Assembly (NCBI RefSeq): GCF_028752835.1
Contig: NZ_CP087952.1
Location: 124,001 to 188,000, forward strand
Direction of reading: 5' to 3'
From: Desulfosarcina sp. BuS5
GTDB taxonomy: Bacteria; Desulfobacterota; Desulfobacteria; Desulfobacterales; BuS5
DNA length: 64,000 nucleotides
Shown: piece after piece, positions 1-64,000 of the stretch
How positions within the stretch are numbered: the first letter of the stretch is position 1
Layout: every line of letters starts with the position of its first letter
Notes under the pieces: model-generated
Told to the model about the DNA's origin: nothing
Databases searched by the model: none
What the model saw: the letters and a program-made list of their open reading frames with translations, nothing else
Position numbers and translations under genes: made by a program

Positions 1-545
1 TAAACAGTATCAAGACTTCCGAAACGTGCTATAGTTTTGATTATAAATTACTGTACCGAGCATTTATTTACCTTGACTTATGTCAAAAATTGAAAAAATA
101 TATTTTTGAATGCCTATAGACCGTCAGATAATTACCTGATTTTAAAATTTGGCACAAGGCCAGGGGGAGGAAGGCGTATTATAATACGCCTTCCTCCCCC
201 TGGCCTTGTGAAATTTATTATCTGACAATCTATAGTTTGTTCCAACGCCGGAGCGTTGGAATAAGATGAAAATTACCAAATATGACCTTGCCGAGTATAG
301 TTTTGAGAGTTCAAGCTATGAGCTTTCAGTTACGGGCAAGTGTATTTCGATAATAAGTCCGCCACCGGATACATAAATATCGTTAATATCTTCGATGGAA
401 ATAACAGGCAATAAGGAGTATCGCCGATTGTTTTTCAGGTGCCCTAATTGTGTTTACTGTCCTGATTAGTGGCTATTTGAAAGTGGCTGATTGGTCTGAA
501 TCCATAATCCATCCTGGTTCCAGCGTGGCGGGAACCAGGATGCAG
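1..545. other. Gene-free region with palindromic element and hairpins
   Basis: I see no convincing gene here. The stretch holds a palindromic element (114-235, listed separately), a hairpin at 240-261 (TTCCAACGC / GCGTTGGAA arms) and an 11-bp inverted repeat at 511-541 (ATCCTGGTTCC / GGAACCAGGAT) just past the stop codon of the first gene on the minus strand. The last could act as a transcription end for that gene, but it lacks a clear U-tract. Confidence 0.5.
114..235. mobile_element. MITE family 1, copy A, with 58-bp perfect palindrome
   Basis: Terminal inverted repeats read TATAGACCGTCAGATAA at the left and TTATCTGACAATCTATA at the right. The interior is dominated by a 58-bp perfect inverted repeat at 153-210, centred between 181 and 182. 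Other copies are near 5792, 6514, 26241, 38513 and 46044. The ends always abut TA, consistent with TA target duplication as in Tc1/mariner-IS630 elements. No open reading frame fits inside, so any movement would need a transposase from elsewhere. Confidence 0.75.
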
Positions 546-935
546 TTATTGAGAAGTTACATAATGATCAGCAATTTTTTTATATTCACTGAGAATAAAT
601 TTTTTAGGAAAATCTTCTCTTGAATAATATAGAGATGTATGGGTTAGTACGGAATCGCACATTTCTTTGAAAACAGCATCCTTATCGGCAGCGCTTATAA
701 AATTTCTTTCCCTTTTTTTTTCAAAGACGATCATATCCCCTGTAGCTCCGACAATTTCATCGTAAGTCGCAGCTTCCGCACCGTTATTAGTGAACATTTC
801 CGGTTTAACGGGAATATCCATCCTTGTAATCAGGGCTACATAATAACGTCCCCCAGCTATCTTTCTTGATGCATCATAAAAATTTAGTGTCAGATTATTT
901 TCCAGCAATACAGTTTCAATAAGTTTTTCTTCCAT
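546..935 (-). CDS. Hypothetical protein, 129 aa
   Basis: I do not recognise a family. The protein is soluble, mixed alpha/beta in character, without signal peptide or membrane segment. Features include an early strand-like LNFYDASRKIAGGRYYVALI stretch and a later SREDFPKKFILSEYKKIADHY helix. It is the last gene of a minus-strand run behind the PHP-UvrD helicase gene, 41 bp downstream of it. The codon pattern looks like its neighbours and it has a full start and stop, so it is probably real. Function unknown. Confidence 0.7.
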   Translation of the reverse strand: MEEKLIETVLLENNLTLNFYDASRKIAGGRYYVALITRMDIPVKPEMFTNNGAEAATYDEIVGATGDMIVFEKKRERNFISAADKDAVFKEMCDSVLTHTSLYYSREDFPKKFILSEYKKIADHYVTSQ

Positions 936-976
936 ATTTTTTTATGCCTTAATTGATTATGGTTTTAATTTATATT

Positions 977-3900
977 TCAAAATAATTGCATCTGCTTATT
1001 TACGCGTTGCTTCCTGCTTTGCCCGGCCTGTTTTTCACGTTCCTGCAGATGTTCTTCAATATTCCTGACAAAGGGCGAGAGCTTGCGCATGGTCAGGCGG
1101 CCGAAGATGCGGCGTTTTTTTGCCCAGGTGAGAAAGAGCATCTCTTTCGCGCGGGTCATGCCGACAAAAAAGAGTCTTTTTTCCTCTTTAATATCAGGAA
1201 TATGTTCTTCTGATTTTTTATAAGGTATGAGCCCGTCTTCACACCCGGTGATAAAGACAACCGGAAATTCGAGTCCCTTGGCCGCATGCAGGGTCATTAG
1301 GGAGACCTTCTCAATGTGCTGTTCGTAAAGATCCGTATCTGATCCCAGGGTTATTTCAGTTAAAAATTGTTTTGAATCGCACGCAAACTTTTTGGCAAAG
1401 GAGATAACCGCCCGGACCTTGTCCGCCGCAATGGAATCATCAAGGATGGTACCAGCTATACCCGTATGATCGAGTAGATATTCGAGCTTGTTTTCAAGAG
1501 TCATCTTTGCCATGCCCTTTTCAATATCTTTCAGTCTCCCCAGGAAAGAATCGAGCAGCCCCTGCTGTTTTTTTGGCATTTCCTGTACAGGAAAACGGCG
1601 AATATTATAAAGTGTTTCGTGTAGTGTAAAATTGTTGTCAAGCCCCCATCCGGCCAATTTTTCCAAAGTCTTTGCGCCTATGCCGGCAACGCCTGTTTTA
1701 ACTATTTTTTCAAAATCTAAAAAAGTACCCTGCTTTTCCGTAATCTTAAGCCAGGCAAGAAGTTCCGCAACGGTTTTATGTTCATACAGCCTTTCCCGGC
1801 TTGCGACCTGGCATGGAATTCCGGCGGCCTCAAGCTGGTCGGCAATAACCATGCCCTGATTATTGGTTCTGTAGAGTACCGCAAAATCGGAAAAACTTCT
1901 GGGGGAATCTTCGCTGGAAAGGTCTATTTTATCAAAATCTATGCTGTGAAATCCGGTTCCTCCGATCATCTGTTCAATCCGCCGGCCAACATCCACGGCT
2001 TCGGCCTTTTCCGATCCTGTTTCTATGATGCCTATGGTCTTTTTGCCCTTAATTTCCGAATAAATCCTGAAACCTTCCGGGGTTGCATCTTCCCGCGCAA
2101 GGGCCTGGTAAGAGGCGTCAAGAATAGTCTGAACGGAACGGTAATTTCTGGTAAGCCTTATAATCTCCGCATCCGGATAATCCGTAATAAAATCGTGAAA
2201 ATATTTCTTGTCGGATCCTCTGAATCCGTAAATAGACTGATCCGGGTCGCCGATCACGCAGAGATCCTTTCCAGGAGGAGAGAGCGCCTTTATGATCCGG
2301 TACTGCCCGTAGTTCAGATCCTGATATTCATCCACAAAGATATATTTAAACCTGGAGCGGTATTTTTCAAGAGTTGAACGATTGTTTTTAAAAAGCAGGG
2401 CGGTTTTCAATATAAGGTCTTCGTAATCGTATAAAGAGAGCAGAGACATGATCTGCTGATATTCTTTATATATTGCGGCAAACCCGATTGCATGATTTTT
2501 ATCGGTTATTTTATTAATTGCGGACTCATCTTCCGGTCTGAGCAGCTTCTGTTTGGCGGATATAATTATATTTTCTATTTTGTTTTTATGGAGGGATATT
2601 TTACCTTTGCGGCGCTCCACACGCTTTATCGTCGTCATGATGATATGGCTTCGGCCGCGATCGTCTATTACGCAAATGTCGCTGTTTTTTTTCTGCTCAT
2701 AAAGAATTGAATAGCACAGGGAATGTAAAGTTGAACATAAAGGAAGTCTGAAACTATTGCCTAACATAGGAACCAATCTATCCCTCATTTCCCGGGCTGC
2801 TTTGACTGTAAATGTGACTGCCAGAATATTTTCAGGCGGCACATTCCCTGCTTTTACAATATGAGCTATCCTGCCGGTAATAGTCCGGGTCTTGCCGGTT
2901 CCAGGACCGGCCACAATCATCATGGGGCCGTTTTTATGGAGAACCGCTTTTTTCTGTTCTTCATTAAGCGTTTCAAGAGCGCTGGAATCCGACAAATTGA
3001 CAACAGCTTCCAGACGGTTTTTTTTAACAACATCAGGCTTTTTTTTTCGCAAGGTTTCCGGAGAGGCCTTTTTTTTGAGCTTATTTTTTTTTGCGGCCCC
3101 TTTTTTTGCAACTTCAGGAATGCTGAAGAGGGTTTTCTGGCCAAGAAGCTCCGCCCGCTCCGAATCAGTAAAAATTTTAATAACTCCGTATTCCCCGTCA
3201 TATCCCGGAATAACATGCATCTCTTTGGAGCGCATGCGCCGGACGGCCTCGCCTATAAGTGGGATGCCAGCCTTTTCAATATCAGCAATTTTCAAGTCAT
3301 GGAGTATGGAAAATTCACTGCCCAACCGGGCAAGCGCTGAATTATAATATTTTGCAACTTTTTTTGATTGGGGCCCCACACGAAATATTTCGGAAAGAAT
3401 GTTGACAAGAGGCGCTATGCTGTAAAAAGGATGGGTATGCCCGGGTTTTTCTCCGGCAGGTCTTCCGGCAAGCTCCTCCACCCTGTACAAAACTCCCAGT
3501 GTCAACGGCTTTCCGCAGACCGGGCAGATTCCGTCTGCGGCAATGGTTTCATTAGGTTTGAAACAGACACCGCATTTGCGATGCCCGTCCAGGTGGTATT
3601 TACCTTCTTCCGGATAGAATTCAAAGGTTCCCAGAAAGGACTCCGGGTCGCCCGATTCCAGGGTGGTTTTTATGTCCGCAAAACTTAAATTCGTATCAAA
3701 CAGGTTGGCCTCCCGGCCCAGCTTCATGGGTGAATGTGCGTCTGAATTCGAGACAAGCGTCAACCCGTCGAGATCCTTGATCCGCCAATTCATTAAAGGA
3801 TCTGAAGAAAGACCCGTTTCGACTGCGAATATGTTTGAAGAGAGATCTTCAAAACATTCCTCAATTGCATCAAAACCCGATTTGGAACCAAATAGAGAAA

Positions 3901-4408
3901 ACCAGGGCGTCCAGATATGGGCCGGAATAAGAAATCCGTTATTTGTGGTTTCCAGGAGGATTTCAAGCAGATCCCTTGAATCTAGTCCAAGGATCGGTCT
4001 GCCGTCCGACTTTATATTGCCTATCTTGTCCAGGCGGGAGTTAAACCTTTCTGCCGCATCAATATCAGGCAGAAAAACCAGGTTATGATTTTTACGGGTC
4101 CGACCGTTTTTTTTATAAATAGAACTTATTTCGGATTCCAGCATAAAGCGCACCATGCCCCGGCAGGCCCGGGGAACTTGCTGATCGCATTTTTCAGCCA
4201 GATCCGCTTTTAATTTGAAGAGCCCCTTTTCAGCAGGAACCAGTTTTTCTTTAATTTCGGCCATCCAGCCCGGATGGGTGGCATCTCCGGTTGCCACAAC
4301 CTGGATTCCTTTTAACTGGGCGGCGATGTACAGGTGTTCAAGATCAAGATTTTTGGCGGTGGCCATGGAAAATTTTGAATGGATATGCAGATCCGCTATA
4401 AATTTCAT
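977..4408 (-). CDS. PHP-domain / UvrD-type helicase fusion protein
   Basis: An 1143-residue fusion. Residues 1-430 form a PHP-type metal-dependent phosphoesterase resembling endonuclease Q: it opens with DLHIHS (H7, H9) and has a four-cysteine zinc site near 278-299 (CGVC...CPVC). A lysine-rich linker (about 435-470) leads to a superfamily 1 UvrD/PcrA/Rep helicase with Walker A GPGTGKT near 500, the DEYQD motif near 691 and motif VI-like VGMTRAKE near the C terminus. EndoQ cuts next to deaminated bases in DNA, so a helicase-nuclease in repair is likely; this is inference from the domain pair. The upstream 180-aa gene overlaps its start by 4 bp, indicating co-translation. Confidence 0.88.
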   Translation of the reverse strand: MKFIADLHIHSKFSMATAKNLDLEHLYIAAQLKGIQVVATGDATHPGWMAEIKEKLVPAEKGLFKLKADLAEKCDQQVPRACRGMVRFMLESEISSIYKKNGRTRKNHNLVFLPDIDAAERFNSRLDKIGNIKSDGRPILGLDSRDLLEILLETTNNGFLIPAHIWTPWFSLFGSKSGFDAIEECFEDLSSNIFAVETGLSSDPLMNWRIKDLDGLTLVSNSDAHSPMKLGREANLFDTNLSFADIKTTLESGDPESFLGTFEFYPEEGKYHLDGHRKCGVCFKPNETIAADGICPVCGKPLTLGVLYRVEELAGRPAGEKPGHTHPFYSIAPLVNILSEIFRVGPQSKKVAKYYNSALARLGSEFSILHDLKIADIEKAGIPLIGEAVRRMRSKEMHVIPGYDGEYGVIKIFTDSERAELLGQKTLFSIPEVAKKGAAKKNKLKKKASPETLRKKKPDVVKKNRLEAVVNLSDSSALETLNEEQKKAVLHKNGPMMIVAGPGTGKTRTITGRIAHIVKAGNVPPENILAVTFTVKAAREMRDRLVPMLGNSFRLPLCSTLHSLCYSILYEQKKNSDICVIDDRGRSHIIMTTIKRVERRKGKISLHKNKIENIIISAKQKLLRPEDESAINKITDKNHAIGFAAIYKEYQQIMSLLSLYDYEDLILKTALLFKNNRSTLEKYRSRFKYIFVDEYQDLNYGQYRIIKALSPPGKDLCVIGDPDQSIYGFRGSDKKYFHDFITDYPDAEIIRLTRNYRSVQTILDASYQALAREDATPEGFRIYSEIKGKKTIGIIETGSEKAEAVDVGRRIEQMIGGTGFHSIDFDKIDLSSEDSPRSFSDFAVLYRTNNQGMVIADQLEAAGIPCQVASRERLYEHKTVAELLAWLKITEKQGTFLDFEKIVKTGVAGIGAKTLEKLAGWGLDNNFTLHETLYNIRRFPVQEMPKKQQGLLDSFLGRLKDIEKGMAKMTLENKLEYLLDHTGIAGTILDDSIAADKVRAVISFAKKFACDSKQFLTEITLGSDTDLYEQHIEKVSLMTLHAAKGLEFPVVFITGCEDGLIPYKKSEEHIPDIKEEKRLFFVGMTRAKEMLFLTWAKKRRIFGRLTMRKLSPFVRNIEEHLQEREKQAGQSRKQRVNKQMQLF

Positions 4409-4947
4409 CCGTTTTTTCCATTTTGAATTTTAATCGACAAGATGTACTCCTTTACCCCGCCTACAGCGGAACTGAAAATCCTGTTGCCTAACATTATCAC
4501 ATGCACATTATCCTTGTTTCCACAAATTTTTGCGAATTCAGGGCCGATCAGGGATACTGGTTCTGCGGCGCCTTTGGAAGCACTTAAAGCGGCCACGTAT
4601 TGATCAAGACGTTCTTTCAGGATACTAAAGTAGTCGATCTCTTTTCCTGTTACGGAAGATGCTGTAAGCGACAAATTGACCGAAAATTCATTAATCGCAT
4701 TCCAGAAAGACTCGGTGAGTTCATTCTTCCGGGAACTGCCGGAAAGGAAAAAGGATATCCCCCATCCCACACTGATTATTTTTAATATCTGTGCTTCATA
4801 CTCTATGGCAACGGGGTTGAGCTCTTTTCCGTCAGGAAGCAGACCCAGGAACTCTTTCAGATCATCACGGGCAATAGCAAAATTTACCAGGCGCTCTTTT
4901 ACATCATCCATACTTACTTGCTGTTTAATGGGAGAAATCATGGTCAA
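4405..4947 (-). CDS. Hypothetical protein, 180 aa
   Basis: I recognise no family. The protein is predicted soluble and helical in the first half. The last third has an IMLGNRIFSSAVGGVKEYILSIKIQNG segment that looks like a beta sheet. Its stop codon overlaps the ATG of the PHP-UvrD gene by 4 bp, so the two are probably translated together and may work together in DNA repair. The start could also be Met3 or Met12; no strong ribosome binding site decides. Confidence 0.65.
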   Translation of the reverse strand: MTMISPIKQQVSMDDVKERLVNFAIARDDLKEFLGLLPDGKELNPVAIEYEAQILKIISVGWGISFFLSGSSRKNELTESFWNAINEFSVNLSLTASSVTGKEIDYFSILKERLDQYVAALSASKGAAEPVSLIGPEFAKICGNKDNVHVIMLGNRIFSSAVGGVKEYILSIKIQNGKNG

Positions 4948-5247
4948 AAATTTTTTCCAAGTTTAAGGTTTTTGAAAAATTTAAGCAGTTCCTCTGCGGT
5001 GAATATACCGAGCCTAACAGGTAGAAAAGTGTTAACTATTTTTACACTCCAATGAAAGACGCTTTATAAGCATAGCAATATTTTTTTACCTTTAAAACAG
5101 ATTTTTATTTTTTTTAACCAGCCTGGCGCAGCCTTCTTCCTTTTTGTACTTTCTATATTCAATTTTATAGGGTATAAAGTTCTCAAGGAATACCGACAAA
5201 ATAAGGGGCATGCCCGGCCTTCGGGCGGATCCGGGGAATATAATAAT

Positions 5248-5673
5248 ATGAAACCTGAAAAAGAAAAAATGGTAGAGTTGACTGAAGATAAAATTGACCT
5301 TGCCGGCGCAATGGAAAGATTAAAAAGCCCGGAAATCGGGGCGATTGCATCTTACTTCGGCAGTGTTCGCAATACTTCAAAAGGAAAAAATACAGCCAGC
5401 TTAACATATCCTGGGGAAGGATCGTCCCTGGTATTAGAAAAAATGAAAGAACTCAGAAAAAACGCATTGAATAAATACGACATTCGGGATGCGATGATGA
5501 TCCAGAGAATCGGGTACTTAAAACCGGGAGATAATATTCTTTTCGTAGGAATAAGCGCTGCAACACGAACCCCGGCCTTTGAGGCCTGCAGTTACATAAT
5601 AGACAGGATAAAGGCCGAGGTTCATCCCGGCTGGAAAAAGGAAAAATTTCAAAGCAGTGTCGACCTAACCTGA
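5248..5673 (+). CDS. moaE: Molybdopterin synthase catalytic subunit-like protein (MoaE family)
   Basis: MoaE-family protein of 141 aa, close to the usual 140-150. MoaE with thiocarboxylated MoaD inserts two sulfurs into cyclic pyranopterin monophosphate to make molybdopterin. Family features are the GAIASYFGSVRNTSKGK segment near residue 30 and the C-terminal AFEACSYIIDRIKAEVHPGWKKE segment with the conserved lysine and WKKE. The usual HR pair before AFEA reads TRTP here. No moaD or other Mo-cofactor gene is nearby. A 5'-flanking AT-rich leader with no clear SD makes the start somewhat uncertain. Confidence 0.8.
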   Translation: MKPEKEKMVELTEDKIDLAGAMERLKSPEIGAIASYFGSVRNTSKGKNTASLTYPGEGSSLVLEKMKELRKNALNKYDIRDAMMIQRIGYLKPGDNILFVGISAATRTPAFEACSYIIDRIKAEVHPGWKKEKFQSSVDLT

Positions 5674-5692
5674 ATCTGTGCGCCTGCTTGTG

Positions 5693-5712
5693 GAAGTTAT
5701 TTTTGAGCGAGT
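5693..5712. repeat. Solo end of palindromic element family 3
   Basis: The sequence TTATTTTTGAGCGAGTCCT is the right terminal repeat of the element at 52094-52252 with one change. No partner end lies upstream in the moaE-side flank, so this is a remnant. It abuts the large inverted repeat that follows. Confidence 0.5.
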
Positions 5713-5984
5713 CCTAAGGGAACTTACAGAAAATAATCTACGCATCCTGCTTGCCCTTTTGTCCGTCTTTTACGTCGCGGTAACAGTTGTATATAGATTG
5801 TCGCATAATTAATTTCACAAGGCTAGAGCGAGGAGATAATACTAATCGTATATCTCCGACCGATAACGCAGTGAAATTATTTATGTGACGGTCTATAGTT
5901 CACTATGCAACTGTTACCACGCCTTGAAGACGAACAAAAATTCTGCACGATATGCGTAGATTATTTCCTTCCAGTTCCCTAAGG
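5713..5984. repeat. Large inverted repeat with a MITE in its centre
   Basis: Arms of about 75 bp at 5713-5789 and 5908-5984 are imperfect reverse complements: CCTAAGGGAAC pairs with GTTCCCTAAGG, AATAATCTACGCAT with ATGCGTAGATTATT, and GCGGTAACAGTTG with CAACTGTTACCACGC. The centre is occupied by a family-1 MITE (5792-5897). The structure lies between the convergent moaE-like and oadG-like genes and overlaps the last codons of the latter. It may be an older palindromic element hit by the MITE. Confidence 0.7.
5792..5897. mobile_element. MITE family 1, copy B
   Basis: Left end TATAGATTGTCGCATAA and right end TTATGTGACGGTCTATA are inverted repeats. The interior carries the family-specific words AATTTCACAAGGC and CGATAACGCAGTGAAATTA, shared with copies C and D in one or other orientation. 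There is no ORF. Confidence 0.7.
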
Positions 5985-6401
5985 CCTGGAAATCTGCCGC
6001 CATACAAACAGACCTTCTCCTCGCGACACTAAAATGCCGGCATTACGCAGATAGTTTATGGATATGTATGGGTGCGGGAAATCAAATTTTTTTGAAAGTT
6101 TAATTAGGGCGGATAATTTAAAAGGCTCTCCAAGCTGATCTACCAGCGGTTTATAATGATATGAAAGACTGCTGATATCCATGGATAAAACAGACCCCGG
6201 TGTTTCAATAATCTTTGGCCTTTGTTTTTCTATGTTTTTTTGTATCTTTTTAGCAAATTTTTTTTTATCAAGGAAATGGAGCACCTTGTGTATCCGGGAA
6301 ATAACAAAGGAAAGGGTTACAAGCCCGGTGAATACGATGGCAATGCCAAGTATGGCCATGACCCAGCCGTTATAGGCGGAAATAGCTTCTATACCGTACA
6401 A
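5979..6401 (-). CDS. OadG-like small membrane protein
   Basis: 140 aa with one N-terminal membrane helix (about residues 12-35, AILGIAIVFTGLVTLSFVI), then a basic, lysine-rich stretch and a soluble C-terminal part. This matches the gamma subunit of sodium-pumping decarboxylases (OadG family), which assembles the membrane complex. The C-terminal LGEPFKLSALIKLSKKF...LRNAGILVSRGEGLFVW region looks like a small winged-helix fold rather than the usual His-rich OadG tail, so the match may be limited to the N terminus. No decarboxylase alpha or beta gene is adjacent. Confidence 0.65.
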   Translation of the reverse strand: MYGIEAISAYNGWVMAILGIAIVFTGLVTLSFVISRIHKVLHFLDKKKFAKKIQKNIEKQRPKIIETPGSVLSMDISSLSYHYKPLVDQLGEPFKLSALIKLSKKFDFPHPYISINYLRNAGILVSRGEGLFVWRQISRP

Positions 6402-6513
6402 TGAAAACCTCCTTTATTATTGCAAACCTTTTAAAGTATTTTACTAACCTGACTATTGATTGTCAATAATTGGGAACCTCCGAAACCATTTGACATTACT
6501 GCTATTCATTAGT

Positions 6514-6870
6514 TATAGGTTTTTACATAAATAATTTCACTGCGTTATCAGTTAAAACCTTCGGCCGACTTATTGTCGGTGCGCTTCCTAAGGTTTTTTG
6601 TAACCGTTCACGGTTATAGGTTCACAGTTAACGGTTGAAAAATACAGCGGGTTTCGGTGGATTCGCTTCGCTTAATCCACCCTACAAACTTACGTTGCTC
6701 TTGAACCGTAGGGTGGATTAAGGAGCGTAAGCGACGAATCCACCAAAGTAGCTGTCCCGCCTTACGTTGATGGCCTGAGATTCAATTTATAAACAGGAAA
6801 TTATGCCGCTTGTAACCGTGAACGGTTACGGTTTTTTCTATAGCCTTGTGAAACTAATCAGATAGTATGA
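6514..6870. mobile_element. MITE family 1, copy F, degenerate and interrupted
   Basis: The left part (6514-6599) reads TATAGGTTTTTACATAAATA then AATTTCACTGCGTTATCAG, as in copy C. The right part (6830-6870) begins with a CTATAGCCTTGTGAAAC segment like the right interior of copy A and ends in a decayed terminal repeat. The 230-bp family-2 element sits between them, flanked by an 8-bp direct repeat GGTTTTTT, so family 2 inserted into an already present family-1 copy. Confidence 0.6.
6600..6829. mobile_element. Palindromic element family 2, intact 230-bp copy
   Basis: Ends are perfect 17-bp inverted repeats (GTAACCGTTCACGGTTA and its complement). The interior holds a long imperfect hairpin built from GGTGGATTCG...TAATCCACCCTAC and GTAGGGTGGATTA...CGAATCCACC. 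Direct repeats GGTTTTTT at 6592-6599 and 6830-6837 look like a target duplication. A second copy, split by an IS3 element, occupies 48564-48593 plus 50602-50805; the 204 bp of its right part show no mismatch to this copy by eye, so movement is recent. Confidence 0.85.
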
Positions 6871-6901
6871 TTTTTTAGTAACCAAAAGGGTTGGCTATAA
6901 T

Positions 6902-9187
6902 ATGGGTAATGCCATCAGGTTCTGGAAATGGCTGGGGATTGTATTAGTAATTATTATAATTTTTGCCGATGTGGTTTACGCATTGAGTTTCAATGCCGGA
7001 ATCATCTTTCCTGCTTCAATTCTCGTGACAGGTGTTTTTTTCGTTATCGGGTTTATTTTATTCCGGGCGGGGAATCGTCGCCAGCATGAATATATAAAAA
7101 AGCTTGTGCAGAACGAGCAGACCTTGCAACAGCGGGAACGATACCTGGTGGCGTTAAATAAAGCAGGTTCACTCCTGCTTAAAGCTGGCCGGGAAGTTCC
7201 CTGTAAGGAGTTCATCAATGCAATCGGACCCGCCTATGATGCCAGCCGGACCTATTTATTTTTCAATCATCGGGATAATGACGGCAAGCTGCGCATGAGC
7301 CAAGTTGCGGAATGGTGCGTCGAGGGCATAAAACCTGAAATCGACAACCCATCATTACAAAATCTGCCCTATAAAGAAAATTTTTCACGCTGGCAGAAGA
7401 TACTTTCCAGGGGCGATATCATAAGCGGCCGGGTTGTTGACTTTCCGGCCGCTGAACGTGACATGCTTGAACCACAGGGAATTCTCTACATTCTCATTGT
7501 TCCTCTTTTTATTGATAATGATTTTATTGGTTTTATTGGTTTTGACAATTGTGTTGATGATCAAGAATGGGGTTTGGCAGAGCATAAGTATCTTGCCACT
7601 GCCGCAAATCTTCTATCCCAGGCGCTGAAGCGAAGCCAGGCTGAAGAATCGTTACGCCAGGAGAATAGCCGTTTTGTTACGGTTATGGATTCCCTTGATA
7701 TAGTGATATTAGCGGTTGACATACAATCCTATGAACTTATTTTTTTAAATAAGTTAGGCAAAGAGATATTGGGTGATAATATAGGCCGGCCCTGTTGGAA
7801 GGTTCTGCAAAAAGGACAAACAGGGCCTTGTGATTTCTGCACTAATCATCGCCTGCTTGACAATGACGGGAGGCCCTCATCACCTTATACCCGGGAGTCC
7901 GGGAATAACATAACAGGCAGGTGGTACCAATGCCACGAACAGGCCATTGTCTGGCCTGACGGCCGTCTTGTCCGTCTTCAAATTGCTACGGATATTACCC
8001 AAATTAAGCAGGCTGCAATAGAAAAGTCGGCCTTGCAGGAAAAACTTATACGTTCCCAAAAAATGGAAGCCATAGGTTTAATGGCCGGCGGTGTAGCCCA
8101 TGACCTGAATAATATTCTGTCCGGAATAGTCGGTTATCCGGATCTGTTACTTATGCAACTGCCGGAAGAGAGCAAATTACGAAGGCCGATTGAGGAGATC
8201 CAAAAATCAGGCCACCGGGCTGCAGAGGTAGTTGCAGACCTGCTCACTGTGGCCCGTGGCGTTGCCGCCGGACGGGAAACCTGCAGCCTTAACACTCTGG
8301 TCGCCGAGTATATGAATTCGCCGGAATGCCGAAATTATAAATTATTGTATCCAAACGTAATCTATACCTTAAGGCTTGAACCGGACCTGCTTAATATCTC
8401 CTGTTCGTCGGTGCATATAAAAAAATGCATCATGAACCTGATGATAAACGCTGCTGAAGCTATTAGCGGGGACGGCAGTATTATTATAAGCACTGAAAAT
8501 CAATATGTGGATAAACCGATTCCCGAAAATTGTTACATGGAGAAAGGCGAATATGCTGTTCTCAGCTTTAAGGATACCGGTTCGGGCATCTCTAAAGAGG
8601 ATATCAATTGCATTTTTGAACCGTTTTATTCAAAAAAGGTGCTGGGCAGAAGCGGCACGGGATTGGGATTAACCGTAGTCTGGAATACGGTACAGGATCA
8701 TGGCGGCGGGGTCACTGTTGAAAGCGGCGACAAGGGAACGAATTTTACATTATATTTCCCAGCAATCAGGGAAGCTTTGAATAAACAGATAAAAAGTATC
8801 AGGCTCGACGAATTGATGGGACATGGCGATAAAATTCTGGTAATAGACGATGAAGCATTGCAGCAGGATATTGCTACCAAGATGCTGACTACACTTGGCT
8901 ATCAGGTTGACTCCGTAAGCTCGGGAGAAGAGGCAATCGAATACCTGGAAAAGAATTCTGTGGATTTACTTGTGCTCGATATGATTATGGATCCCGGTAT
9001 AGGCGGGCTGGAGACCTATGAACAGGTCATAGATCTGCATCCCGGCCAGAAGGCCATCATCGCCAGCGGCTTTTCTGAAAACAAAGATGTGAAAAACGTT
9101 CAAAAAATAGGCGCAGGTCAGTTTATCAAAAAACCGTATACCATGAACCGGATTGGGGCGGCAGTCCGGCAAGCTTTGTATGAATAA
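6902..9187 (+). CDS. Hybrid sensor histidine kinase / response regulator
   Basis: A 761-aa membrane-bound hybrid kinase. Two hydrophobic segments lie near residues 9-28 and 34-55. A coiled stretch leads to a GAF-like domain (about 80-240), a PAS domain (about 255-370, with a CDFC motif), then HisKA with phospho-acceptor His400 in GGVAHDLNNILSG. The HATPase domain shows the N box (NLMINAAEA), DTGSGIS and GTGLGL. A receiver domain follows (about 642-761) with phospho-acceptor Asp693 in LLVLDMIMDPG. The signal is unknown. It stands alone, 40 bp after a nested repeat, so promoter control by that repeat is possible. Confidence 0.9.
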   Translation: MGNAIRFWKWLGIVLVIIIIFADVVYALSFNAGIIFPASILVTGVFFVIGFILFRAGNRRQHEYIKKLVQNEQTLQQRERYLVALNKAGSLLLKAGREVPCKEFINAIGPAYDASRTYLFFNHRDNDGKLRMSQVAEWCVEGIKPEIDNPSLQNLPYKENFSRWQKILSRGDIISGRVVDFPAAERDMLEPQGILYILIVPLFIDNDFIGFIGFDNCVDDQEWGLAEHKYLATAANLLSQALKRSQAEESLRQENSRFVTVMDSLDIVILAVDIQSYELIFLNKLGKEILGDNIGRPCWKVLQKGQTGPCDFCTNHRLLDNDGRPSSPYTRESGNNITGRWYQCHEQAIVWPDGRLVRLQIATDITQIKQAAIEKSALQEKLIRSQKMEAIGLMAGGVAHDLNNILSGIVGYPDLLLMQLPEESKLRRPIEEIQKSGHRAAEVVADLLTVARGVAAGRETCSLNTLVAEYMNSPECRNYKLLYPNVIYTLRLEPDLLNISCSSVHIKKCIMNLMINAAEAISGDGSIIISTENQYVDKPIPENCYMEKGEYAVLSFKDTGSGISKEDINCIFEPFYSKKVLGRSGTGLGLTVVWNTVQDHGGGVTVESGDKGTNFTLYFPAIREALNKQIKSIRLDELMGHGDKILVIDDEALQQDIATKMLTTLGYQVDSVSSGEEAIEYLEKNSVDLLVLDMIMDPGIGGLETYEQVIDLHPGQKAIIASGFSENKDVKNVQKIGAGQFIKKPYTMNRIGAAVRQALYE

Positions 9188-9190
9188 GTT

Positions 9191-9210
9191 ATTCCGGCTA
9201 AAGCCGGAAT
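9191..9210. terminator. Hairpin after the hybrid kinase gene
   Basis: A perfect stem of nine base pairs (ATTCCGGCT / AGCCGGAAT) with a two-base loop follows the stop codon by 4 bp. No U-tract follows, so it may only slow transcription or protect the 3' end. Confidence 0.4.
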
Positions 9211-9325
9211 CAGGGGACTGTGCTGCTTTTGAACGAACCCTAAATTTTTTCTTGCGATAATCTTATGAAATATATAAAATATATGGTTATATTGAAAACG
9301 AAACTATTGATGCGGGAATTTTGAA

Positions 9326-9772
9326 ATGAATGAAAATATGTCCCCGATTATTATAGGCTGTGATCATGCGGCATACTACTTAAAAGGGAAGATTAAAGAA
9401 TTTATTGTTAAAAGAGGAATAGAAGTTAAAGATGTCGGAACCGACAGCGAGGAATCGGTCGATTATCCGGACTTTGGAATCAAGGTTGCTTCCATGGTAT
9501 CTACCGGGAGCTATGCGCGCGGCATACTTTTATGCGGCACAGGGTTGGGCATGTCTATGGTTGCAAACAGATTCACCAATGTTAGAGCCGCTCTTTGCGG
9601 TGATATGTTTTCCGCCATAATGAGCAGGTGTCATAATGACTCGAACATTCTTGTTATGGGAGCGCGTGTGATCGGCGAGTCGCTGGCAATGGAGATAGTC
9701 CGGGCTTGGCTTGAAACTCCTTTTGAGGGAGGCAGGCATCTTGAGCGGATAGAAAAGTTTAATAATATATAG
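9326..9772 (+). CDS. rpiB: Ribose 5-phosphate isomerase B
   Basis: Interconverts ribulose 5-phosphate and ribose 5-phosphate. The 148-aa length is typical for RpiB/LacAB. Visible family motifs are GCDHAAYYLKGKIKEF near the start, the DVGTDSEESVDYPDF phosphate-site region, the catalytic-loop cysteine in LLCGTGLGMSMVANR, and NDSNILVMGARVIG. It lies 56 bp upstream of glyA, the common arrangement in Gram-negative anaerobes, and probably starts this operon. Confidence 0.95.
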   Translation: MNENMSPIIIGCDHAAYYLKGKIKEFIVKRGIEVKDVGTDSEESVDYPDFGIKVASMVSTGSYARGILLCGTGLGMSMVANRFTNVRAALCGDMFSAIMSRCHNDSNILVMGARVIGESLAMEIVRAWLETPFEGGRHLERIEKFNNI

Positions 9773-9827
9773 ATTTCGTTCTCCTCTCTTATTTGAAAAT
9801 TTATAACCAAGATTTAGGAATATGTAA

Positions 9828-11084
9828 GTGGATTTTAAAGCTGTTGAAAATATAGATTCTGAGATTGCATCTGTTCTTGAAAATGAAAATAAAAGGCAGA
9901 AAAATACCCTTGAACTAATCGCCTCTGAAAATGTGGCAAGCAAGGCTGTCATGGCTGTGCAGGGGAGTATCCTGACTAATAAATATGCGGAAGGTTATCC
10001 AGCCAAGCGGTTTTATGGCGGCTGTGAATATGTTGATGTGGCGGAAACCCTCGCAACAACCAGAGTAAAAAGACTATTTGGAGCGGAATATGCAAATGTA
10101 CAACCCCATTCCGGTTCCCAGGCAAACATGTCCGTATATTTTTCTTTGCTGGAGCCGGGCGATACCGTACTGGGGATGGATTTGTCGCATGGCGGCCATC
10201 TTACCCACGGGAGCAAGGCCAGTTTTTCAGGAAAACTTTTTAATTTTGTTCATTATGGGGTTGATAAGGAGACCTGCAGAATCGACTATGATTCTGTTGC
10301 CGAAATTGTTGAAAAGAGCCGGCCCAAGATGATTGTTGCCGGCGCAAGCGCTTATCCCCGCACAATAGACTTTAAAGCCTTTGCAGGGATCGCAGAAGCG
10401 GCCGGATCCTATTTGATGGTTGACATGGCCCATATTGCAGGTCTTGTTGCCGCAGGTCTTCATCCTTCGCCGATACCATATGCAGCGGTTGTTACTTCAA
10501 CGACCCACAAGACATTGAGGGGACCGCGCGGGGGGCTGATTCTTGCGAAAAAAGATTATGGAGCCAGGTTAAACAGCACAGTATTTCCCGGAATACAGGG
10601 CGGCCCGCTTATGCATGTTATAGCTGCCAAGGCAGTTGCCTTTAAAGAGGCTTTATCGGAATCATTTAAACTCTATCAGCAGAATGTTTTGAATAATGCC
10701 AAAACTCTTGCCGGATGCTTGATGAAAGAGGGGATCAACCTGGTTTCAGGCGGGACTGATAATCATATGATCCTTGTGGACTTAAGGAACCTTGATATTA
10801 CGGGTAAAGATGCTGAAGCAATATTGGGCCGCGCCGGGATAACCGTCAACAAAAATTCGATCCCATTTGAAGAGCGTAGTCCGTTTGTAACCAGCGGAAT
10901 TCGTATAGGCACACCTGCTGTAACTACACGCGGCATGAAGGAACCTGAAATGGAAATTATTGCCGCAATGATTGTCAAAATCCTGAAAAATTCCGCTAAT
11001 GATAATCTTGTAAAAAACATAAAAAAGAGGGTTCGGGAGCTGTGTGACAGGTTTCCGCTTTATAATGACCACGGGAAGGATTAA
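9828..11084 (+). CDS. glyA: Serine hydroxymethyltransferase
   Basis: PLP enzyme that moves the serine hydroxymethyl group to tetrahydrofolate, giving glycine and methylene-THF. The 418-aa protein shows [14 protein letters not shown] and [20 protein letters not shown] near the N terminus and the PLP lysine in [14 protein letters not shown]. The start is GTG at 9828. It supplies or uses the same one-carbon pool as the glycine cleavage and methyltransferase genes further along. The dCMP deaminase gene starts 9 bp after its stop. Confidence 0.97.
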
Positions 11085-11092
11085 AGGGGGTT

Positions 11093-11551
11093 ATGTTCGA
11101 AATCGAGGACCGTCCATCATGGGAAAAATATTTTATGGATATTGCTTTTCTTGTGGCAAAACGCTCCACCTGTCTTAGACGTTCCGTCGGCGCAGTCCTT
11201 GTAAAAAATAAAAGAATTCTGGCAACCGGTTACAATGGCGCACCTTCAGGTATTCGCCATTGCTCCGAAACCGGCTGCCTTAGAGATAGCTTGAACGTAC
11301 CGTCCGGTGAAAAGCACGAACTTTGCCGGGGCATACATGCCGAGCAGAATTCTATTATCCAGGCTGCTTTTCATGGCGTTTCCATTAAAGGCGCTACTCT
11401 TTTTTGTACAAATCTTCCATGCTCAATATGTGCCAAAATGATAATCAATGCCGGTATAACCAGGATATATTTTCATGACGGATATGCCGATGCCATGTCG
11501 GAAGAGATGTTGAAAGAGGCCGGAGTTGAGGTGATACGAGTCTGTTCATAA
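11093..11551 (+). CDS. Deoxycytidylate (dCMP) deaminase
   Basis: Zinc-dependent deaminase converting dCMP to dUMP for thymidylate synthesis. The 152-aa protein has the signature HAEQNSI (zinc His and catalytic Glu) and PCSICAKMI with two zinc cysteines, plus YNGAPSG in the substrate loop typical of dCMP deaminases of the ComEB type. It lies between glyA and nrdR, fitting a nucleotide/one-carbon theme. Confidence 0.92.
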
Positions 11552-11569
11552 GGAACGGGAATAAAGTTT

Positions 11570-12034
11570 ATGAAGTGTCCATTTTGTAAAGAAATTAACA
11601 ACAAGGTTATAGATTCCAGGTTGAGCAAGGATGGTGAAGTGACACGCCGGAGAAGGGAATGTATTGCATGCCGAAGGCGCTTTACAACCTATGAGCATAT
11701 TGAGCAGACGCCCTTGATGATAGTAAAAAAGGACGGACGGCGTGAGGTCTTCTCCGGAAACAAGATCCGGTCGGGCATAAAAAAAGCCTGTGAAAAGCGC
11801 GATATAAGCATGAACCTGATCGATGAGTTTATCGCTGAACTGCAACATGACCTCCGGGAAATTGGTGAAAAAGAGGTTCCGTCCGCAATACTCGGAGAAA
11901 AAATAATGGCCAGGCTGCATAACCTTGATCCTGTTGCCTATGTCAGGTTTGCATCGGTATACAGAGAATTTAAGGATGTAAATGATTTTGTTTCGGAACT
12001 GAAAAATTTACTGAGTAGTAATAAAGCTGATTAG
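11570..12034 (+). CDS. nrdR: Transcriptional repressor NrdR
   Basis: Represses ribonucleotide reductase genes in response to ATP/dATP. The 154-aa protein has an N-terminal zinc ribbon (Cys3, Cys6, and CIACRRRFTTYE further on) followed by an ATP-cone domain (VVKKDGRREVFSGNKIRSGIKKAC). No reductase gene lies in the window. Its place between glyA/dCMP deaminase and rib genes is a well-known order in this part of the bacterial tree. Confidence 0.96.
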   Translation: MKCPFCKEINNKVIDSRLSKDGEVTRRRRECIACRRRFTTYEHIEQTPLMIVKKDGRREVFSGNKIRSGIKKACEKRDISMNLIDEFIAELQHDLREIGEKEVPSAILGEKIMARLHNLDPVAYVRFASVYREFKDVNDFVSELKNLLSSNKAD

Positions 12035-12054
12035 TAATAAAGCGTAATCTTTTT

Positions 12055-13158
12055 ATGGACGACAGATACTTTATGAAAATGGCCCTTGGGATGGCTGTCA
12101 GGGGAGAAGGTTTTACATCCCCAAATCCTATGGTTGGCGCTGTTATTGTCAATGACGGTACGGTGGTGGGAATGGGATACCATAAGGCAGCGGGCGGAGC
12201 ACATGCTGAAATTCATGCGATACGGGATGCAGGGTTATCAGCCAACGACGCAACTCTTTATGTTACCCTTGAACCCTGCAATCATACTGGCCGTACCCCT
12301 CCGTGTACTGTGAGCATAATTGATGCGGGGATAAAAAGAGTCGTTGTCGCGGCACGAGATCCTAACCCGGATGTAGAGGGCGGCGGCATTAAATTTTTAC
12401 AACAGCACGGAATAGAAGTGGAAGCAGGTATCTGTGAAGATGAGGCTAAAAAGCTGAATGAGGTATTTAACAAATATATTATTACAAAACGTCCCTTTGT
12501 GACAGCAAAATGTGCGAGTACTTTAGACGGCCGCATAGCTACCAGAACATTCGATTCAAAGTGGATAACATGCCCTGAATCAAGGAGATTCGTGCATGGT
12601 CTTCGTCATGCCTGTGATGCAATCATGGTGGGCGTAGAAACCGTCAAACAGGATGATCCCAGTTTGACAACCCGGCTTGAAGGAAAAAAATCTCTGGATC
12701 CTGTCAGGATAATACTTGACACCAAGCTTTCAGTTCCTGAAAACGCTAAAATATTTCAGCTCGATTCCGCTGCCGACACTCTGATTATTACCGGAGATTC
12801 TGTTTCAAAAGAGAAAAAAGAGAAGATCGAGAAAAAGGGAGCCAGGGTAATAGAAGCGCCTGTAAAGGATGGTTTGATAAATCTTTATCAGCTGATGGAT
12901 TATTTGGGTCATCTTGGAATTACAAGCCTGCTGATAGAGGGAGGCAGCCGGGTGAATGCATCTGCTTTCAGAGCCGGGATAGTCGATAAAATATGTTTTT
13001 TTTACGGACCCAGAATTCTTGGCGGAGATGATGGCGTTCCGGTGTGCAGGGGGCCCGGCCCGGCCCTGATGAAGGATTCCATACCAATTACAGGTGTCCG
13101 AGTGCGGCAGTTTGGCGATGATGTGATGGTGGAAGGTTATTTATGTTCACAGGAATAA
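12055..13158 (+). CDS. ribD: Bifunctional riboflavin biosynthesis deaminase/reductase
   Basis: Catalyses deamination and then side-chain reduction of the GTP-derived pyrimidine in riboflavin synthesis. The N-terminal deaminase domain shows HAEIHAI and PCNHTGRTPPCT zinc motifs; the C-terminal reductase domain shows KCASTLDGRIATRTFDSKWIT and the nucleotide-binding LLIEGGSRVNASAF. The length of 367 aa is usual. It overlaps ribE by 16 bp. Confidence 0.96.
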   Translation: MDDRYFMKMALGMAVRGEGFTSPNPMVGAVIVNDGTVVGMGYHKAAGGAHAEIHAIRDAGLSANDATLYVTLEPCNHTGRTPPCTVSIIDAGIKRVVVAARDPNPDVEGGGIKFLQQHGIEVEAGICEDEAKKLNEVFNKYIITKRPFVTAKCASTLDGRIATRTFDSKWITCPESRRFVHGLRHACDAIMVGVETVKQDDPSLTTRLEGKKSLDPVRIILDTKLSVPENAKIFQLDSAADTLIITGDSVSKEKKEKIEKKGARVIEAPVKDGLINLYQLMDYLGHLGITSLLIEGGSRVNASAFRAGIVDKICFFYGPRILGGDDGVPVCRGPGPALMKDSIPITGVRVRQFGDDVMVEGYLCSQE

Positions 13159-13802
13159 TAGAGGCGCTCGGAAAAATAAAGGGTATCCAAAAGTCGGGCA
13201 GAAGTATCCGTATGTCAATTGATGCAGGCTTTTCCCTTGATGAGACCAAGTTGGGAGACAGTATTTCCGTAAGCGGGGTATGCCTGACTGCTGTTGAGAT
13301 TAACGGACGGATTTTTAAAATAGACATGTCGCCGGAAACATACGCAGTTACAAATTTTAGCAGGGCAAAGGTCGGGGATCGGGTTAATCTGGAACGGGCG
13401 CTGCGTCTGTGTGACCGCCTGGACGGCCACCTTGTTTCAGGGCATATTGACGGAACAGGAACAATCATCAGCATCAAAACCCTCGACAACGCAATTGTCA
13501 TTACCATAGGGGCGACTGAAGCCCTGACACGCTATATGATCAAGAAGGGCTCGGTTGCTGTTGATGGTATCAGTCTCACAATCAATAATTGTACAAAAAA
13601 CAGTTTTGAGATTACCATTATTCCGCACACGGCAAAGCTTACAACAATAGGCTTTAAAAAAACAGGCGACATAGTCAACATTGAGACAGACATGATAGGG
13701 AAATATGTGGAACGTTTTATGACTAAAAGTACCGGCGCTGAAAAAGGAGCAACCGATTCATCAATAGATATGCAGTTTCTGGCAAAAACAGGGTTTCTTT
13801 AA
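13143..13802 (+). CDS. ribE: Riboflavin synthase alpha subunit
   Basis: Dismutates two 6,7-dimethyl-8-ribityllumazines to riboflavin. The 219-aa protein starts with the classic MFTGIIEALG and contains two lumazine-binding barrels, each with a similar GDSISVSGVCLTAVEI / KGSVAVDGISLTINNC motif. The start overlaps the end of ribD. The gene is called ribE or ribC depending on nomenclature. Confidence 0.95.
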   Translation: MFTGIIEALGKIKGIQKSGRSIRMSIDAGFSLDETKLGDSISVSGVCLTAVEINGRIFKIDMSPETYAVTNFSRAKVGDRVNLERALRLCDRLDGHLVSGHIDGTGTIISIKTLDNAIVITIGATEALTRYMIKKGSVAVDGISLTINNCTKNSFEITIIPHTAKLTTIGFKKTGDIVNIETDMIGKYVERFMTKSTGAEKGATDSSIDMQFLAKTGFL

Positions 13803-13826
13803 AAATTGAAACATTTAACAATTTGG

Positions 13827-13860
13827 TATAGATTTCAAGATTAATTATCTGAAAGTCTAT
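13827..13860. repeat. Internally deleted MITE family 1 remnant
   Basis: TATAGATTTCA is followed directly by TTAATTATCTGAAAGTCTA, the left and right ends of family 1 with nearly nothing between them. It lies in the short ribE-ribBA gap, just before the ribosome binding region of ribBA. A short inverted repeat could still form. Confidence 0.45.
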
Positions 13861-13881
13861 TGCAGGAGATATTTAAGAAAA

Positions 13882-15099
13882 ATGCCGTTAATAACAATAA
13901 AAGAGGCGCTTGATGATATACGAGCCGGGCGCATGGTGATCCTTGTAGATGATGAAGATCGTGAAAATGAGGGCGATCTTACTATGGCTGCTGAGTCAGT
14001 TACCCCTGAAGCAATTAATTTTATGGCAAAATACGGCCGCGGCTTAATCTGTCTTTCCCTGACAGAAGAAAAGGTGAAAGCGCTCGGATTGCCGATGATG
14101 GTCGACAAGAATACATCTCAGTTTGAAACAGGATTTACTGTTTCTATAGAGGCCAGATACGGAGTTACCACAGGGATATCGGCTGCTGACAGGGCGACCA
14201 CAATTCTTGCCGCTGTAGCGGATGATGCAAGACCCCGCGATTTAGTGAAGCCTGGTCATGTTTTCCCGTTAAGGGCCAGAAACGGCGGCGTTATGGTCCG
14301 CGTGGGCCAGACGGAAGGTTCTGTGGATCTGGCGCGTCTTGCCGGGTTAAAACCTTCTGGAGTGATCTGTGAAATCATGAATGATGACGGCACAATGTCC
14401 AGAATGCCGCAACTGGAAAAGTTCAGCGAAGAGCATGGAATAGGTATTTGTACGGTTGCAGATATAGTGGAATACCGCATGCAGACCGAATCATTTGTGA
14501 AAATATCCGCAGAAACGACCATTCCTACCCGCTATGGAGGCGAATTCCGAATTATTGCGTATGAAAACTTGGTGGACGATTTGCTGCATATAGCGCTTGT
14601 GAAGGGAGAGGTTGATCCTGAAAAACCTGTTTTAGTCCGTGTTCATTCCGAATGTATGACAGGCGATATTTTCGGTTCCCGGAGATGTGACTGCGCTGGT
14701 CAGCTTCACAAGGCCATGGACATGATGGACAAGGAGGGGGCCGGTGTTCTGCTTTATTTGAGGCAGGAGGGCCGGGGGATCGGTCTGGTTAATAAGTTAA
14801 AGGCTTATGAACTACAGCAAAAATACGGTTTTGATACTGTAGAGGCGAATCTGAAGCTGGGGTTTAAGGATGATCTCAGGGATTATGGAATTGGAGCCCA
14901 GATACTGGTCAGTCTCGGTGTAAAAAAGATGAGACTATTGACCAATAATCCCAAGAAGATGATAGGTCTGGAAGGCTACGGATTAAGTATTGTCGAACAG
15001 GTCTGCATCGAAGTCGAGCCTAATGAATATAACAGGGGGTACCTTGAGTGCAAGAAACTTAAAATGGGTCACCTGCTTAATATGCATTCCGGAAAATAA
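13882..15099 (+). CDS. ribBA: DHBP synthase / GTP cyclohydrolase II
   Basis: Bifunctional enzyme starting both arms of riboflavin synthesis: the N-terminal half makes 3,4-dihydroxy-2-butanone 4-phosphate from ribulose 5-phosphate ([11 protein letters not shown] and [10 protein letters not shown] motifs), the C-terminal half opens GTP. The zinc site of the latter is visible in [21 protein letters not shown], followed by [13 protein letters not shown]. The 405-aa length is normal. It lies 79 bp after ribE and 27 bp before ribH. Confidence 0.96.
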
Positions 15100-15126
15100 A
15101 AGGGGAATAATGAAAGGGGAATAGAG

Positions 15127-15600
15127 ATGGCTAATATAATTGAAGGTAAACTGCAGGCTGAGGGAAAAAAATTTGGGATTGTAGTGAGCCGTTTTAATAA
15201 TTTTATTTCTGACAGATTGCTTGAGGGAGCTCTTGATGCCCTGATACGTTCAGGCGCCGGCGAAAAGGATATAGACATTGTAAAGGTTCCAGGAGCTTTT
15301 GAGATTCCTCTTCTTGCAAATAAGATGGCTCAGAAAGGAAAATATAATGCAGTGATATGTCTCGGAGCAGTAATTCGAGGCGCGACCCCACATTTTGACT
15401 ATGTCTGCGCGGAAGCGACCAAGGGCATTTCAACTGTAAGTCTGAAGCATGATATCCCTGTTGTGCTCGGGATATTGACAACAGATACTATCGAACAGGC
15501 CATAGAGCGGGCAGGAACAAAGGCCGGCAATAAAGGTTGGGAGTGTGCCATATCTGCGGTGGAGATGGCAAATCTTATCGATGCCCTTGATCAGGGATAG
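15127..15600 (+). CDS. ribH: 6,7-dimethyl-8-ribityllumazine synthase
   Basis: Condenses the products of RibD and RibB to lumazine; usually a 60-mer or pentamer. The 157-aa protein has the typical GIVVSRFN start region, [11 protein letters not shown], and [22 protein letters not shown]. The next gene nusB begins 3 bp after its stop, a widely conserved pairing. Confidence 0.97.
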
Positions 15601-15602
15601 AT

Positions 15603-16031
15603 ATGTCTGCCAGACGCAGGTCGCGAGAGCTTGCAATGCAGGCCCTTTTTTATAAGGATATGAGCCTTTGCAGCTCAAAAGATTGTATAGAACTTTTCCC
15701 CGGACACTTTAATGTTTCAAAGAGCGCCCGGCCTTTTTTTGAAAGAATTATAAAGGGCCTTGAGCAATTCGGTTCGGACATTGATTCTGTAATCGAGAGA
15801 TTTTCCAGTAACTGGAAAATTAGTCGTATGGCTTGCGTAGACAGAAATATTGTGAGAATTGCGGTATATGAACTGCTTTATTGCGATGATATCCCTGCTA
15901 AAGTATCTATCAACGAAGCAGTGGATATTGGGAAAAAATTCGGCACCGAAGAAAGCGGGGCATTTATAAACGGAATTTTGGACAGCATACACAGGGCACA
16001 CGAAAATAAAGAGATATCGATTTCCACATAA
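15603..16031 (+). CDS. nusB: Transcription antitermination factor NusB
   Basis: RNA-binding NusB-fold protein acting with NusE in rRNA antitermination. The 142-aa protein starts with RRRSRELAMQALFYKD and ends with the typical PAKVSINEAVDIGKKFGTEESGAFINGILDSI motif. It is the last member of the rib-nusB run. Confidence 0.95.
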   Translation: MSARRRSRELAMQALFYKDMSLCSSKDCIELFPGHFNVSKSARPFFERIIKGLEQFGSDIDSVIERFSSNWKISRMACVDRNIVRIAVYELLYCDDIPAKVSINEAVDIGKKFGTEESGAFINGILDSIHRAHENKEISIST

Positions 16032-16087
16032 ATAATTTTAATCTGTTATATCTATTATATAATCTATATTTCCTGAATTTCGGGATA

Positions 16088-16726
16088 ATGGAGGACGTCT
16101 TGCTTATTAAAGATTTGACTGTAGGGCCTATTATGGCAAACTGTTATATTGTAGGTTGTGAAGAGACCGGGGAAGCGATTGTTATAGACCCCGGGGCGGA
16201 AGCAGACAGGATTCTCTTCTCTCTGGCGGAATCCGGACTTAAAGTAAAATATATTTTAAATACCCATGGCCACTTTGATCATGTGGGAGCAAATAAGATG
16301 TTGAAGGAGTCCACTGGCGCTGACCTGCTGATCCATCCCCTTGACGCTCCAATGTTGGGTGAACTTGCAGAAAATGCCGCTGCCTGGGGGCTTATGTCTG
16401 ACAATTCCCCGCCTCCTGACAGAACTTTGGAAGATGGCGATACTGTTTCATTCGGTAATATTACATTCCAGATTATCCATACACCCGGCCATTCACCTGG
16501 AGGCATCTCCATTTATTCAGATGGGTATGTATTTGTTGGAGACACTCTCTTTGCCGGATCAATCGGGCGAACCGATTTCCCGGGGGGTAGTCATGAAACC
16601 CTTATTGCCAGTATCCGTAATAAACTGTTTGTTCTGGGAGATGATGTAAAAGTTTATCCCGGTCATATGGGAATTACAACAATAGGTCAGGAAAGACGTT
16701 ATAATCCCTTTTGCGGGACAGGTTGA
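16088..16726 (+). CDS. Metallo-beta-lactamase fold hydrolase (GloB-like)
   Basis: The 212-aa protein carries the binuclear metal motif THGHFDHVGA (about residues 59-68), a downstream HTPGHSPGGIS and FVGDTLFAGSIGRTDFPGG, typical of YcbL/hydroxyacylglutathione-hydrolase-like type II glyoxalases. It likely hydrolyses a thioester, but the substrate cannot be read from sequence. It ends 1 bp before the convergent gene that follows, so the two share a terminator region that is not visible. Confidence 0.85.
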   Translation: MEDVLLIKDLTVGPIMANCYIVGCEETGEAIVIDPGAEADRILFSLAESGLKVKYILNTHGHFDHVGANKMLKESTGADLLIHPLDAPMLGELAENAAAWGLMSDNSPPPDRTLEDGDTVSFGNITFQIIHTPGHSPGGISIYSDGYVFVGDTLFAGSIGRTDFPGGSHETLIASIRNKLFVLGDDVKVYPGHMGITTIGQERRYNPFCGTG

Positions 16727-16727
16727 A

Positions 16728-17198
16728 TCAGAATGCCCCCAGTTGGCATCCCGTGATTTTGATATTCATAGAATTGCAGAGTCGTCCTGCTGCAATTCTG
16801 GATATTTCAAATCTTGAAGCGATATCCCAGCAATCTTTACATCTTAATTTTTCGTGAACAAGCCTATCTGTAATCGCTTGTTTTAGATCTTTAGGCAAAT
16901 TTTTGGGTAGATTTTTGGGCAGGTTATTATCTGCGGAACCTTCCGGTATTGCTTTATTCTTTTTTGTTTTATAACCGAAAAGACCAAGCTGGCATCCGAT
17001 CAGTCTGCAGTTTATGCGATCGGCTGTTTTTCCGACCTGCTCCGCAGGCACTTCAAGTTTTTTTGCAATTTTAAAGGCTGCTTTGCATGGAAGGAGGTTG
17101 TTATTTATTAGTTTTGTGATTTCTTGCTTAATTATAATATCCGGTTTTAAATCCGAATTGTGCTTTGCTGCAAAGTTTTTTTTTGAATTAATTGTCAT
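16728..17198 (-). CDS. Duplicated-domain protein with GCQLG-F motif
   Basis: I cannot name a family with certainty. The 156 aa contain two copies of a unit of about 45 residues: helical CKAAFKIAKKLEVP...VGKTADRINCR then LIGCQLGLFG, and CKDCWDIASRFEIS...AGRLCNSMNIK then ITGCQLGAF at the very C terminus. Each helical part looks like a helix-turn-helix. They are joined by a linker with tandem NLPK repeats, encoded by a 12-bp tandem repeat near 16890-16925. A strong GGGAGG ribosome binding site precedes ATG at 17198. It may bind nucleic acid or a small ligand; function unknown. Confidence 0.7.
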   Translation of the reverse strand: MTINSKKNFAAKHNSDLKPDIIIKQEITKLINNNLLPCKAAFKIAKKLEVPAEQVGKTADRINCRLIGCQLGLFGYKTKKNKAIPEGSADNNLPKNLPKNLPKDLKQAITDRLVHEKLRCKDCWDIASRFEISRIAAGRLCNSMNIKITGCQLGAF

Positions 17199-17347
17199 TG
17201 GGCCCTCCCAGGGAAAAACGGGAGACGTTAAATATTCAAATAACCCAGGTTTCCAGTCGACAACCTCTAACTATTTAACATTCCCCCTTTTTTTCAATGT
17301 CTAAAAAATATCAAGTATATATTCAAAGATGCCATAATCATACAATT

Positions 17348-18491
17348 TTAAATATTTAAAGCAATCCATTTTTTTAACAAGATATCCTGGATTATATATT
17401 TTCCATTTTTTATTAAAATTTCTTTCTCAGACAAACTTTTCAAGCACCGTGTGACAATGGAAGCTGTTTTAATATTAACGGTGATTAAAGCTTCTGCAAA
17501 AAAAAGGTTTTGTCCATCATTGAGCAATACAAGCTTTAATGTTTTTTTTTGATTGATGGATAGATTGTCCCACAGCATTTGACATTCAAGATGTTTTTGT
17601 TCAATCATAGAACGTTCAATTTTGCTTATCGTTGCATCATTCCAAGGAGTTTGCTTCAATTCTCTCCAGAGAAAAAAACAGAACAATTGAATATACATTG
17701 GGTGATTTTGAAATTGTTCAACAATCTGTTTTAAATTATCATTCTCAATGGAAAAATTTCCGCATTTAAACATTTTTTTCATCCAGAGAATATAATGCTT
17801 TGTTTCAATTTCTTTAAGCGGAAAACTTGCTGCCTGCTGATAAAAGGCTTTTTTTTGTGATTTGAACATTGCTGTAAGTAAATGCTGTTGACTTCCGGAG
17901 AAAATGTAACAGATATTAGAATGCTGCTGAACATAGGATCTTAATTGTTTTTCAAACAAATCAGCGTTTGTATATTTAGCCAATTCCTGGAACTCATCAA
18001 AAGCAATGACAATCTTCCTTTTCTCAGAAAATTTTTCAAGCAGTTCCATAAGGTTTTTTTAAAATCAAATTTTCATCCGCAGCCTTAAAAGATGGAGCAA
18101 TGGTCGGTGAGCTTGTGGCTGGATCAATGCTTATTTGAAAAGAAAATTTGTTAATGCTGTTTTTCAAAAAGTTTAATAACTTGTTTGTATTTGATTCCAA
18201 AGCATTTAATTGTTGGAATACTCTTGTAATAAATTCTTTTTCAGAAGTCGTGCCGTAAAGATCTATATACAGCATTCCAATATCAAGCTTTTGTTCTTTT
18301 ATGTTTTGAAAAACTTGCTTTATTAATGAACTTTTGCCTGTTCGTCTATGGGAGTACAGCAAAACGTTTTGTGAGGCCGTAATAAACTCAAGCAGTTCTC
18401 TTTGCTCTTTTATTCTGTTGCAAAAAGAGAGACCTGTTACAAAATTGCTGTAAGTAAAAGGGTTCTTCATTTCAGCTCCATAATTACACAT
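17348..18491 (-). pseudogene. AAA ATPase broken by a frameshift
   Basis: Two adjacent frames together form one ATPase of about 380 aa of the archaeal-type ATP-binding family. The N-terminal part (18491-18036) holds Walker A SHRRTGKSSLIKQ; the C-terminal part (18049-17348) begins with the Walker B region IVIAFDEFQEL and sensor SGSQQHLL. The break lies in a run of seven A (minus strand) near 18057; with six A the frames join as LILKNLMELLEKF. A sequencing slip, a true pseudogene or phase-variable tract are all possible. Such ATPases often come with mobile elements. It is AT-rich compared with its neighbours. Confidence 0.8.
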
Positions 18492-18913
18492 ATTAGCATA
18501 ATAGATTATGTGAATAAAATATTACACTACGCGTGTAACGTCAAGATCAACGGCCCTGTTCACGTTTGGGTTATAAGTGTGGAAAAGCTCCTGGCTCTGT
18601 TAGTTTGACAATATGTTATCCATTCACCGTATTTTTATGGGTAAGAGTAAAAATACGTCAAGCCCTTTCAGGCTGTCAATAAAATTTTATTAATTTTAGA
18701 GGTACCCCCCCCGCAATAAACCGTTTTGCTCACAAAGTTACCAAAATTAGTCTACTAACAAGTCGATTAAAATATATTCTAAATATAATATATATTGTAT
18801 TCAAACCTTTTTTAAATACCATTCTTAAGTAAGTTTTCCTTGATACTTACTATTTAATAGCTTATATAAACCTCACGGATAAGAATTCTTCTGTTTTTTT
18901 GTAAAAAATTAGT
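18492..18913. other. AT-rich intergenic region with an operator-like palindrome
   Basis: I find no gene here. An inverted repeat TTACAC-TACGC-GTGTAA lies at 18522-18538, about 30 bp upstream of the broken ATPase gene and could be an operator. The part from 18770 to 18900 is strongly AT-rich and probably contains the promoter of the methyltransferase locus, but I cannot place it reliably. Confidence 0.4.
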
Positions 18914-19012
18914 TTGAATAGGAAAATTTTTTTACCGTATTATAACTTGGTGTCTATTATGCATTCCTCCATCTTATTCCAGGTGGAGCTGTTTTTTCAG
19001 AGTGGGGAAATT

Positions 19013-20227
19013 GTGAATATCAGACAGGTCGATAAATCAAAATTATTATTAGGCAATAATACAGTTGAAATGCTCTTTCAGGCTCACAAGGATGCCTTAT
19101 GGATACTGGAAAATTTGGGTGTAGGGTGTAAACAGCCGGACATGCAGGAAGCTTTTCAAAAATTTGAAGCGGAAGGGCTGGCGGTTGTTTATGAAAATCG
19201 GGTGTATATTATGTCTGACCTGGTTGAAAAATGCCTTAAAACGGTTCCCTCTGTTCCTGACTTCTTTGTGCCGCTGAACAGCTTTTTTATCGGTGGTACA
19301 GCCCCGTACATTTATGATGATAAGGCGGCTAAAGGAGGAGTTATTCCAACGGCCGCTCATGTGAAAAAAATTGTTCAAATAGCGGAGAAAAATAAGGTAG
19401 TTGCCGGTATGGGGCGTGGAGTAAAACTGAAAGATGAAGTTGAACAGATGAATATAATGGATGAAAACTGCTCTAAACCGCTCTATTTTGCAGTAACTTC
19501 GGATGCAGCCCTTGAAAGAGCCAAAAAGATTCATGAGAAGAGAAAAAATGTCATGATCGTGTTTTGCCTTACACGTCCCCCTTTGGAGGTTAATGAGAAT
19601 TTTTCCGAACAATTTGTCAGGGTAGCAAAGGCCGGACTCCCTCTTTTCATTTCTGCCATGCCGATGGCCGGTATAAGCGCGCCATACTGTTATAATGGAG
19701 TTTTGTCCATGACCCATGCCGAGGTGCTGTTTGGGATCTGCGTAGCGCAATTGCTTAACCCTGGGACAACCTGCATTCATGCCGGATACCCGACCATTGC
19801 CGATCCACGGATTGAATACAACCCCAATTACGGCCTGATCAGTCATAACATGTTAAACATCTTAATGGCCCATATGAACCTTATGTTGGATCTTCCTTCG
19901 TTTCAGAGTGCCGGCACCACCCATGAAGAGCATCTTACGGATCGTGCATTTGACGATGCCGTGATGGGACAGGCCCTTTGTAAGAAATATGGGACTCACA
20001 TGATCCGTCATCCGTTTGCCTTTCTCCGGTACCTAATTGATTTTTCATTTGCCAAACTGGAGAAGTGCATCCAAATCGCAGAAGAAGTCACAGCAGAGGA
20101 TGCACCGGATTTCGAAATGCCGGTTTATGATGAAAGAAGTATGGAATCCATTCAAAATATCGGCTTAGGAATGTATATGGACGATTCGCTCACAACCGCC
20201 AACCTTGGAAAAATCTTTGTTGATTAA
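19013..20227 (+). CDS. Trimethylamine methyltransferase (MttB) superfamily protein, short form 1
   Basis: Presumed methyltransferase moving a methyl group from a substrate to the corrinoid protein of this locus. The 404-aa form from GTG at 19013 aligns with the start of its paralogue at 22820 (VNIRQVDK / MNIVDNQY) and has GGGGA upstream; the open frame runs back to TTG at 18914, with ATG at 18959 as another option. Paralogue-shared motifs are GGTAPYIYDD, AMPMAGISAPY, HAEVLFGICVAQLLNPG and RHPFAFLR. There is no in-frame amber codon, so it is a non-pyrrolysine member. It is shorter than the pyrrolysine TMA enzyme (about 495 aa). Confidence 0.85.
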   Translation: MNIRQVDKSKLLLGNNTVEMLFQAHKDALWILENLGVGCKQPDMQEAFQKFEAEGLAVVYENRVYIMSDLVEKCLKTVPSVPDFFVPLNSFFIGGTAPYIYDDKAAKGGVIPTAAHVKKIVQIAEKNKVVAGMGRGVKLKDEVEQMNIMDENCSKPLYFAVTSDAALERAKKIHEKRKNVMIVFCLTRPPLEVNENFSEQFVRVAKAGLPLFISAMPMAGISAPYCYNGVLSMTHAEVLFGICVAQLLNPGTTCIHAGYPTIADPRIEYNPNYGLISHNMLNILMAHMNLMLDLPSFQSAGTTHEEHLTDRAFDDAVMGQALCKKYGTHMIRHPFAFLRYLIDFSFAKLEKCIQIAEEVTAEDAPDFEMPVYDERSMESIQNIGLGMYMDDSLTTANLGKIFVD

Positions 20228-20317
20228 TCGTCAAAACCCATAAGGACTTGACTCGATCGTTTTGACCGGAGTCATTACAAACAATATATTAAGGAACTGG
20301 GAATAAAGGAGTCACGA

Positions 20318-21934
20318 ATGTGTGGAATTGCAGGATGTATTGGTGCAAGAGATGATGAAACCGTCAATAGAATGCTAGATGCCCTCCCCCATAGGGGGCC
20401 AAATGACAGGGGCATCCATCAATGCCAAAATATGGTATTCGGCCATACGCGCCTGTCTATTGTAGATGTTGCCATGGGCCACCAGCCCATTTTGGCAAAC
20501 GGTGGGAATGCCGGCATCATTTGTAATGGAGAGATCTATAATTTCAATAAACTTAGAAAAACTCTTGCGCCTAAATTTCGCTTTAAAACCAAATCCGATT
20601 CCGAGGTCATACTCCACTCGTATCAAAAAAAAGGGTACGAATGTGTCAAAGATCTGGACGGTATGTTCGCCTTTGCCCTGTTTGATGGTGAAGATTACAT
20701 GCTGGCAAGAGACCCGATTGGCATTAAGCCATTATATTACGGCTATCAAAGTGACAAAATGTACTTCAGCTCTGAGCTTAGTGCCATGAGCCATGCCGGC
20801 CTGGATCAAGTGCATGAATTCCCTGCGGGGCATTATTACACCCCTCAAGACGGATTCGTAAAATATTATGAGATCCCTAAAATTGAAGACCATCTTCTTA
20901 CCGATATTGATGAAACCTGTGAGTTGATTCGTGAAACGTTTATTCGCTCCGTCAAAAAACGGCTGCTGGCCGATCCGGAAGTACCTGTGGGTTCGTTTTG
21001 CAGCGGAGGTCTTGACAGCAGTCTGGTGGCTGCCATTGCGGCTAAGGAGATTCCGAATCTGCATACATTTGTTGTCGGAATGGAAGATGAATTCGGTGAT
21101 GTAAGCGATGATGTCAAGGCGGCCCGCATCGCTTCCAAACATATCGGCTCGACGCATCACGAAATGCTCTTTACAGAAGACGAATACTACGAAGCGCTTC
21201 CCATCGTAATCAAAAAACTGGAAAGCTATGACCCATCTCTGGTGCGATGTGCCATCCCATGCTATTTCACATGCAAAAAGGCTGCCGACTACGTCACCGT
21301 GGTACTTACGGGTGAAGGTGCAGACGAACTCTTTACCGGTTATCACTATATGAAACACTTTCCCTTTGACAAGCTCAACCCGGAGGCAAGACGCTGCATA
21401 GGCAATCTACATAATATTAATCTTCAAAGGGCCGACCGCATGGGCATGCTTTTCAGCCTGGAATTACGGGTGCCTTTTCTGGATGTGGAAATGATTGATC
21501 TTTCCATGAAAATTCCGCCGGAGCTTAAAATACGCGAACATAACGGGGCCAAGATAGAAAAATGGATTTTCCGAAAGGCATTTGAAGGGACCGGATACCT
21601 GCCTGATGATATCCTCTGGCGCTACAAGGTCCAGTATACCCAGGGGGCCGGCTGCGAGAGTCTGGGAGAAAGACTGGCAAAAAAACAGATAACCGAGGAT
21701 GAATATGAACAGATCAAGGCGGACAACCCCAAGGCGACTATTAACAGCCCGGAAGCCGCTTATTATTTTAAGATTTTCCGCCAGTTTCATCCCCAAGACT
21801 CCATTCTCGGCTCCATAGGTATCTGGACCGGGTTTGATTTTGAGGAGGAAAGAGAACGGGTCCGGGGAACTATAGACGGGGATCTGAAACATAACCACAA
21901 GGAAAACGATAGTAAGGAACGTAAAGTTGCCTGA
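20318..21934 (+). CDS. asnB: Glutamine-hydrolysing asparagine synthase (AsnB family)
   Basis: A 538-aa amidotransferase. Cys2 of MCGIAG is the glutaminase nucleophile; the N-terminal domain (1-200) is class II GATase and the C-terminal part is an ATP-pyrophosphatase synthetase with SGGLDSS near residue 229 and the TGEGADELF motif. The family makes asparagine from aspartate and glutamine, but members in special pathways amidate other carboxylates. It lies 91 bp after the first mttB gene and 15 bp before a hydrolase gene, inside the methyltransferase run, so a pathway-specific role is possible though not shown. Confidence 0.92.
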   Translation: MCGIAGCIGARDDETVNRMLDALPHRGPNDRGIHQCQNMVFGHTRLSIVDVAMGHQPILANGGNAGIICNGEIYNFNKLRKTLAPKFRFKTKSDSEVILHSYQKKGYECVKDLDGMFAFALFDGEDYMLARDPIGIKPLYYGYQSDKMYFSSELSAMSHAGLDQVHEFPAGHYYTPQDGFVKYYEIPKIEDHLLTDIDETCELIRETFIRSVKKRLLADPEVPVGSFCSGGLDSSLVAAIAAKEIPNLHTFVVGMEDEFGDVSDDVKAARIASKHIGSTHHEMLFTEDEYYEALPIVIKKLESYDPSLVRCAIPCYFTCKKAADYVTVVLTGEGADELFTGYHYMKHFPFDKLNPEARRCIGNLHNINLQRADRMGMLFSLELRVPFLDVEMIDLSMKIPPELKIREHNGAKIEKWIFRKAFEGTGYLPDDILWRYKVQYTQGAGCESLGERLAKKQITEDEYEQIKADNPKATINSPEAAYYFKIFRQFHPQDSILGSIGIWTGFDFEEERERVRGTIDGDLKHNHKENDSKERKVA

Positions 21935-21949
21935 GCATTTTCGCTCACA

Positions 21950-22804
21950 ATGCATATGAATTTAACAATATTAGGTTCCGGCGGATGTGCCGTAATCCCG
22001 AAACCATTATGCGGCTGCAATGTTTGCAGGGAGGCCAGAAGAAAAGGGCCTCCTTATGAAAGAACAGGCCCATGCGCCTATATTTCCGATTCGAACCTTT
22101 TGATCGATACTCCGGCCGAGGTTGCAACCCGTTTGAACCGTGGATTGATAGATGCAGTCGATTTTTTGACTTTTACTCATCTTGACCCTGACCATGTGGA
22201 AGGGTTCCGGGTTGTAGAGCAGATAGCACTCGACTTTCGCACCTGGGAGGCTTATCCGGACAAACAGATTCAATTGGTTTTGCCTGAGCTACTGATGGAA
22301 CGGGTAAGGGATATACGATCGGTTTATGGTCCTTTGGTTGAATTTTATGAAAAACAAGGATTCATTAAATCCATTTCCTATAAAAACAGCATAAAAATCA
22401 AGCAGATCCTGGTATCTGCAATTCCTGTAGATCGTGGAAATCAGACGGTATATATATATATATTTGAAAAAGACGGCCGGAAAATAGTTTACGCTCCCTG
22501 TGATATCAAGCCTTTTCCTGAAGAAAAAAAAGAAGTACAGGATGCTGACCTTGTTGTTATTCAGCCCGGAATTTTTGAAGACGGGCTGAAGCATAATTTT
22601 AAATATCCTGATAATCATATTTCACGAACAACGCTATATACATTTGAAGAGACAATTGCGCTTTGCAAAAGAATTCGGGCCGCTAAAATTTTGTTTGTTC
22701 ATCTCGAAGAATACTGGAATAGAAGCTATGCTGATTATTTTACAATGCAATCTGAATATGAAAATATTCAGTTCGCCTGGGATGGCATGCGGTTGAGAAT
22801 TTGA
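21950..22804 (+). CDS. PhnP-like metallo-beta-lactamase fold hydrolase
   Basis: A 284-aa protein of the PhnP/PqqB-like group. It opens with LTILGSGGCAVIPKPLCGCNVCREAR, where the CxCxxC cluster resembles the structural zinc site of PhnP (a cyclic phosphodiesterase). The metal-site motif reads THLDPDHVEG: the second His of HxHxDH is Asp. Later metal ligands may be DIKPF (about 183) and HISRTT/VHLEEYW. The substrate is unknown. Spacing of 15-16 bp on both sides ties it to asnB and the second mttB in one operon. Confidence 0.8.
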   Translation: MHMNLTILGSGGCAVIPKPLCGCNVCREARRKGPPYERTGPCAYISDSNLLIDTPAEVATRLNRGLIDAVDFLTFTHLDPDHVEGFRVVEQIALDFRTWEAYPDKQIQLVLPELLMERVRDIRSVYGPLVEFYEKQGFIKSISYKNSIKIKQILVSAIPVDRGNQTVYIYIFEKDGRKIVYAPCDIKPFPEEKKEVQDADLVVIQPGIFEDGLKHNFKYPDNHISRTTLYTFEETIALCKRIRAAKILFVHLEEYWNRSYADYFTMQSEYENIQFAWDGMRLRI

Positions 22805-22819
22805 GGATAAAATAAAACA

Positions 22820-23998
22820 ATGAATATTGTAGACAATCAGTATCTGGAAAAAATACATACGGATGCCCTTGCGGTGCTCGAAGAGGTCGGGGTTAAATCT
22901 GTTTCAAATAAAGTTCGGAAAATCTTTGAAGACACCGGGCTGGCAGCCTATGACGAAACCACCGGCCATATCCATGTTCTTGCCCCCCTGGTTGAACAGG
23001 CTCTGACGACGATGCCCAAAAGGGACCAATACTGGATACCTGACAATTCATTCGGGGTCGGCGGCACCGCCCCTTTTTTATATGACGATAATACCGGCGA
23101 ACTGGTAGTTCCGACTTTTGAGCATGTTGCAAAGATTTCGCAAATTGTCAATCAGACCTACGTGGTCGATTTTATGGCGCGTGGCGTGCTGATACCCAAG
23201 CAGGAAGCAAAGGTTATGGATACAATTATCGCCAATTGTGAAAAACCGATCTATGTGGCGGCTCTCACAGAGGAGGGGATTGCAAGGGCGCAGCAGATTT
23301 ATGAATCAAGGGGTAAGCTTACAATCCAGTTTTCCATTATAAACAGTCCGCTTAACATTATTGAAAGCATGGTCGACCCATTTTTGTCCTGTGTTGAAAA
23401 AGGGATACCGATTTATGTTTCCACGATGCCGATGGCGGGACTCTCGGCGCCCTATTCCATGTCGAGCCTGCTTACCCTGACCCATGCAGAGGCTCTTTTC
23501 GGAATTACTCTGGCCCAACTGGTAAATCCCGGTATTATGACGGTACATGCAGGGCTGCCCTCGGTCGCCAGTATTAAAAACAACTATGCGGTTGATATGG
23601 GCCTTGTTTCATTTAATATCGCCAACCTTTTGATGGAAAAGGTCAACAGCCGGCTGAATCTTCCTTCAATTCAGACCGCCTGTACCACCAGTCAGGAAAA
23701 ACCGAATGAAATTGCAGAAAAAGAAGCTGTTTGCGGTTATGCTTTGATGAAGAAATATGGATTTCATCAAATGCGGCATGCTTTTGGATTTTTAAAGGAG
23801 CTGGTTTCGTTTTCCATAGCAAAGCTGGAAAGGCATATAGAACTTTGCCGGCAGACAGGCCCGGAGTTGGCGCCGGATTATCAGATTGACCCGTATGATC
23901 CTGAAGGGCTGGAAGCAATCAAGCGGAACAGCAGCCAACCCAATTATATGCGTGATGATCACACTTTAAAAAATACGGGAAAAGTTTTTTTGGTTTAA
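22820..23998 (+). CDS. MttB superfamily methyltransferase, short form 2
   Basis: 392 aa, paralogous to the gene at 19013 along its full length: FGVGGTAPFLYDD, STMPMAGLSAPY, HAEALFGITLAQLVNPG, ALMKKYGFHQMRHAFGFL. It presumably methylates the corrinoid protein encoded 37 bp downstream. No amber codon interrupts it. The presence of two divergent short paralogues suggests two substrates, two sequential demethylations, or a heteromer. Substrate unknown; quaternary amines such as glycine betaine are typical for non-pyrrolysine members. Confidence 0.87.
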   Translation: MNIVDNQYLEKIHTDALAVLEEVGVKSVSNKVRKIFEDTGLAAYDETTGHIHVLAPLVEQALTTMPKRDQYWIPDNSFGVGGTAPFLYDDNTGELVVPTFEHVAKISQIVNQTYVVDFMARGVLIPKQEAKVMDTIIANCEKPIYVAALTEEGIARAQQIYESRGKLTIQFSIINSPLNIIESMVDPFLSCVEKGIPIYVSTMPMAGLSAPYSMSSLLTLTHAEALFGITLAQLVNPGIMTVHAGLPSVASIKNNYAVDMGLVSFNIANLLMEKVNSRLNLPSIQTACTTSQEKPNEIAEKEAVCGYALMKKYGFHQMRHAFGFLKELVSFSIAKLERHIELCRQTGPELAPDYQIDPYDPEGLEAIKRNSSQPNYMRDDHTLKNTGKVFLV

Positions 23999-24034
23999 TA
24001 TTTTTATCAAAGTCAGGTAAGAGAGGTAATAAAA

Positions 24035-24670
24035 ATGGATAAGATACAGCCCCTTATAGATGCTGTAATCAATGGGGATGAGGATAAAGTTAAAGTGATA
24101 GTACTGGAAGGAATAACCAAAGGGGAAAAAGCGGCTGACATTATGAACAAGGGGCTTATCGCCGCGATGGACATAGTGGGTGGAAAGATGGAAGCAGAAG
24201 ATATGTTTATTCCTGAAGTCCTGATGTCGGCAAGGGCTATGAAAGCAGGTGTAAATGCTCTTCAACCTCACTTGACCAAAGACGATGCCAAGGACTTGGG
24301 CGTAGTGGTTATCGGTTCCGCCCAGGGGGATCTTCATGATATTGGTAAAAATCTTGTAAAAATGCTTATGGAAGGCGGCGGCTTTTCGGTTATTGATTTA
24401 GGCACGGATGTTAAGCCGGAAAAGTTCCTGGAAGCGGTTCGTGAAAACAATGCTGACATTGTCGGAATATCCGCCTTACTGACAACAACCATGCTCAGCA
24501 TGAAAAATGTCATTGAAGCTCTGGAATCAGCAGGTCTTCGCGATCAGGTAAAAGTTCTTGTAGGAGGCGCTCCGGTTACCAAAGAGTATGCTGAGGAAAT
24601 CGGCGCTGATTGTTATGGGGCTGACGCAGGGTCAGCCGTAAGAATTGCGAAATCACTTCTTTACAAATAA
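24035..24670 (+). CDS. Corrinoid methyl-carrier protein (MttC/MtbC type)
   Basis: Carries the methyl group on cobalt between substrate-specific methyltransferase and tetrahydrofolate methyltransferase. The 211-aa protein has the N-terminal helical cap (1-85) and the cobalamin-binding Rossmann domain with lower axial ligand His101 in GDLHDIGKN, followed by DLGTDV and GISALLTTTM, and a C-terminal VLVGGAPVTKEYAEEIGADCYGADA. It is the only corrinoid carrier in the locus, so all three MttB-type proteins probably use it. SD-like AGAGAGGTAAT precedes the ATG. Confidence 0.95.
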   Translation: MDKIQPLIDAVINGDEDKVKVIVLEGITKGEKAADIMNKGLIAAMDIVGGKMEAEDMFIPEVLMSARAMKAGVNALQPHLTKDDAKDLGVVVIGSAQGDLHDIGKNLVKMLMEGGGFSVIDLGTDVKPEKFLEAVRENNADIVGISALLTTTMLSMKNVIEALESAGLRDQVKVLVGGAPVTKEYAEEIGADCYGADAGSAVRIAKSLLYK

Positions 24671-24785
24671 TTTAGAAAATTTGTAACAGTTTACTATTTT
24701 AATCTGATCACACCTTAAAGCTTGTAGACAATCAGCTTCTTTCAAAAGACCAAACTTTTACTAAAAATTTAGGAGAAAAAATATA

Positions 24786-26216
24786 ATGGCAAATATTTGC
24801 AGCCATCAGCAGGCGTTAAATAGTCCGTATGCAGGTAAAGTTTCCGAAGGGCAATGCCAAAAACTATACTGGGCCTGTCTGGAAATTTTGGAACGTACCG
24901 GTGTGTCCCTGCATGATCAGGAAGCAGTGGATCTTTGTAAAAAAGCCGGAGCGCTTGTAACCGACGGAAACCGGGTGCGGATTCCGTCCGGCCTGGTAGA
25001 AAAGGCATTCAGCACAGTGCCCAAAAGCATAACTTTGTATGACCGAGCCGGCAACCGGGCAATGCAAGTGGGAGGGCATCGCTGTTATTTCGGAACAGGT
25101 TCTGATTGTCTTCATCTTTTGGATCACCGTAGCGGAAAACGGCGGCGGGCTGTTTTAAAGGATATCGTTGAAGGCATGATTGTTTGTGACGCGCTGGAAA
25201 ATATAGATTTTGTGATGTGCATGTTCCTGCCCTCAGATGTGCCTCAGGAAAAATTAGACCGTTATGAAATGGAGGCCATGCTTAACAATACAACCAAGCC
25301 GGTTGTTTATGTGACAACAGAGTTTTTCGGCTGCCGGGATGCTGTTAAAATGGCTGAAATTGTGACTGGAGGAGCTGATACGCTGCGCCACAACCCATTT
25401 GCAGTCTGCTATATCAATGTTACAACCGGCTTACGGCATAATAAAGAAGCCTTGCAAAAGCTTCTTTATCTCTCCGGCAAGGGGCTGCCTTTTACCTATA
25501 TCCCTTCTGCCCAGGGAGGAGTGACTGCTCCTATTACAATTGCGGGCGCTATGGCTGCCAACTATGCCGGCGTTCTGGCAGGCCTGGTACTATCTCAATT
25601 AAAACGTGAAGGCGCTCCGTTTATTATACCTGGCTGGGGGGGCAATATGCTGGACATGAAAACAATGGTGCAGCCCTATGCTGACCCGCAAAAAAGGGGA
25701 CAGGCTATCGATTTTGGCCATTACCTGGGGCTTCCAATGTTTAGCTTGGCAGGATGCAGTGAATCAAAATTGGTGGATCAGCAGGCCGCGGCTGAAGCAG
25801 CGCTTACCCTTTATTCTGATGTCTTGTTCGGCGGCAATCTTATCCATGATGTGGGGTACCTGGAGTCCGGCCTGAGCGGTTCTTTGCCCCAGCTTGTGAT
25901 CTGCAATGAAATTTTAAGCTGGCTGGAAGCTTTTATGAAAGGAATTGAAATAAACGAAGAGACTCTGGCGCTTGATGTGATTGATGAGATTGGACCTGAC
26001 GGGCAATATCTTGATCACCCGCACACCGCCAGACACTTCCGGGACCGCTGGTATCCAAAGCTTTTTGAGAGATCAAACTATGATGGCTGGGAAAATAAAG
26101 GGGGAAGTTCATTAGGGGAGCGGGCCGTCGGTAATGTGGATAAAATACTGGCGGAACATAAACCGGAACCGCTGCCTGACGATATTGCCAAGGCTGTCAG
26201 GGCAGTATTTGAATAA
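24786..26216 (+). CDS. MttB superfamily methyltransferase, long form
   Basis: 476 aa, close to the usual length of MttB/MtgB proteins and clearly more distant from the two short forms. Family features are the N-terminal helical region, YFGTGSDCLHLLD, ITIAGAMAANYAGVLAGLVLSQ and IPGWGGNMLDMKTM. The gene has a good SD (AGGAGAAAAAAT) and no in-frame amber stop, so it is a non-pyrrolysine type such as the glycine betaine methyltransferases. It follows the corrinoid gene by 116 bp and is followed by a MITE. Confidence 0.9.
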   Translation: MANICSHQQALNSPYAGKVSEGQCQKLYWACLEILERTGVSLHDQEAVDLCKKAGALVTDGNRVRIPSGLVEKAFSTVPKSITLYDRAGNRAMQVGGHRCYFGTGSDCLHLLDHRSGKRRRAVLKDIVEGMIVCDALENIDFVMCMFLPSDVPQEKLDRYEMEAMLNNTTKPVVYVTTEFFGCRDAVKMAEIVTGGADTLRHNPFAVCYINVTTGLRHNKEALQKLLYLSGKGLPFTYIPSAQGGVTAPITIAGAMAANYAGVLAGLVLSQLKREGAPFIIPGWGGNMLDMKTMVQPYADPQKRGQAIDFGHYLGLPMFSLAGCSESKLVDQQAAAEAALTLYSDVLFGGNLIHDVGYLESGLSGSLPQLVICNEILSWLEAFMKGIEINEETLALDVIDEIGPDGQYLDHPHTARHFRDRWYPKLFERSNYDGWENKGGSSLGERAVGNVDKILAEHKPEPLPDDIAKAVRAVFE

Positions 26217-26240
26217 CCGTTCATTCTTCTCAGGTTGAAC

Positions 26241-26365
26241 CTATAGATTGTCAGATAAATAATTTCACTGCGTTATCGGTCGTCGGGGTAGAGACGCAAA
26301 ATTTTGCGTCTCTACCCTGGCCTTGTGCCAAATTTTAAAATCAGGTTATTATGTGACAATCTATA
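26241..26365. mobile_element. MITE family 1, copy C
   Basis: Ends TATAGATTGTCAGATAA and TTATGTGACAATCTATA form inverted repeats. The interior contains AATTTCACTGCGTTATCGG and a perfect 32-bp hairpin at 26286-26317 (GGGTAGAGACGCAAAA arm). It sits inside the methyltransferase locus, between the long mttB gene and the methyl-THF methyltransferase gene, and may stop or weaken read-through. Confidence 0.8.
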
Positions 26366-26382
26366 AGGGCTCGCTCAAAAAC
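26366..26382. repeat. Solo end of palindromic element family 3
   Basis: AGGGCTCGCTCAAAAA, directly after the end of MITE copy C, equals the terminal repeat of the element at 52094-52252. No partner end is seen nearby. Confidence 0.45.
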
Positions 26383-26411
26383 CCTGAACCAGTAAAAAGG
26401 ATTACCAAAAA

Positions 26412-27206
26412 ATGATTATTATCGGTGAACTAATTAATACCAGCCGGAAAAGCATTGCCGCTATGGTGAAAGAACAGGATCAACCCGGAATACAGAAAGT
26501 GGCTTGCGACCAGTCAGCCAATGGCGCAAATTATATAGATGTAAACGCGGGAACATTTGTGGATAGTGAAGCGGAGCGTCTTAAATGGCTTATAACAACT
26601 GTGCAGAGTAAAACCGACTGCTCCTGCTGCATAGACAGTCCGAATCCTTCAGCTGTTGAAGCGGCACTGTCTGTTCATAAAGGACAGGCCATGATAAACT
26701 CCATTTCGCTTGAAAAAAAAAGATATGACGCCTTGCTTCCTATAATCGCCGGAACCGGCCTGAAGGTTATCGCTTTATGTATGAGCGATGAGGGTATGCC
26801 CGAGACTGCTGATGAACGGTTGAATATTGCTGATAAACTTGTAAACGGACTGGTGAAAAACAATGTTTTGCCGGAAAATATTTTTATCGATCCGCTGGTG
26901 CAGCCGGTGGCCGTCCGGACGAATTATGGGGTGGAGTTTCTGGATGCGCTTGAAAAGATAAAGACAGCTTTAAAAGGTGTTCATACTGTTTGCGGACTAT
27001 CAAATATCTCTTACGGACTTCCGGCGCGCAAGCTTATGAACAGAACCTTTATGGCTATGGCTATAGCAAAAGGGCTTGATGCCGCCATAATCAACCCTCT
27101 TGACAATAAAATTATGGCAAATATTTCAGCAGCTCTTGCGCTTGTGGAAAAAGATGATTTTTGCATGAATTACATCAAAGCGTACCGGGCGGGCAAACTT
27201 GCATAA
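26412..27206 (+). CDS. Methyltetrahydrofolate:corrinoid methyltransferase (MtgA/AcsE type)
   Basis: The 264-aa TIM-barrel pterin-binding protein has the family start IIIGELINTSRKSI, GANYIDVNAGT, the conserved SPNP and NSISLE segments, FIDPLVQP, and CGLSNISYGLP. It should transfer methyl between the methyl-corrinoid protein and tetrahydrofolate, the acceptor step of betaine-type demethylation. The RACo-like gene starts 4 bp after its stop, so they are co-translated. It is the expected partner of the mttB and corrinoid genes despite the MITE between them. Confidence 0.92.
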   Translation: MIIIGELINTSRKSIAAMVKEQDQPGIQKVACDQSANGANYIDVNAGTFVDSEAERLKWLITTVQSKTDCSCCIDSPNPSAVEAALSVHKGQAMINSISLEKKRYDALLPIIAGTGLKVIALCMSDEGMPETADERLNIADKLVNGLVKNNVLPENIFIDPLVQPVAVRTNYGVEFLDALEKIKTALKGVHTVCGLSNISYGLPARKLMNRTFMAMAIAKGLDAAIINPLDNKIMANISAALALVEKDDFCMNYIKAYRAGKLA

Positions 27207-27209
27207 ATA

Positions 27210-29057
27210 GTGCATAATATCGTTTTTAAAAATACAGGGGAATCAATAGCTGTTGAACATGCAACAACTATCCTGGAAGCATTGCAGCAGCGCTCCTTTT
27301 TTGTAAGAAGCGATTGCGGCGCTAAAGGTTTATGCGGCAAATGCGTTGTAAATGCCGGCCCCTCAAAAAATTTATCACCTGTAACTGAATCTGAAACCAC
27401 ACTTCTTACCCTTGATCAGCTTGCCTCCAACTGCCGCCTTGCCTGCCAGGCCAAAATAACGGGGGACATTACAGTATCTGTTCTTGAAGAGAGTGATAGC
27501 GGCAAAGGAATCGAGGCAAAAACAGACATTAGAAAAAAATATTTTACCAATCCCCTGGTTGAACGGATTTTCGTGCCGCGGGTTCAGGTTCCTGTTGATA
27601 ATAACGGGGTTTGTTTTGATCTGGCAGGTCTGATTTTAAACAGAGCATCCACGGTTCAAAAAGAAAAAATTTTTTTCAAAGAACCGGAAGTCCTGCGCCA
27701 GCTGGCCGGTCTTTCGGAAACTGAAAAAGAAATTACGCTGGTTTTTCATCGCCAAAAGGGTATTACTGCTGTGCTACCCGGTACAAGGGAGCCCTGCCTT
27801 GGACTATCCGTTGATCTGGGAACTACGACAATAGCTGTATATTTATGCGATTTTAAAACCGGTAAACTTCTATCAGCAAAATCAACCGCCAATCCACAGA
27901 GGTGTTACGGGGAAGATATTATAAGCCGAATAGCGGCAACAGGGCAGGCACCCGGAAATTTAAAAAAAATGCAGTCTCTCGTGGTGGAGGCAATCAATTC
28001 GACTGTCAATCTGTGCCTTGTAGAAGCAGGTTTTTCCAGTCTTGATATTGATGAAGCCGTTGTGGCCGGCAATACAACCATGGAGCAGATTTTTGCGGGT
28101 TTCCATCCCCGGGGGCTTGGCCGAGCGCCCTTTTTTCCTGTAAGCAGGCTTCTGCCTGATCTGAAGGCCGCTGATTTAGGGTTGAATCTGAATCCCGGCA
28201 CAAATATTCATCTTTTCCCGGTCATATCAGGATTTATCGGCGGTGATACCCTGGGTGTGATGTTGACTGAAGATGTCTATAATTGTAATGAAAATCTTCT
28301 TGTTATTGATATAGGAACCAACAGCGAACTGGTTTTAAGCACACACGCCGAAATATGGGCTGCCAGTTGCGCTACTGGTCCGGCTTTCGAAGGCGGTCAG
28401 ATTTCCTGTGGAACGAGAGCCGTTCCCGGAGCAATTTACAAAGTTGAGATCGACCCTGAAACCCGTGGCTTTGCGTACCGCGTTCTGGGAGAAAGTAAGC
28501 ATGCGGAGCCGACCGGAATTTGCGGTTCCGGCATAATCGATGCCATTGCGGCTATGCGAAAGACCAGGTTAATTCTGGAAAGCGGCTCGTTCAATAAAAA
28601 AATGCCGGAAGTTATCTTTAAAGAAAAAGCGGCCAAACAAAAGGTAGTCCTTATTAATAAAGAAAAAAACAAAGCCGGATTAGAAATAGCCATTACTCTC
28701 AGAGATGTCAGACAAATTCAATTAGCCAAGGCCGCCATGTGTGCCGGAATTGAGCTGTTGATGGAAAAAGCTAAATGCAGACGTCTGGACAGGACTGTTT
28801 TAACCGGAGCCTTTGGAGCTCAATTTAATTGGAAAAATGCGGCTGTTATTGGTATGCTGCCTGAGGCTGTCGCAAACAGCAAGATTATGCCTGAAAATAA
28901 TTTGGCCGGCGCGGGCTGTATCATGGCGCTTCTGAACAAGAAGAAAAGAAGAGAGGCTGTCAGGTTTTTAGACCATGTACAATTTACGGAACTTGCAACC
29001 GAGCCTGATTTTTCTGCAAAGTTTGAACAAGCTTTATTATTTCCGCCTATAGCGTAG
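27210..29057 (+). CDS. Corrinoid-protein reactivator (RACo-like, 2Fe-2S and ASKHA domains)
   Basis: ATP-driven reductive activator returning inactive Co(II) corrinoid to Co(I). The 615 aa start (GTG) with a [2Fe-2S] ferredoxin domain: Cys36, Cys42 and Cys45 in CGAKGLCGKC, plus Cys75 or Cys79. A linker leads to the DUF4445/ASKHA ATPase domain, with LSVDLGTTTIAVYL near residue 195 and LLVIDIGTNSELVL, and the late VLTGAFGAQFN. The single plant-type cluster fits RACo rather than RamA, which has two 4Fe-4S clusters at its C terminus. Confidence 0.92.
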   Translation: MHNIVFKNTGESIAVEHATTILEALQQRSFFVRSDCGAKGLCGKCVVNAGPSKNLSPVTESETTLLTLDQLASNCRLACQAKITGDITVSVLEESDSGKGIEAKTDIRKKYFTNPLVERIFVPRVQVPVDNNGVCFDLAGLILNRASTVQKEKIFFKEPEVLRQLAGLSETEKEITLVFHRQKGITAVLPGTREPCLGLSVDLGTTTIAVYLCDFKTGKLLSAKSTANPQRCYGEDIISRIAATGQAPGNLKKMQSLVVEAINSTVNLCLVEAGFSSLDIDEAVVAGNTTMEQIFAGFHPRGLGRAPFFPVSRLLPDLKAADLGLNLNPGTNIHLFPVISGFIGGDTLGVMLTEDVYNCNENLLVIDIGTNSELVLSTHAEIWAASCATGPAFEGGQISCGTRAVPGAIYKVEIDPETRGFAYRVLGESKHAEPTGICGSGIIDAIAAMRKTRLILESGSFNKKMPEVIFKEKAAKQKVVLINKEKNKAGLEIAITLRDVRQIQLAKAAMCAGIELLMEKAKCRRLDRTVLTGAFGAQFNWKNAAVIGMLPEAVANSKIMPENNLAGAGCIMALLNKKKRREAVRFLDHVQFTELATEPDFSAKFEQALLFPPIA

Positions 29058-29060
29058 CGA

Positions 29061-29777
29061 ATGACTGTTTTATCTGATATTAAAATCAAGCTTGATACCG
29101 AAGAATTGACAGCTTATCTTCATGAAGGTAAATCTTCCCGAAAACTGGTAACCAAAGCCGAAGAAGTCCTTAATGAATCAAAAAATCTATTGCAACCGGC
29201 CGCAGCGTATGAGCAAATAAAAATTTTGGAAGTAACTAATAACGCTGTTCTTTGTTCCGGTATAAATGCCCCCAAAGTATGGCTGAACATAGGGCAGTGT
29301 TCTGAGCTTATGAAAAAGGCGGCAGCGGCAATAACAAGTGTGGTTACTATCGGCTTTGAACTTGATAAAAGGGTAAAAAATTTGAATCTTCAGGGTGATT
29401 ACCTGTCAGCCTGGTTGATGGATGCTATCGGACTGATCGCTTTGGAGCAAGCTGTTTCGAAAATACAGCGTACCGCCGTAATCGAAGCTAAAAAAAATAT
29501 GTGGAGGACCGGGCCTTTTTTAAGCCCCGGCTCAATTGACGGCTGGCCATTATCCGAGCAAAAAAAGTTCTGCTCTCTTGTTCCCATTGATCGAATAGAC
29601 GTTCAGCTCAACAAATCGAATGTTCTTGTGCCTCTCAAGTCTGTTTCCGGAATCATTGGAATCGGACCGGAATATTCTTCGGGTAAAATCGAATCGATCT
29701 GCCGGTTTTGCGCGCAGTCTTCTTCCTGCCGCATAAGAGCGGCCAAGCTTAAAATGAAATTGCGAGGTTGTGAATGA
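29061..29777 (+). CDS. B12-dependent methionine synthase activation-domain-like protein
   Basis: The 238-aa protein resembles the reactivation (AdoMet-binding) domain of MetH, as often encoded next to corrinoid methyltransferases. Visible features are a central FELDKRVKNLNLQGDYLSAWLMDAIGLIALEQ helix region, the PFLSPGSIDGWPLSEQ segment (the RxSPGY-like loop), and a C-terminal cysteine cluster CRFCAQSSSCRIR that MetH lacks and that could hold an iron-sulfur cluster. It starts 4 bp after the RACo-like gene and overlaps the nitrilase gene by 4 bp. Role probably in corrinoid maintenance. Confidence 0.85.
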   Translation: MTVLSDIKIKLDTEELTAYLHEGKSSRKLVTKAEEVLNESKNLLQPAAAYEQIKILEVTNNAVLCSGINAPKVWLNIGQCSELMKKAAAAITSVVTIGFELDKRVKNLNLQGDYLSAWLMDAIGLIALEQAVSKIQRTAVIEAKKNMWRTGPFLSPGSIDGWPLSEQKKFCSLVPIDRIDVQLNKSNVLVPLKSVSGIIGIGPEYSSGKIESICRFCAQSSSCRIRAAKLKMKLRGCE

Positions 29778-30670
29778 AAGTTGTTATATATCAGACGAAT
29801 CCGGTTTTGCTGGATATAAAAACCAATCTTGAAAAGATAATCTCAAAAATTCAGATAGGCAAGGGAAAAGGAGCCAACCTTATTGTGTTTCCCGAACTTG
29901 CCCTGACCGGATATTTTGTCGGGCAAGATTACCATAAAGTCGCGCTGAAAATCGATTCTCCTGAAATCAAACGGCTTGCGAAGGCTAGCAAAGGGACTGC
30001 GGTAGTAGTCGGGTTTATAGAAGAATCGTTATCAATGAATTTTTATAATGCCGCGCTGATAGCAGTAGACGGAGAGGTTCGGTTTGCTTATCGCAAGCTC
30101 AATTTGCCCAATTACGGAGTTTTTGAAGAACGAAAATTTTTTTCAAACGGCAAGCGTGTGGTTGTTTTTAAGCTTTATGGATTCAATGTTGCCGTTTTTA
30201 TTTGCAACGATATGTGGCATCCGTCTCTTCCTTACCTCGGCGTAACCCAAAAAGCAGATATTTTTATCACCATTTTCAACTCATCAAAGGGATCTATGAC
30301 GAGTGAATTCGAAAATATAGAAAGCTGGGAAATTATTAACAAGTTTTATTCACGTATTTTCGGTGTTTACAATATATGCGCAAATCGTGTAGGTGAAGAA
30401 TGCTCTGCAGAAAATAGAAACACAGATGATCTTGCTGCAAACCAATATACCGACAGTTGTTTGGAAAATAGAAAAAAATACAATTTCTGGGGAGGTAGCG
30501 AAATTATCAATCCATACGGTCAGCTAATACAGAAAGGAGCTTTTTATCAGGAAGATGAAATCATCGGTAAAATTTCAAAGGATCTTCTTCGTCGAAAAAA
30601 GATAATTCTTCCCTATCTGAGAAATGATGATCCCTATTTTACGCAGCGAGAGTTAGCGCGCATTCTATAA
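29774..30670 (+). CDS. Carbon-nitrogen hydrolase (nitrilase superfamily)
   Basis: 298 aa with the complete nitrilase triad: Glu41 in VFPELALTGY, Lys108 in YRKLNLPNYGVFEE and Cys144 in VFICNDMWHP. The family hydrolyses amides or nitriles. The start codon overlaps the stop of the previous gene (ATGA), so it belongs to the methyl-transfer operon. It may act on an amide of the methylated substrate or be linked with the asnB product; both are inference. The insertion ENRNTDDLAANQYTDSCLENRKKYN near residue 215 is unusual. Confidence 0.88.
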   Translation: MKVVIYQTNPVLLDIKTNLEKIISKIQIGKGKGANLIVFPELALTGYFVGQDYHKVALKIDSPEIKRLAKASKGTAVVVGFIEESLSMNFYNAALIAVDGEVRFAYRKLNLPNYGVFEERKFFSNGKRVVVFKLYGFNVAVFICNDMWHPSLPYLGVTQKADIFITIFNSSKGSMTSEFENIESWEIINKFYSRIFGVYNICANRVGEECSAENRNTDDLAANQYTDSCLENRKKYNFWGGSEIINPYGQLIQKGAFYQEDEIIGKISKDLLRRKKIILPYLRNDDPYFTQRELARIL

Positions 30671-30815
30671 AAAAAGTGAAGCTTTTGATCCTTTTGTAAT
30701 GCAAAAATATTGGAATTTCCTTTTTTGAGTTTTAAGAATTCGGGTTTCATATGTCAGAATTAAGAAATACAAGAATTGAAACATGATTTGATTTGTATGC
30801 GATAAAATAAATACG

Positions 30816-31394
30816 TTGAAGTTGAAAAGGATGATTGTTGCATCAAGATATTTAAAGCCAAACAGAAAAAAAATGGAAAACAATCACAGGAAAAAAACAA
30901 ATACAAAACGAGCAATATGTGATGAAGTACTTATCGCTATCAGGCGTATTATTCAATCGATTGATCTTCACTCTCGATACCTTGTGAGGCAGTTTGGCCT
31001 GACCGGTCCACAGTTGATTGTCCTGAAGGAGTTATCGAGGCTCGAAGAGGTGTCGGTAGGTGAAATAGCAAAAGCGGTCAGTCTCAGCCAGGCAACAGTC
31101 ACAGGTATTCTGGAACGTCTTGAAAACCGCAGACTGATTGTCCGACAGCGCAGCAAAAAAGACAAAAGGCGGGTTCTTGTTGAGGCAACTTCTGCGTCTA
31201 AACAGCTGTTGGACAAAGCGCCGCCCCCAATGCAGGAGCATTTTATTCAACAGCTTACAAACCTCCAGGATTGGGAACAGGCGATGATTTTAAGTTCGCT
31301 TCTGAGGATAGTCTCTATGATGGATGCAAGTAAAATTGAAGCGGCACCGATTCTCGTAGCAGGACCTATTGACGAGATAGAAGAGAATCTATAG
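30816..31394 (+). CDS. MarR family transcriptional regulator
   Basis: Winged-helix regulator of about 170-190 aa. The central part, VRQFGLTGPQLIVLKELSR, VSVGEIAKAVSLSQATVTGILERLENRRLIVRQ and DKRRVLVEAT, is the MarR wing-helix DNA-binding core. The long C-terminal tail is typical of the EctR-like subgroup that controls osmolyte genes. The start is uncertain: TTG 30816, ATG 30831 or ATG 30873. It lies 145 bp after the nitrilase and may regulate the methyltransferase locus. Confidence 0.85.
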   Translation: MKLKRMIVASRYLKPNRKKMENNHRKKTNTKRAICDEVLIAIRRIIQSIDLHSRYLVRQFGLTGPQLIVLKELSRLEEVSVGEIAKAVSLSQATVTGILERLENRRLIVRQRSKKDKRRVLVEATSASKQLLDKAPPPMQEHFIQQLTNLQDWEQAMILSSLLRIVSMMDASKIEAAPILVAGPIDEIEENL

Positions 31395-31499
31395 TTCTGT
31401 GCAAATGAATTGTTGGACGAAGCTGCTACGCGGCAAAAAGAATCAAATTTAAAAAAAATCGTAACTATTCAGCTCTATCATCTGCCAAGAGGGTATATA

Positions 31500-31908
31500 T
31501 TTAAAGGAGTTGGTTCGTTATATCCATCTAAATCCATTAAGGGCAAAGATTGTTCAAGATATTAACTGGTTGAATAGATATAAGTATAGTGGGCATAGCG
31601 TCTTGATGGGGGAAAAAGAATTGCGATTGGCAGGATATAAAATATGTGCTTTCCAATTTTGGAAAAAGTATATTAAAGGGAATACAGAACTATTTTTTCT
31701 ATGTGAAAAAAGGTTTAGATCAAGGAAGACGCCCTGAGTTGGTTGGTGGAGGACTAATAAGGAGCCTTGGTGGTTGGTCTGGGCCCGGAAGTTAAGATTG
31801 AAGGGTCAAGATTGCACGAAGGGGGATGAACGGATACTTGGGGATGGCGATTTTGTGATGGATGTTTTATCCAAAGCAAATGAACGGATAGAGGTTATTA
31901 TTCTATGA
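31500..31908 (+). pseudogene. Remnant of a REP-associated tyrosine transposase (Y1 type)
   Basis: Frame 31510-31737 starts inside a typical RAYT region (VRYIHLNPLRAKIV...YSGHSVLMG). After a frame change near 31640 the match continues as VLSNFGKSILKGIQNYFFYVKKGLDQGRRPELVGGGLIRSLGGW in frame 2, and after another as DERILGDGDFVMDVLSKANERIE in frame 1 up to 31908. The N-terminal half with the HUH motif is missing. It is therefore dead, and its last codons overlap the start of gcvT. Confidence 0.8.
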
Positions 31909-33173
31909 ATGACAAACCCGGCAAAACACCTCTTTATGATATTCATGTGTCAAACAACGCCAATATGGTTGTTTTCGGCGGATATGCCATGCCTTTATGG
32001 TATGCATCTGCAAAAAAAGAACATCTTGCAGTACTTACAGGAACCGGTCTTTTTGATACAAGTCATATGTCGACCCTGATAATTGAGGGGCAGGATGCTT
32101 TTGATATTATCCAGTTATGTTTTACCCGGGATATAAGCAGGTGCATGGGGGGACACAACAGACCGATTTATGACGGCAGATCGGTTTACGGGGCTTTTCT
32201 GAACATAAAGGGCTGGGTGATCGACGATGCCATTATTTTTCGTCTTAAAGAAAAATGCTACATGGCGGTTATAAATTCCGGTATGGGAAGCATTATTGCC
32301 GAACATTTAAAGAATAATATTGGAAGCCGGGATGTAAAAATTACCGACCTGACCGACAAAGTAGGCAAAATCGATATCCAGGGCATGGATTCTGCTATGA
32401 TATTAAAAAAAATCCTCGCAGACCATGAAACAGTATTTAATGGAATGAAATATTTTTCATTCAAGGGCCATTTTGACACGGCTTATGCATCTATTGAGAA
32501 TATACGTTTAAAAGACGGCACGCCGCTGCTTTTATCAAGAACCGGATATACCGGTGAATTCGGTTTTGAAATATTTATCAATCCTGATCATCTTGTTAAG
32601 CTCTGGAAGCTGATTATGTCTGCCGGAAAACAATACGGACTTATTCCCTGCGGCCTGGCTGCCAGGGACTCTCTCAGGGCCGGCGCTATGCTGCCCCTCT
32701 CTCATCAGGATATAGGATCATGGCCTTTTATCAATCACCCGTGGAATTTTGCGCTCCCTTTTAATTCCGACCGAACCGGCTTTACAAAAAAGTTTATCGG
32801 AGATGAGGCTTTCTTGAACATCAAGAACCCGGAATTCACATATCCGTTTGCGGGTTTTGATCTACGCAAGGTTTCCGTTTCAGATCCAGCGGTTGTGCTC
32901 GATTCGCATGGCAGTATTATCGGCGATGTTCTCACCTGCGTAACAGACATGGGAATAGGAAGACAAAAGAATCGAATCTACAGTATATCGAGCCCGAAAA
33001 AACCGGACGATTTTAATGCAAAAGGCTTATGCTGCGGTTTTATTAAAGTATTAAAGCCGCTAAAATATGGAGAAATAGTAAACCTTAAAGATAAACGGCG
33101 GGAGATTAAGGTGGAAGTTGTATCGGATATCCGTCCTGATCGTACGGCGCGGGTGGGGAGCGCTGCGCTTTAG
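31905..33173 (+). CDS. gcvT: Glycine cleavage system T protein (aminomethyltransferase)
   Basis: Transfers the methylene group of aminomethyl-lipoyl GcvH to tetrahydrofolate, releasing ammonia. The 422-aa protein has the typical PLYDIHV start, FDTSHMS, a SRTGYTGEFGFEIF motif and GLAARDSLRAGAMLPL. It is slightly longer than the usual 360-aa GcvT. The gene begins at the edge of a decayed transposase. A short tandem repeat (ggagcgctgcgcttta type) follows its stop at 33155-33210. Confidence 0.92.
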   Translation: MNDKPGKTPLYDIHVSNNANMVVFGGYAMPLWYASAKKEHLAVLTGTGLFDTSHMSTLIIEGQDAFDIIQLCFTRDISRCMGGHNRPIYDGRSVYGAFLNIKGWVIDDAIIFRLKEKCYMAVINSGMGSIIAEHLKNNIGSRDVKITDLTDKVGKIDIQGMDSAMILKKILADHETVFNGMKYFSFKGHFDTAYASIENIRLKDGTPLLLSRTGYTGEFGFEIFINPDHLVKLWKLIMSAGKQYGLIPCGLAARDSLRAGAMLPLSHQDIGSWPFINHPWNFALPFNSDRTGFTKKFIGDEAFLNIKNPEFTYPFAGFDLRKVSVSDPAVVLDSHGSIIGDVLTCVTDMGIGRQKNRIYSISSPKKPDDFNAKGLCCGFIKVLKPLKYGEIVNLKDKRREIKVEVVSDIRPDRTARVGSAAL

Positions 33174-33210
33174 GAGCGGCCTTCGGCCTTTAGGAGCGCT
33201 GCGCTTTAGT
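33155..33210 (+). repeat. Short repeat after gcvT
   Basis: The motif GGGAGCGCTGCGCTTTAG occurs at the stop codon and recurs as AGGAGCGCTGCGCTTTAG about 31 bp later, with a GAGCGGCCTTCGGCCTTTAG unit between. This gives small hairpins in the gcvT-gcvH gap. Confidence 0.55.
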
Positions 33211-33254
33211 GGTTATGGGAGAAATTCCGGAGTATATTCTTGAGGAGGAACTAA

Positions 33255-33653
33255 ATGAAAGATATTGATGAATTAAATATTCCTGATCATATTAAATACG
33301 GTGATACTCACGAATGGGCTGAATTAAAGGGGGATATGGTAAAAATCGGTATCAGCGATTATGCTCAGGATCAGTTGGGCGATATTGTTTTTGTGGAACT
33401 GCCTGAAGTCGGCACCTCTTTCAGCAGGGGCGATGAATTCGGTACCGTCGAATCGGTAAAGGCTGTATCGGAACTTTATATGCCGGTGGGGGGTGAGGTT
33501 TCAGCCGTCAATGCAGCTCTTGGCGATGCACCGGAACTTGTCAATAATGACCCTTACAACGCGGGCTGGATGATAGAGATAAAGTTGATCAATAAGGAGG
33601 AATTAACAGACCTGATGGATAAAACCGCTTATTTGAAGATGCTGAAAGGATAA
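33255..33653 (+). CDS. gcvH: Glycine cleavage system H protein
   Basis: Lipoyl carrier of the glycine cleavage system. The 132 aa contain the lipoylation site Lys69 in GTVESVKAVSELYMP, with YAQDQLGDIVFVELPEVG before and PYNAGWMIEIK after it. Strong SD GAGGAGGAAC precedes the ATG. The gene is 4 bp upstream of gcvPA. The lipoate is presumably attached with LipB and LipA encoded at the end of this operon. Confidence 0.96.
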   Translation: MKDIDELNIPDHIKYGDTHEWAELKGDMVKIGISDYAQDQLGDIVFVELPEVGTSFSRGDEFGTVESVKAVSELYMPVGGEVSAVNAALGDAPELVNNDPYNAGWMIEIKLINKEELTDLMDKTAYLKMLKG

Positions 33654-33657
33654 CAGG

Positions 33658-34986
33658 ATGCGTTATCTTCCACACACAGAAGAAGAGATTGCCGCCATGC
33701 TCGATCTGGTGGGGGTGAAACGGCTGGATGATCTTTTCTCGTCTATTCCCGACAATTGCCGCAAGAAAAGTCTTAACCTTCCGGATGCAATGACTGAATG
33801 GGAATTAAACCTTCACATGGACAGTCTGGCTGAAAGCATGGCCGGGCCGCCTGCTTATAAGGTCTTCCTGGGTGCGGGCAGGTATGATCATTTTATTCCG
33901 GCTTCTGTGACCCACTTGCTGAACCGTTCTGAATTTGTGACTGCCTATACTCCTTATCAGCCTGAAATGAGCCAGGGTACCCTTCAAGCTATTTATGAGT
34001 ATCAGACCCTTGCAGCCAGGTTGATGGGAGTCGATTTAGCCACGGCCTCACATTATGACGGGGCCACCGCTTTGGCGGAAGCACTCTTAATGGCGGTACG
34101 TAAAACAAAAAAAAATAAAATAGCAGTATCAGGCCTGATACATCCGGCCTGGCTGGATGTTGTAAATACTTATTTTGCGCCCGGGGACTGTGAAATTATC
34201 AGGCTACCCTGGACAAAAGAAGGAAGAACCGACCTTTCAGTTATAGAAAAAAGAGAAGATCTGGCTGCTGTTGCGATACAGTCCCCTAATTTTTTTGGAT
34301 GTATAGAAGATCTTAAAGCTGCGGGTAAAAAAATAGATGCAATCAAAGCCCTCGTTATTGTATCCTTTACCGAAGCCCTGGCATACGGACTTTTAAAAAG
34401 CCCTGGGAATTGCGGCGCGGATATTGTTTGCGGTGAAGGACAGAGCCTTGGACTGCCGCAAGCCTTCGGCGGACCCGGTCTAGGCATGCTCGGCAGCAGA
34501 TCCGAATTTATGCGCCTTCTTCCGGGCCGTCTGGTGGGCCGGACAAAAGATATAGACGGAATGCCCGGTTTTGTGCTGACCCTGGCAACAAGGGAGCAGC
34601 ATATCCGCCGTGAAAAAGCGACTTCAAATATTTGCTCCAACAACAGCCTCTGCGCCTTGGCTGCTGTAATCTACATGGCTTCCCTCGGCGGAACAGGTAT
34701 TCGACAACTGGCCCAGCTTAACCATGACAAGGCCCAATACCTGAAAACTGAACTGAAAAAAGCCGGTTTTAACATTCCGTATTCAAGCCCGGTTTTTAAT
34801 GAGTTTGTAGTTGAGTTCCAGCCGGATTTTAAAAAAATATATGACCGGCTCCTGGAAAAGAAAATTATAGCCGGTCTTAATATAGAGCCATATTTCCCCG
34901 AACTGCCTGGTCGGTATCTCTTGTGCGTTACAGAAACCATTACCAAAAAAGATATGGATGCTTTAATAAAAGAGGTGCAATTATGA
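33658..34986 (+). CDS. gcvPA: Glycine dehydrogenase (decarboxylating) subunit 1
   Basis: One half of the two-part P protein that decarboxylates glycine with PLP. The 442-aa protein starts with the typical MRYLPHTEEEIAAML, contains FLGAGRYDHFIPASV, TAYTPYQPEMSQGTLQ and YDGATALAEA, and a glycine-rich PQAFGGPGLG. Its stop overlaps the gcvPB start (ATGA at 34983), the usual translational coupling. Confidence 0.95.
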   Translation: MRYLPHTEEEIAAMLDLVGVKRLDDLFSSIPDNCRKKSLNLPDAMTEWELNLHMDSLAESMAGPPAYKVFLGAGRYDHFIPASVTHLLNRSEFVTAYTPYQPEMSQGTLQAIYEYQTLAARLMGVDLATASHYDGATALAEALLMAVRKTKKNKIAVSGLIHPAWLDVVNTYFAPGDCEIIRLPWTKEGRTDLSVIEKREDLAAVAIQSPNFFGCIEDLKAAGKKIDAIKALVIVSFTEALAYGLLKSPGNCGADIVCGEGQSLGLPQAFGGPGLGMLGSRSEFMRLLPGRLVGRTKDIDGMPGFVLTLATREQHIRREKATSNICSNNSLCALAAVIYMASLGGTGIRQLAQLNHDKAQYLKTELKKAGFNIPYSSPVFNEFVVEFQPDFKKIYDRLLEKKIIAGLNIEPYFPELPGRYLLCVTETITKKDMDALIKEVQL

Positions 34987-36446
34987 ATGACAATTCGGTT
35001 GCCGGAGGCCTGATTCTAAACGAAAAAATGCTCTGGGAGCGTGGAAAAAAAGGGAGATCCGGTTTTTCCCTGCCGAAGCGTGATGTAAAAGAATGCCTGC
35101 TTGATCACGAACTTACAGGCTCAGGATCAGGACCCGATTTGCCGGACCTTAGCGAAATAGATGTTATTCGCCATTTTACAAGGCTATCCACCTGGAATTT
35201 CGGTATAGATACCGGCCTGTATCCTTTGGGCTCCTGCACCATGAAATATAATCCCAAAACCAACGAAAGGCAGGCGGCTCTTACAGGTCTGGCAGGCTCT
35301 CATCCCCTGCTGCCTTCTGATTTTTCCCAGGGCGCGCTGGAATTGATGTTCAAGTTAGAGCAGTTTCTGGCGGAAATAACAGGGCTGGATGCGGCTACAC
35401 TTCAGCCCGGAGCCGGTGCCCATGGAGAACTATCCGGAATGCTTATGATCAACGCCTGGCACAAGGCCAAGGGCTCGCCCAGATCAAAAATCATAATCCC
35501 GGATACCGCTCATGGAACAAACCCCGCAAGTGCTGCGCTCTGCGGATTCACGCCGGTGCATATACTGTCAAATGAGAAAGGCATCCTTTCTTCCGAAGAT
35601 GTTGCTGCTGTAATGGATGATGATACAGCCGGTATCATGGTAACAAATCCCAATACTCTGGGTCTGTTCGAAGAAAACATCGTGCAAATAACCGAATTGG
35701 TACATGCAAAGGGAGGGCTGGTATATTGTGACGGCGCAAACCTGAATGCCGTTATGGGAATTGTCGATATGAAGAGAATCGGGATAGATATAATGCACCT
35801 GAATCTGCATAAAACATTTTCAACCCCCCACGGAGGGGGCGGTCCCGGTTCCGGTCCTGTCTGTGTTACAAAGATGCTTGAACCTTTTTTGCCGGTCCCC
35901 AGGGTTATAAAAAAAGGCGGCAAGTATATTCTTTCGGAAGAATTTCCCAATTCCATAGGCCGGCTGCTCGCCTTTCACGGGCATTTCAGCGTTCTGGTAA
36001 AAGCCTACAGCTATATCCTCAGTATGGGAGCCGAGGGATTAAAAAAAGCCAGCAGTCTGGCCGTTCTTAATGCAAATTATATTAAAGAGAAGCTCAAGGA
36101 CCTGTTTCATCTTCAATTTGACCGCCCCTGTATGCACGAAGTTGTTTTTTCGGATCATAAGCAGGAGCAGAATAAGATCTCGACCCTCGATATTGCCAAG
36201 CGCCTGATGGATTTCGGTTTTCACCCGCCTACTATCTATTTCCCGCTGGTGGTCAAAGGCGCGATCATGATTGAACCGACTGAAACCGAATCAAAGGATG
36301 ATATAGATTCTTTTATTGCCGCAATGAGAACAATTGCCCATGAGGCGGACAACGACCCTGAAATTCTCAGACAGGCTCCTTCAAAATGCAAAGTCAAACG
36401 GATGGACGAAACAACTGCGGCTCGCAAGCCGCAGCTTTGCGGGTAA
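34983..36446 (+). CDS. gcvPB: Glycine dehydrogenase (decarboxylating) subunit 2
   Basis: Second half of the two-part P protein, carrying the PLP lysine Lys277 in HLNLHKTFSTPHGGGG. The 487-aa form from ATG at 34983 is chosen because this ATG overlaps the gcvPA stop; an upstream in-frame ATG at 34923 lies inside gcvPA. Other motifs are LYPLGSCTMKYNPK, LQPGAGAHGELSGML and DTAHGTNPASAA. Confidence 0.95.
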   Translation: MNDNSVAGGLILNEKMLWERGKKGRSGFSLPKRDVKECLLDHELTGSGSGPDLPDLSEIDVIRHFTRLSTWNFGIDTGLYPLGSCTMKYNPKTNERQAALTGLAGSHPLLPSDFSQGALELMFKLEQFLAEITGLDAATLQPGAGAHGELSGMLMINAWHKAKGSPRSKIIIPDTAHGTNPASAALCGFTPVHILSNEKGILSSEDVAAVMDDDTAGIMVTNPNTLGLFEENIVQITELVHAKGGLVYCDGANLNAVMGIVDMKRIGIDIMHLNLHKTFSTPHGGGGPGSGPVCVTKMLEPFLPVPRVIKKGGKYILSEEFPNSIGRLLAFHGHFSVLVKAYSYILSMGAEGLKKASSLAVLNANYIKEKLKDLFHLQFDRPCMHEVVFSDHKQEQNKISTLDIAKRLMDFGFHPPTIYFPLVVKGAIMIEPTETESKDDIDSFIAAMRTIAHEADNDPEILRQAPSKCKVKRMDETTAARKPQLCG

Positions 36447-36469
36447 CAACGTGAGCGCGTCAGTTAGGT

Positions 36470-37201
36470 ATGTATTCCGGTTTAATGACCAATTTAAAAA
36501 ATAAAAGGCGTTGTTTTGTTCTGGATTTGCCTCTAATGGAGTATTCAGAAGCCCTGGGCTTGCAGCGCAGGATTGTATCGGCAATCAACGACAAGGTTAT
36601 TGGCGCGGATATTTTGCTGGTGCTGGAACATCATCCGGTCTTTACATTGGGCAGCCGGGGCGGTCTTGAAAACATTCTTGTTTTAGACGATTTTTTAAGA
36701 AAAAAGGGTATCCGGGTAATAGATGCGGAACGTGGAGGGGATATTACATTTCACGGGCCTGGACAAATTGTGGTCTATCCTGTTATTAATCTGCCGGGAT
36801 CCGGATTAAGGGTAGCCGACTTTGTCTCGGGTCTTGAGGAGATGATGATACGGGCTGCAGCAGACTGGGGTATTTATGCAAAAAGAGATCTCAGAAACAG
36901 GGGCGCCTGGGTCGGAAATAAAAAACTCGGAAGCGTTGGGATCAGAATCCGCCGCGGCACCAGTTTCCACGGTCTTGCCCTGAACGTGAATATTTCCCTG
37001 GAACCTTTTAAATGGATAAATCCCTGCGGAATTAAAAATATTGAAATGACCTCTTTTAAAAAGGAGCTTTCCCGCAAAATTTCCATGCCCGGGATACGGA
37101 AAACCGTAATGAATCTATTTGCGGATATCTTTAAAAAGGATCTTATTAAAACAGATCTAACAAAATTACAGGAAATGATAAAATGTCCGGCAACAGCCTG
37201 A
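36470..37201 (+). CDS. lipB: Octanoyltransferase LipB
   Basis: Transfers octanoyl from acyl carrier protein to lipoyl domains. The 243-aa protein shows VLEHHPVFTLGSRGG, ERGGDITFHGPGQIVVYP, the catalytic lysine region NKKLGSVGIRI, and the acyl-thioester Cys186 in INPCGIK. The start could also be ATG at 36485. It overlaps lipA by 19 bp. Its position behind gcv genes points to lipoylation of GcvH. Confidence 0.95.
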   Translation: MYSGLMTNLKNKRRCFVLDLPLMEYSEALGLQRRIVSAINDKVIGADILLVLEHHPVFTLGSRGGLENILVLDDFLRKKGIRVIDAERGGDITFHGPGQIVVYPVINLPGSGLRVADFVSGLEEMMIRAAADWGIYAKRDLRNRGAWVGNKKLGSVGIRIRRGTSFHGLALNVNISLEPFKWINPCGIKNIEMTSFKKELSRKISMPGIRKTVMNLFADIFKKDLIKTDLTKLQEMIKCPATA

Positions 37202-38070
37202 AAAAACCGGATTGGCTCCGCATCAGCCTTCCAAAGGGGCCTGAATATGAAAGATTAAGATCCCTCATAAAAAAACACCGGCTCAATACAGTCTGTGTGG
37301 AGGCGAAATGCCCCAATATATTTGAATGTTTTTCCCGGAATACGGCAACCTTTCTGATTCTCGGCCCCAATTGCACCCGCAATTGCCGTTTCTGCTCAAT
37401 CGGAACCGGAAAAACCGGACCACCCGATCCGGAAGAACCTGTCCGGGTTGCAATGGCTGCCTCACAAATGAATCTGCGCTATGTAGTGGTAACCTCAGTT
37501 ACCCGGGATGATCTTCCCGACGGCGGGGCCGGAATATTTGCAGAGACAATCATTGAAATTAAAAAAAGAATAACATCTGCGCGTGTGGAAGTATTGATTC
37601 CAGATTTCAAAGGAGACCGGGAAGGGCTGAAAACTGTTCTTTTCGCTGGCCCTGACGTATTAAACCACAATATAGAAACCGTTTCCCGCCTCTACCCGCG
37701 GGTCAGGCCCGTAGCAGAATACCAACGATCACTTACGCTGCTGAAACGGGTAAAAAAATATGCCCCGGACATTTTTATCAAATCAGGCATAATGCTAGGC
37801 CTTGGTGAAGAGGATCATGAGATAATGGAAACACTGAACGACCTTTATGATTATGGATGCAGGATACTTACCATTGGTCAGTATCTTCAGCCCACAAGGG
37901 CTCATCTTCCTGTTCACAGGTATCTGTCTCCGGATGAATTCGATAAATGGCGCACAACCGCCATTACTACAGGATTTTATCAAGTTTCGTCAGGGCCTTT
38001 TGTGAGAAGCTCATATAACGCCAGGGAGATGTTCCAATGCCACTGTAAAAAAAAAGATACATTCAGCTAA
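37183..38070 (+). CDS. lipA: Lipoyl synthase LipA
   Basis: Radical SAM enzyme inserting two sulfurs into octanoyl chains. The 295-aa protein contains the auxiliary cluster motif (CVEAKCPNIFEC), the radical SAM motif CTRNCRFC, and the terminal GPFVRSSYNA with the conserved RSSY serine. It ends the gcv-lip operon. A perfect 22-bp hairpin (CGAGGCCTTT / AAAGGCCTCG, 38168-38189) lies 100 bp downstream and may end transcription. Confidence 0.97.
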   Translation: MSGNSLKKPDWLRISLPKGPEYERLRSLIKKHRLNTVCVEAKCPNIFECFSRNTATFLILGPNCTRNCRFCSIGTGKTGPPDPEEPVRVAMAASQMNLRYVVVTSVTRDDLPDGGAGIFAETIIEIKKRITSARVEVLIPDFKGDREGLKTVLFAGPDVLNHNIETVSRLYPRVRPVAEYQRSLTLLKRVKKYAPDIFIKSGIMLGLGEEDHEIMETLNDLYDYGCRILTIGQYLQPTRAHLPVHRYLSPDEFDKWRTTAITTGFYQVSSGPFVRSSYNAREMFQCHCKKKDTFS

Positions 38071-38167
38071 AAATAATTTGATATTATTTAATACTTATGA
38101 TATCATTATAAAAAAGCTTATAAATCTTGCTTTATTTTTTACTTAAAATGCGTCTTTGTTGACGTAT

Positions 38168-38189
38168 CGAGGCCTTTTTAAAGGCCTCG
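38168..38189. terminator. Hairpin between lipA and cspA
   Basis: A perfect 10-bp stem with two-base loop, without a following U-tract. Upstream, TTGATA (38078) and TATCAT (38101) are spaced by 17 bp and could be a promoter for cspA; then the hairpin would lie in the cspA leader instead. Both readings are open. Confidence 0.35.
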
Positions 38190-38280
38190 GATCGGTTTCG
38201 TTCGTGTGGGGAAATATTTGTCGAAGTGACAAGATCCTAAAACGTGGAACCATTAATTTTTTTTAAAGGAGTTTGTCACA

Positions 38281-38481
38281 ATGGAGAATGGAGTTGTAAA
38301 ATGGTTCAATGAGCAAAAAGGTTATGGCTTTATTGAGCAGGAAAACGGGCCTGATGTATTTGTCCATCACTCAGGAATTAATGCATCCGGATTTAAATCT
38401 CTCAACGAAGGAGACCGGGTTACGTTCGACATTGAGCAAGGCCAGAAAGGTCCTTCCGCAGTCAATGTAAGTGTAGTTTAG
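38281..38481 (+). CDS. Cold shock protein, CspA family
   Basis: Small RNA/ssDNA-binding OB-fold protein. The 66 aa show the RNP1 motif KGYGFI and RNP2 motif VFVHH, and the family start [27 protein letters not shown] lies 10 bp before the ATG. The leader is long (about 180-210 bp from lipA), as is usual for cold shock genes. Its terminator is split by a MITE. Confidence 0.95.
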
Positions 38482-38497
38482 CTCAACATTTTATTTT

Positions 38498-38638
38498 AAA
38501 AAGGCGCTCAAGCTATAGATTGTCAGATAATAAATTTCACAAGGCCAGAGGGAGGAAGGCGTATTGTAATACGCCAACGACCGATAACGCAGTGAAATTA
38601 TTTATGTGACAATCTATATTAACGACGAGCGCTTTTTT
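38498..38638 (+). terminator. cspA terminator with a MITE in its loop
   Basis: The left stem AAAAAGGCGCTC (38498-38509) pairs with GAGCGC followed by seven T at 38628-38639. The 107-bp MITE copy D fills what was the loop. Without the MITE this would be an ordinary intrinsic terminator. With it, the stem-loop can still form because the MITE ends are themselves complementary. Confidence 0.6.
38513..38619. mobile_element. MITE family 1, copy D
   Basis: Ends TATAGATTGTCAGATAA and TTATGTGACAATCTATA. The interior combines TTTCACAAGGCCAGAGGGAGGAAGGCG (as in copy A) on one side and CGATAACGCAGTGAAATTA (as in B and C) on the other, so it resembles a chimera of both end types. Inserted in the cspA terminator loop with TA at both borders. 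Confidence 0.8.
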
Positions 38639-38824
38639 TGTCTTATTCCAGGGACTACAGTCGGTTGAATCCTCCGTAACAGCCTGCGACAGGATATGCT
38701 TGCCCTTTGATCCTGCATTTCGGGAACCCCCCACCCATTTCGTCCCAGATTTTACAGTGATGCATAATAAAAATATTAGTGTAAGAGCACTATGACATTG
38801 AACCGTTAACTGTAAATAGTTTAT

Positions 38825-40549
38825 TTATATAAAACGTAACTTTTCCATGAACAACATCTCCTGTTGCGTATCCCCCAGAGCCTTGTAACAGTTTGCAATA
38901 TGGCCGACAGCATCCTTTGAATCCTGAAATTTCAGCAAGCATGAGAGTGCTTCGTCGTATTTCCCCAAATTCATCCATGTTATCCCGAGACAGATGTTCA
39001 AAGGTTCGCTCTCCGGATAATGACTGACACCTTGCTTAAGTGTAGATGCGGATTCTTCGTACATCCCGCATTTCTGCTGTATAATACCAAGACCGAGATA
39101 GGCCCTGTGATCGGGATAATAATCAAGCGCTTTCTGATATAAGCCGGCAGCGGTCCTGTCCTTATATTTGATTTTGTCAATCCCTGCATAATCCCCATGA
39201 CTGAAGGTCATGCCCAACCGTGAATAGAAATCGGCATGATACGCATAAAGCTCCTTTTTATCAGCAAGACTTATATTATCCGCAAAACCATGAATGTTAT
39301 CATAATAGCTAAATCTCAATTTTTTTCCAAAATCTACAACCGCTTCTCCTGGGAGATCGGGGTCTGTTTCGAAATAGGGTATATCCTCTACTCTATTAAG
39401 CCAAATATCGTCGTCCAGTTTAAGTCGTTGCTTGAAATCCTCATAAAGCGCTGTGCCTGGAAACAATACCAAAATATAAAATATTATGCTTAAGGGTTTT
39501 ATTTGCTGGATAAGATCTATGGTTTCCTGGATAGTTATTTCATTTTCTCCGGGACAGCCGTAAATAAAATAGGCCCTGGCAAGTATTCCGTACTTTACCG
39601 TCAGGGCAAAAGCCTTTTTGATATCATCGGTCTTAATTGCCTTGTTCAGCTTGTTTCTGATTTTCTCAGAACCGCTTTCCACACCGTAACTGATCTGGGT
39701 GCAGCCGGCCTTCCTCATCCACAATAGAATCTCTTCATTTATATAATTGACACGTGAAATCGCCGACCATGAGATGTGGAGATTACGTTCGATAATTTTT
39801 TGACAAATTTCTATTACAAGCTTTTTTTTAAGAGTAAAAGTATCATCTGAAAAATAAAAAAAGGTGACACCTTTTTTATAAAGAATATCCAACTGGTCTA
39901 CAAAGTAGTCTGGGGAATGAAATCTTACTCCCCTTCCCCAGAATTGCGGTGATCCGCAGAAAGAACAGCAGCCGGGGCAACCACGGGTCAAGGAAAGATG
40001 CTGATAGGTAAAATACCGGGCAGGATTGGGAAGTTTGTTCAGATCCTGGATATGATTGCGTGCCTCATTTTTTTTAACTCTCTCCCCATCTCTGAATGCT
40101 ATCCCTTCAATATCTTCTACATTCAAAGCAATTTTACCTTGCAGCGACTCCAGGAGATTCAAAAAAGAATATTCACCTTCTCCTGTTATGACAAAGTCTA
40201 TCTCCTTAAAATGAACCAGAAGATGTTCCCATAAAAATGTTGCCCCTATGCCGCCGAAGACAATCCTCACATCAGGAAAAATATCCCTTGCTATACGAGC
40301 AATCTCAATTCCGCCCCATCGATTTGCATGGAGGATGGAAAATCCTATCAGATTCGGTTTTTTTTCGACAAGTATGTTTCTGATTATCGGTGAATCCTTA
40401 TCAAGATCATAAAAATTCAGGATCTCCACATCATAATGATTTTCCTTTAACAGGGCGCCTATATAATAGAGGCCCATGGGAACCACGCTGATGTCATCTT
40501 CCTGAATGCGTTTATCTATAGAGTAAGGATATATGAGAAGTATCTTCAC
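38825..40549 (-). CDS. B12-binding radical SAM protein with TPR tail
   Basis: 574 aa. Residues 1-140 form a cobalamin-binding domain (MKILLIYPYS start; VPMGLYYIGALLKENHYDVEIL). The radical SAM core follows with the cluster motif CPGCCSFC (about 194-201, LTRGCPGCCSFCGSP). The C-terminal 110-120 residues carry tetratricopeptide repeats (AAGLYQKALDYYPDHRAYLGLG, ASTLKQGVSHYPESEPLNICLG, YDEALSCLLKF). Such enzymes often methylate or rearrange lipids or natural products; the TPR part suggests a protein partner. It stands alone, so the substrate is unknown. Confidence 0.88.
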   Translation of the reverse strand: MKILLIYPYSIDKRIQEDDISVVPMGLYYIGALLKENHYDVEILNFYDLDKDSPIIRNILVEKKPNLIGFSILHANRWGGIEIARIARDIFPDVRIVFGGIGATFLWEHLLVHFKEIDFVITGEGEYSFLNLLESLQGKIALNVEDIEGIAFRDGERVKKNEARNHIQDLNKLPNPARYFTYQHLSLTRGCPGCCSFCGSPQFWGRGVRFHSPDYFVDQLDILYKKGVTFFYFSDDTFTLKKKLVIEICQKIIERNLHISWSAISRVNYINEEILLWMRKAGCTQISYGVESGSEKIRNKLNKAIKTDDIKKAFALTVKYGILARAYFIYGCPGENEITIQETIDLIQQIKPLSIIFYILVLFPGTALYEDFKQRLKLDDDIWLNRVEDIPYFETDPDLPGEAVVDFGKKLRFSYYDNIHGFADNISLADKKELYAYHADFYSRLGMTFSHGDYAGIDKIKYKDRTAAGLYQKALDYYPDHRAYLGLGIIQQKCGMYEESASTLKQGVSHYPESEPLNICLGITWMNLGKYDEALSCLLKFQDSKDAVGHIANCYKALGDTQQEMLFMEKLRFI

Positions 40550-40880
40550 ATCATAAACCTATGACGGTAATAACAACCCATCATAACAGCCTTCCGACGA
40601 GCTTTTTTTGCATTTTTCGGTATTTGCTTTTGTCATTGAACAACGACATGCGGGATTCATTTCTTAACCCGCCTGAATGTGGCATTCTATCAAAAGGCAA
40701 TATTTTTATCTATATTTTTATTGAAACAAATTTTTTTTTATTCATAAAATGTTATTATAATTGATGCTGTATAGAGGGTGCGCCGGGGCTGGATAAAAAA
40801 ATACTTCTTTGAATTTGAAAAATATCTGTGATAGAAGTTTTAGTATAATAAATACCGAAATACCGTGCTGCCGGAAGAAA
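40550..40880. other. Intergenic region between divergent genes
   Basis: Divergent promoters for the radical SAM gene (minus) and the RNase Z-like gene (plus) are expected here. I see no repeat or RNA gene and no clear promoter. Confidence 0.35.
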
Positions 40881-41711
40881 ATGACTCATTTAGACTATAA
40901 CGACATCACCGTGACAATCCTTGGCTCCGGGACATGTGTGCCATCTTTGAGAAGAAGCTCTTGTTCCGTACTCGTTCAAACCGGGGGGCGGCAGCTTCTC
41001 TTTGATGCCGGGCAGGGAACCATCAGGAGGCTCCTGGAGGCAGGTATAACGATATTTGAGATTTCACACATTTTCTTCAGTCATTTCCACCCCGACCATA
41101 CCGGCGAACTTGTGCCGTTTCTATTTTCAACCAGGTATTCTGACGAAAAAAAAAGAAAAAAACCGCTTGTAATCGCCGGGGGAAAGGGATTCGCATCATT
41201 TTACAGCGGACTTAAAGCTGTATACGGTATATGGATAGAACTTGACGAGGAGATATTAAAAATTATTGAGTTTGATAATGCGGCCCGCGATATGCGTAAA
41301 TTCAACAATTTTACCATTGAAACAATACCCGTTCAACATAATGAAGAGAGTATCGCGTACAGAATTATAAGTCCGGCCGGTACAGTCATTGTCTATTCAG
41401 GCGACACGGACTTCTCCCTTAACCTGGTTGATCTGGCGCAAAATGCCGATTTACTGATTTGTGAAGCATCATTTCCTGACAGCAAAAAAGTAAAAGGCCA
41501 TCTGACCCCGTCCCTGGCCGGAGAGATTGCTTCAAAAGCAAATGTAAAAAAGCTTGCGCTTACCCACTTTTACCCGATCTGTGATGAGTATGATATTAAA
41601 AAAGAATGCCGTAAAAATTATGATGGACAGATTATTCTGGCTGAGGATCATTTGAGAATCAGCATTCCTGCTTGTAAAGGCCGAAAAAAAAATGAAATAT
41701 TATCCTGTTAA
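40881..41711 (+). CDS. RNase Z-like metallo-hydrolase
   Basis: MBL-fold hydrolase of the RNase Z/arylsulfatase-like group, 276 aa from ATG 40881 (CCGGAAG upstream); an upstream in-frame start at 40809 would add 24 aa not matching the family. Motifs are VTILGSGTCVPSLRRSSCS, FDAGQGTIRRL, the metal motif FSHFHPDHTGEL, YSGDTDFS, and a late LTHFYP. It may process tRNA 3' ends or act on another phosphodiester or ester; the short exosite-free form makes canonical RNase Z less certain. It overlaps the next gene by 20 bp. Confidence 0.82.
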   Translation: MTHLDYNDITVTILGSGTCVPSLRRSSCSVLVQTGGRQLLFDAGQGTIRRLLEAGITIFEISHIFFSHFHPDHTGELVPFLFSTRYSDEKKRKKPLVIAGGKGFASFYSGLKAVYGIWIELDEEILKIIEFDNAARDMRKFNNFTIETIPVQHNEESIAYRIISPAGTVIVYSGDTDFSLNLVDLAQNADLLICEASFPDSKKVKGHLTPSLAGEIASKANVKKLALTHFYPICDEYDIKKECRKNYDGQIILAEDHLRISIPACKGRKKNEILSC

Positions 41712-42387
41712 TCTTGATGTAAATGGTAAAAAATGTCTGGTCGTAGGAGGGGGTTCGGTTGGCGGCCGAAAAATAAAAACACTTCTCGACTGCGGCGCCA
41801 TGGTTACAGTTATAAGCCCGGTGGTTACACAAAAAGTACAAAACCTCGCCGATAACGGTTCCATAATGTTAAAAAAAAGACCTTACCTGACATCCGATAT
41901 TGACGAAAAAACCTTCCTTGTTATCGGAGCAACCGACAATGATAATCTAAACCGTCTGATACATAAAGATGCGGAACGTTTTAATATGCTCTGTAACATA
42001 GCTGACCGGCCTGAGGTGTGCAATTTTATTCTGCCTGCCATAGTTAACAGGGGCGACCTGATAATAGCCGTTTCAACCTCCGGCAAGAGCCCGGCTTTTG
42101 CCAAAAAGTTGAGGCAGCGGCTTGAAAAAGAGTATGGCGATGAATATGCGGAATTTCTAAAATTAATGGGGGCCATTCGTGAAAAACTGTTAATCGGTGA
42201 GTACGAACCCGAAGAGCATAAACATCTTTTTGAAGAATCTATATCCAAAGGGCTGCTTGAGATGATCAAAGATGGAAAAGAAGATAAGATTGACGCACTT
42301 CTGGGCGAGATATTCGGAACAGAATATAGACTGAGCAGTCTGAAAAAAAAATTAAATAGAGACGGAAGAGTACCAGGACAAAGATGA
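41692..42387 (+). CDS. Precorrin-2 dehydrogenase / sirohydrochlorin ferrochelatase-type protein
   Basis: The 231-aa protein corresponds to the N-terminal CysG/Met8p unit: MKYYPVNLDVNGKKCLVVGGGSVGGRK (NAD-binding), FLVIGATDND, NIADRPEVCNFILPAIVNRGDLIIAVSTSGKSPAFAKKLR. It oxidises precorrin-2 to sirohydrochlorin on the way to siroheme or, in anaerobes, to alternative heme and cobalamin. The following DNA is a degraded element, so any former downstream partner (often a cytochrome biogenesis or hemA gene in this group) has been separated. Confidence 0.9.
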   Translation: MKYYPVNLDVNGKKCLVVGGGSVGGRKIKTLLDCGAMVTVISPVVTQKVQNLADNGSIMLKKRPYLTSDIDEKTFLVIGATDNDNLNRLIHKDAERFNMLCNIADRPEVCNFILPAIVNRGDLIIAVSTSGKSPAFAKKLRQRLEKEYGDEYAEFLKLMGAIREKLLIGEYEPEEHKHLFEESISKGLLEMIKDGKEDKIDALLGEIFGTEYRLSSLKKKLNRDGRVPGQR

Positions 42388-42450
42388 ATATCCGGAAAAA
42401 GATGATCCTGTGTCTTTTCGGGGGTAGAGCAATATAAATATATAAAAGGT

Positions 42451-42700
42451 ATGGAAGCTAAAACCAAACAAAAACGAAAGCCGCTGTACCGGCGAGTTCC
42501 AGTTGAAAAGATCCGCCTGCAGGAGCGGGATCGGAAGATCATTTATGAGGTTTTCCGTTACCGATTTTTGAATTTCCGCCATATCATCGCCCTCACGGGC
42601 GGGCAGCCCGCAAAGGATACTAAGGCGCTTGCAAAGCCTGTTTCACGCCGATTATTTGAGCCGTCCGGTGGAGGATGTCAAGGGATATCCGTGACATCAA
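42451..42700 (+). pseudogene. Remnant of a replication-relaxation-like winged-helix protein
   Basis: The open frame begins KPLYRRVPVEKIRLQERDRKIIYEVFRYRFLNFRHIIALTGG, matching winged-helix plasmid/mobile-element proteins. At about 42610 the sense continues one frame over as RILRRLQSLFHADYLSRPVEDVKGYP then stops, a clear wing-helix sequence. A one-base deletion plus truncation has destroyed the gene. The tail of the open frame (to 42744) is out-of-frame nonsense. Confidence 0.65.
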
Positions 42701-42730
42701 AAGTAGTTTTGAATTTACCAAAAAACCCAT

Positions 42731-44125
42731 TCACTGTTTTTTAAATTTTTCTGTGGGATATAACTGCTCTTTTACGTTATTTTTCTTAAAATATTCTATA
42801 ATATTTGATCTGGTGGCCAGGTAGATTGGCAGATTGATAATGATCCGCCCTTTATCTACTATCTTTTCATAAGGAGCGGCGGAAACCAGTATGCCAAATT
42901 TTTGTCCGGTTAAATCCAGATAATGTATAATATTTTTATAATGTCTTTTCTGTATTGACGTCGTGGCCTTGCATTCAACAGGTATTCGGGTTCTTGCATC
43001 TATAATAGCTACAATAAAATCGACTTCAATACCCGCCTGTTTGCTTTTTTTCCATGTGGCAACAGATTTAAATGCCGAAGCTCCTTGAAGAAGATTTAAC
43101 AAAACAGCATTCTCAAATACCCCTCCAAGTGGTGTCCTCAATCCCGGATCAATAGTGCCTATCAAGGAAATCGCAGGAACAGCCAAACTTCTGAACATAT
43201 TTACAACACCGAGATCATGAAGATATCTTTTTGGAAGAAAATCGCTGTGATTGGGATCTAAAGAATACTGAGAGACTTCAAGTATAATATGCCAGGATTT
43301 CATTGCTTCCAAAATCTGTTTTGCATGATATTTGGTTGCATCAATATGGGTATATTTTGACGGACTTCCAATATGATTGGCTACAGAGCGAAGCGTATTT
43401 ATAAACAAACCGGGCTGGTATGCTTCTTTTCTTTCAAAATCTTCTTCAAGAGATGCAATAATTTCTTCAATAATGTCAGATGATGGTTTGCCTGATTTAA
43501 ATGCTTTAACAGCTTCAGGATAGCCTCCGATTAGCATATAATCATCAAAAAGCTCCAGCAAAAGTATGTGTCTTGACTCTGGTGTTTTTTCCGGCGCTGA
43601 GAGAATATATTCATACAGAGGCTTTCCTTTTACAAATTTGACGAATTCGGAAAAGGAAAAACTAAAAATACACATGCTTTTCATTCTGCCGACAGGTATT
43701 CGCGCACCTGCAGGAAAAAATCTGTTCATCGAAGAACCTGTCAGAATCACTTTAATGTCATGCCAGTCTTCTTTAAACGATTTGACATACTCTGCCAGTT
43801 TCCTGCATTCCTGGGCTTCATCAAAAAACAGGATTGACCCGGGCTGAAGATTATATCTATCAGTCATCAGGGTGCTAAAATCGAAAAAATCTTCTGTTTT
43901 TGAAATTTCCCGGCGTATTTTCGGATTTTTTTCCAGGTCATAAGCCAGATACGGTCTGCCTATGGTTTTTAAAACGCTGTTCACAAGATAGGATTTCCCA
44001 ACCTGCCTGGCACCTTCAATGATAATCACATCATTGTCAGCTCGATCTGTAATAAGATCTTGTAATCTGTCATAGATTTCCCGTTTCATAAAAAAACTAT
44101 TAACACTTTTTAACATTTTTATCAA
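42731..44125 (-). CDS. AAA ATPase with DUF4143 nuclease-like C terminus
   Basis: A 464-aa protein of the widespread AAA_14/DUF4143 family. Walker A is EGARQVGKSYLV (about residues 36-47), Walker B ILFFDEAQEC, sensor ILTGSSMNRFF. The C-terminal DUF4143 domain has the restriction-endonuclease-like signature EVDFIVA...RIPVECKATTS. The family start is usually MKREIYDRL, so Met13 (44089) may be the true start. Such genes are strongly associated with mobile and genomic-island DNA; biological role unproven. Confidence 0.85.
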   Translation of the reverse strand: MIKMLKSVNSFFMKREIYDRLQDLITDRADNDVIIIEGARQVGKSYLVNSVLKTIGRPYLAYDLEKNPKIRREISKTEDFFDFSTLMTDRYNLQPGSILFFDEAQECRKLAEYVKSFKEDWHDIKVILTGSSMNRFFPAGARIPVGRMKSMCIFSFSFSEFVKFVKGKPLYEYILSAPEKTPESRHILLLELFDDYMLIGGYPEAVKAFKSGKPSSDIIEEIIASLEEDFERKEAYQPGLFINTLRSVANHIGSPSKYTHIDATKYHAKQILEAMKSWHIILEVSQYSLDPNHSDFLPKRYLHDLGVVNMFRSLAVPAISLIGTIDPGLRTPLGGVFENAVLLNLLQGASAFKSVATWKKSKQAGIEVDFIVAIIDARTRIPVECKATTSIQKRHYKNIIHYLDLTGQKFGILVSAAPYEKIVDKGRIIINLPIYLATRSNIIEYFKKNNVKEQLYPTEKFKKQ

Positions 44126-44732
44126 ATAAATTTATCAAAATTAGCGATTTTTATAAAATCAATTGTTTTAAAAAACGCTATTCTTGATAAACTACAAAAA
44201 CGGAATCGTCCTTCAAATCTCATTCATTAAAACCTCATTAACCTCATTACTCGTCAACCCCAAATATCGCATAGTAACCGCCGGACTGGTATGATTAAAC
44301 CGTTTGGCCAAAATCTCAAACCCCACCCCGAACTCTGTCCTCTGGATATATCCGAAAGTTTTCCGCAAAATATGAGCCCCATAATTACCGGAAAGATTAA
44401 TTTCCCCTGTCCATTTTTTAACTAGGGCATTGACCGACTGATCGGGTTAAAGCCTTTTGCGCTGCCGTGAATATTTTGATGAAAAAGTCACAATTAAAAG
44501 GGTTAGAGAATTGCGAACTACCATTTTAAATGAATTGTTTCATGGCCAAGAGAGCCCCGATACAGCTATGGAGGGGAATAATATTGGCAAAAAACAAATC
44601 ATATCATGCAAAAACCTAACCGGACATCACTGAATATTAATCTTCTATTTTTCCGTTGATTAATCTGTTTTTAGCAATTGCTATTGATTTATAGAGCTTA
44701 TCACCTGAATAATTTCATTACCTTATTAAGAA
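44126..44732. other. Gene-poor remnant region
   Basis: Besides the integrase fragment (44213-44449) there is an open stretch on the plus strand around 44458-44634 reading SLLRCREYFDEKVTIKRVREL...KNLTGHH without a plausible start, possibly the end of another broken gene. Otherwise the DNA is AT-rich with no recognisable feature. Confidence 0.4.
44213..44449 (-). pseudogene. C-terminal fragment of a tyrosine recombinase (phage integrase family)
   Basis: The minus strand encodes SVNALVKKWTG...SGNYGAHILRKTFGY...ILAKRFNHTSPAVTMRYLGLTSNEVNEVLMNEI then a stop. This contains the HxLRKT box and the catalytic tyrosine in MRYLGLT. The upstream part with the first catalytic Arg is missing; a stop precedes in frame at about 44450. 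It marks a degraded integrative element together with the neighbouring ATPase and winged-helix remnant. Confidence 0.75.
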
Positions 44733-45374
44733 TTATCTTAAACTTATCAACAACCCCCTTAATACCTTAAATTCGTTTTTTATAAGATGCTTCATATCAT
44801 CCAAAGATTCTATTACAGCTTTTCCTGGAGGGAGATCATCATCATTATTATGTGCCTGCTCAACCATTTCTTTCTTGATCGCAGGCTCCACGGTATGTTC
44901 GGCTTGTTCTACGGCCCCTGTATCTTTTTGTATCATTTTTGACTTCAATTCTGAAAAATCCCTGGCCCTTGAGGCAAGGATGATTTTCTTCTCAACATCA
45001 GTAATGTCTTTGGATATAATAATTTTTTCCAGACTTTTATATGATAATATCAAAAGTTTTATTGCATCCGGATGAGCATTTGCTTTTTTATCCTTGATAT
45101 ATTTCCCTAGAGAGCCAAGAAGCTTTAGAAACATCAGTACAATTTTGTCATTTCTATAAAAGGTAGTCTGCAACCTGTCGATCTGTTCTATAAATTCTAT
45201 CAACACATCATCAGTAATCTCCCAGTCTATAGAGAGTACTATTGTTTTGAGCCACTTCAATGGTGAACCATCCAAAGAAGATTCACCCTCAGCAAACATT
45301 TCGTTTTCTTTAAAAAAATCTTTCATACGACTTTCAAATTCACTGCGAAAACCGCCCTGTTTTTTTTTATTCAA
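44733..45374 (-). CDS. Hypothetical protein, 213 aa, partner of roadblock gene
   Basis: I do not recognise the family. It is largely helical and charged, with a low-complexity acidic/glutamate-rich stretch near residues 150-190, and no signal peptide. It begins 42 bp after the roadblock gene on the same strand. The SD GGAGGC is visible before the ATG (CGGGAGGCGGTTAATTG region). A role in a roadblock-dependent process such as polarity or motility is inference from position only. Confidence 0.65.
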   Translation of the reverse strand: MNKKKQGGFRSEFESRMKDFFKENEMFAEGESSLDGSPLKWLKTIVLSIDWEITDDVLIEFIEQIDRLQTTFYRNDKIVLMFLKLLGSLGKYIKDKKANAHPDAIKLLILSYKSLEKIIISKDITDVEKKIILASRARDFSELKSKMIQKDTGAVEQAEHTVEPAIKKEMVEQAHNNDDDLPPGKAVIESLDDMKHLIKNEFKVLRGLLISLR

Positions 45375-45416
45375 TTAACCGCCTCCCGTGTTAATCTCTT
45401 TGTACTGAAATTATGC

Positions 45417-45818
45417 TCAGTTAGAAGGGCCGCTAAGTAGTTTTGCTATTTTTCTGACAGCCTCATCTACTTTTAATCGTAAAAAACCCAAGGAGACATC
45501 ATTACCGAATATAGTTATAAGCAAAAAATCGGGCAGAACCTTGCTGAAATGTATGTTTTCTTTTTTCCCCTTATGAAAAAGTAAAGAGAATTCCTGTTCC
45601 CCGACAATTTTTGCCATGGCGGCAACCGCTCCGAAATTACCGGCTGCTAACGCTGCCAGAGAATAGACATCATGATCTACATTCCCGTTGTCCAGGTTGG
45701 CGATTACATTTCCGGCCATATCTATGAGAATTACGCTTTTTATGCCGAGTTCCATAAGTTCTTTTTGCAAGATACGATCAATATCATCAAGCTGTTTTTG
45801 AGTAAGTATATAAGACAA
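45417..45818 (-). CDS. Roadblock/LC7 domain protein (MglB-like)
   Basis: 133 aa with the roadblock fold: long N-terminal helix, SVILIDMAGNVIANLDNG, SLAALAAGNFGAVAAMAKIVGE, LLFHKGKKENIHFSKVLPDFLLITIFG, and a final helix. MglB-type proteins regulate Ras-like MglA GTPases in polarity and motility. No mglA is present here; the downstream partner is the 213-aa unknown. It could instead sense nucleotides or act in signalling with the PP2C/FHA pair encoded divergently 590 bp away. Confidence 0.85.
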   Translation of the reverse strand: MSYILTQKQLDDIDRILQKELMELGIKSVILIDMAGNVIANLDNGNVDHDVYSLAALAAGNFGAVAAMAKIVGEQEFSLLFHKGKKENIHFSKVLPDFLLITIFGNDVSLGFLRLKVDEAVRKIAKLLSGPSN

Positions 45819-46411
45819 GTATCCACCCCTAACCCGGATAAACCGGAATGTTCAATTGCGAATTGTCGGTATTATAGATGATTAAAAAATCACTATTTGA
45901 AATTATTTATCTGAAAATTGACAATCAATTTGAAAGAGCTGATTATATCAGGCGTATTTTTCGAATATCGAATATAGACAGCAAATTTTATGCCAAACAT
46001 AGGACTTGCTAAATAATGTCTGTTTTGTTCACAATCCGTATATAGATTTTCACATGAACAATTCTACTGGGTTATCGGTAAAAACCTGAGTATTGGTACT
46101 ACAGGTAGGCTTCCCTCGGATTTTTCTCTCTATACTTGTAGCAATTCTAATTATGGCATATTTTTATCTATATATAGATTATGGAGCATAGTATTACTAC
46201 AATATGATGTGCCACAGCATCCCAAAATGAGAATTGCTGCTATACTTGTGCCAAATTTTAAAATAGGGTAATTATCTGAAAATTTATAGCTCGTTTGCTT
46301 GGCGCAATATGGCATATATCTTGCTTATTTGTAAAACTATTAAAAAATTAAACAGCTCGGCCGGGAACTGGATAAAATTTTGACGAAAAATAAAAGAAAA
46401 AAGGAGCGTCA
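45819..46411. other. AT-rich divergent intergenic region with degenerate MITE
   Basis: No gene is visible. It contains the degenerate family-1 copy E (46044-46289). A TTATCTGAAAATTGACA stretch at 45907-45923 resembles the family-1 right end too. Promoters for the two flanking divergent genes must lie here but cannot be placed. Confidence 0.45.
46044..46289. mobile_element. MITE family 1, copy E, degenerate with extra centre
   Basis: Left end TATAGATTTTCACATGAACA then CTGGGTTATCGGTAAAA, right end TTGTGCCAAATTTTAAAATA and TTATCTGAAAATTTATA, both related to copies A and C. The centre carries an additional hairpin made of CTTGTAGCAATTCT and AGAATTGCTGCTA, flanked by two CTATACTTGT words. It is diverged or expanded compared with the 105-125-bp copies. 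Confidence 0.5.
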
Positions 46412-47260
46412 ATGATTGCTGTTGAATCTGCAGGCTTAACAGATGTTGGGAAAAAGCGGAAAGGAAATGAAGATGCCCTTGTCCTGGATGATACCCTGAG
46501 TCTATATATGGTAGCCGACGGTATGGGAGGGCACCTGGCCGGAGAGGTCGCCAGCAAAATAGTTGTGGATACAATCCCTGACTTTTTGCGTGACCCTCAG
46601 GGCGTTCAAGGGGAAACCGCAGATCTTGAAGATGAAAGCCTGTCAACAGAGGCGAAAAGACTGCTTTCCAGCATTGAACAGGCCAATCACGAAGTCTTTA
46701 GCAGCGCCCAGAAAAAGGAATCATGTCGCGGAATGGGATCCACAGTATCAGCAATCTATTTTACAGATCAAACATTCATTGCCGCCAATGTAGGCGACAG
46801 TCCAATATATTTGGTGCATAACGGAGACATAGAAACTGTTTCTGTGCCGCATACTGTCCTGGCGCAACAGGCTGCACTGGATCCTGACAAGGCGGAACGT
46901 TTTGAGAGCAGGTACAAGCATATCCTTACAAGGGCGATCGGAGTTAACGAAAGCGTTCAGTCCGATATATGTGAAAGCCAGTCTTTTAAGGATGATATTT
47001 TTATAATCTGCTCAGACGGCCTTTCCGATAAGGTTTCTCCGGAAGAAATACGTGACGTGGTAAATATTCAATCACCCGCAAAAGCCTGCCATACATTGGT
47101 GGATATTGCAAACAAGCGGGGGGGGGATGACAATATTACCGTAATTGTAGTGAAAGTAATCAAAACAGGCAAAAAAGATAAATGCAGAATTGTAAAACTA
47201 TTTTTGCGAATTGCCGGTGGTTTGAGTAATATTCCGTTAATAAAAATATTTAAAAAATGA
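46412..47260 (+). CDS. PP2C-family serine/threonine phosphatase
   Basis: 282 aa metal-dependent protein phosphatase. Visible PP2C motifs: TDVGKKRKGNEDALVL, ADGMGGHLAGEVAS (Asp-Gly-Met-Gly-Gly), a GMGSTVSAIYF, NVGDSPIYL, and ICSDGLSDKV and DDNITVIVVK near the end. SD AAAAAAGGAGCGTCA before ATG 46412 supports this start. It is 15 bp upstream of the FHA gene, a pair typical for phospho-threonine signalling; the kinase is not in the window. Confidence 0.93.
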   Translation: MIAVESAGLTDVGKKRKGNEDALVLDDTLSLYMVADGMGGHLAGEVASKIVVDTIPDFLRDPQGVQGETADLEDESLSTEAKRLLSSIEQANHEVFSSAQKKESCRGMGSTVSAIYFTDQTFIAANVGDSPIYLVHNGDIETVSVPHTVLAQQAALDPDKAERFESRYKHILTRAIGVNESVQSDICESQSFKDDIFIICSDGLSDKVSPEEIRDVVNIQSPAKACHTLVDIANKRGGDDNITVIVVKVIKTGKKDKCRIVKLFLRIAGGLSNIPLIKIFKK

Positions 47261-47275
47261 GAGGATCTTTTTACT

Positions 47276-47968
47276 ATGCCGACCCTTATATTAAAGTTTA
47301 AGGATAAAGTCATCAAAGAGTTCGCCTTGGATAAAGGCACCAACATTACCATCGGACGACATGATAAAAATGATGTGGTAATCGACAATCTGGCGGTTTC
47401 CGGATACCACGCCAAAGTGGATTCGGTTGGAGAAGGGTTTCTAGTTACAGACCTGCAGAGTAAAAACGGAACATTTGTCAATGAAAAGAAAATCAATTCC
47501 CATTATCTTAATAACAACGATGTTGTGCTTATAGGAAAGCATTCACTTGCATTTGCTTACAGGGCAAATGAATCCAAGCCCGACGAGACTGTTGCCGACA
47601 TGGATCGTACTATGGTAATGGACACAGGCAAGTATAAAGAGATGATGGGCAAAAACGAGTCTGAAAAACTTGAAAACAAAGAGGGTACCCTTTCAATTCT
47701 CTCGGGAAACAAGGAAGAGATACTTTTAAACAAAAAAATTACAAGAATAGGCAAGGCCGGTGATAGTGACATTATTGTCGGAGGGTTGCTGACAGGCAAG
47801 ACAGCAGCTACCATAAGCAAGCGACCAGGCGGTTATTTCTTAAGCTATGTTGAGGGTATGAACAAGCCGAAAGTGAATGGTGATACTATGACCGGATCCG
47901 TCCAGCTACAAGAGTTTGATATGATTTCCATCGGTTCAGGAAAAATGCAGTTTGTTTACAAAAATTAG
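47276..47968 (+). CDS. Double FHA-domain protein
   Basis: 230 aa with two forkhead-associated phosphothreonine-binding domains. The first (5-100) is canonical: ITIGRHDKNDVVIDNLAVSGYHAKV and LQSKNGTFVNEKKI. The second (about 133-230) is weaker: ILLNKKITRIGKAGDSDIIVGGL, where the SxxH part reads AATISKR. Co-transcribed with the PP2C gene, it probably reads or scaffolds phosphorylated targets. No membrane segment. Confidence 0.9.
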   Translation: MPTLILKFKDKVIKEFALDKGTNITIGRHDKNDVVIDNLAVSGYHAKVDSVGEGFLVTDLQSKNGTFVNEKKINSHYLNNNDVVLIGKHSLAFAYRANESKPDETVADMDRTMVMDTGKYKEMMGKNESEKLENKEGTLSILSGNKEEILLNKKITRIGKAGDSDIIVGGLLTGKTAATISKRPGGYFLSYVEGMNKPKVNGDTMTGSVQLQEFDMISIGSGKMQFVYKN

Positions 47969-48017
47969 AAGATGGAATCTTGGAGGTTACTCTTGCATAG
48001 GGACGCAGGGTCAGGTC

Positions 48018-48057
48018 TCAACATTTGACTGCATGTTTTCAAGTGTCAAAAGTTGAA
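48018..48057. terminator. Hairpin between convergent FHA and secreted-protein genes
   Basis: TCAACATTTGAC and GTCAAAAGTTGA form an 11 of 12 bp inverted repeat with a loop of about 15 bases. It lies after a GGGACGCAGGGTCAGGTC stretch of the kind found in REP-like elements. Its position between two convergent genes fits a bidirectional terminator, but a U-tract is weak. Confidence 0.4.
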
Positions 48058-48085
48058 ACATAGCCTCGCCGTTTCTCTGTTTTTA

Positions 48086-48523
48086 TTACTTGAGCATTGG
48101 GTCGCTTTCGATCTGCTTGATAAGATCAGCACTCTGCTGCATTACTCGATTATATTCCGCCTTCTGGTCAGAACTTATTTGTTTCTGGTGCGGGCCGAAT
48201 TGGTGAGGCTTATTATAAATATCATTAAGCAAACGATTCGTTTTTTGCATAATCCGATTATATTTGGCCTTTTCTTCAGGAGTCATTTGCGATTTTTGGT
48301 CTCCTTGTCCTGTTTTTTTCGGAACCTTCCAGTTGTCGCGGTTGTTGATATAGTTCTGACCTGCCTGACCGTAAGTACCTCCATATTTAAGCGTAGTTGA
48401 AGCAGAGTTTTTAGCGGAAGACTTGCGAGAGTAATGGTCACTCCATTCCGCCATGGCCGGTTCTACACACAGAAAGCCTGTTGCTATGAAACCTGCAATC
48501 ATTAAGAAAAATACATACTTCAT
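48086..48523 (-). CDS. Small secreted protein with two related helical repeats
   Basis: 145 aa with a classic signal peptide (MKYVFFLMIAGFIATGFLCVEPAMA, cut after AMA). The mature part is polar, with QMTPEEKAKYNRIMQKTNRLLNDIY (about 80-104) repeated as QISSDQKAEYNRVMQQSADLIKQIE (about 116-140). SD AAAAGGAGGTATCACT precedes the ATG. I do not recognise a family; periplasmic or surface role is inferred from the signal peptide only. Confidence 0.75.
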   Translation of the reverse strand: MKYVFFLMIAGFIATGFLCVEPAMAEWSDHYSRKSSAKNSASTTLKYGGTYGQAGQNYINNRDNWKVPKKTGQGDQKSQMTPEEKAKYNRIMQKTNRLLNDIYNKPHQFGPHQKQISSDQKAEYNRVMQQSADLIKQIESDPMLK

Positions 48524-48563
48524 AGTGATACCTCCTTTTCGGAAAACACCTGATTAACTAATT

Positions 48564-48593
48564 GTAACCGTTCACGGTTATAGGTTCACAGTT
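48564..48593. mobile_element. Family 2 element, left 30 bp of the interrupted copy
   Basis: Identical to positions 6600-6629 of the intact copy (17-bp terminal repeat GTAACCGTTCACGGTTA plus 13 bp). The sequence then switches to the IS3-family element and the rest of the family-2 copy resumes at 50602 with the last 4 bp (AGTT) duplicated. Confidence 0.85.
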
Positions 48594-48719
48594 TAAGGTA
48601 CTCCCCATTGTCAAGACAAAAAACAAGGTTTTTTAAGGTGCGCTTTTGAGCTATAAATAATCCTGAAAATTAAAAAAATAATAGTAAATAAAAAAAATAT
48701 GTTTCTGTTTATCATAAAA

Positions 48720-48862
48720 ATGTTCATAAACAACTTAACTAATTGATTTAATAAATAATAATACCATTCTAAAATGTTCATAACTTATTGATAAAATGTT
48801 TATAACTTTTTTGTATCTCATTAACATACTGTTAAAATTCAATATTAATATGTTTATAACTT
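48720..48862. repeat. Four iteron-like repeats inside the IS3 passenger region
   Basis: ATGTTCATAA (48720), ATGTTCATAACTT (48774), ATGTTTATAACTT (48796) and ATGTTTATAACTT (48850) are direct repeats with consensus ATGTTYATAACTT. Start-to-start distances are 54, 22 and 54 bp. They lie in AT-rich DNA between the element end and the small gene. They could be binding sites for the small protein or the transposase. Confidence 0.6.
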
Positions 48863-48971
48863 ATGCCGCACGTTGAATAGGGCATTCACCAAAATATATT
48901 ATTTTTACAACCTCACATTGATCACCATTGCTGATAAATCTTGCCTGTTACTTCCTTTAATTTGTCCGATC

Positions 48972-49169
48972 TTAACTATCAATTTCGTAATCATCCGGCA
49001 AATTCAAAAAATCTTTTTTCGCCAATTGACTCTCAATTAAATAACCAATTTGACCATTCCTCTTGAGCTGTGAAATCATCCACTGTGGTAATCTAATTGT
49101 CACAAGCTCTCGTTTCAAATGGTCTGGTTTCTTTTTTCGACCAGCCCCTGCACGTTTTCCTCCTCTCAT
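48972..49169 (-). CDS. Small basic DNA-binding-like passenger protein
   Basis: 65 aa from ATG 49169, chosen for the GAGG SD upstream; the open frame runs to 49211. The sequence MRGGKRAGAGRKKKPDHLKREL is highly basic, followed by VTIRLPQWMISQLKR, a ribbon-helix-helix-like strand-helix, and an acidic tail. I see no nuclease or transposase motif. It is encoded downstream of orfB within the IS borders, so it likely moves with the element, perhaps as a regulator or an antitoxin-like factor. Function unknown. Confidence 0.65.
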   Translation of the reverse strand: MRGGKRAGAGRKKKPDHLKRELVTIRLPQWMISQLKRNGQIGYLIESQLAKKDFLNLPDDYEIDS

Positions 49170-49403
49170 TTTTTTACCTCCAAAACATATAGTATGTTGA
49201 ATTAAGTGCAACGCTATTCAAAAAATCATCCTAAAAATACGCTATATATTTGATTAGCGTTATGCAATATTCAAACAAACTCTACTACCAACTGATTATG
49301 TGTTGGATAGTACGCTTTTATCTTGTTTGCAGCAGGAAACATTTTTTATAATATCAATACGACTTAATGGTATTCTAATTAATTATACAAAGTGGTTCTG
49401 AAA

Positions 49404-50260
49404 TTACCCTGGAAAAGTTTTAAAATATATCTCTGCCGGGGTCTGGTAATCCAAAGATTGATGGAGTCGTTCATTATTGTAAAAGCCAAAATATTCTCCA
49501 ATGTTTTGAATAGCCTCCCTGACGGTCTCATAATTGTGAAGATAAACACGTTCATATTTCACGGTACGCCAAAGGCGCTCTACGAAAATGTTATCCAGAG
49601 CACGGCCCCGGCCGTCCATGCTGATCTTCACATCGGCTTTTTTTAAAACGCCGGTAAAGGCATCACTGGTAAACTGACTGCCTTGATCCGTGTTAAAAAT
49701 CTTAGGTTTTGCAATTTTTAAGGCACCCTGTAAGGCTTTTATACAAAAATCCTTATCCAATGTGGTTGAAAATTCGTAGCTCAGGACATACCGACTAAAC
49801 CAGTCTATCACTGCTACAAGATAGATAAAACCTGAATTCAAACGGATATAGGTAATATCCGTTGACCACACCTGGTCAACTTGCTCAATGGAAACGCCTC
49901 GCAGCAAGTATGGATAAATTTTATGCTCTTTTGATGCTTTGCTCAAATTTGGTTTTGGATATATAGCTTCAAGTCCCATAAGCCGCATCAAACGTCTTAT
50001 TCGTTTAGGATTAACAGTGTGCCCTTGTCGCTTTAATACGGCCGTCATTTTTTCAACACCGTAGAACGGATATCGGGTATATTCTTCGTCTATCAATCGC
50101 ATGAGAGCCAGGTTATAGCTCTCATCTTTGCAGGATTGATAGTAATAGGTTGATCTGTTTATTCCCAAAAGATCACACTGGCGCATTACCGGTATCAAAG
50201 AATGATTCGGCTCAATGTATTGACGCTTTATATCAATTGAGAAGGTTAGATTTTTTTTTT
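49404..50260 (-). CDS. IS3-family transposase OrfB (DDE integrase part)
   Basis: The ATG-initiated frame is 264 aa (49404-50198), but the frame is open back to the A10 run at 50251-50260 and normally is made by frameshifting from OrfA. HTH_21 region, then rve integrase core with catalytic Asp in STDITYI, Asp in NTDQGSQFTS and Glu in NIFVERLWRTVK, 35 residues after the second Asp as expected (D,D35E). It looks intact. Confidence 0.93.
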
Positions 50261-50523
50261 AGCCAGTCCAATTCGACCTTTAATTGGCCGATTTGTTGGT
50301 AAAGCTCCGCCTGGAATTCTTCAGCGTCTTTTTCTTTTTTTTGACGCTTTTTTGAAAATATATCGGGCAATTCTTCTAATAGACGCTTTCGCCATTGATT
50401 TATTTGATTTGAATGAACTCCATATTCACTAGATAGTTGAGAAATCGTCTTTTCCTTTTTAACCGTTTCAAGCGCTACTTTAGCTTTGAATGATGCACTG
50501 TAATTTTTTCGAATTTTACCCAT
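50233..50523 (-). CDS. IS3-family transposase OrfA
   Basis: 96 aa helix-turn-helix protein that binds the IS ends: YSASFKAKVALETVKKEKTISQLSSEYGVHSNQINQWRKRLLEEL, then a leucine-zipper-like LYQQIGQLKVELDWLKKK. It ends within and just past a run of ten A (minus strand). The OrfB sense frame joins one base further on (+1), as KKNLTFSIDIKRQYI. SD AAAAAGGAGG precedes the ATG. Confidence 0.93.
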   Translation of the reverse strand: MGKIRKNYSASFKAKVALETVKKEKTISQLSSEYGVHSNQINQWRKRLLEELPDIFSKKRQKKEKDAEEFQAELYQQIGQLKVELDWLKKKSNLLN

Positions 50524-50601
50524 TAATGAGCCTCCTTTTTGTTGATCAGGATATACTCATTTTACACCTTAAACAACTGTCCAGTTTTTGGGGAGTATTA
50601 T

Positions 50602-50805
50602 AGTTAACGGTTGAAAAATACAGCGGGTTTCGGTGGATTCGCTTCGCTTAATCCACCCTACAAACTTACGTTGCTCTTGAACCGTAGGGTGGATTAAGGA
50701 GCGTAAGCGACGAATCCACCAAAGTAGCTGTCCCGCCTTACGTTGATGGCCTGAGATTCAATTTATAAACAGGAAATTATGCCGCTTGTAACCGTGAACG
50801 GTTAC
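50602..50805. mobile_element. Family 2 element, right 204 bp of the interrupted copy
   Basis: Base for base the same as 6626-6829 as far as I can compare by eye, ending with the 17-bp terminal repeat TAACCGTGAACGGTTAC. The left 30 bp are at 48564-48593, separated by the IS3 element. Confidence 0.9.
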
Positions 50806-51036
50806 TCTTGCCGGATGTTTTGATTGCCGGAAGAATTACAACACAATTCCCCCAAATTCCCTTCCATACGATGACCACCAAGCGTAACCAAAAACAGCAA
50901 AAAGCATTCGATTTGCTCCAGACGATACGTGTGTAGACAGTACGATCGCATCAAGGCGAATTCTAACAATTTGTATTGACAGGATATTTGTGCTTTTTTA
51001 AAAAGGGAACTTCAGATTAAAGGATGTATGTTGAAG
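50806..51036. other. Intergenic, nothing recognised
   Basis: No gene, hairpin or repeat seen between the family-2 element and the terminator of the following minus-strand gene. Confidence 0.4.
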
Positions 51037-51076
51037 AAAAAAATGACAAACTGTTTATTAACAATAAACAGTTTGT
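51037..51076 (-). terminator. Intrinsic terminator of the fused DUF4258-YgiT gene
   Basis: A perfect 14-bp stem (ACAAACTGTTTATT at 51046-51059 and its complement at 51063-51076) with a 3-base loop. On the minus strand it is followed by CA and seven T. The stem starts at the first base of the stop codon of the gene. Confidence 0.8.
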
Positions 51077-51657
51077 TATTGCTCATACTTCAATACAAAA
51101 ACCTCTTCGGTTCCTCCAAATCTATCCTCCTCAATAAGACGGTTGATTTTTTTTGAGGCCTTAGCGGTAATATATTTTTCACCGCATTGCATGCACAGAC
51201 CGGCCGGAATGTTCTTGACCACATAAAGATTTCCTTCCAGGCGATAATCGAAATTGCCCACCTTGACCTGTTTTATCTTACCTCCGCAAAAAAAACATTT
51301 GTTTAAATTTTCACCCATACCCTTACCCCCCTCTTTAACTCTGTTTACGGGATCTTTCCACATCGGACGAGCCGGAACATAGGCAAAAAGAATAAGCAGC
51401 CAGCCGTCTTGATCATCAGCGCACATAACATGGATCGGCTTTTCTCCCGCATAGCCAAGCAATAGAGCACAGGCTCCCTTTTCGGGGTGCCTGTGGATTT
51501 CGATTATCCTGCCATTTGCGATGGCATCCTCAATCTCACGGATGGTCACCTTTTTGGTCAAAAAGTCCCTGATAATATGTTCAGATATATGATAATCGGC
51601 GGCCTTTGTCTTTTCCTTTATCCATTCGATCCCTGGAGCATCATCGGTTGATATCAT
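51076..51657 (-). CDS. DUF4258 - YgiT zinc-finger fusion protein
   Basis: 193 aa. Residues 1-110 match DUF4258 (ISEHIIRDFLTKKVTIREIEDAIANGRIIEIHRHPEKGACALLLGYAGEKPIHVMCADDQDGWLLILFAYVP), a small toxin-like fold. Residues 115-193 match YgiT/MqsA-type zinc fingers: CFFCGGK ... GLCMQCGEKY with four cysteines, then ASKKINRLIEE. These are usually two neighbouring genes. AGGAAATAGTT before ATG 51657 is an adequate SD. Toxin-antitoxin function is inference from the domains. Confidence 0.82.
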   Translation of the reverse strand: MISTDDAPGIEWIKEKTKAADYHISEHIIRDFLTKKVTIREIEDAIANGRIIEIHRHPEKGACALLLGYAGEKPIHVMCADDQDGWLLILFAYVPARPMWKDPVNRVKEGGKGMGENLNKCFFCGGKIKQVKVGNFDYRLEGNLYVVKNIPAGLCMQCGEKYITAKASKKINRLIEEDRFGGTEEVFVLKYEQ

Positions 51658-52093
51658 AACTATTTCCTGTCGAAATATCCTTATGGCTCATCTTTGGATA
51701 GCTTTAAAAAATATGGGATGGTACCATTCGTTGTGATATATACAAAATATTTGTGGGAACTATCTTTGCATTTCGGTATGTTGCTTGCTGAATTGTTCCA
51801 AATAGGATACATGGCAGCAACTCAACCAAAACAATTATGCTGTCATTATAATCCACAAACAACTCATTCAGCTATCACATAATGGTAACCATCCCAAAAA
51901 TGGTCAATTTCGTTTAAGTTCATCGTATAAATAAATGAAAAATTCTTAGTGTAGTACTAAAGCTTTAGCGTATGCCGAATTTTGATGCTAAAGTATAAGT
52001 TTGGTACTTATAAATCTAAAGGCCATAAATTGCAATTATTTAATTGCCCTGAACATCAATATATATTTCCAAAGAAATAATTTCACTGGATTT

Positions 52094-52252
52094 AGGGTTC
52101 GCTCAAAAATAAATTAGCAATTTTAAGTGTTGAGGCGCCTGTCTGGCAAGGCGCGAAAGCTTAGGAATATCAAGATATTTCTGAGCTTTCGGAACGTAGC
52201 CAGACGGGATGCATCGGCGCTTAAAATGTAAAGTTATTTTTGAGCGAGCCCT
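52094..52252. mobile_element. Palindromic element family 3
   Basis: Nineteen-bp terminal inverted repeats AGGGTTCGCTCAAAAATAA and TTATTTTTGAGCGAGCCCT differ at one position. The interior is one long imperfect hairpin (TTTTAAGTGTTGAGGCGCC pairs with GGCGCTTAAAA, TCTGGC with GCCAGA, AGCTTAGGAATATC with GATATTTCTGAGCTT). No ORF. Single ends of the same family occur at 5693 and 26366. Confidence 0.75.
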
Positions 52253-52269
52253 TAGTTTAATTAATAGTA

Positions 52270-52477
52270 TCAGGCTGCGCCCACATCCTTTTTAAATTGC
52301 TCAAAACCGACCTCTTCTATAACCATCCCTAATCTTACAGCTTTGGGGTGCTGCCGGTACCGTTCTGCTATTCCCCTAAAGCCAGGGTCTCATCTGTACC
52401 AAGGCCATCTGCAATAAGGCTGCCAATCGCCGGTTGTGATGCGGCTTTGCCGCCGGCCAGGACTTTCCACCCTTTTT
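52270..52477 (-). pseudogene. Partial duplicate of the sulfite reductase 3' end
   Basis: Nearly the same sequence as 53681-53890, the last 70 or so codons of the small sulfite reductase gene, beginning at its stop codon. Scattered base changes and a 4-bp deletion (TTCCCCTAAAGCC against TTCTGCCGATCAAAGCC) break the frame. No upstream part is present. Confidence 0.85.
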
Positions 52478-52512
52478 CCCTCGCTCCCAGGCTCTGCCTG
52501 GAAACGAGGGTT
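52478..52512. repeat. REP-like hairpin
   Basis: CCCTCGCTCCCAGGC / GCCTGGAAACGAGGG form a long imperfect stem with a TCT loop. It sits exactly at the broken border of the sulfite reductase duplicate. Confidence 0.55.
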
Positions 52513-52693
52513 ATAAAATAACTTTTTCATATTGCCCCCATTTTCCCCCATACACTTTTCCCATGTGCGTGTTGTAACTTCTCAGAAATTTGGGGTAACG
52601 ACAGGGATGATCGAACTTCTTGAGAGTTTACTGCGTGTTATGCTTGCTGTCTGCAATTACTTTGTAAAATAACACCAAGATACCAGATGTAAT

Positions 52694-53157
52694 CTATTCG
52701 GACTTTTTCCCTGCAGCAACAATTGGTCTGGTCTCAATAATATCAAAAATTACAACATAGGCATTCGGTTTTGACTTTTCAGTGTCTTTAGCTTTACGAT
52801 CAACATTAAAGGATTGTTCCCATCCAACTGTTTCCCCACCTGCTCTTTCCTGTAGATAAACCGGATTTCGAGATCTTTCCATAAAATTCATTTAAGGTAG
52901 AAGCGGTGGCCTTTGACCTGAAATCCCTTAGCACCGGCCGCCGGTAAAAGAACCAAGCACGATGCATATGGATTTTCTTTTATATTCGCTAAAGACCTTG
53001 ATGTTTCTTTGAGAACAAAGGAAACTGTGTTTTTCTCGGTTAGCAATGCAGAGCCAAAAACAGCAACATCAGTTTCACCATTTTTATTTGCCGTGCTTAA
53101 TATGTTTATTCTGTTTTTGTTGGTCAATACTTCTTTTACTTTATCATTTAGTTCCAT
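52694..53157 (-). pseudogene. Pyridoxamine 5'-phosphate oxidase-like protein, frameshifted
   Basis: The N-terminal frame (ATG 53157, SD AAGGGGGG, stop at 52888) reads MELNDKVKEVLTNKNRINILSTANKNGETDVAVFGSALL...YASCLVLLP...GHRFYLK, a flavin-binding split-barrel (PPOX) protein of about 89 aa. A second frame (52891-52694) begins in an ATGA overlap and ends with NAYVVIFDIIETRPIVAAGKK, which is the usual C-terminal end of the same family. The normal protein is about 135-155 aa in one frame, so a -1 shift at 52888 has split it. Translational coupling of two pieces is less likely. Confidence 0.65.
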
Positions 53158-53200
53158 TTTTCCCCCCTTCTTTTTTTGGCTTCCCATGAAGAAAGCATTA

Positions 53201-53244
53201 GAAAAAGGTGTTAAAAAAATGTAAATATTCCCCTTTTTAACACC
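53201..53244 (-). terminator. Terminator after glycyl-radical domain gene
   Basis: GGTGTTAAAAA (53207-53217) and TTTTTAACACC (53234-53244) form an 11-bp stem; on the minus strand it is followed by TTTTTC. Confidence 0.5.
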
Positions 53245-53263
53245 CCTTAAAAGCAACGCCAAA

Positions 53264-53527
53264 TTAAAGTTCCTGAATTGTTCTTGCGATAATTGTATCT
53301 TGTGTTTTTTTGTTAAGTCCTACAAACTGTGCGCTGTAACCTGCAACCCGGACGATCATCTCTTCAAAGTCCTCTGGTTTTTCCTGAGCAGCGAGCAGTG
53401 TTTCATTATCCACAATATTAAACTGAACATGATTAATTCCAAGATCGCACCAGCTTTGGATATAAGCATTCCAGGCGCCAATGCCCTTCTCACCGACTAA
53501 TTTTATTGTACCATTATTTAATCTCAT
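53264..53527 (-). CDS. Stand-alone glycyl-radical C-terminal domain (GrcA-like)
   Basis: An 87-aa protein from ATG 53527, chosen for the GGAAAGGAGAAC SD; the open frame goes to 53563. It consists almost only of the C-terminal domain of glycyl radical enzymes: NIVDNETLLAAQEKPEDFEEMIVRVAGYSAQFVGLNKKTQDTIIART. The glycyl radical residue would be Gly63 in RVAGYSA. E. coli GrcA (YfiD, 127 aa) rescues pyruvate formate-lyase cleaved by oxygen; this one may do the same for a different enzyme. No full-length enzyme or activase is in the window. Confidence 0.85.
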   Translation of the reverse strand: MRLNNGTIKLVGEKGIGAWNAYIQSWCDLGINHVQFNIVDNETLLAAQEKPEDFEEMIVRVAGYSAQFVGLNKKTQDTIIARTIQEL

Positions 53528-53680
53528 TTTGTTCTCCTTTCCCTGATAAAAATTAAAAGACACATGTAAAGTTGTTCAACGACTTGATTGTTTAGCGAAA
53601 AGTTTCAACGCCTCCAATCTTTTCAATAAAAGTTCCCAAATGAAAAACTGTTTCTTAATAATAAACACCTTATAAAATGC

Positions 53681-54349
53681 TCAGGCTGCGCCCACATCCT
53701 TTTTAAATTGCTCAAGACCGACCTCTTCTATAACCACCCCTAATCTTACAGCTTTGGGGTGTTGCTGGTACCGTTCTACTATTCTGCCGATCAAAGCCAG
53801 GGTCTCATCCGTATCAAGGCCATCTGCAATAAGGCTGCCGATCGTCGGTTGCGAGGCGGCTTTGCCGCCGGCCAGAACTTTCCACCCTTTTTTTTCACCC
53901 ACAAGGCCAAGATCCTTGATCCAGGACTCGGCGCATGCATTTCTACACCCCGAAACACCTATTTTAAACTTGGACGGCATTTTTGTTCCGTGATATAATT
54001 CATCCAGCTTCATCCCAAGTCCAACCGCATCCTGCTTACCAAGCTTGCAAAAAGTTGTGCCCGGGCAAAACTTGATGCTGCGTACGCAAAGGCCCACCGC
54101 CGCGCCGGGTGATAATTCCAGATCTTTCCAGACATTATCGAGATCTTCTTCCTGAAGCCCCACAATGGCGACCCGGGAGGCGCTTGTCAGCTTTATAGCG
54201 GCGGCATTATATTTATCAGACACATCAGCAATCTTTCTTAACATTTCTGGTGTGCATAAGCCTCCCGGTATATGAGGTACAATTGCATAAGTTTGACCAT
54301 CTCTTTGCACCAGGGCTCCCTTTTCCAGCAAATCTTTCTTCTTCTCCAC
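53681..54349 (-). CDS. Small low-spin sulfite reductase (siroheme, 4Fe-4S)
   Basis: 222 aa from GTG 54349, preceded by GAAAGGAGAAAAAAAA; the open frame goes on to 54385. It matches the compact monomeric low-spin sulfite reductase known from Desulfovibrio vulgaris (about 218 aa). The siroheme/4Fe-4S motif is CPGTTFC (Cx5C) and CRNAC (Cx3C), with the N-terminal ferredoxin-like repeat (GGLCTPEMLRKIADVSDKYNAAAIKLTSASRVAIVGL). Its physiological role (sulfite or nitrite reduction) is not settled even in known organisms. A fragment of its 3' end is duplicated at 52270. Confidence 0.9.
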   Translation of the reverse strand: MEKKKDLLEKGALVQRDGQTYAIVPHIPGGLCTPEMLRKIADVSDKYNAAAIKLTSASRVAIVGLQEEDLDNVWKDLELSPGAAVGLCVRSIKFCPGTTFCKLGKQDAVGLGMKLDELYHGTKMPSKFKIGVSGCRNACAESWIKDLGLVGEKKGWKVLAGGKAASQPTIGSLIADGLDTDETLALIGRIVERYQQHPKAVRLGVVIEEVGLEQFKKDVGAA

Positions 54350-54912
54350 TTTTTTTTCTCCTTTCTGCCGTTGATAATTGGTCACAAAAAAATCACTTTA
54401 TACTATTTTTTTAATTGATATATCGTATTTAACTATCAAGAAACATGCCATGATTCGGAAATATTTTAAAAACATATAGAATTAATATTGATAACAAATA
54501 GTTATGGGAGGATCAGAGGTGTGATTTCAGATCAACCAACCCCAAGGCCGGCAATCATCTCAAGGCAAATATGTATCGTGAAGCAATTATACACTAACAG
54601 TTTAATATCATAACATTATGTTGTCATAAAAAAATAAGGAAAATTTGTCGGAATATTTCAAAACAACAGATTACAGGTGCAATATTTTTTACGAATCTAA
54701 ACAGTCTTTTTCTTTTTATATTAAATAATTATATCGGGTACCAGGTAAGGTGAAGGGGTGTCGGGGGCTTTGAAAAAAATGTCGCAACAAAAGTGTCTCA
54801 ACTTAGCTATGAAACATAAGCGTTTCATGAAACGTATTAATTTTTTTGTTGAAAAGGCGATGAAAGAATATGACGCACAAGTGCAACACACCCCTTTGTT
54901 TTTTTGCGTCGG
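54350..54912. other. Intergenic region upstream of sulfite reductase
   Basis: No gene visible in about 560 bp. It should contain the promoter of the sulfite reductase gene. A perfect 14-bp palindrome CGTTTCATGAAACG lies at about 54822-54835, upstream of nothing obvious and downstream of the truncated permease gene. Otherwise nothing to report. Confidence 0.4.
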
Positions 54913-55458
54913 TTAAAAGTTTTTATTTCTCCATACCGTGATAATTCTGCAAAACGGTTTTACAGATATCAAAACAATAATTACTGTCCCGGCAATCTGC
55001 AACCACAGGGGAAGCATCTCGGATGCTTTTCCGATAATTGCCTGGGGAGATATATTCATAATAAGGTAAATTTGATCAATCACCAGGCCAAAGGTAACTG
55101 AAAAGAGGGCAATCGTCAGCACCGGGTCAAGCAGGGCATAAGAAACGGCAATTGAGTCAACCCCGGATTCCGGTGTTGAAATCAGGAAAGCAGTTGTTGC
55201 GCCGCTATTGGCCCCTTGTCTTTTTAGTGACACCGCGGCAGGTAAAACACCGCATGAACAAAGCGGAAGGGGAATCCCCAGGAGCGCAGCTTTTAAGACA
55301 GAACTGAAACGCCCTTTTCCAAGATGCTTTGAGATTGCTTCAGGGCTCAGGCAGAGACTGAACAGTCCGCTGAAAAGAAGCCCCCCAAGGATATAGATTG
55401 CTGAATCAAGCAGAAGACCCGTGGTAGAAGCACATACTTTTATAAGAAATTCAATCAT
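54913..55458 (-). CDS. SO_0444-type metal efflux permease, apparently C-terminally truncated
   Basis: 181 aa, multi-pass membrane protein of the ArsP-like permease group (SO_0444 family, proposed Cu/Zn efflux). The N-terminal half has the hallmark PLPLCSCGVLPAAVSLKRQGANSGATTAFLISTPESGVDSI. The usual second half (another pore-like repeat, total about 350 aa) is missing; the last 50 residues look like two final membrane helices. Truncation or a natural half-size transporter are both possible. It lies 15 bp after the arsR gene in the same operon. Confidence 0.8.
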   Translation of the reverse strand: MIEFLIKVCASTTGLLLDSAIYILGGLLFSGLFSLCLSPEAISKHLGKGRFSSVLKAALLGIPLPLCSCGVLPAAVSLKRQGANSGATTAFLISTPESGVDSIAVSYALLDPVLTIALFSVTFGLVIDQIYLIMNISPQAIIGKASEMLPLWLQIAGTVIIVLISVKPFCRIITVWRNKNF

Positions 55459-55473
55459 TGAATTACTCCGTTT

Positions 55474-55854
55474 CTATTCACGTATATGGGCAAGACCTAT
55501 TTCAAGAAGCTCCTCCACATGCTCGTCATCTAATGAGTAATAAAGAATCTGGCCTGCTCTTCTTTTTTTTACAAGGGCAAGATCCCGGAGCCTCCTTAAT
55601 TGATGTGATACGGCCGACTCTGTCAGGCCCGTAAATGCAGCCAAATCGCATACACACATCTCATTATCACTGAGAGCCATAAGCATTTTCAGGCGTGTGG
55701 GATCTCCCAGCATCTTGTACATCATTGACATAACTTCGAGTTCTTTGAAGGGAATGGCTTGTTGTTTTGCATACAAAACTCTCTCGAGATGAATCATGCG
55801 CACATTGCAAAGGTCTTTGTTTATCCGATTTTGAAATTGTTTTTTTTCATCCAT
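55474..55854 (-). CDS. ArsR/SmtB-family metal-responsive repressor
   Basis: 126 aa winged helix protein: MMYKMLGDPTRLKMLMALSDNEMCVCDLAAFTGLTESAVSHQLRRLRDLALVKKRRAGQILYYSLDDEHVEELLEIG. The alpha3 motif CVC (ELCVCDL-type) and the C-terminal DDEHVEELLEIGLAH helix match the Zn/Cd-sensing SmtB/CadC group. It should repress itself and the permease. A promoter with an overlapping palindrome lies just upstream. Confidence 0.93.
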   Translation of the reverse strand: MDEKKQFQNRINKDLCNVRMIHLERVLYAKQQAIPFKELEVMSMMYKMLGDPTRLKMLMALSDNEMCVCDLAAFTGLTESAVSHQLRRLRDLALVKKRRAGQILYYSLDDEHVEELLEIGLAHIRE

Positions 55855-55870
55855 ATTGATTTCCTGTTAT

Positions 55871-55919
55871 TATATTTGAGCATATGTTCATATATAATAT
55901 AAACCTCAAACATTGTCAA
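55871..55919 (-). promoter_or_regulatory. arsR promoter with overlapping operator
   Basis: On the minus strand TTGACA (55919-55914) and TATATA (55896-55891) are spaced by 17 bp, a near-consensus sigma-70 promoter. An imperfect palindrome TATATGAACAT-ATGCTCAAATA (about 55875-55897) covers the -10 and start region, as in SmtB/ArsR 12-2-12 operators. Confidence 0.7.
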
Positions 55920-56066
55920 CCGCTCTAGAACATTCCAATCTAGAAGGTTCCATTTTAGAAGGTTCCACGGTTTTTTTTTATACATTAAGAAAAATATCCC
56001 TTGATTTTTTGTTCATAAAAAGAAATAAAAAGAACATCTTTTTTTTACCATCACCTTCTTTATTAT

Positions 56067-56160
56067 GGAGAGATGTCCGAGCTGGCTGAAGGAGCACGAC
56101 TGGAAATCGTGTGTGCTGTTTATAGCAGTACCGAGGGTTCGAATCCCTCTCTCTCCGCCA
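56067..56160 (+). tRNA. tRNA-Ser (GGA)
   Basis: Acceptor stem GGAGAGA pairs with TCTCTCC, followed by G and encoded CCA (56158-56160). The anticodon loop is CTGGAAA with anticodon GGA at 56102-56104, stem CACGA/TCGTG. A long variable arm (TGTGCTGTTTATAGCAGTA) and T-loop GGTTCGAATCC identify a serine tRNA. Confidence 0.97.
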
Positions 56161-56205
56161 AAAAAGCAGCCTTGTGAATTCCTGTAAAATACGGAATAAT
56201 TTTTT

Positions 56206-57906
56206 ATGTCCTATCTTGTCCTTGCGCGTAAGTATCGGCCTCAAACTTTTGACCAGGTTATCGGACAAAACCATGTCACCCAAACCCTGGCCAATGCCAT
56301 TGCACAAAATCGTGTTCACCACGCAATCCTCTTTGCCGGACCAAGGGGCACCGGCAAGACAACCATTGCGCGCATATTGGCCAAGGCGATGAACTGCAAA
56401 AACGGGCCGGTTGCATCTCCCTGCAATACTTGTAGATCGTGCCGCGAGATCACTTTATCCGGCGCGGCGGATGTCTTTGAAATTGACGGGGCCTCAAACA
56501 ACTCTGTCGACCAGATCAGGGAGCTGCGCGAAAATATTAAATATATGCCCGCGCACAGTCTGTATAAAATATATATCATAGATGAAGTCCACATGCTTAC
56601 ACTGTCAGCCTTTAATGCCCTCCTGAAGACTCTGGAAGAGCCGCCTGCGCATGTTATGTTCATCTTTGCCACTACTGAGCCGCACAAGATTCCGATAACC
56701 ATATTGTCAAGGTGCCAGAGACATGATTTCAGGCGGATAGATGCCGAAGCTATTGCCAGGCATATGCAGAAGCTATGCGCGGATGAAGGGGTAGAGATAG
56801 CCATAGAAAGTCTTGGGCTCATAGCGCGTGAAGCAGGCGGAAGCATGCGGGATGCCTTGAGCCTGCTGGATCAGGTGATGGCGGCCGGTCAAGGGGATAT
56901 ATCGCATGACCAGGTCATCAATATCCTGGGAGTTGTCGACAGGAAGATAATTTTTGAAATTTCAGATGCTGTTATGCGCGGCGATCTCTCTATATTGCTT
57001 GATATTCTGGATGAACTTTACGATTATGGGCATGATATGAAAAAGTTATATGCCGATATAGTTGAACATTTCCGGAATATGCTTGTAGCCAAAATAGGAA
57101 AAAAAGTAAACAAGCTGGTTGATCTCCCAGTACACGAACTGGAAATGATATTGGGGCAGGTAAAAGGAGTATCTGCAACATATTTAAACCAGGTTTTTGA
57201 TATCCTGTTTCAGGAAGAGTCGATTGTAAAATACTCGGAAAGACCGAAACTGGCGATCGAGATGGCATTTATCAGGATTTTACAGGTTAAGCCTGCTTTG
57301 CCCATAGAGCTTCTGATTCAAAAATTAGATGATTTAATAAGTAATACGGGTGACCTGCCGGCAAATGAATTGGATGAAATCTATAAAGCAAAGATAGACC
57401 ATTACACTGAAAATAATTTATACCGGGAAAAGGAGCCTGCGGCGCAACATGATTTCGAGGCAAATGTCCCGCACGTCCGGCCTGTTAAACCTGTGCAACG
57501 CAGCAGTGATGATCCTTTTCAAGATATTGAAAACTGTTGGGGAAAAATCTGTAATGCACTTTCGTCCAAGCATCCTGCGCTTTGCGCTCATTTGAAAAAT
57601 TCTTCAATAAAAAAAATGAACGGGCAAGGCCTTGAACTATCAGTTAATGGTAACAATTATAACTGCAAAACAGTTTTCCAGGAAAAAAATCTGTCAATTA
57701 TACGGAAAGCGTGTCAGGATTGTTTTGGAGAGCAAACGGAAATTAAAATCAGAGCTGGAAATAGTAAGGAAAATAATTCAGATAAAATCATGGAGTCGGA
57801 GCATTTGCGGCAAGAAGCGTTAAACCATCCGCTGATAAATGATATTACTGAAATTTTTAGCGCTAAAGTTTTAGACGTAAAACTTTTACAGGAGGTGTTT
57901 GAATGA
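56206..57906 (+). CDS. dnaX: DNA polymerase III subunit gamma/tau
   Basis: Clamp-loader ATPase, 566 aa. Starts [21 protein letters not shown]; Walker [10 protein letters not shown] (about 45-53), zinc cysteines around CNTCRSC (about 73-80), DEVHML and the SRC motif. The C-terminal tau region (after 380) is short. The stop overlaps ybaB by 4 bp. The order tRNA-Ser, dnaX, ybaB, recR is common. Confidence 0.97.
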
Positions 57907-58214
57907 AGGGTATGGGAAATATGATGAAGCAGGCACAGAAGCTTCAGTCACGTATTGCTAAAATGCAGGAAGAGCTGGCAGATAAGACTGTGGAAACCAC
58001 TTCCGGAGGAGGAATGGTAAAAGTGTCGGCAAATGGCAGACAGCAGATAATATCGATTCAGATAGAAAAAGAGGTTGTGGATCCTGAGGATGTGGAAATG
58101 CTGGAAGATCTGGTTCTGGCGGCCGTAAATGATGCCTTGACAAAATCCCAGGAAATGGTTGCGTCAGAGATGGGCAAAATTACCGGAGGTCTTAACATAC
58201 CTGGTTTGACGTAA
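57903..58214 (+). CDS. YbaB/EbfC nucleoid-associated protein
   Basis: 103 aa DNA-binding protein. [31 protein letters not shown] and the [41 protein letters not shown] motif are typical. Overlaps dnaX by 4 bp and lies 2 bp before recR. Confidence 0.96.
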
Positions 58215-58216
58215 AG

Positions 58217-58816
58217 ATGAATTACTATCCTTTATCAATATGTAACCTGATAAAAAATATTACCAAACTGCCGGGGATCGGACAAAAAACTGCTGAACGT
58301 CTTGCAATGCATATACTGCATGCCCCCCGCCGGGAGGCCGAACTTCTTGCCGGCAGTATTCTTGATGTTAAGAACAAAGTAAAGAAATGTTCATTATGTT
58401 TTGCCCTAAGTGATGACGGTATCTGTAATATCTGCGGCAATCCCGCCAGAAATTCAGGATTGTTGTGCATTGTCGAGAAGGTTGCCGATATGGTAGCTAT
58501 AGAAAAATCAGGTTCTTTTAAAGGGCTCTATCATATCCTGGGAGGTGTTTTGTCCCCAATGGATGGAATCGGGCCTGAAAATATCAGGATCGCTGAACTT
58601 GTAAACCGGGTCGGCCAGGCTGAAATCAAGGAAGTGGTAATTGCCACCAGCACCAGTGTCGAGGGGGATGCTACAGCATCCTACCTGGCGCAACTTCTTC
58701 AAAAATATCAAATAAAAGTAACAAGAATTGCTTCAGGCGTGCCGATTGGAGGCGAGCTTAAATATGTTGATCAGGTTACCATGAAGAGAGCAATGGAAAC
58801 AAGACATACGTTGTGA
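58217..58816 (+). CDS. recR: Recombination protein RecR
   Basis: 199 aa. HhH motif (ITKLPGIGQKTAERLAMHIL), four-cysteine zinc finger (CSLCFALSDDGICNIC), Toprim domain (LLCIVEKVADMVAIEKSGSFKGLYHILGG) and the C-terminal RIASGVPIGGELKYVDQVTMKRAME. Part of RecFOR gap repair. Confidence 0.97.
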   Translation: MNYYPLSICNLIKNITKLPGIGQKTAERLAMHILHAPRREAELLAGSILDVKNKVKKCSLCFALSDDGICNICGNPARNSGLLCIVEKVADMVAIEKSGSFKGLYHILGGVLSPMDGIGPENIRIAELVNRVGQAEIKEVVIATSTSVEGDATASYLAQLLQKYQIKVTRIASGVPIGGELKYVDQVTMKRAMETRHTL

Positions 58817-58864
58817 ATAACAGTTTTCGGTTGACGGTTGATTATTCGGAGTATATGGATTTAA

Positions 58865-59251
58865 ATGAAACCTTCAGATATTTTTGATTGCACCAAATGC
58901 GGTGATTGCTGCAAGGGTTATGGGGGTGCTTTTGTTACTCCTGATGATATAATAGCTATTTCAGATTACATTAACGCCGAGCCTGAGCATTTTATTGAAA
59001 AATTTTGTCAAATTTCCGGGGGGAAGCCCCTGATTGCCCAGGGTGAGAATGGCTACTGTATTTTCTGGGATGAAGTATGCACTATTCACCCTGTTAAACC
59101 ACGCATGTGCAAAGAGTGGCCGTTTATCAAAGCTGTGCTTTTGGATATAGAAAACTGGCACATTATGGCAAGCTTGTGCCCCGGAATACGCACAGATATT
59201 CCTATGGATATTGTGCAGGACTATGTGAGGAAAAAACTTTCAAAAGGTTAA
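58865..59251 (+). CDS. YkgJ-family cysteine cluster protein
   Basis: 128 aa with the zinc/iron-chelating cysteine cluster typical for the family (UPF0153): CTKCGDCCKGYGGAFVTPDDI at the start and CIFWDEVCTIHPVKPRMCKEWPF in the middle. Function of the family is not well established. It lies 48 bp after recR and 12 bp before murI. Confidence 0.9.
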   Translation: MKPSDIFDCTKCGDCCKGYGGAFVTPDDIIAISDYINAEPEHFIEKFCQISGGKPLIAQGENGYCIFWDEVCTIHPVKPRMCKEWPFIKAVLLDIENWHIMASLCPGIRTDIPMDIVQDYVRKKLSKG

Positions 59252-59263
59252 TCTGATGTTATC

Positions 59264-60049
59264 ATGATAGGCGTTTTTGATTCAGGTATAGGGGGGCTTA
59301 CGGTTGTCAGAGCATTGCTTGACCAGGTTCCGGGATATGACATCGTTTATTTTGGCGACACAGCGCGTACACCATACGGGAGCAAGAGTCCTGATACGGT
59401 AATCGGGTACGCCCTTGAGGATACGGAATTCCTTTTAGATAAAGGAGCACAACTAATAGTAGTGGCATGTAACACAGCCTCGAGTGTTGCTTTTGAAAAC
59501 ATAACGGCGAAATACGATGTTCCTGTTTTCGAGGTAATTACACCTGCGGTGGAATTGTCAATTAAAAATTCCCGCAGCCTTAAAATAGGAGTTATCGGTA
59601 CAAGGGCAACAGTAAGCAGCGGCGCTTATGAAAGAAAAATAAGGGAGGTCAAACCTGCTGCAAAAATATATTCAAAGGCCTGCCCCCTTCTGGTTCCGCT
59701 TGTTGAGGAAGGGTGGTTCAATAAACCCGAAACCGTTATGATTGTTAAAAAATATTTACATTCTTTAAAGGTCAGGCAGATAGATACCCTTGTTTTAGGT
59801 TGCACGCATTACCCGTTACTAAAGAATACTATACAAAGAAAAATCGGCAAAAGAGTTTTTATAGCCGATTCTTCCTTAGCAGTTGCAAGGGAAATTAAAA
59901 AATTTTTATCCGGGCATCCCGGGGTCGAGCAAAAAATCAGTAAAAAGGGATTAACAAAATTTTTTGTTTCTGATATTACCCCGCAGTTTGAAAAAACAGC
60001 AAGAATGATCTTGAAAAAGGATATACAATTAGTACATATAAAACCATAG
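59264..60049 (+). CDS. murI: Glutamate racemase
   Basis: Makes D-glutamate for peptidoglycan. The 261-aa protein has the two catalytic cysteines in VVACNTASS and LGCTHYPLL, plus FDSGIGGLTVVRA and YFGDTARTPYGSKS. The last 25 residues diverge from the family. Confidence 0.96.
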   Translation: MIGVFDSGIGGLTVVRALLDQVPGYDIVYFGDTARTPYGSKSPDTVIGYALEDTEFLLDKGAQLIVVACNTASSVAFENITAKYDVPVFEVITPAVELSIKNSRSLKIGVIGTRATVSSGAYERKIREVKPAAKIYSKACPLLVPLVEEGWFNKPETVMIVKKYLHSLKVRQIDTLVLGCTHYPLLKNTIQRKIGKRVFIADSSLAVAREIKKFLSGHPGVEQKISKKGLTKFFVSDITPQFEKTARMILKKDIQLVHIKP

Positions 60050-60073
60050 AAAACTTGGCCTCCGGAGTCTGTC

Positions 60074-60778
60074 ATGCTTGATAACGAAAATTGCCGGATA
60101 GATACAATCCAGATAGATACAATACTTATAGTGGATGATAATCCTGTAAATAACAAACTGATAAAAGTAATATTAGAAGCCGCCGGATATAAAACATGCT
60201 GTGCAAAAAACGGCCTGGAGTGCCTTGACAAGGTTAATGAATACCTCCCGGATCTTATTTTGCTTGATATTGACATGCCGGTAATGAATGGCATAGATGC
60301 CTGCAAATATTTAAAAAAGCAGCCGGAGGCAGAGGGAATTCCGGTAATTTTTGTGACGGCAAATCTGGATGATAATATTCTGAAAGAGGCTTTTAACTCA
60401 GGCGGCACAGACTACGTACGAAAACCTGTTAATCAAATTGAGCTGCTGGCAAGAATTAAAACAACATTGGATAGCCGGAAATTTCACAGGGAACGTCTGG
60501 AAAAAGAAAAACTTGCCGGTGTGATTGAAATGGCAGGCGCGATATGCCATGAAATCAATCAGCCCTTACAGTCTATATATGCGTATTGTGAGACCGTAAC
60601 CCTTGACGGGCAAATGGAAAAACAGGTTTATGATTATTTTTCTAACATATATGAACAGATTAAGAGAATAGCGGAAATAACAAAAAAAGTTAGTCGCATA
60701 AAAAAATATGAGAGCCGGGACTACCTGCCGGGACGCAAGATAGTTGACATAGAGAAGGCCTCGGAGTTTATTAGGTGA
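60074..60778 (+). CDS. Response regulator with a histidine-kinase dimerisation domain but no ATPase
   Basis: 234 aa. Receiver domain 14-132 with Asp65 in LILLDIDMPVMNG and DYVRKPVN. It is followed by a HisKA-like helix pair with His159 in GAICHEINQPLQSIYAYCE and the second helix QIKRIAEITKKVSRIKKYESRDYL, then a short tail and stop. The HATPase domain is absent. The tail KIVDIEKASEFIR looks natural rather than cut. It could be phosphorylated in trans by another kinase or serve as a phosphotransfer protein. Confidence 0.85.
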   Translation: MLDNENCRIDTIQIDTILIVDDNPVNNKLIKVILEAAGYKTCCAKNGLECLDKVNEYLPDLILLDIDMPVMNGIDACKYLKKQPEAEGIPVIFVTANLDDNILKEAFNSGGTDYVRKPVNQIELLARIKTTLDSRKFHRERLEKEKLAGVIEMAGAICHEINQPLQSIYAYCETVTLDGQMEKQVYDYFSNIYEQIKRIAEITKKVSRIKKYESRDYLPGRKIVDIEKASEFIR

Positions 60779-60854
60779 TATGAAACCGGTTGGTTTCTCA
60801 TGCTATTTGAATTGAGATAATTTATTATAATTAATATATGAGTAAGGAGGTAGC

Positions 60855-61367
60855 ATGAAGAAAAAAGAACAACTTTCGGAGAGTTTAGAGGATTACCTGG
60901 AAATTATCCTGGCTCTGGAGAAGATCAATAAAGTCGCCAGGACAAAGGATATTGCCGAAAAAATGGGGGTACAGAGAAGTACTGTTACGGGCGCATTAAA
61001 GAGCCTCAGCGAAAAAGGAATGATTAATTATGAGCCATACAGTTTTATCACATTGACCAAAAAAGGTGTCAAAATTGCGAAAGATGTTACGCGGCGCCAC
61101 AAAATCCTAAAGGATTTTCTATACAGAGTTTTACAACTTGATGATAAGAATGCCGACAACACAGCCTGCCGTATGGAACATGCAATGGACAAGAAGTCTT
61201 TTGAAAGATTTGTTCAGTTTATCGACTTTCTTGACACCTGCCCTAAAACAAGTTTTAATTGGAAAGAAACTTTTTTTAATTTCCGCGAGGGGAAAGAGCC
61301 GGACCGGGAGGCCTGCCGCAAGTGCCTTACGGAATTCATAAGCAGTAGTCCAAAACAAAAACAATAA
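60855..61367 (+). CDS. DtxR/MntR-family metal-dependent regulator
   Basis: 170 aa. N-terminal winged helix (EDYLEIILALEKINKVARTKDIAEKMGVQRSTVTGALKSLSEKGMINYEPYSFITLTKKG) and the dimerisation/metal domain (RRHKILKDFLYRVLQLD...CRMEHAMDKKSFERFVQFIDF). The MEHAMD and RRHKIL residues are metal ligands in the family. SD TAAGGAGGTAGC. It lies 2 bp from the convergent ABC exporter gene, so both share the end region without an obvious terminator. Confidence 0.93.
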   Translation: MKKKEQLSESLEDYLEIILALEKINKVARTKDIAEKMGVQRSTVTGALKSLSEKGMINYEPYSFITLTKKGVKIAKDVTRRHKILKDFLYRVLQLDDKNADNTACRMEHAMDKKSFERFVQFIDFLDTCPKTSFNWKETFFNFREGKEPDREACRKCLTEFISSSPKQKQ

Positions 61368-61369
61368 TT

Positions 61370-63412
61370 CTAACTTTTATAGATTTTAACAGCCATTGTT
61401 TTATGCTGTAGCAGGTTTAATCTGAAATAGAACCCTTTTTGCGCCATTAATTTATCATGCGTTCCCGTTTCTATTATCCGTCCTTTATGAAGCACTAAAA
61501 TCCTGTCGGCATTGCGCGCTGTTGAAAGTCTGTGCGCTATCACGATAGAGGTTCTGCCCTTTAGCAGTTTGGCAAGAACCGCTTCAATCTTTTTTTCTGT
61601 TATAGAATCAATATAAGATGTAGCTTCATCGAGAATCATAAGCTCAGGGTTTCGAACAAAGGCCCTTGAAATTGCTATGAACTGACGTTCTCCACTTGAT
61701 ATGGATGCGCCCCCTTCCGAAAGGAGCGTGTTAATACCCTCCGGCATACTTTTAATAAAAGAGTCGAAATCGGCATCATCCAGCATCCGGTTCATATTTT
61801 CGCGGTCTACACCGGCTGCGCCGAAGGCAATATTATCCCGTATAGTGCCGGAAAAAAGGTAGGTATCCTGCATTACAAAGGATATTTTTGACCTTAGCTC
61901 TGAACGAGTCATTTTTGTAATATTTTTTCCGTCAATGTAGATATGCCCGGAACCGGGATCGTAAAATCTCTCTATCAGGTTGATCAGGGTCGTTTTCCCG
62001 GAACCGGTGGGGCCTACTATGGCAATTGTTTCACCTTTGGCGGCTTTGAATGAAACACCTTTCAGAACCGGCTCATTTTTTATGTAACTAAAAAAGACAT
62101 CATCAAAAACCAGTTTTCCCATTCCGCCGCTTTCCGCAGTAAGATCCTTGCAAATATTTTTATACGGAACAGGCATGGCTGTTTTTTCAGTCTCATTATC
62201 CGTTTCAGCGCCTGCGTCGAAAATCAGGAATATTCTTTCGGCAGATGCCATGGCATTCTGCATTATGTTATATTTTTCGGCTATATCCCTTATAGGTCTG
62301 AAAAACATCTTCATATAGGATATAAATGCAACCAGCGAACCGAGGGTAATTGTATCCGACATCACTCTCCCGCCGCCATAGAATATTACAATGGCAAGCG
62401 AAAATGCTCCAAGCAGTTCGATCACAGGCATGAATAGCGCAAAAACATGAATCTGCCTCATTCCAGCGAGATAATTTTCATGATTTAATTTTTTAAAATT
62501 CCTGTAGTTTTCCCTTTCCTGCAGGAAAAACTGAATCACCTTTATGCCTTCGATTGTTTCTGAAAATTTAGCGTTTATTTCGGCAATTTTAACCCGTAAT
62601 GTTCTGAACGCATCCCTGGCCTGTCCGGAAAAAAGCTTTGAGACATAAACAACAGTCGGAAGAATCACAAAAGAAATCAGCGCAAGTTTCCAGTCAAGAC
62701 ATAACAGGATAATTGCAATGCCGATTAATAAAAAAATGTCCTTAAAAACAAACGCTATGATGGAAGTAAAAAGTTCGTGCATATTCTGGATATCGTTTGT
62801 TAATCTTGTAACGAGCCGGCCGACCGGGTTGCGTGAAAAAAAGTCCACAGGCAAATTTTGAATATGCTCGAAAAGGCGCACTCGCATATCGTGCATGGTC
62901 ATCTGACCGGTATATTCCATTATCATAACTTGAATAAAGTTAAGAAAAAAATTTAAGCCTACCAGGCCGATAAAAAAAATGGTAATTTTCCCCACTCCTG
63001 AAATATCCTCCCGGCGAAGAATCTCGATATCGATTTTTTTTATGGAATCCAGATTATTAAAAGATATATAAGCTGATGCTCCGTTAATATTAAAAAATTC
63101 CGGGTATCTCTTTACAATTGCTTTTTTTCGTAAATCAGTTAAATCAACTTTTAGATATCTTATTCTTTTTTCAGATAAACTGTAATCTTGAGTTTGTGAA
63201 TGATTAATCTCCGGCACAATATATTTATCTATCGCAATCTTTGTTATATAAGGGAGTGCCAGATCAAGCATGGTGATAAAAATAACCAGCAGAATTGAGA
63301 TCAGAAAATAGCGTTTGTAAGGTTTGGTAAAAGGATATAGACTAATGAAAAGGTTGATGTCATAGGCTTTTCCGATTTCCTTTTCCTCGAAATAGCTCTG
63401 ATCAGAATGCAT
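61370..63412 (-). CDS. ABC exporter subunit (membrane and ATPase domains fused)
   Basis: 680 aa. Six membrane helices within residues 30-420 (ABC type I exporter), ATPase domain from about 440: Walker A GPTGSGKTT, signature ISSGERQFIAISRAF (the second G-Q of LSGGQ reads SSGER), Walker B LMILDEATS, and the H-loop IVIAHRLST. Residues 75-150 carry an inserted region between the first two helices, as in many anaerobe exporters. It overlaps the upstream partner by 11 bp, indicating a heterodimer such as TmrAB/LmrCD. Confidence 0.92.
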   Translation of the reverse strand: MHSDQSYFEEKEIGKAYDINLFISLYPFTKPYKRYFLISILLVIFITMLDLALPYITKIAIDKYIVPEINHSQTQDYSLSEKRIRYLKVDLTDLRKKAIVKRYPEFFNINGASAYISFNNLDSIKKIDIEILRREDISGVGKITIFFIGLVGLNFFLNFIQVMIMEYTGQMTMHDMRVRLFEHIQNLPVDFFSRNPVGRLVTRLTNDIQNMHELFTSIIAFVFKDIFLLIGIAIILLCLDWKLALISFVILPTVVYVSKLFSGQARDAFRTLRVKIAEINAKFSETIEGIKVIQFFLQERENYRNFKKLNHENYLAGMRQIHVFALFMPVIELLGAFSLAIVIFYGGGRVMSDTITLGSLVAFISYMKMFFRPIRDIAEKYNIMQNAMASAERIFLIFDAGAETDNETEKTAMPVPYKNICKDLTAESGGMGKLVFDDVFFSYIKNEPVLKGVSFKAAKGETIAIVGPTGSGKTTLINLIERFYDPGSGHIYIDGKNITKMTRSELRSKISFVMQDTYLFSGTIRDNIAFGAAGVDRENMNRMLDDADFDSFIKSMPEGINTLLSEGGASISSGERQFIAISRAFVRNPELMILDEATSYIDSITEKKIEAVLAKLLKGRTSIVIAHRLSTARNADRILVLHKGRIIETGTHDKLMAQKGFYFRLNLLQHKTMAVKIYKS

Positions 63413-64000
63413 TGAGCTCCTCTTCTAATGCCTGCAGGCGATAAGTCCCGGCATAAAAATTATCATTCTCCATTAATTCGGCGTGACTTCCGGATTCAGT
63501 TATGCGGCCTTTTTCAATAGTAACAATCCGATCAGCAAAACTGACAGCCGAAAGTCTATGGGATACAATTATAATTGTCATACGGCCCGCCTTTTGTTTT
63601 ATCCGGTTGATGATTCTGTTTCCGGTTTCAATATCTACCTGGCTGATGGGATCATCCAGAATAAGAACAGGCTTATGGTGCATAAAAGCGCGCGCAAGGG
63701 CGATGCGCTGTTTCTGGCCGCCTGAAAGGATTACCCCCTTTTCACCCACAAACGTTTCAAAGCCATCCGGGAATGATTTGATGGTCTCATAAAATGACGC
63801 TTCGGTCGCGGCCTCGATAAGTTCCGAATCATTATTTCCGCTTATGCCAAAACAGATGTTTTCGCGTATTGTGCCTGAAAAAAGAAAAGGTTCCTGGGGC
63901 ACAAAGGCTATCATCGACCTGAGATCCCGTATTTTTATTGACCGTATATCGTTTCCATCTAATGCAATAATGCCGTCCGATACATCAAAAAGCCTTGGCA
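63402..64000 (-). CDS. ABC exporter partner subunit, partial
   Basis: Only the last 199 codons are in the window; the gene continues past position 64000. The visible ATPase part has the Q-loop FVPQEPFLFSG, signature LSGGQKQRIALARAF, Walker B PVLILDDPISQVD (with DD instead of DE before the catalytic position) and IVSHRLSAV. The Walker B ending D instead of E suggests a degenerate site, as is usual in heterodimeric exporters where one site is non-hydrolysing. Confidence 0.92.
   Translation of the reverse strand, partial: PRLFDVSDGIIALDGNDIRSIKIRDLRSMIAFVPQEPFLFSGTIRENICFGISGNNDSELIEAATEASFYETIKSFPDGFETFVGEKGVILSGGQKQRIALARAFMHHKPVLILDDPISQVDIETGNRIINRIKQKAGRMTIIIVSHRLSAVSFADRIVTIEKGRITESGSHAELMENDNFYAGTYRLQALEEELNAF

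Follow-up and report, generated by a model that had tools for sequence, protein, structure and literature searches.

Short MttB-like proteins with an asparagine synthetase-like amidotransferase and a nitrilase in a conserved gene cassette of Desulfobacterota

Among the major osmolytes of marine sediment are methylated amines and betaines, and the use made of them by sulfate reducers is, to our knowledge, poorly known. A locus of Desulfosarcina sp. BuS5, lying in a 64-kb stretch of contig NZ_CP087952.1 (the window), raises the question of why genes for making and breaking amides should stand among genes of the MttB methyltransferase superfamily. A first-pass annotation of the window had taken the whole locus for a corrinoid methyl-transfer system whose three MttBs are equivalent and in which an amidotransferase and two hydrolases are embedded. 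Here we ask which of these genes belong together, whether the MttBs are indeed equivalent, and what chemistry the set may carry out.

Organization of the locus

The ten genes recognized in the first-pass annotation are all present, co-directional on the + strand, and recovered by profile searches as the expected families, in the order mttS1–asnB–MBL–mttS2–corC–mttL–mtgA–RACo–(MetH-activation-like)–nitrilase. The intergenic gaps, in gene order, measure 90, 15, 15, 36, 115, 195, 3, 3, and -4 bp, so the operon-like spacing claimed for the set holds at six of the nine junctions and fails at the other three. The MttB genes of this genome are confined to mttS1, mttS2, and mttL. Chance clustering can be ruled out, since dozens of genomes carry the cassette, and its genes in the other loci are likewise closely spaced and co-directional.

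The amide-related part comprises three genes. AsnB (20318..21934, +) is a glutamine-hydrolysing asparagine synthetase-like amidotransferase of the type that we call A, which scores as an asparagine synthetase B (NCBIfam PRK09431, 605 against a cut-off of 499 bits) and retains Cys2 (in MCGIAG), R45, NGE at 70-72, D94, and the SGGLDS motif (SGGLDSS); a score above the cut-off for ordinary AsnB makes aspartate a possible substrate. The next gene (21950..22804, +) codes for a hydrolase of the metallo-β-lactamase (MBL) fold with CxCxxC and HxDxDH motifs (Lactamase_B_2, E 6e-12), the latter in the unusual form HLDPDH that is invariant in 31 orthologs. Earlier described as PhnP-like, the protein is no true PhnP-type phosphodiesterase, which would have HxHxDH, and its score of 39 bits falls far below the cut-off of 272. 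The last gene, nit (29774..30670, +), encodes an amidase of the nitrilase superfamily (CN_hydrolase, E 1.3e-32), whose catalytic triad E41-K108-C144 is invariant in 25 orthologs. In locus L111, a different, double CN-hydrolase lies near mttS2.

The corrinoid part of the locus has the make-up of a conventional methyl-transfer module. The corC gene (24035..24670, +) encodes an MtgC/MtbC-type corrinoid protein (PF02310, PF02607; DxHxxG at 99-104), the sole PF02607 protein of this genome, and mttL (24786..26216, +) a full-length MttB-superfamily methyltransferase (PF06253, E 1.4e-85, over 29-490 of 500), with its C-terminal extension intact at 93 residues past the barrel. MttL is of the non-pyrrolysine kind, with Cys at the pyrrolysine position and a TIGR02369 score of 346 bits against a cut-off of 525, and is 78-82% identical to its counterparts in other loci, where it again occurs together with corC. 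These are followed by mtgA (26412..27206, +), coding for a pterin-binding methylcorrinoid:THF methyltransferase (PRK07535, 345 bits, cut-off 259), and by a RACo-type ATP-dependent corrinoid activator (27210..29057, +), whose 2Fe-2S and ASKHA RACo domains (Fer2, Raco_middle, RACo_C_ter) score over their cut-offs, with the score against the AcsV model lying below its own. The remaining protein (29061..29777, +) resembles the MetH activation domain below the threshold of PF02965 (E 0.002; 18 bits against 25); it is, nevertheless, 28-30% identical to proteins of other loci that do match PF02965, and its relatives adjoining mttL2/mtgA modules match that family at 2.5e-9.

The cassette in other genomes

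Both short mttB genes were found together in 43 loci, all of Desulfobacterota; carriers of the cassette include the cultured strains Desulfonema magnum 4be13 and NaphS2. AsnB accompanies them in 42/43 loci as one of two swappable types, the MBL hydrolase in 28, and the nitrilase in 26; many of the contigs are cut, though the two hydrolases are also absent from some loci on contigs long enough to show them. The neighborhood proposed by the first-pass annotation thus stands: in related genomes, too, asnB and the hydrolase genes keep company with the short mttB genes, and this conserved set of genes from marine sulfate-reducing bacteria has apparently not been described before. AsnB of type A occurs in 26 loci (75-85% identity) with its glutaminase site complete, and the second type (AsnB_B) lacks the glutaminase Cys. 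The two are very different from each other and interchange at the same position, with at least eight switches, so their shared product should be an amide derived from ammonia.

The corrinoid module behaves otherwise. The module (corC, mttL, mtgA) is present in 13 of the 43 loci and a SoxB-like flavoprotein in 26, with no locus having both and four having neither (Fisher p 6.5e-8, uncorrected for kinship), and the tree of MttS1 and MttS2 implies at least four switches between them. Judged by gene content, the module is a replaceable insert in the cassette. Moreover, profile searches of six draft or single genomes, G464 (98% complete, one contig), G324, G274, G466 (each 98%), G094, and G095 (each 95%), found neither a PF02607 protein nor a full-length MttB, MttS1 and MttS2 being their only MttB-family genes. 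Hence, a candidate cognate MtgC-type protein for MttS1 and MttS2 is encoded in the genome of the window and is absent from these six, and in terms of gene distribution the short MttBs can be separated from the corrinoid module. The picture of three equivalent MttBs loses its support because G464 has no PF02607 protein and 26/43 loci have a flavoprotein in place of the module.

The short MttB-like proteins

The first-pass annotation began mttS1 at a TTG at 18914, which over-extends it; members of the family have 404 aa (orthologs of that length at 70-79% identity), and the start was therefore placed at the GTG at 19013 (19013..20227, +; PF06253, E 2e-21 on 18914-20227). The second short gene, mttS2 (22820..23998, +; 392 aa; PF06253, E 1.8e-29), shows 62-81% identity over 58 loci, truncated ones excepted. 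MttS1 and MttS2 form a clade of their own. A conserved H243 and an HxxRH motif were considered as its signature and rejected: both also occur in a group of ~480 aa with a partial tail, and therefore mark a wider clade. These His residues were also considered as a possible metal site. A spread outside the phylum found no support in a plasmid search, which returned relatives of only ~22% identity.

Predicted models of both proteins have the TIM-barrel fold of MttB (7xcl): the AF2 model of MttS1 (pLDDT 78) matches it with a VIA Z of 33.3 (rmsd 3.2, 341 aligned) and that of MttS2 (pLDDT 89) with a VIA Z of 38.7 (rmsd 2.4, 344 aligned), residues 1-350 of the latter aligning with 18-394 of MttB. What follows the barrel differs, with 41-43 residues in MttS1 and MttS2 as against 88-103 in most of the complete full-length MttBs. 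The corrinoid protein is held in MttB by a dimerization loop and anchoring helices at the C terminus (PMC9842639); the tail of the short proteins stops before helices α19/20 would start, leaving an MttB barrel that lacks these helices and retains little of the docking loop. Thr takes the place of pyrrolysine 334 in both, TIGR02369 is below its cut-off for all three MttBs of the locus, and an active-site His matching Tyr364 of MttB is retained, as in MtgB.

Proposed function and alternatives

The gene set probably breaks down a methylated nitrogen compound. The FAD5 flavoprotein of the sister loci is nearest to the sarcosine oxidase β subunit, MttS1 where it occurs alone accompanies SoxBDAG, and OsmF/ProV-type betaine transporters lie beside or within the operon, all of which suggests an N-methyl substrate. 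More generally, short-tailed MttBs repeatedly adjoin flavin N-demethylases, namely SoxBDAG with MttS1, FAD5 with MttS1/S2, and FAD-GcvT fusions with a third short group. The gcv operon next to the locus, offered earlier as a hint of a glycine-yielding substrate, tells little in this respect, as it adjoins only the locus of the window: a standalone glycine-cleavage gcvT was not found beside the other cassettes, and gcvT matches elsewhere have 22-27% identity and, where checked, belong to SoxA or FAD-GcvT proteins.

We tentatively favor, at somewhat under even chances, a cassette for the catabolism of a betaine-like, N-methylated carboxylate that the cell imports, with MttS1, MttS2, AsnB, the MBL hydrolase, and the nitrilase at its core. 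As the first-pass annotation had proposed, amidation by AsnB and amide hydrolysis by the nitrilase, acting in the processing of a methylated substrate, are the simplest reading. AsnB would use glutamine or free ammonia and ATP to convert the carboxylate of the substrate to an amide, which would lower the charge and make the N-methyl compound easier to process; MttS1 and MttS2 would act on this amidated compound and use some acceptor that is not of the MtgC type. For N-demethylation in the window, MttL would methylate Co(I)-CorC and MtgA would hand the methyl group to THF, while oxidized corrinoid would be reactivated by RACo and the MetH-activation-like protein. In the sister loci a flavin N-demethylase would replace MttL–CorC–MtgA. 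The nitrilase would finally release the free acid and ammonia. A bolder version, which we consider rather doubtful, is that the short-tailed MttBs have left cobalamin altogether and move or remove a methyl group of the transiently amidated betaine-type substrate with no corrinoid protein, between amidation by AsnB and hydrolysis by the nitrilase, the interchangeable flavin and corrinoid demethylases serving another step.

Against such independence from corrinoids, CFeSP (PF03599, CdhD-type subunits) is encoded in every genome tested, as are RACo activators, and another corrinoid acceptor for MttS1 and MttS2 is therefore possible. The short MttBs, having kept the barrel, might methylate the CFeSP of the Wood-Ljungdahl pathway, thus dispensing with MtgC and MtgA; this we regard as unlikely, for no CFeSP gene was seen beside the short-MttB loci, and its co-occurrence with them carries little weight in sulfate reducers that have CFeSP as a general feature. 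Improbable, too, is the original picture of three ordinary corrinoid methyltransferases acting as successive demethylases on one shared corrinoid protein. The common superfamily and fold, the retained His, and the company of corC, mtgA, and RACo in the window would all fit it, but the corrinoid gene is absent from most loci, the docking tail is missing from MttS1 and MttS2, and their genes persist in genomes with neither an MtgC/MetH-type corrinoid protein nor a full-length MttB.

Two other explanations turn on AsnB. SoxBDAG-like enzymes are relatives of N-methylglutamate dehydrogenase, and their occurrence with MttS1 recalls a pathway analogous to that of N-methylglutamate but built on aspartate: AsnB would couple aspartate with a methylated amine, the conjugate would be rearranged by the short MttBs, and a flavin dehydrogenase or the corrinoid module would demethylate it. 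AsnB_A is indeed closest to true asparagine synthetases, AsnB_B with its missing Cys could accept a free amine, and an aspartase-like lyase adjoins mttS2 in L116 and L117; yet the complete glutaminase site of AsnB_A points to ammonia and the betaine-type transporters to quaternary amines, and we judge such a route quite improbable. Least credible is that asnB and the hydrolase genes serve housekeeping or nitrogen scavenging and travel with the cassette with no role in methyl metabolism: the score of AsnB_A is that of a normal asparagine synthetase, but the near-constant presence of AsnB, its repeated exchange of type in place, and the different CN-hydrolase of L111 all speak against mere passengers. 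Against our favored reading count the Desulfopila-type loci, in which MttS2 adjoins an aspartase-like lyase and AsnB is missing, the ordinary AsnB score of AsnB_A, and the absence of the MBL hydrolase and the nitrilase from some sufficiently long contigs.

Comparison with known systems

The mttL, corC, mtgA, and RACo genes of the window resemble the MtgB/MtgC/MtgA glycine betaine system and other MttB-superfamily systems (MtpB, MtcB, MtyB), from which the locus differs in its two extra short MttBs lacking the docking tail. AsnB, the MBL hydrolase, and the nitrilase were found in no described MttB-superfamily system, and our literature search yielded no paper linking MttB to AsnB or nitrilase. 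The MthK-MthB-MthC-MthA system of Eubacterium limosum, where ATP-dependent phosphorylation of choline precedes demethylation (PMC12155760), offers a precedent for ATP-dependent activation of a substrate by a dedicated enzyme of the cluster; the window, however, encodes an amidotransferase and an amidase, and in the cassette a flavoprotein can stand in for the corrinoid step. MtgBCDE of marine bacteria, a split methionine synthase or betaine demethylase, combines an MttB-type protein, MtgC, a pterin-binding methyltransferase, and a MetH-activation-like protein (PMC12478193). The window has the same four kinds of protein, and its genome likewise lacks PF02574, whereas the short MttB pair, AsnB, and the nitrilase are not described in the parts of that account consulted. 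The pathways of heterotetrameric sarcosine oxidase (SoxBDAG) and dimethylglycine dehydrogenase contain flavin N-demethylases like those adjoining the short-tailed MttBs, and as described need neither an MttB-family protein nor AsnB.

The Desulfobacterota cassette is thus conserved and testable, and it suggests activation of a substrate by amidation. A branch of the MttB superfamily may function without the B12 partner protein that defines the superfamily, and metagenome surveys should keep short MttB genes out of their counts of corrinoid methyltransferases.

As for regulation, an Rfam search of the window gave one tRNA as its sole match, and riboswitch control was thus rejected. A MarR-family regulator (30816..31394, +; PF12802/PF01047) follows nit, and a MarR-type gene of the same family (cluster 18) adjoins nit in four loci, namely that of the window, L041, L048, and L105. 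Within the 195 bp that separate mttL from mtgA lies a dispersed, palindromic, MITE-like element (26240..26375, ends approximate, no strand assigned) with a perfect 28-bp core palindrome at 26288-26315, of which the genome has 12 exact copies; the copies share outer sequence as well, and the RNA fold has a z of -6.1.

A conserved cassette of short MttB-like genes, asnB, and hydrolases

In the window, ten co-directional genes (~19013-30670) code for MttS1, AsnB, a metallo-beta-lactamase-fold (MBL) hydrolase, MttS2, the MtgC/MtbC-type corrinoid protein CorC, the MttB-superfamily methyltransferase MttL, the methylcorrinoid:THF methyltransferase MtgA, a RACo-type activator, a MetH-activation-like protein, and a nitrilase. 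MttL is an ordinary MttB of the non-pyrrolysine kind whose tail is complete, and MttS1 and MttS2 are short MttB-like proteins. A gene for a MarR-family regulator follows, with the gcv operon ~510 bp further on. The first-pass annotation had started the first gene at TTG 18914; the 404-aa orthologs instead place it at GTG 19013. Six of the nine junctions within the run are ≤36 bp and the others 90, 115, and 195 bp; the last, upstream of mtgA, holds a perfect 28-bp palindrome with 12 exact genome copies and the look of a small mobile repeat, which makes co-transcription across this gap uncertain. This palindromic, MITE-like sequence (26240-26375, between mttL and mtgA) shares its outer sequence in three of the four copies read. 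An ATPase_2/AAA-type gene (17348-18491, minus strand) is split into two overlapping ORFs and is probably a frameshifted remnant.

MttS2 homologs occur at 58 places in named genomes, mostly with 62-81% identity, and their hosts, where a group is named, are all deltaproteobacterial/desulfobacterial or generic proteobacterial. The mttS1-mttS2 pair is found in several families in a sample of 395 genomes of the phylum. Most genomes used for comparison are metagenome bins; cultured carriers include Desulfonema magnum 4be13 and strain NaphS2 (L096 and L099). The earlier proposal, which would fail if asnB and the hydrolase genes were not conserved beside short mttB genes in related genomes, passes this check: in the 43 non-duplicate loci with both short genes, which were chosen by MttS2 similarity, AsnB is present in 42, the MBL hydrolase in 28, and the nitrilase in 26, all lower bounds as many contigs stop within the cassette. 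These genes are therefore true companions of the short mttB genes. The order is mttS1-asnB-(flavoprotein)-MBL-mttS2-nit, and the gap medians are 32-88 bp. None of the other cassette loci inspected adjoins a gcv operon, and our search of the open-access literature found no published description of the cassette.

Exchange of the corrinoid module and tail loss in the short MttBs

Of the 43 loci, 26 encode a 443-aa SoxB-like flavoprotein within the operon, and 13 have corC with mttL or a second corrinoid module (MetH-activation-like, mttL2, mtgA, corC) on the far side of mttS1. The two never co-occur and four loci have neither (Fisher p=6.5e-8, uncorrected for kinship); parsimony requires at least four switches between them. 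Given this mutual exclusion and repeated switching, the corrinoid module is a replaceable part and appears to share one job with a flavin N-demethylase.

MttS1 and MttS2 are ~42% identical and form a single clade (support 1.0). The predicted MttS2 model (pLDDT 89) matches Methanosarcina MttB (Z 38.7, rmsd 2.4, 344 aligned residues), its residues 1-350 corresponding to MttB 18-394, i.e., only the N-terminal part and barrel; the MttS1 model (pLDDT 78) gives Z 33.3. After the barrel, 41-43 residues remain, versus 88-103 in most complete corrinoid-type members, and both proteins stop short of where MttB's two anchoring helices start. In the MttB-MttC structure, these helices hold the dimerization loop that binds the corrinoid protein (PMC9842639).

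Profile searches found no PF02607 protein (the family of CorC) in three genomes that keep both short proteins (G464, one contig, 98% complete; G324, 98%; G094, 95%) or in three that keep MttS1 (G274, G466, and G095, 95-98%). In all six, the short genes are the only MttB-family genes, and CFeSP and RACo are encoded; the short MttBs may therefore use a corrinoid acceptor other than an MtgC-type protein. In the 4.18-Mb window genome, the three MttB genes of the locus are the only ones. With CorC as its sole PF02607 protein and no PF02574 (homocysteine-binding methyltransferase) protein, this genome lacks MetH. By analogy to marine MtgBCDE, corC, mtgA, and the MetH-activation-like gene might additionally serve methionine synthesis.

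Genomic contexts and a proposed pathway

Across the loci compared, short MttBs are accompanied by flavin DEMETHYLASES. MttS1 without MttS2 neighbors SoxBDAG, together with a betaine transporter of the OsmF type and a large GlmS-like glutamine-amidotransferase/SIS protein. A third group (28-30% identical, 416-453 aa) adjoins 690-830-aa FAD-GcvT fusions and kinase-like genes, and a fourth (~480 aa, partial tail) lacks a neighboring corrinoid gene and at two loci adjoins a BCCT-like transporter, identified by eye. Betaine-type ABC transporters adjoin or sit within several cassettes. These flavin-enzyme and transporter neighbors point to N-methylated, betaine-like substrates.

Among individual loci, MttS1 orthologs lie in or adjoin SoxBDAG sarcosine-oxidase-type operons, often with the OsmF-type transporter (L052, L056, L050, L053, L113). 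The GlmS-like protein near MttS1 (L052:1176-5783, L118:13403-17959; 1518-1535 aa) has a glutamine-amidotransferase-like start and SIS domains, and would be another type of class-II amidotransferase, the second to accompany short MttBs. In the third group (L060-L063, L067), the fusions are dimethylglycine-dehydrogenase-like and the kinase-like genes resemble APH/choline kinases.

The conservation of the cassette, the interchangeability of its parts, and the tail loss of the short MttBs are observed directly; we infer what the short MttBs do chemically, at every step, and which substrate AsnB takes. The best reading, which we offer tentatively, is that after uptake AsnB would amidate the substrate carboxylate at the expense of ATP; the short MttBs would act on this compound without an MtgC-type protein; N-demethylation would proceed here from MttL to CorC and then via MtgA to THF, and in other loci through the flavoprotein; and the nitrilase would finally hydrolyze the amide. 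MthK/MthB of Eubacterium limosum offer a precedent, with ATP activation ahead of demethylation (PMC12155760), as proposed for the AsnB step. This pathway does not explain the Desulfopila-type loci with mttS2 but no asnB beside an aspartase-like lyase. At these (L116, L117; Desulfopila/Desulfocapsaceae), an aldo-keto reductase and a LysR regulator are also neighbors.

The AsnB of the cassette might, alternatively, make asparagine after all. Type A, found in the window, scores above the cut-off for asparagine synthase B, and its glutaminase site is complete. Type B, only ~30% identical to it, keeps the synthetase motifs with loss of the N-terminal Cys, and the types were swapped at the same position at least eight times on the MttS tree. 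The simplest product common to both would be an ammonia-derived amide, made by A from glutamine and by B from free ammonium. As for the hydrolases, a lipoprotein-like protein near mttS2 (L111:3525-5426) has two CN-hydrolase stretches and is unrelated to the nitrilase at the ortholog level, and the MBL orthologs (e.g., window 21950-22804) display an invariant HxDxDH rather than HxHxDH, along with CxCxxC, suggestive of an unusual metal site.

Follow-up and report, generated by a model that had tools for sequence, protein, structure and literature searches.

Small free proteins that copy the C-terminal domain of a glycyl radical enzyme (GRE) are known from GrcA (YfiD) of Escherichia coli and Y06I of phage T4, both of which act on pyruvate formate-lyase (PFL). 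Oxygen cleaves GREs in their activated state at the radical glycine, as shown for PFL and benzylsuccinate synthase (BSS) in the available portion of PMC11194802. According to the available sections of PMC8683613, rescue by a spare part has been validated only for PFL (with YfiD and T4 Y06I), while spare parts for other GREs are raised there as an open possibility. The same sections describe residues 61–127 of YfiD as a structured half that duplicates PFL 693–759, including a barrel strand spared by oxygen, and some 60 extra N-terminal residues as an aid to binding and activation. Excerpts from four papers (PMC8683613, PMC11194802, PMC12358834 and PMC10239695) form the literature basis of this work.

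Here we describe a free-standing glycyl radical domain (GRD) encoded by Desulfosarcina sp. BuS5. Like GrcA/YfiD and Y06I it is a short protein that stands alone and reproduces, in its C-terminal part, that of a GRE, with the RVAGYSA-type motif intact; unlike them its partner appears to be not PFL but an X-succinate synthase of the (1-methylalkyl)succinate synthase (MASS) type, and unlike GrcA/YfiD its host is of the sulfate-reducer type. The window referred to below is the whole stretch of DNA that was analysed, 64,000 nucleotides of contig NZ_CP087952.1 (positions 124,001 to 188,000).

A free-standing GRD gene

The gene and its signals occupy the following positions of the window:

53264–53527, minus strand: free GRD gene, 87 aa, ATG at 53527; PF01228 only, radical glycine Gly63 in RVAGYSA
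53533–53540, minus strand: Shine-Dalgarno-like AAAGGAGA, preceding the ATG of the free GRD gene; kept in a second species
53201–53247, minus strand: hairpin followed by a T run, terminator-like, just 3' of the free GRD stop; -13.4 kcal/mol, z -3.9 against shuffles

The gene is real. In a profile search the 87-aa protein scores 63.7 bits with Pfam PF01228 (Gly_radical; cut-off 22.2 bits, E 2.6e-17); this is its sole domain, and the GRE barrel is absent. A sequence-only reading had described the protein as essentially the RVAGYSA domain by itself, and an intact open reading frame with a single Gly_radical domain bears this out. A second species of the genus (MAG Desulfobacterales bacterium isolate G11; L004, G002 contig 60) has an ortholog with 84 of 87 residues equal; start, Shine-Dalgarno sequence and stop (L065:1352–1615) are as in BuS5, with three amino acid differences. 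The Gly_radical match and this ortholog together rule out a chance ORF.

Other origins were considered. The stop-to-stop frame around the gene measures 103 aa and no upstream open frame joins 53264–53527, so that the gene is not the tail of a longer one. Nor is there a truncated full-length GRE directly upstream: the gene at that position encodes a siroheme protein, and a tblastn search with the whole MASS-type GRE of this genome (described below) against window positions 50001–56000 matched only its final 79 residues and, at chance level (E 9.5), one further piece. A truncated enzyme gene at this place, combined with a lack of stand-alone homologs, was what the sequence-only reading had named as evidence against itself; neither was found. 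One scan of viral contigs gave no relative, which argues against a viral origin.

The hairpin 3' of the gene is kept in the second species, though it is absent from the results of a simple terminator scan. Together with the T run it suggests that the gene is probably transcribed singly. The gene is very probably functional.

The partner enzyme

The BuS5 genome (4.18 Mb, two contigs, 97.27% complete) was searched with profiles: the Gly_radical model matched two places and the PFL-like model one. The second Gly_radical place is a complete enzyme:

C1:1309529–1312021 (L064:6530–9022): full-length PFL-like GRE, 830-aa catalytic subunit, about 1.13 Mb from the free GRD

Its best match in the PDB is MasD of MASS (9o8u_A; 738 bits over 820 residues), with both the catalytic cysteine loop and RVAGYSA aligned; benzylsuccinate synthase follows with 398 bits. 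Upstream lie four small ORFs, two matching MasE (E 1.7e-8 and 4.7e-5), one MasC (E 0.0087) and one, marginally, MasB (E 0.87); downstream are two PNPOx-like proteins and a GRE activase, together with a MoxR-type ATPase and VWA proteins (both of these read from the sequence). A second complete activase (L077:6970–7965) is located about 18 kb upstream of the GRE, giving two activases for one full GRE and one free GRD. Ahead of the ass-type cluster are two genes which, judged by reading their sequences, encode a histidine kinase and an NtrC-type regulator, and beside the regulator gene, at about L064 position 5194, is a sigma-54-like -24/-12 site (TGGCAT-N5-TTGCT). No such site was seen upstream of the free GRD gene, and the two upstream regions share only short, mostly AT-rich words. 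The region ahead of the free GRD gene does contain a palindrome.

The genome also encodes one class III ribonucleotide reductase (NrdD). This was rejected as the partner: the free GRD is instead 90% identical to the MASS-type GRE over 80 residues. We infer that the partner is the MASS catalytic subunit, a MasD-like protein whose predicted substrate would be an n-alkane, or possibly another hydrocarbon, and that the free GRD is very probably dedicated to this alkane-activating GRE. A full-length DsrA (621 bits) is consistent with the anaerobic host that had been guessed from the window.

The free GRD corresponds to the C-terminal 10% of an X-succinate synthase alpha subunit (MasD, AssA, BssA). 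Unlike these subunits it has neither barrel nor catalytic cysteine loop, and thus cannot be an enzyme alone. It shares with the GrcA-like class that it is a GRD-only protein lacking a barrel and that, in two species, it reproduces the C-terminal end of a full GRE encoded in the same genome; its scores fall short of the NCBIfam cut-offs for GrcA (TIGR04365, 34.3 against 170 bits), GrcA2 (NF008341, 47.4 against 145) and GrcA3 (NF038360, 55.7 against 158).

Identity to the GRE C terminus and selection

Comparison of C termini, a check proposed in the sequence-only reading, concerns a single PFL-like GRE and gives a simple result: residues 22–87 of the free GRD are the same as the 66 residues at the C-terminal end of the GRE (66/66). 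Over this block the two BuS5 genes differ at 19 nucleotides, of which 19 are synonymous and none nonsynonymous. The second species, where the two genes are on separate contigs, again shows 66 of 66 identical residues, with 15 synonymous and no nonsynonymous differences. For single changes placed at random in this stretch, the expectation is 21% synonymous and 79% nonsynonymous. Residues 8–21 of the free GRD differ from the GRE and vary little between the species. Two residues within the block, 24 (Gln/Arg) and 45 (Leu/Ile), differ between species, and at both the two copies agree within each species. The dN/dS ratio between orthologs is about 0.085 for the free GRD and 0.065 for the full GRE. 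Protein identity accompanied by synonymous change only, in two species and with matched replacements, indicates that the free GRD is held to the sequence of its own GRE by selection.

Gene conversion perhaps contributes to the identity. The 243 sites compared include 24 of paralog type, five of species type and one of swapped type (species against swapped, P=0.11). Species-type sites make up 5 of 11 informative sites in codons 21–62 versus 0 of 18 elsewhere (Fisher P=0.0039, for a boundary chosen after looking), and a run test for gene conversion gave P=0.034 in the second species and P=0.78 in BuS5. With the gene-conversion tests mixed, either patchwise conversion or matched selection is likely to lie behind the shared changes.

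The same data bear on the idea that the free GRD is a regulator or decoy, competing with the GRE for binding to the activase (or to the delta subunit) and so limiting activation. Copying of the activase-facing surface of the GRE would also be expected of a decoy, and two complete activases are encoded near the GRE; yet a decoy has no need of 66/66 identity that extends to barrel-lining residues, nor of an intact radical glycine. We regard this role as improbable.

Fold and boundary of the identical block

An AlphaFold2 model of the free GRD (31 sequences) reached a pLDDT of 78.7 and a pTM of 0.56, with residues 1–6 low. Among its Foldseek hits MasD came first (E 3.5e-4) and YfiD thirteenth (E 2e-3; TM 0.72 normalised by YfiD); MasD is also the best PDB match by sequence. 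The model shows a GRD fold resembling the GRDs of MasD and YfiD. By PDB sequence match, residues 30–86 align with YfiD 69–125, which makes Tyr22 the equivalent of YfiD residue 61: the homologous block begins at the same residue in both proteins. Since the identical block starts at this position, the segment kept unchanged coincides with the one that a spare part would need to insert. The proteins differ ahead of it, the N-terminal part comprising about 60 residues in YfiD and 21 in the free GRD, and recognition may therefore differ as well.

Genomic surroundings

The free GRD gene is flanked by two genes on the same strand:

53681–54385, minus strand: NirB/sulfite-reductase-type siroheme (NIR/SIR) domain protein, 234 aa, upstream neighbour of the free GRD
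about 52697–53157, minus strand: PNPOx-like flavin-fold gene, 3' of the free GRD; frame-broken near 52890, intact in the second species

Both the sulfite reductase and the flavin protein said to adjoin the GRD are therefore present. In the second species the siroheme gene is near the free GRD but separated from it by a DUF4258/YgiT gene; partnership with a sulfite reductase was accordingly rejected, and gene neighbourhood in the two species gives no sign of a functional link. The DUF4258/YgiT-like gene has apparently moved: in BuS5 it is 3' of the GRD (window 51076–51657), and in the second species it is at L065:625–1203. Beyond it in the window are IS3-like transposase ORFs (49404–50523). At 54913–55458 a 181-aa frame matches model positions 3–106 of 351 of an SO_0444-type Cu/Zn efflux transporter, which is truncated or frame-broken. 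No oxygen-stress genes were noticed in the neighbourhood inspected.

What breaks the frame of the PNPOx-like gene is a single base by which an A run differs from that of the second species; the gene may truly be decaying, or the sequence may be in error here. PNPOx-like genes, single or paired, are found 3' of ass-type GREs in different lineages (L010, L011, L018, L021, L064 and L066) and also in the decayed cluster L069 described below, and the three flavin-fold proteins of the BuS5 genus are 22–33% identical pairwise over their aligned parts. The free GRD and the flavin-fold gene that follows it may thus be a pair inherited from the terminal (3') part of an ass cluster.

Such an arrangement is what would remain of a second, decayed ass cluster, and the free GRD could be its functionless 3' end. 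A decayed cluster does exist in another genome (G039 contig 17; L069:3–2455), where an activase, two flavin-fold genes and a MasE-like gene persist. There, by contrast, all that is left of the catalytic gene is a GRD piece with a broken frame and 51% identity across 47 residues. The BuS5 gene has its own ribosome-binding site and hairpin, kept in two species, and 0/19 and 0/15 differences are nonsynonymous where 79% would be expected at random. That the gene is a mere remnant is very improbable.

Distribution

In a homolog search, 1 of 30 loci (L004, from the second species) was a complete short gene, the other 29 (L007, L011, L015 and L033 among them) being longer frames or frames cut by a contig start, with L025 and L032 as shortened frames. 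Matches were obtained in 36 of 58 genomes, with frames below 200 aa in G000 and G002, in contig-edge pieces of G049 and G007, and in the broken G039 piece; among 291 sampled genomes of the order, 49 matched at 1e-18 or better, with frames below 200 aa in G000, G002 and, at contig edges, G049, G608, G631 and G648. Two samples of the phylum (395 and 385 genomes) provide the best matches listed rather than a census. Short frames were inspected in G438, G386 and G286 from the first and in G076, G275, G236, G080 and G139 from the second: those of G386 and G286 sit at contig starts, and the one of G438, which is clear of contig edges, encodes a C-terminal GRE fragment of 189 aa. A stand-alone GRD of the BuS5 type was not found beyond the two species in the 58 genomes, the 291 genomes of the order or the phylum matches listed. 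In a third species of the genus (G001, 83% complete) neither the GRE nor the free GRD was found.

A split GRE elsewhere in Desulfobacterota

In one genus of another family the GRE itself is divided (L079:1553–4183, G076 contig 285; L080:5817–8445, G275 contig 12). A 754-aa core ends before the GRD and, after 51 bases, is followed by a GRD gene (104 aa) that has a separate ribosome-binding site; in L079 an activase gene comes next. Core and GRD match consecutive parts of TIGR01774 (3–705 and 693–785). The separate GRDs of the two genomes, which represent two species, agree at 99 of 104 residues (dN 0.020, dS 0.16), and the G275 core has a frame break midway along it. One strict search of open-licence literature, itself weak evidence, returned no published split GRE. 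A core that lacks a GRD, adjacent to a GRD gene, implies that the latter encodes a subunit and not a spare part. The likeness to BuS5 is that a GRD is carried on a separate polypeptide in Desulfobacterota; the differences are that the core has no GRD of its own, that the GRD gene is its direct neighbour, and that the GRE is of another type.

Split enzymes lend some weight to the view that the BuS5 protein is a constitutive trans subunit or exchange pool, always seated in part of the MASS population (in proteolysed subunits, for example) independently of oxygen. The 66/66 identity and the purifying selection fit this view equally. The BuS5 GRE, on the other hand, already includes a full GRD, and the gene for the free one is 1.13 Mb from the cluster rather than inside it: we think a standing role in trans unlikely, though not negligible.

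A candidate spare part for MASS

The best of the four readings, and one that we consider reasonably probable on the sequence evidence, is that the free GRD is a GrcA-like spare part for the MASS-type GRE of its genome. The absence of both GRE and free GRD from the third species speaks for it; the finding of the stand-alone GRD in two species only, its short N-terminal part, the lack of a promoter motif in common with the ass cluster, the mixed gene-conversion tests and a setting apart from oxygen-stress genes in the neighbourhood inspected speak against it. By analogy with YfiD, oxygen meeting activated MASS would cut the chain at the radical glycine, and the free 87-aa GRD would dock into the damaged catalytic subunit, replacing the lost tail. 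The docked GRD would then gain a glycyl radical on Gly63 from one of the cluster activases, and activity would be restored without resynthesis of the 830-aa subunit. The tail of the delta subunit contacts the GRD in MASS, and recognition of the free GRD might perhaps proceed through this subunit. A spare part for a GRE other than PFL had already been proposed from the window; that proposal gains a cognate enzyme, the only PFL-like GRE of the genome, whose last 66 residues are matched under strong purifying selection, and loses the association with sulfite reductase. In the open-licence literature we recognised no report of a stand-alone GRD for alkylsuccinate or benzylsuccinate synthase.

Taken with the split enzymes, these observations allow the tentative suggestion, about which we keep considerable doubt, that in anaerobic Desulfobacterota the GRD is an exchangeable cartridge: here a spare kept identical by selection and patchwise gene conversion, elsewhere a GRE split into core and cartridge. 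If so, repair by exchange would extend past PFL and past facultative anaerobes. The locus offers a testable spare-part candidate with a named partner in anaerobic alkane activation – among the hardest reactions of the GRE family – in a genome of the sulfate-reducer type. Should the spare-part reading hold, the free GRD could serve as a tool for radical loading of X-succinate synthases, and an anaerobe would be seen to invest in the repair of an enzyme otherwise lost for good to oxygen.
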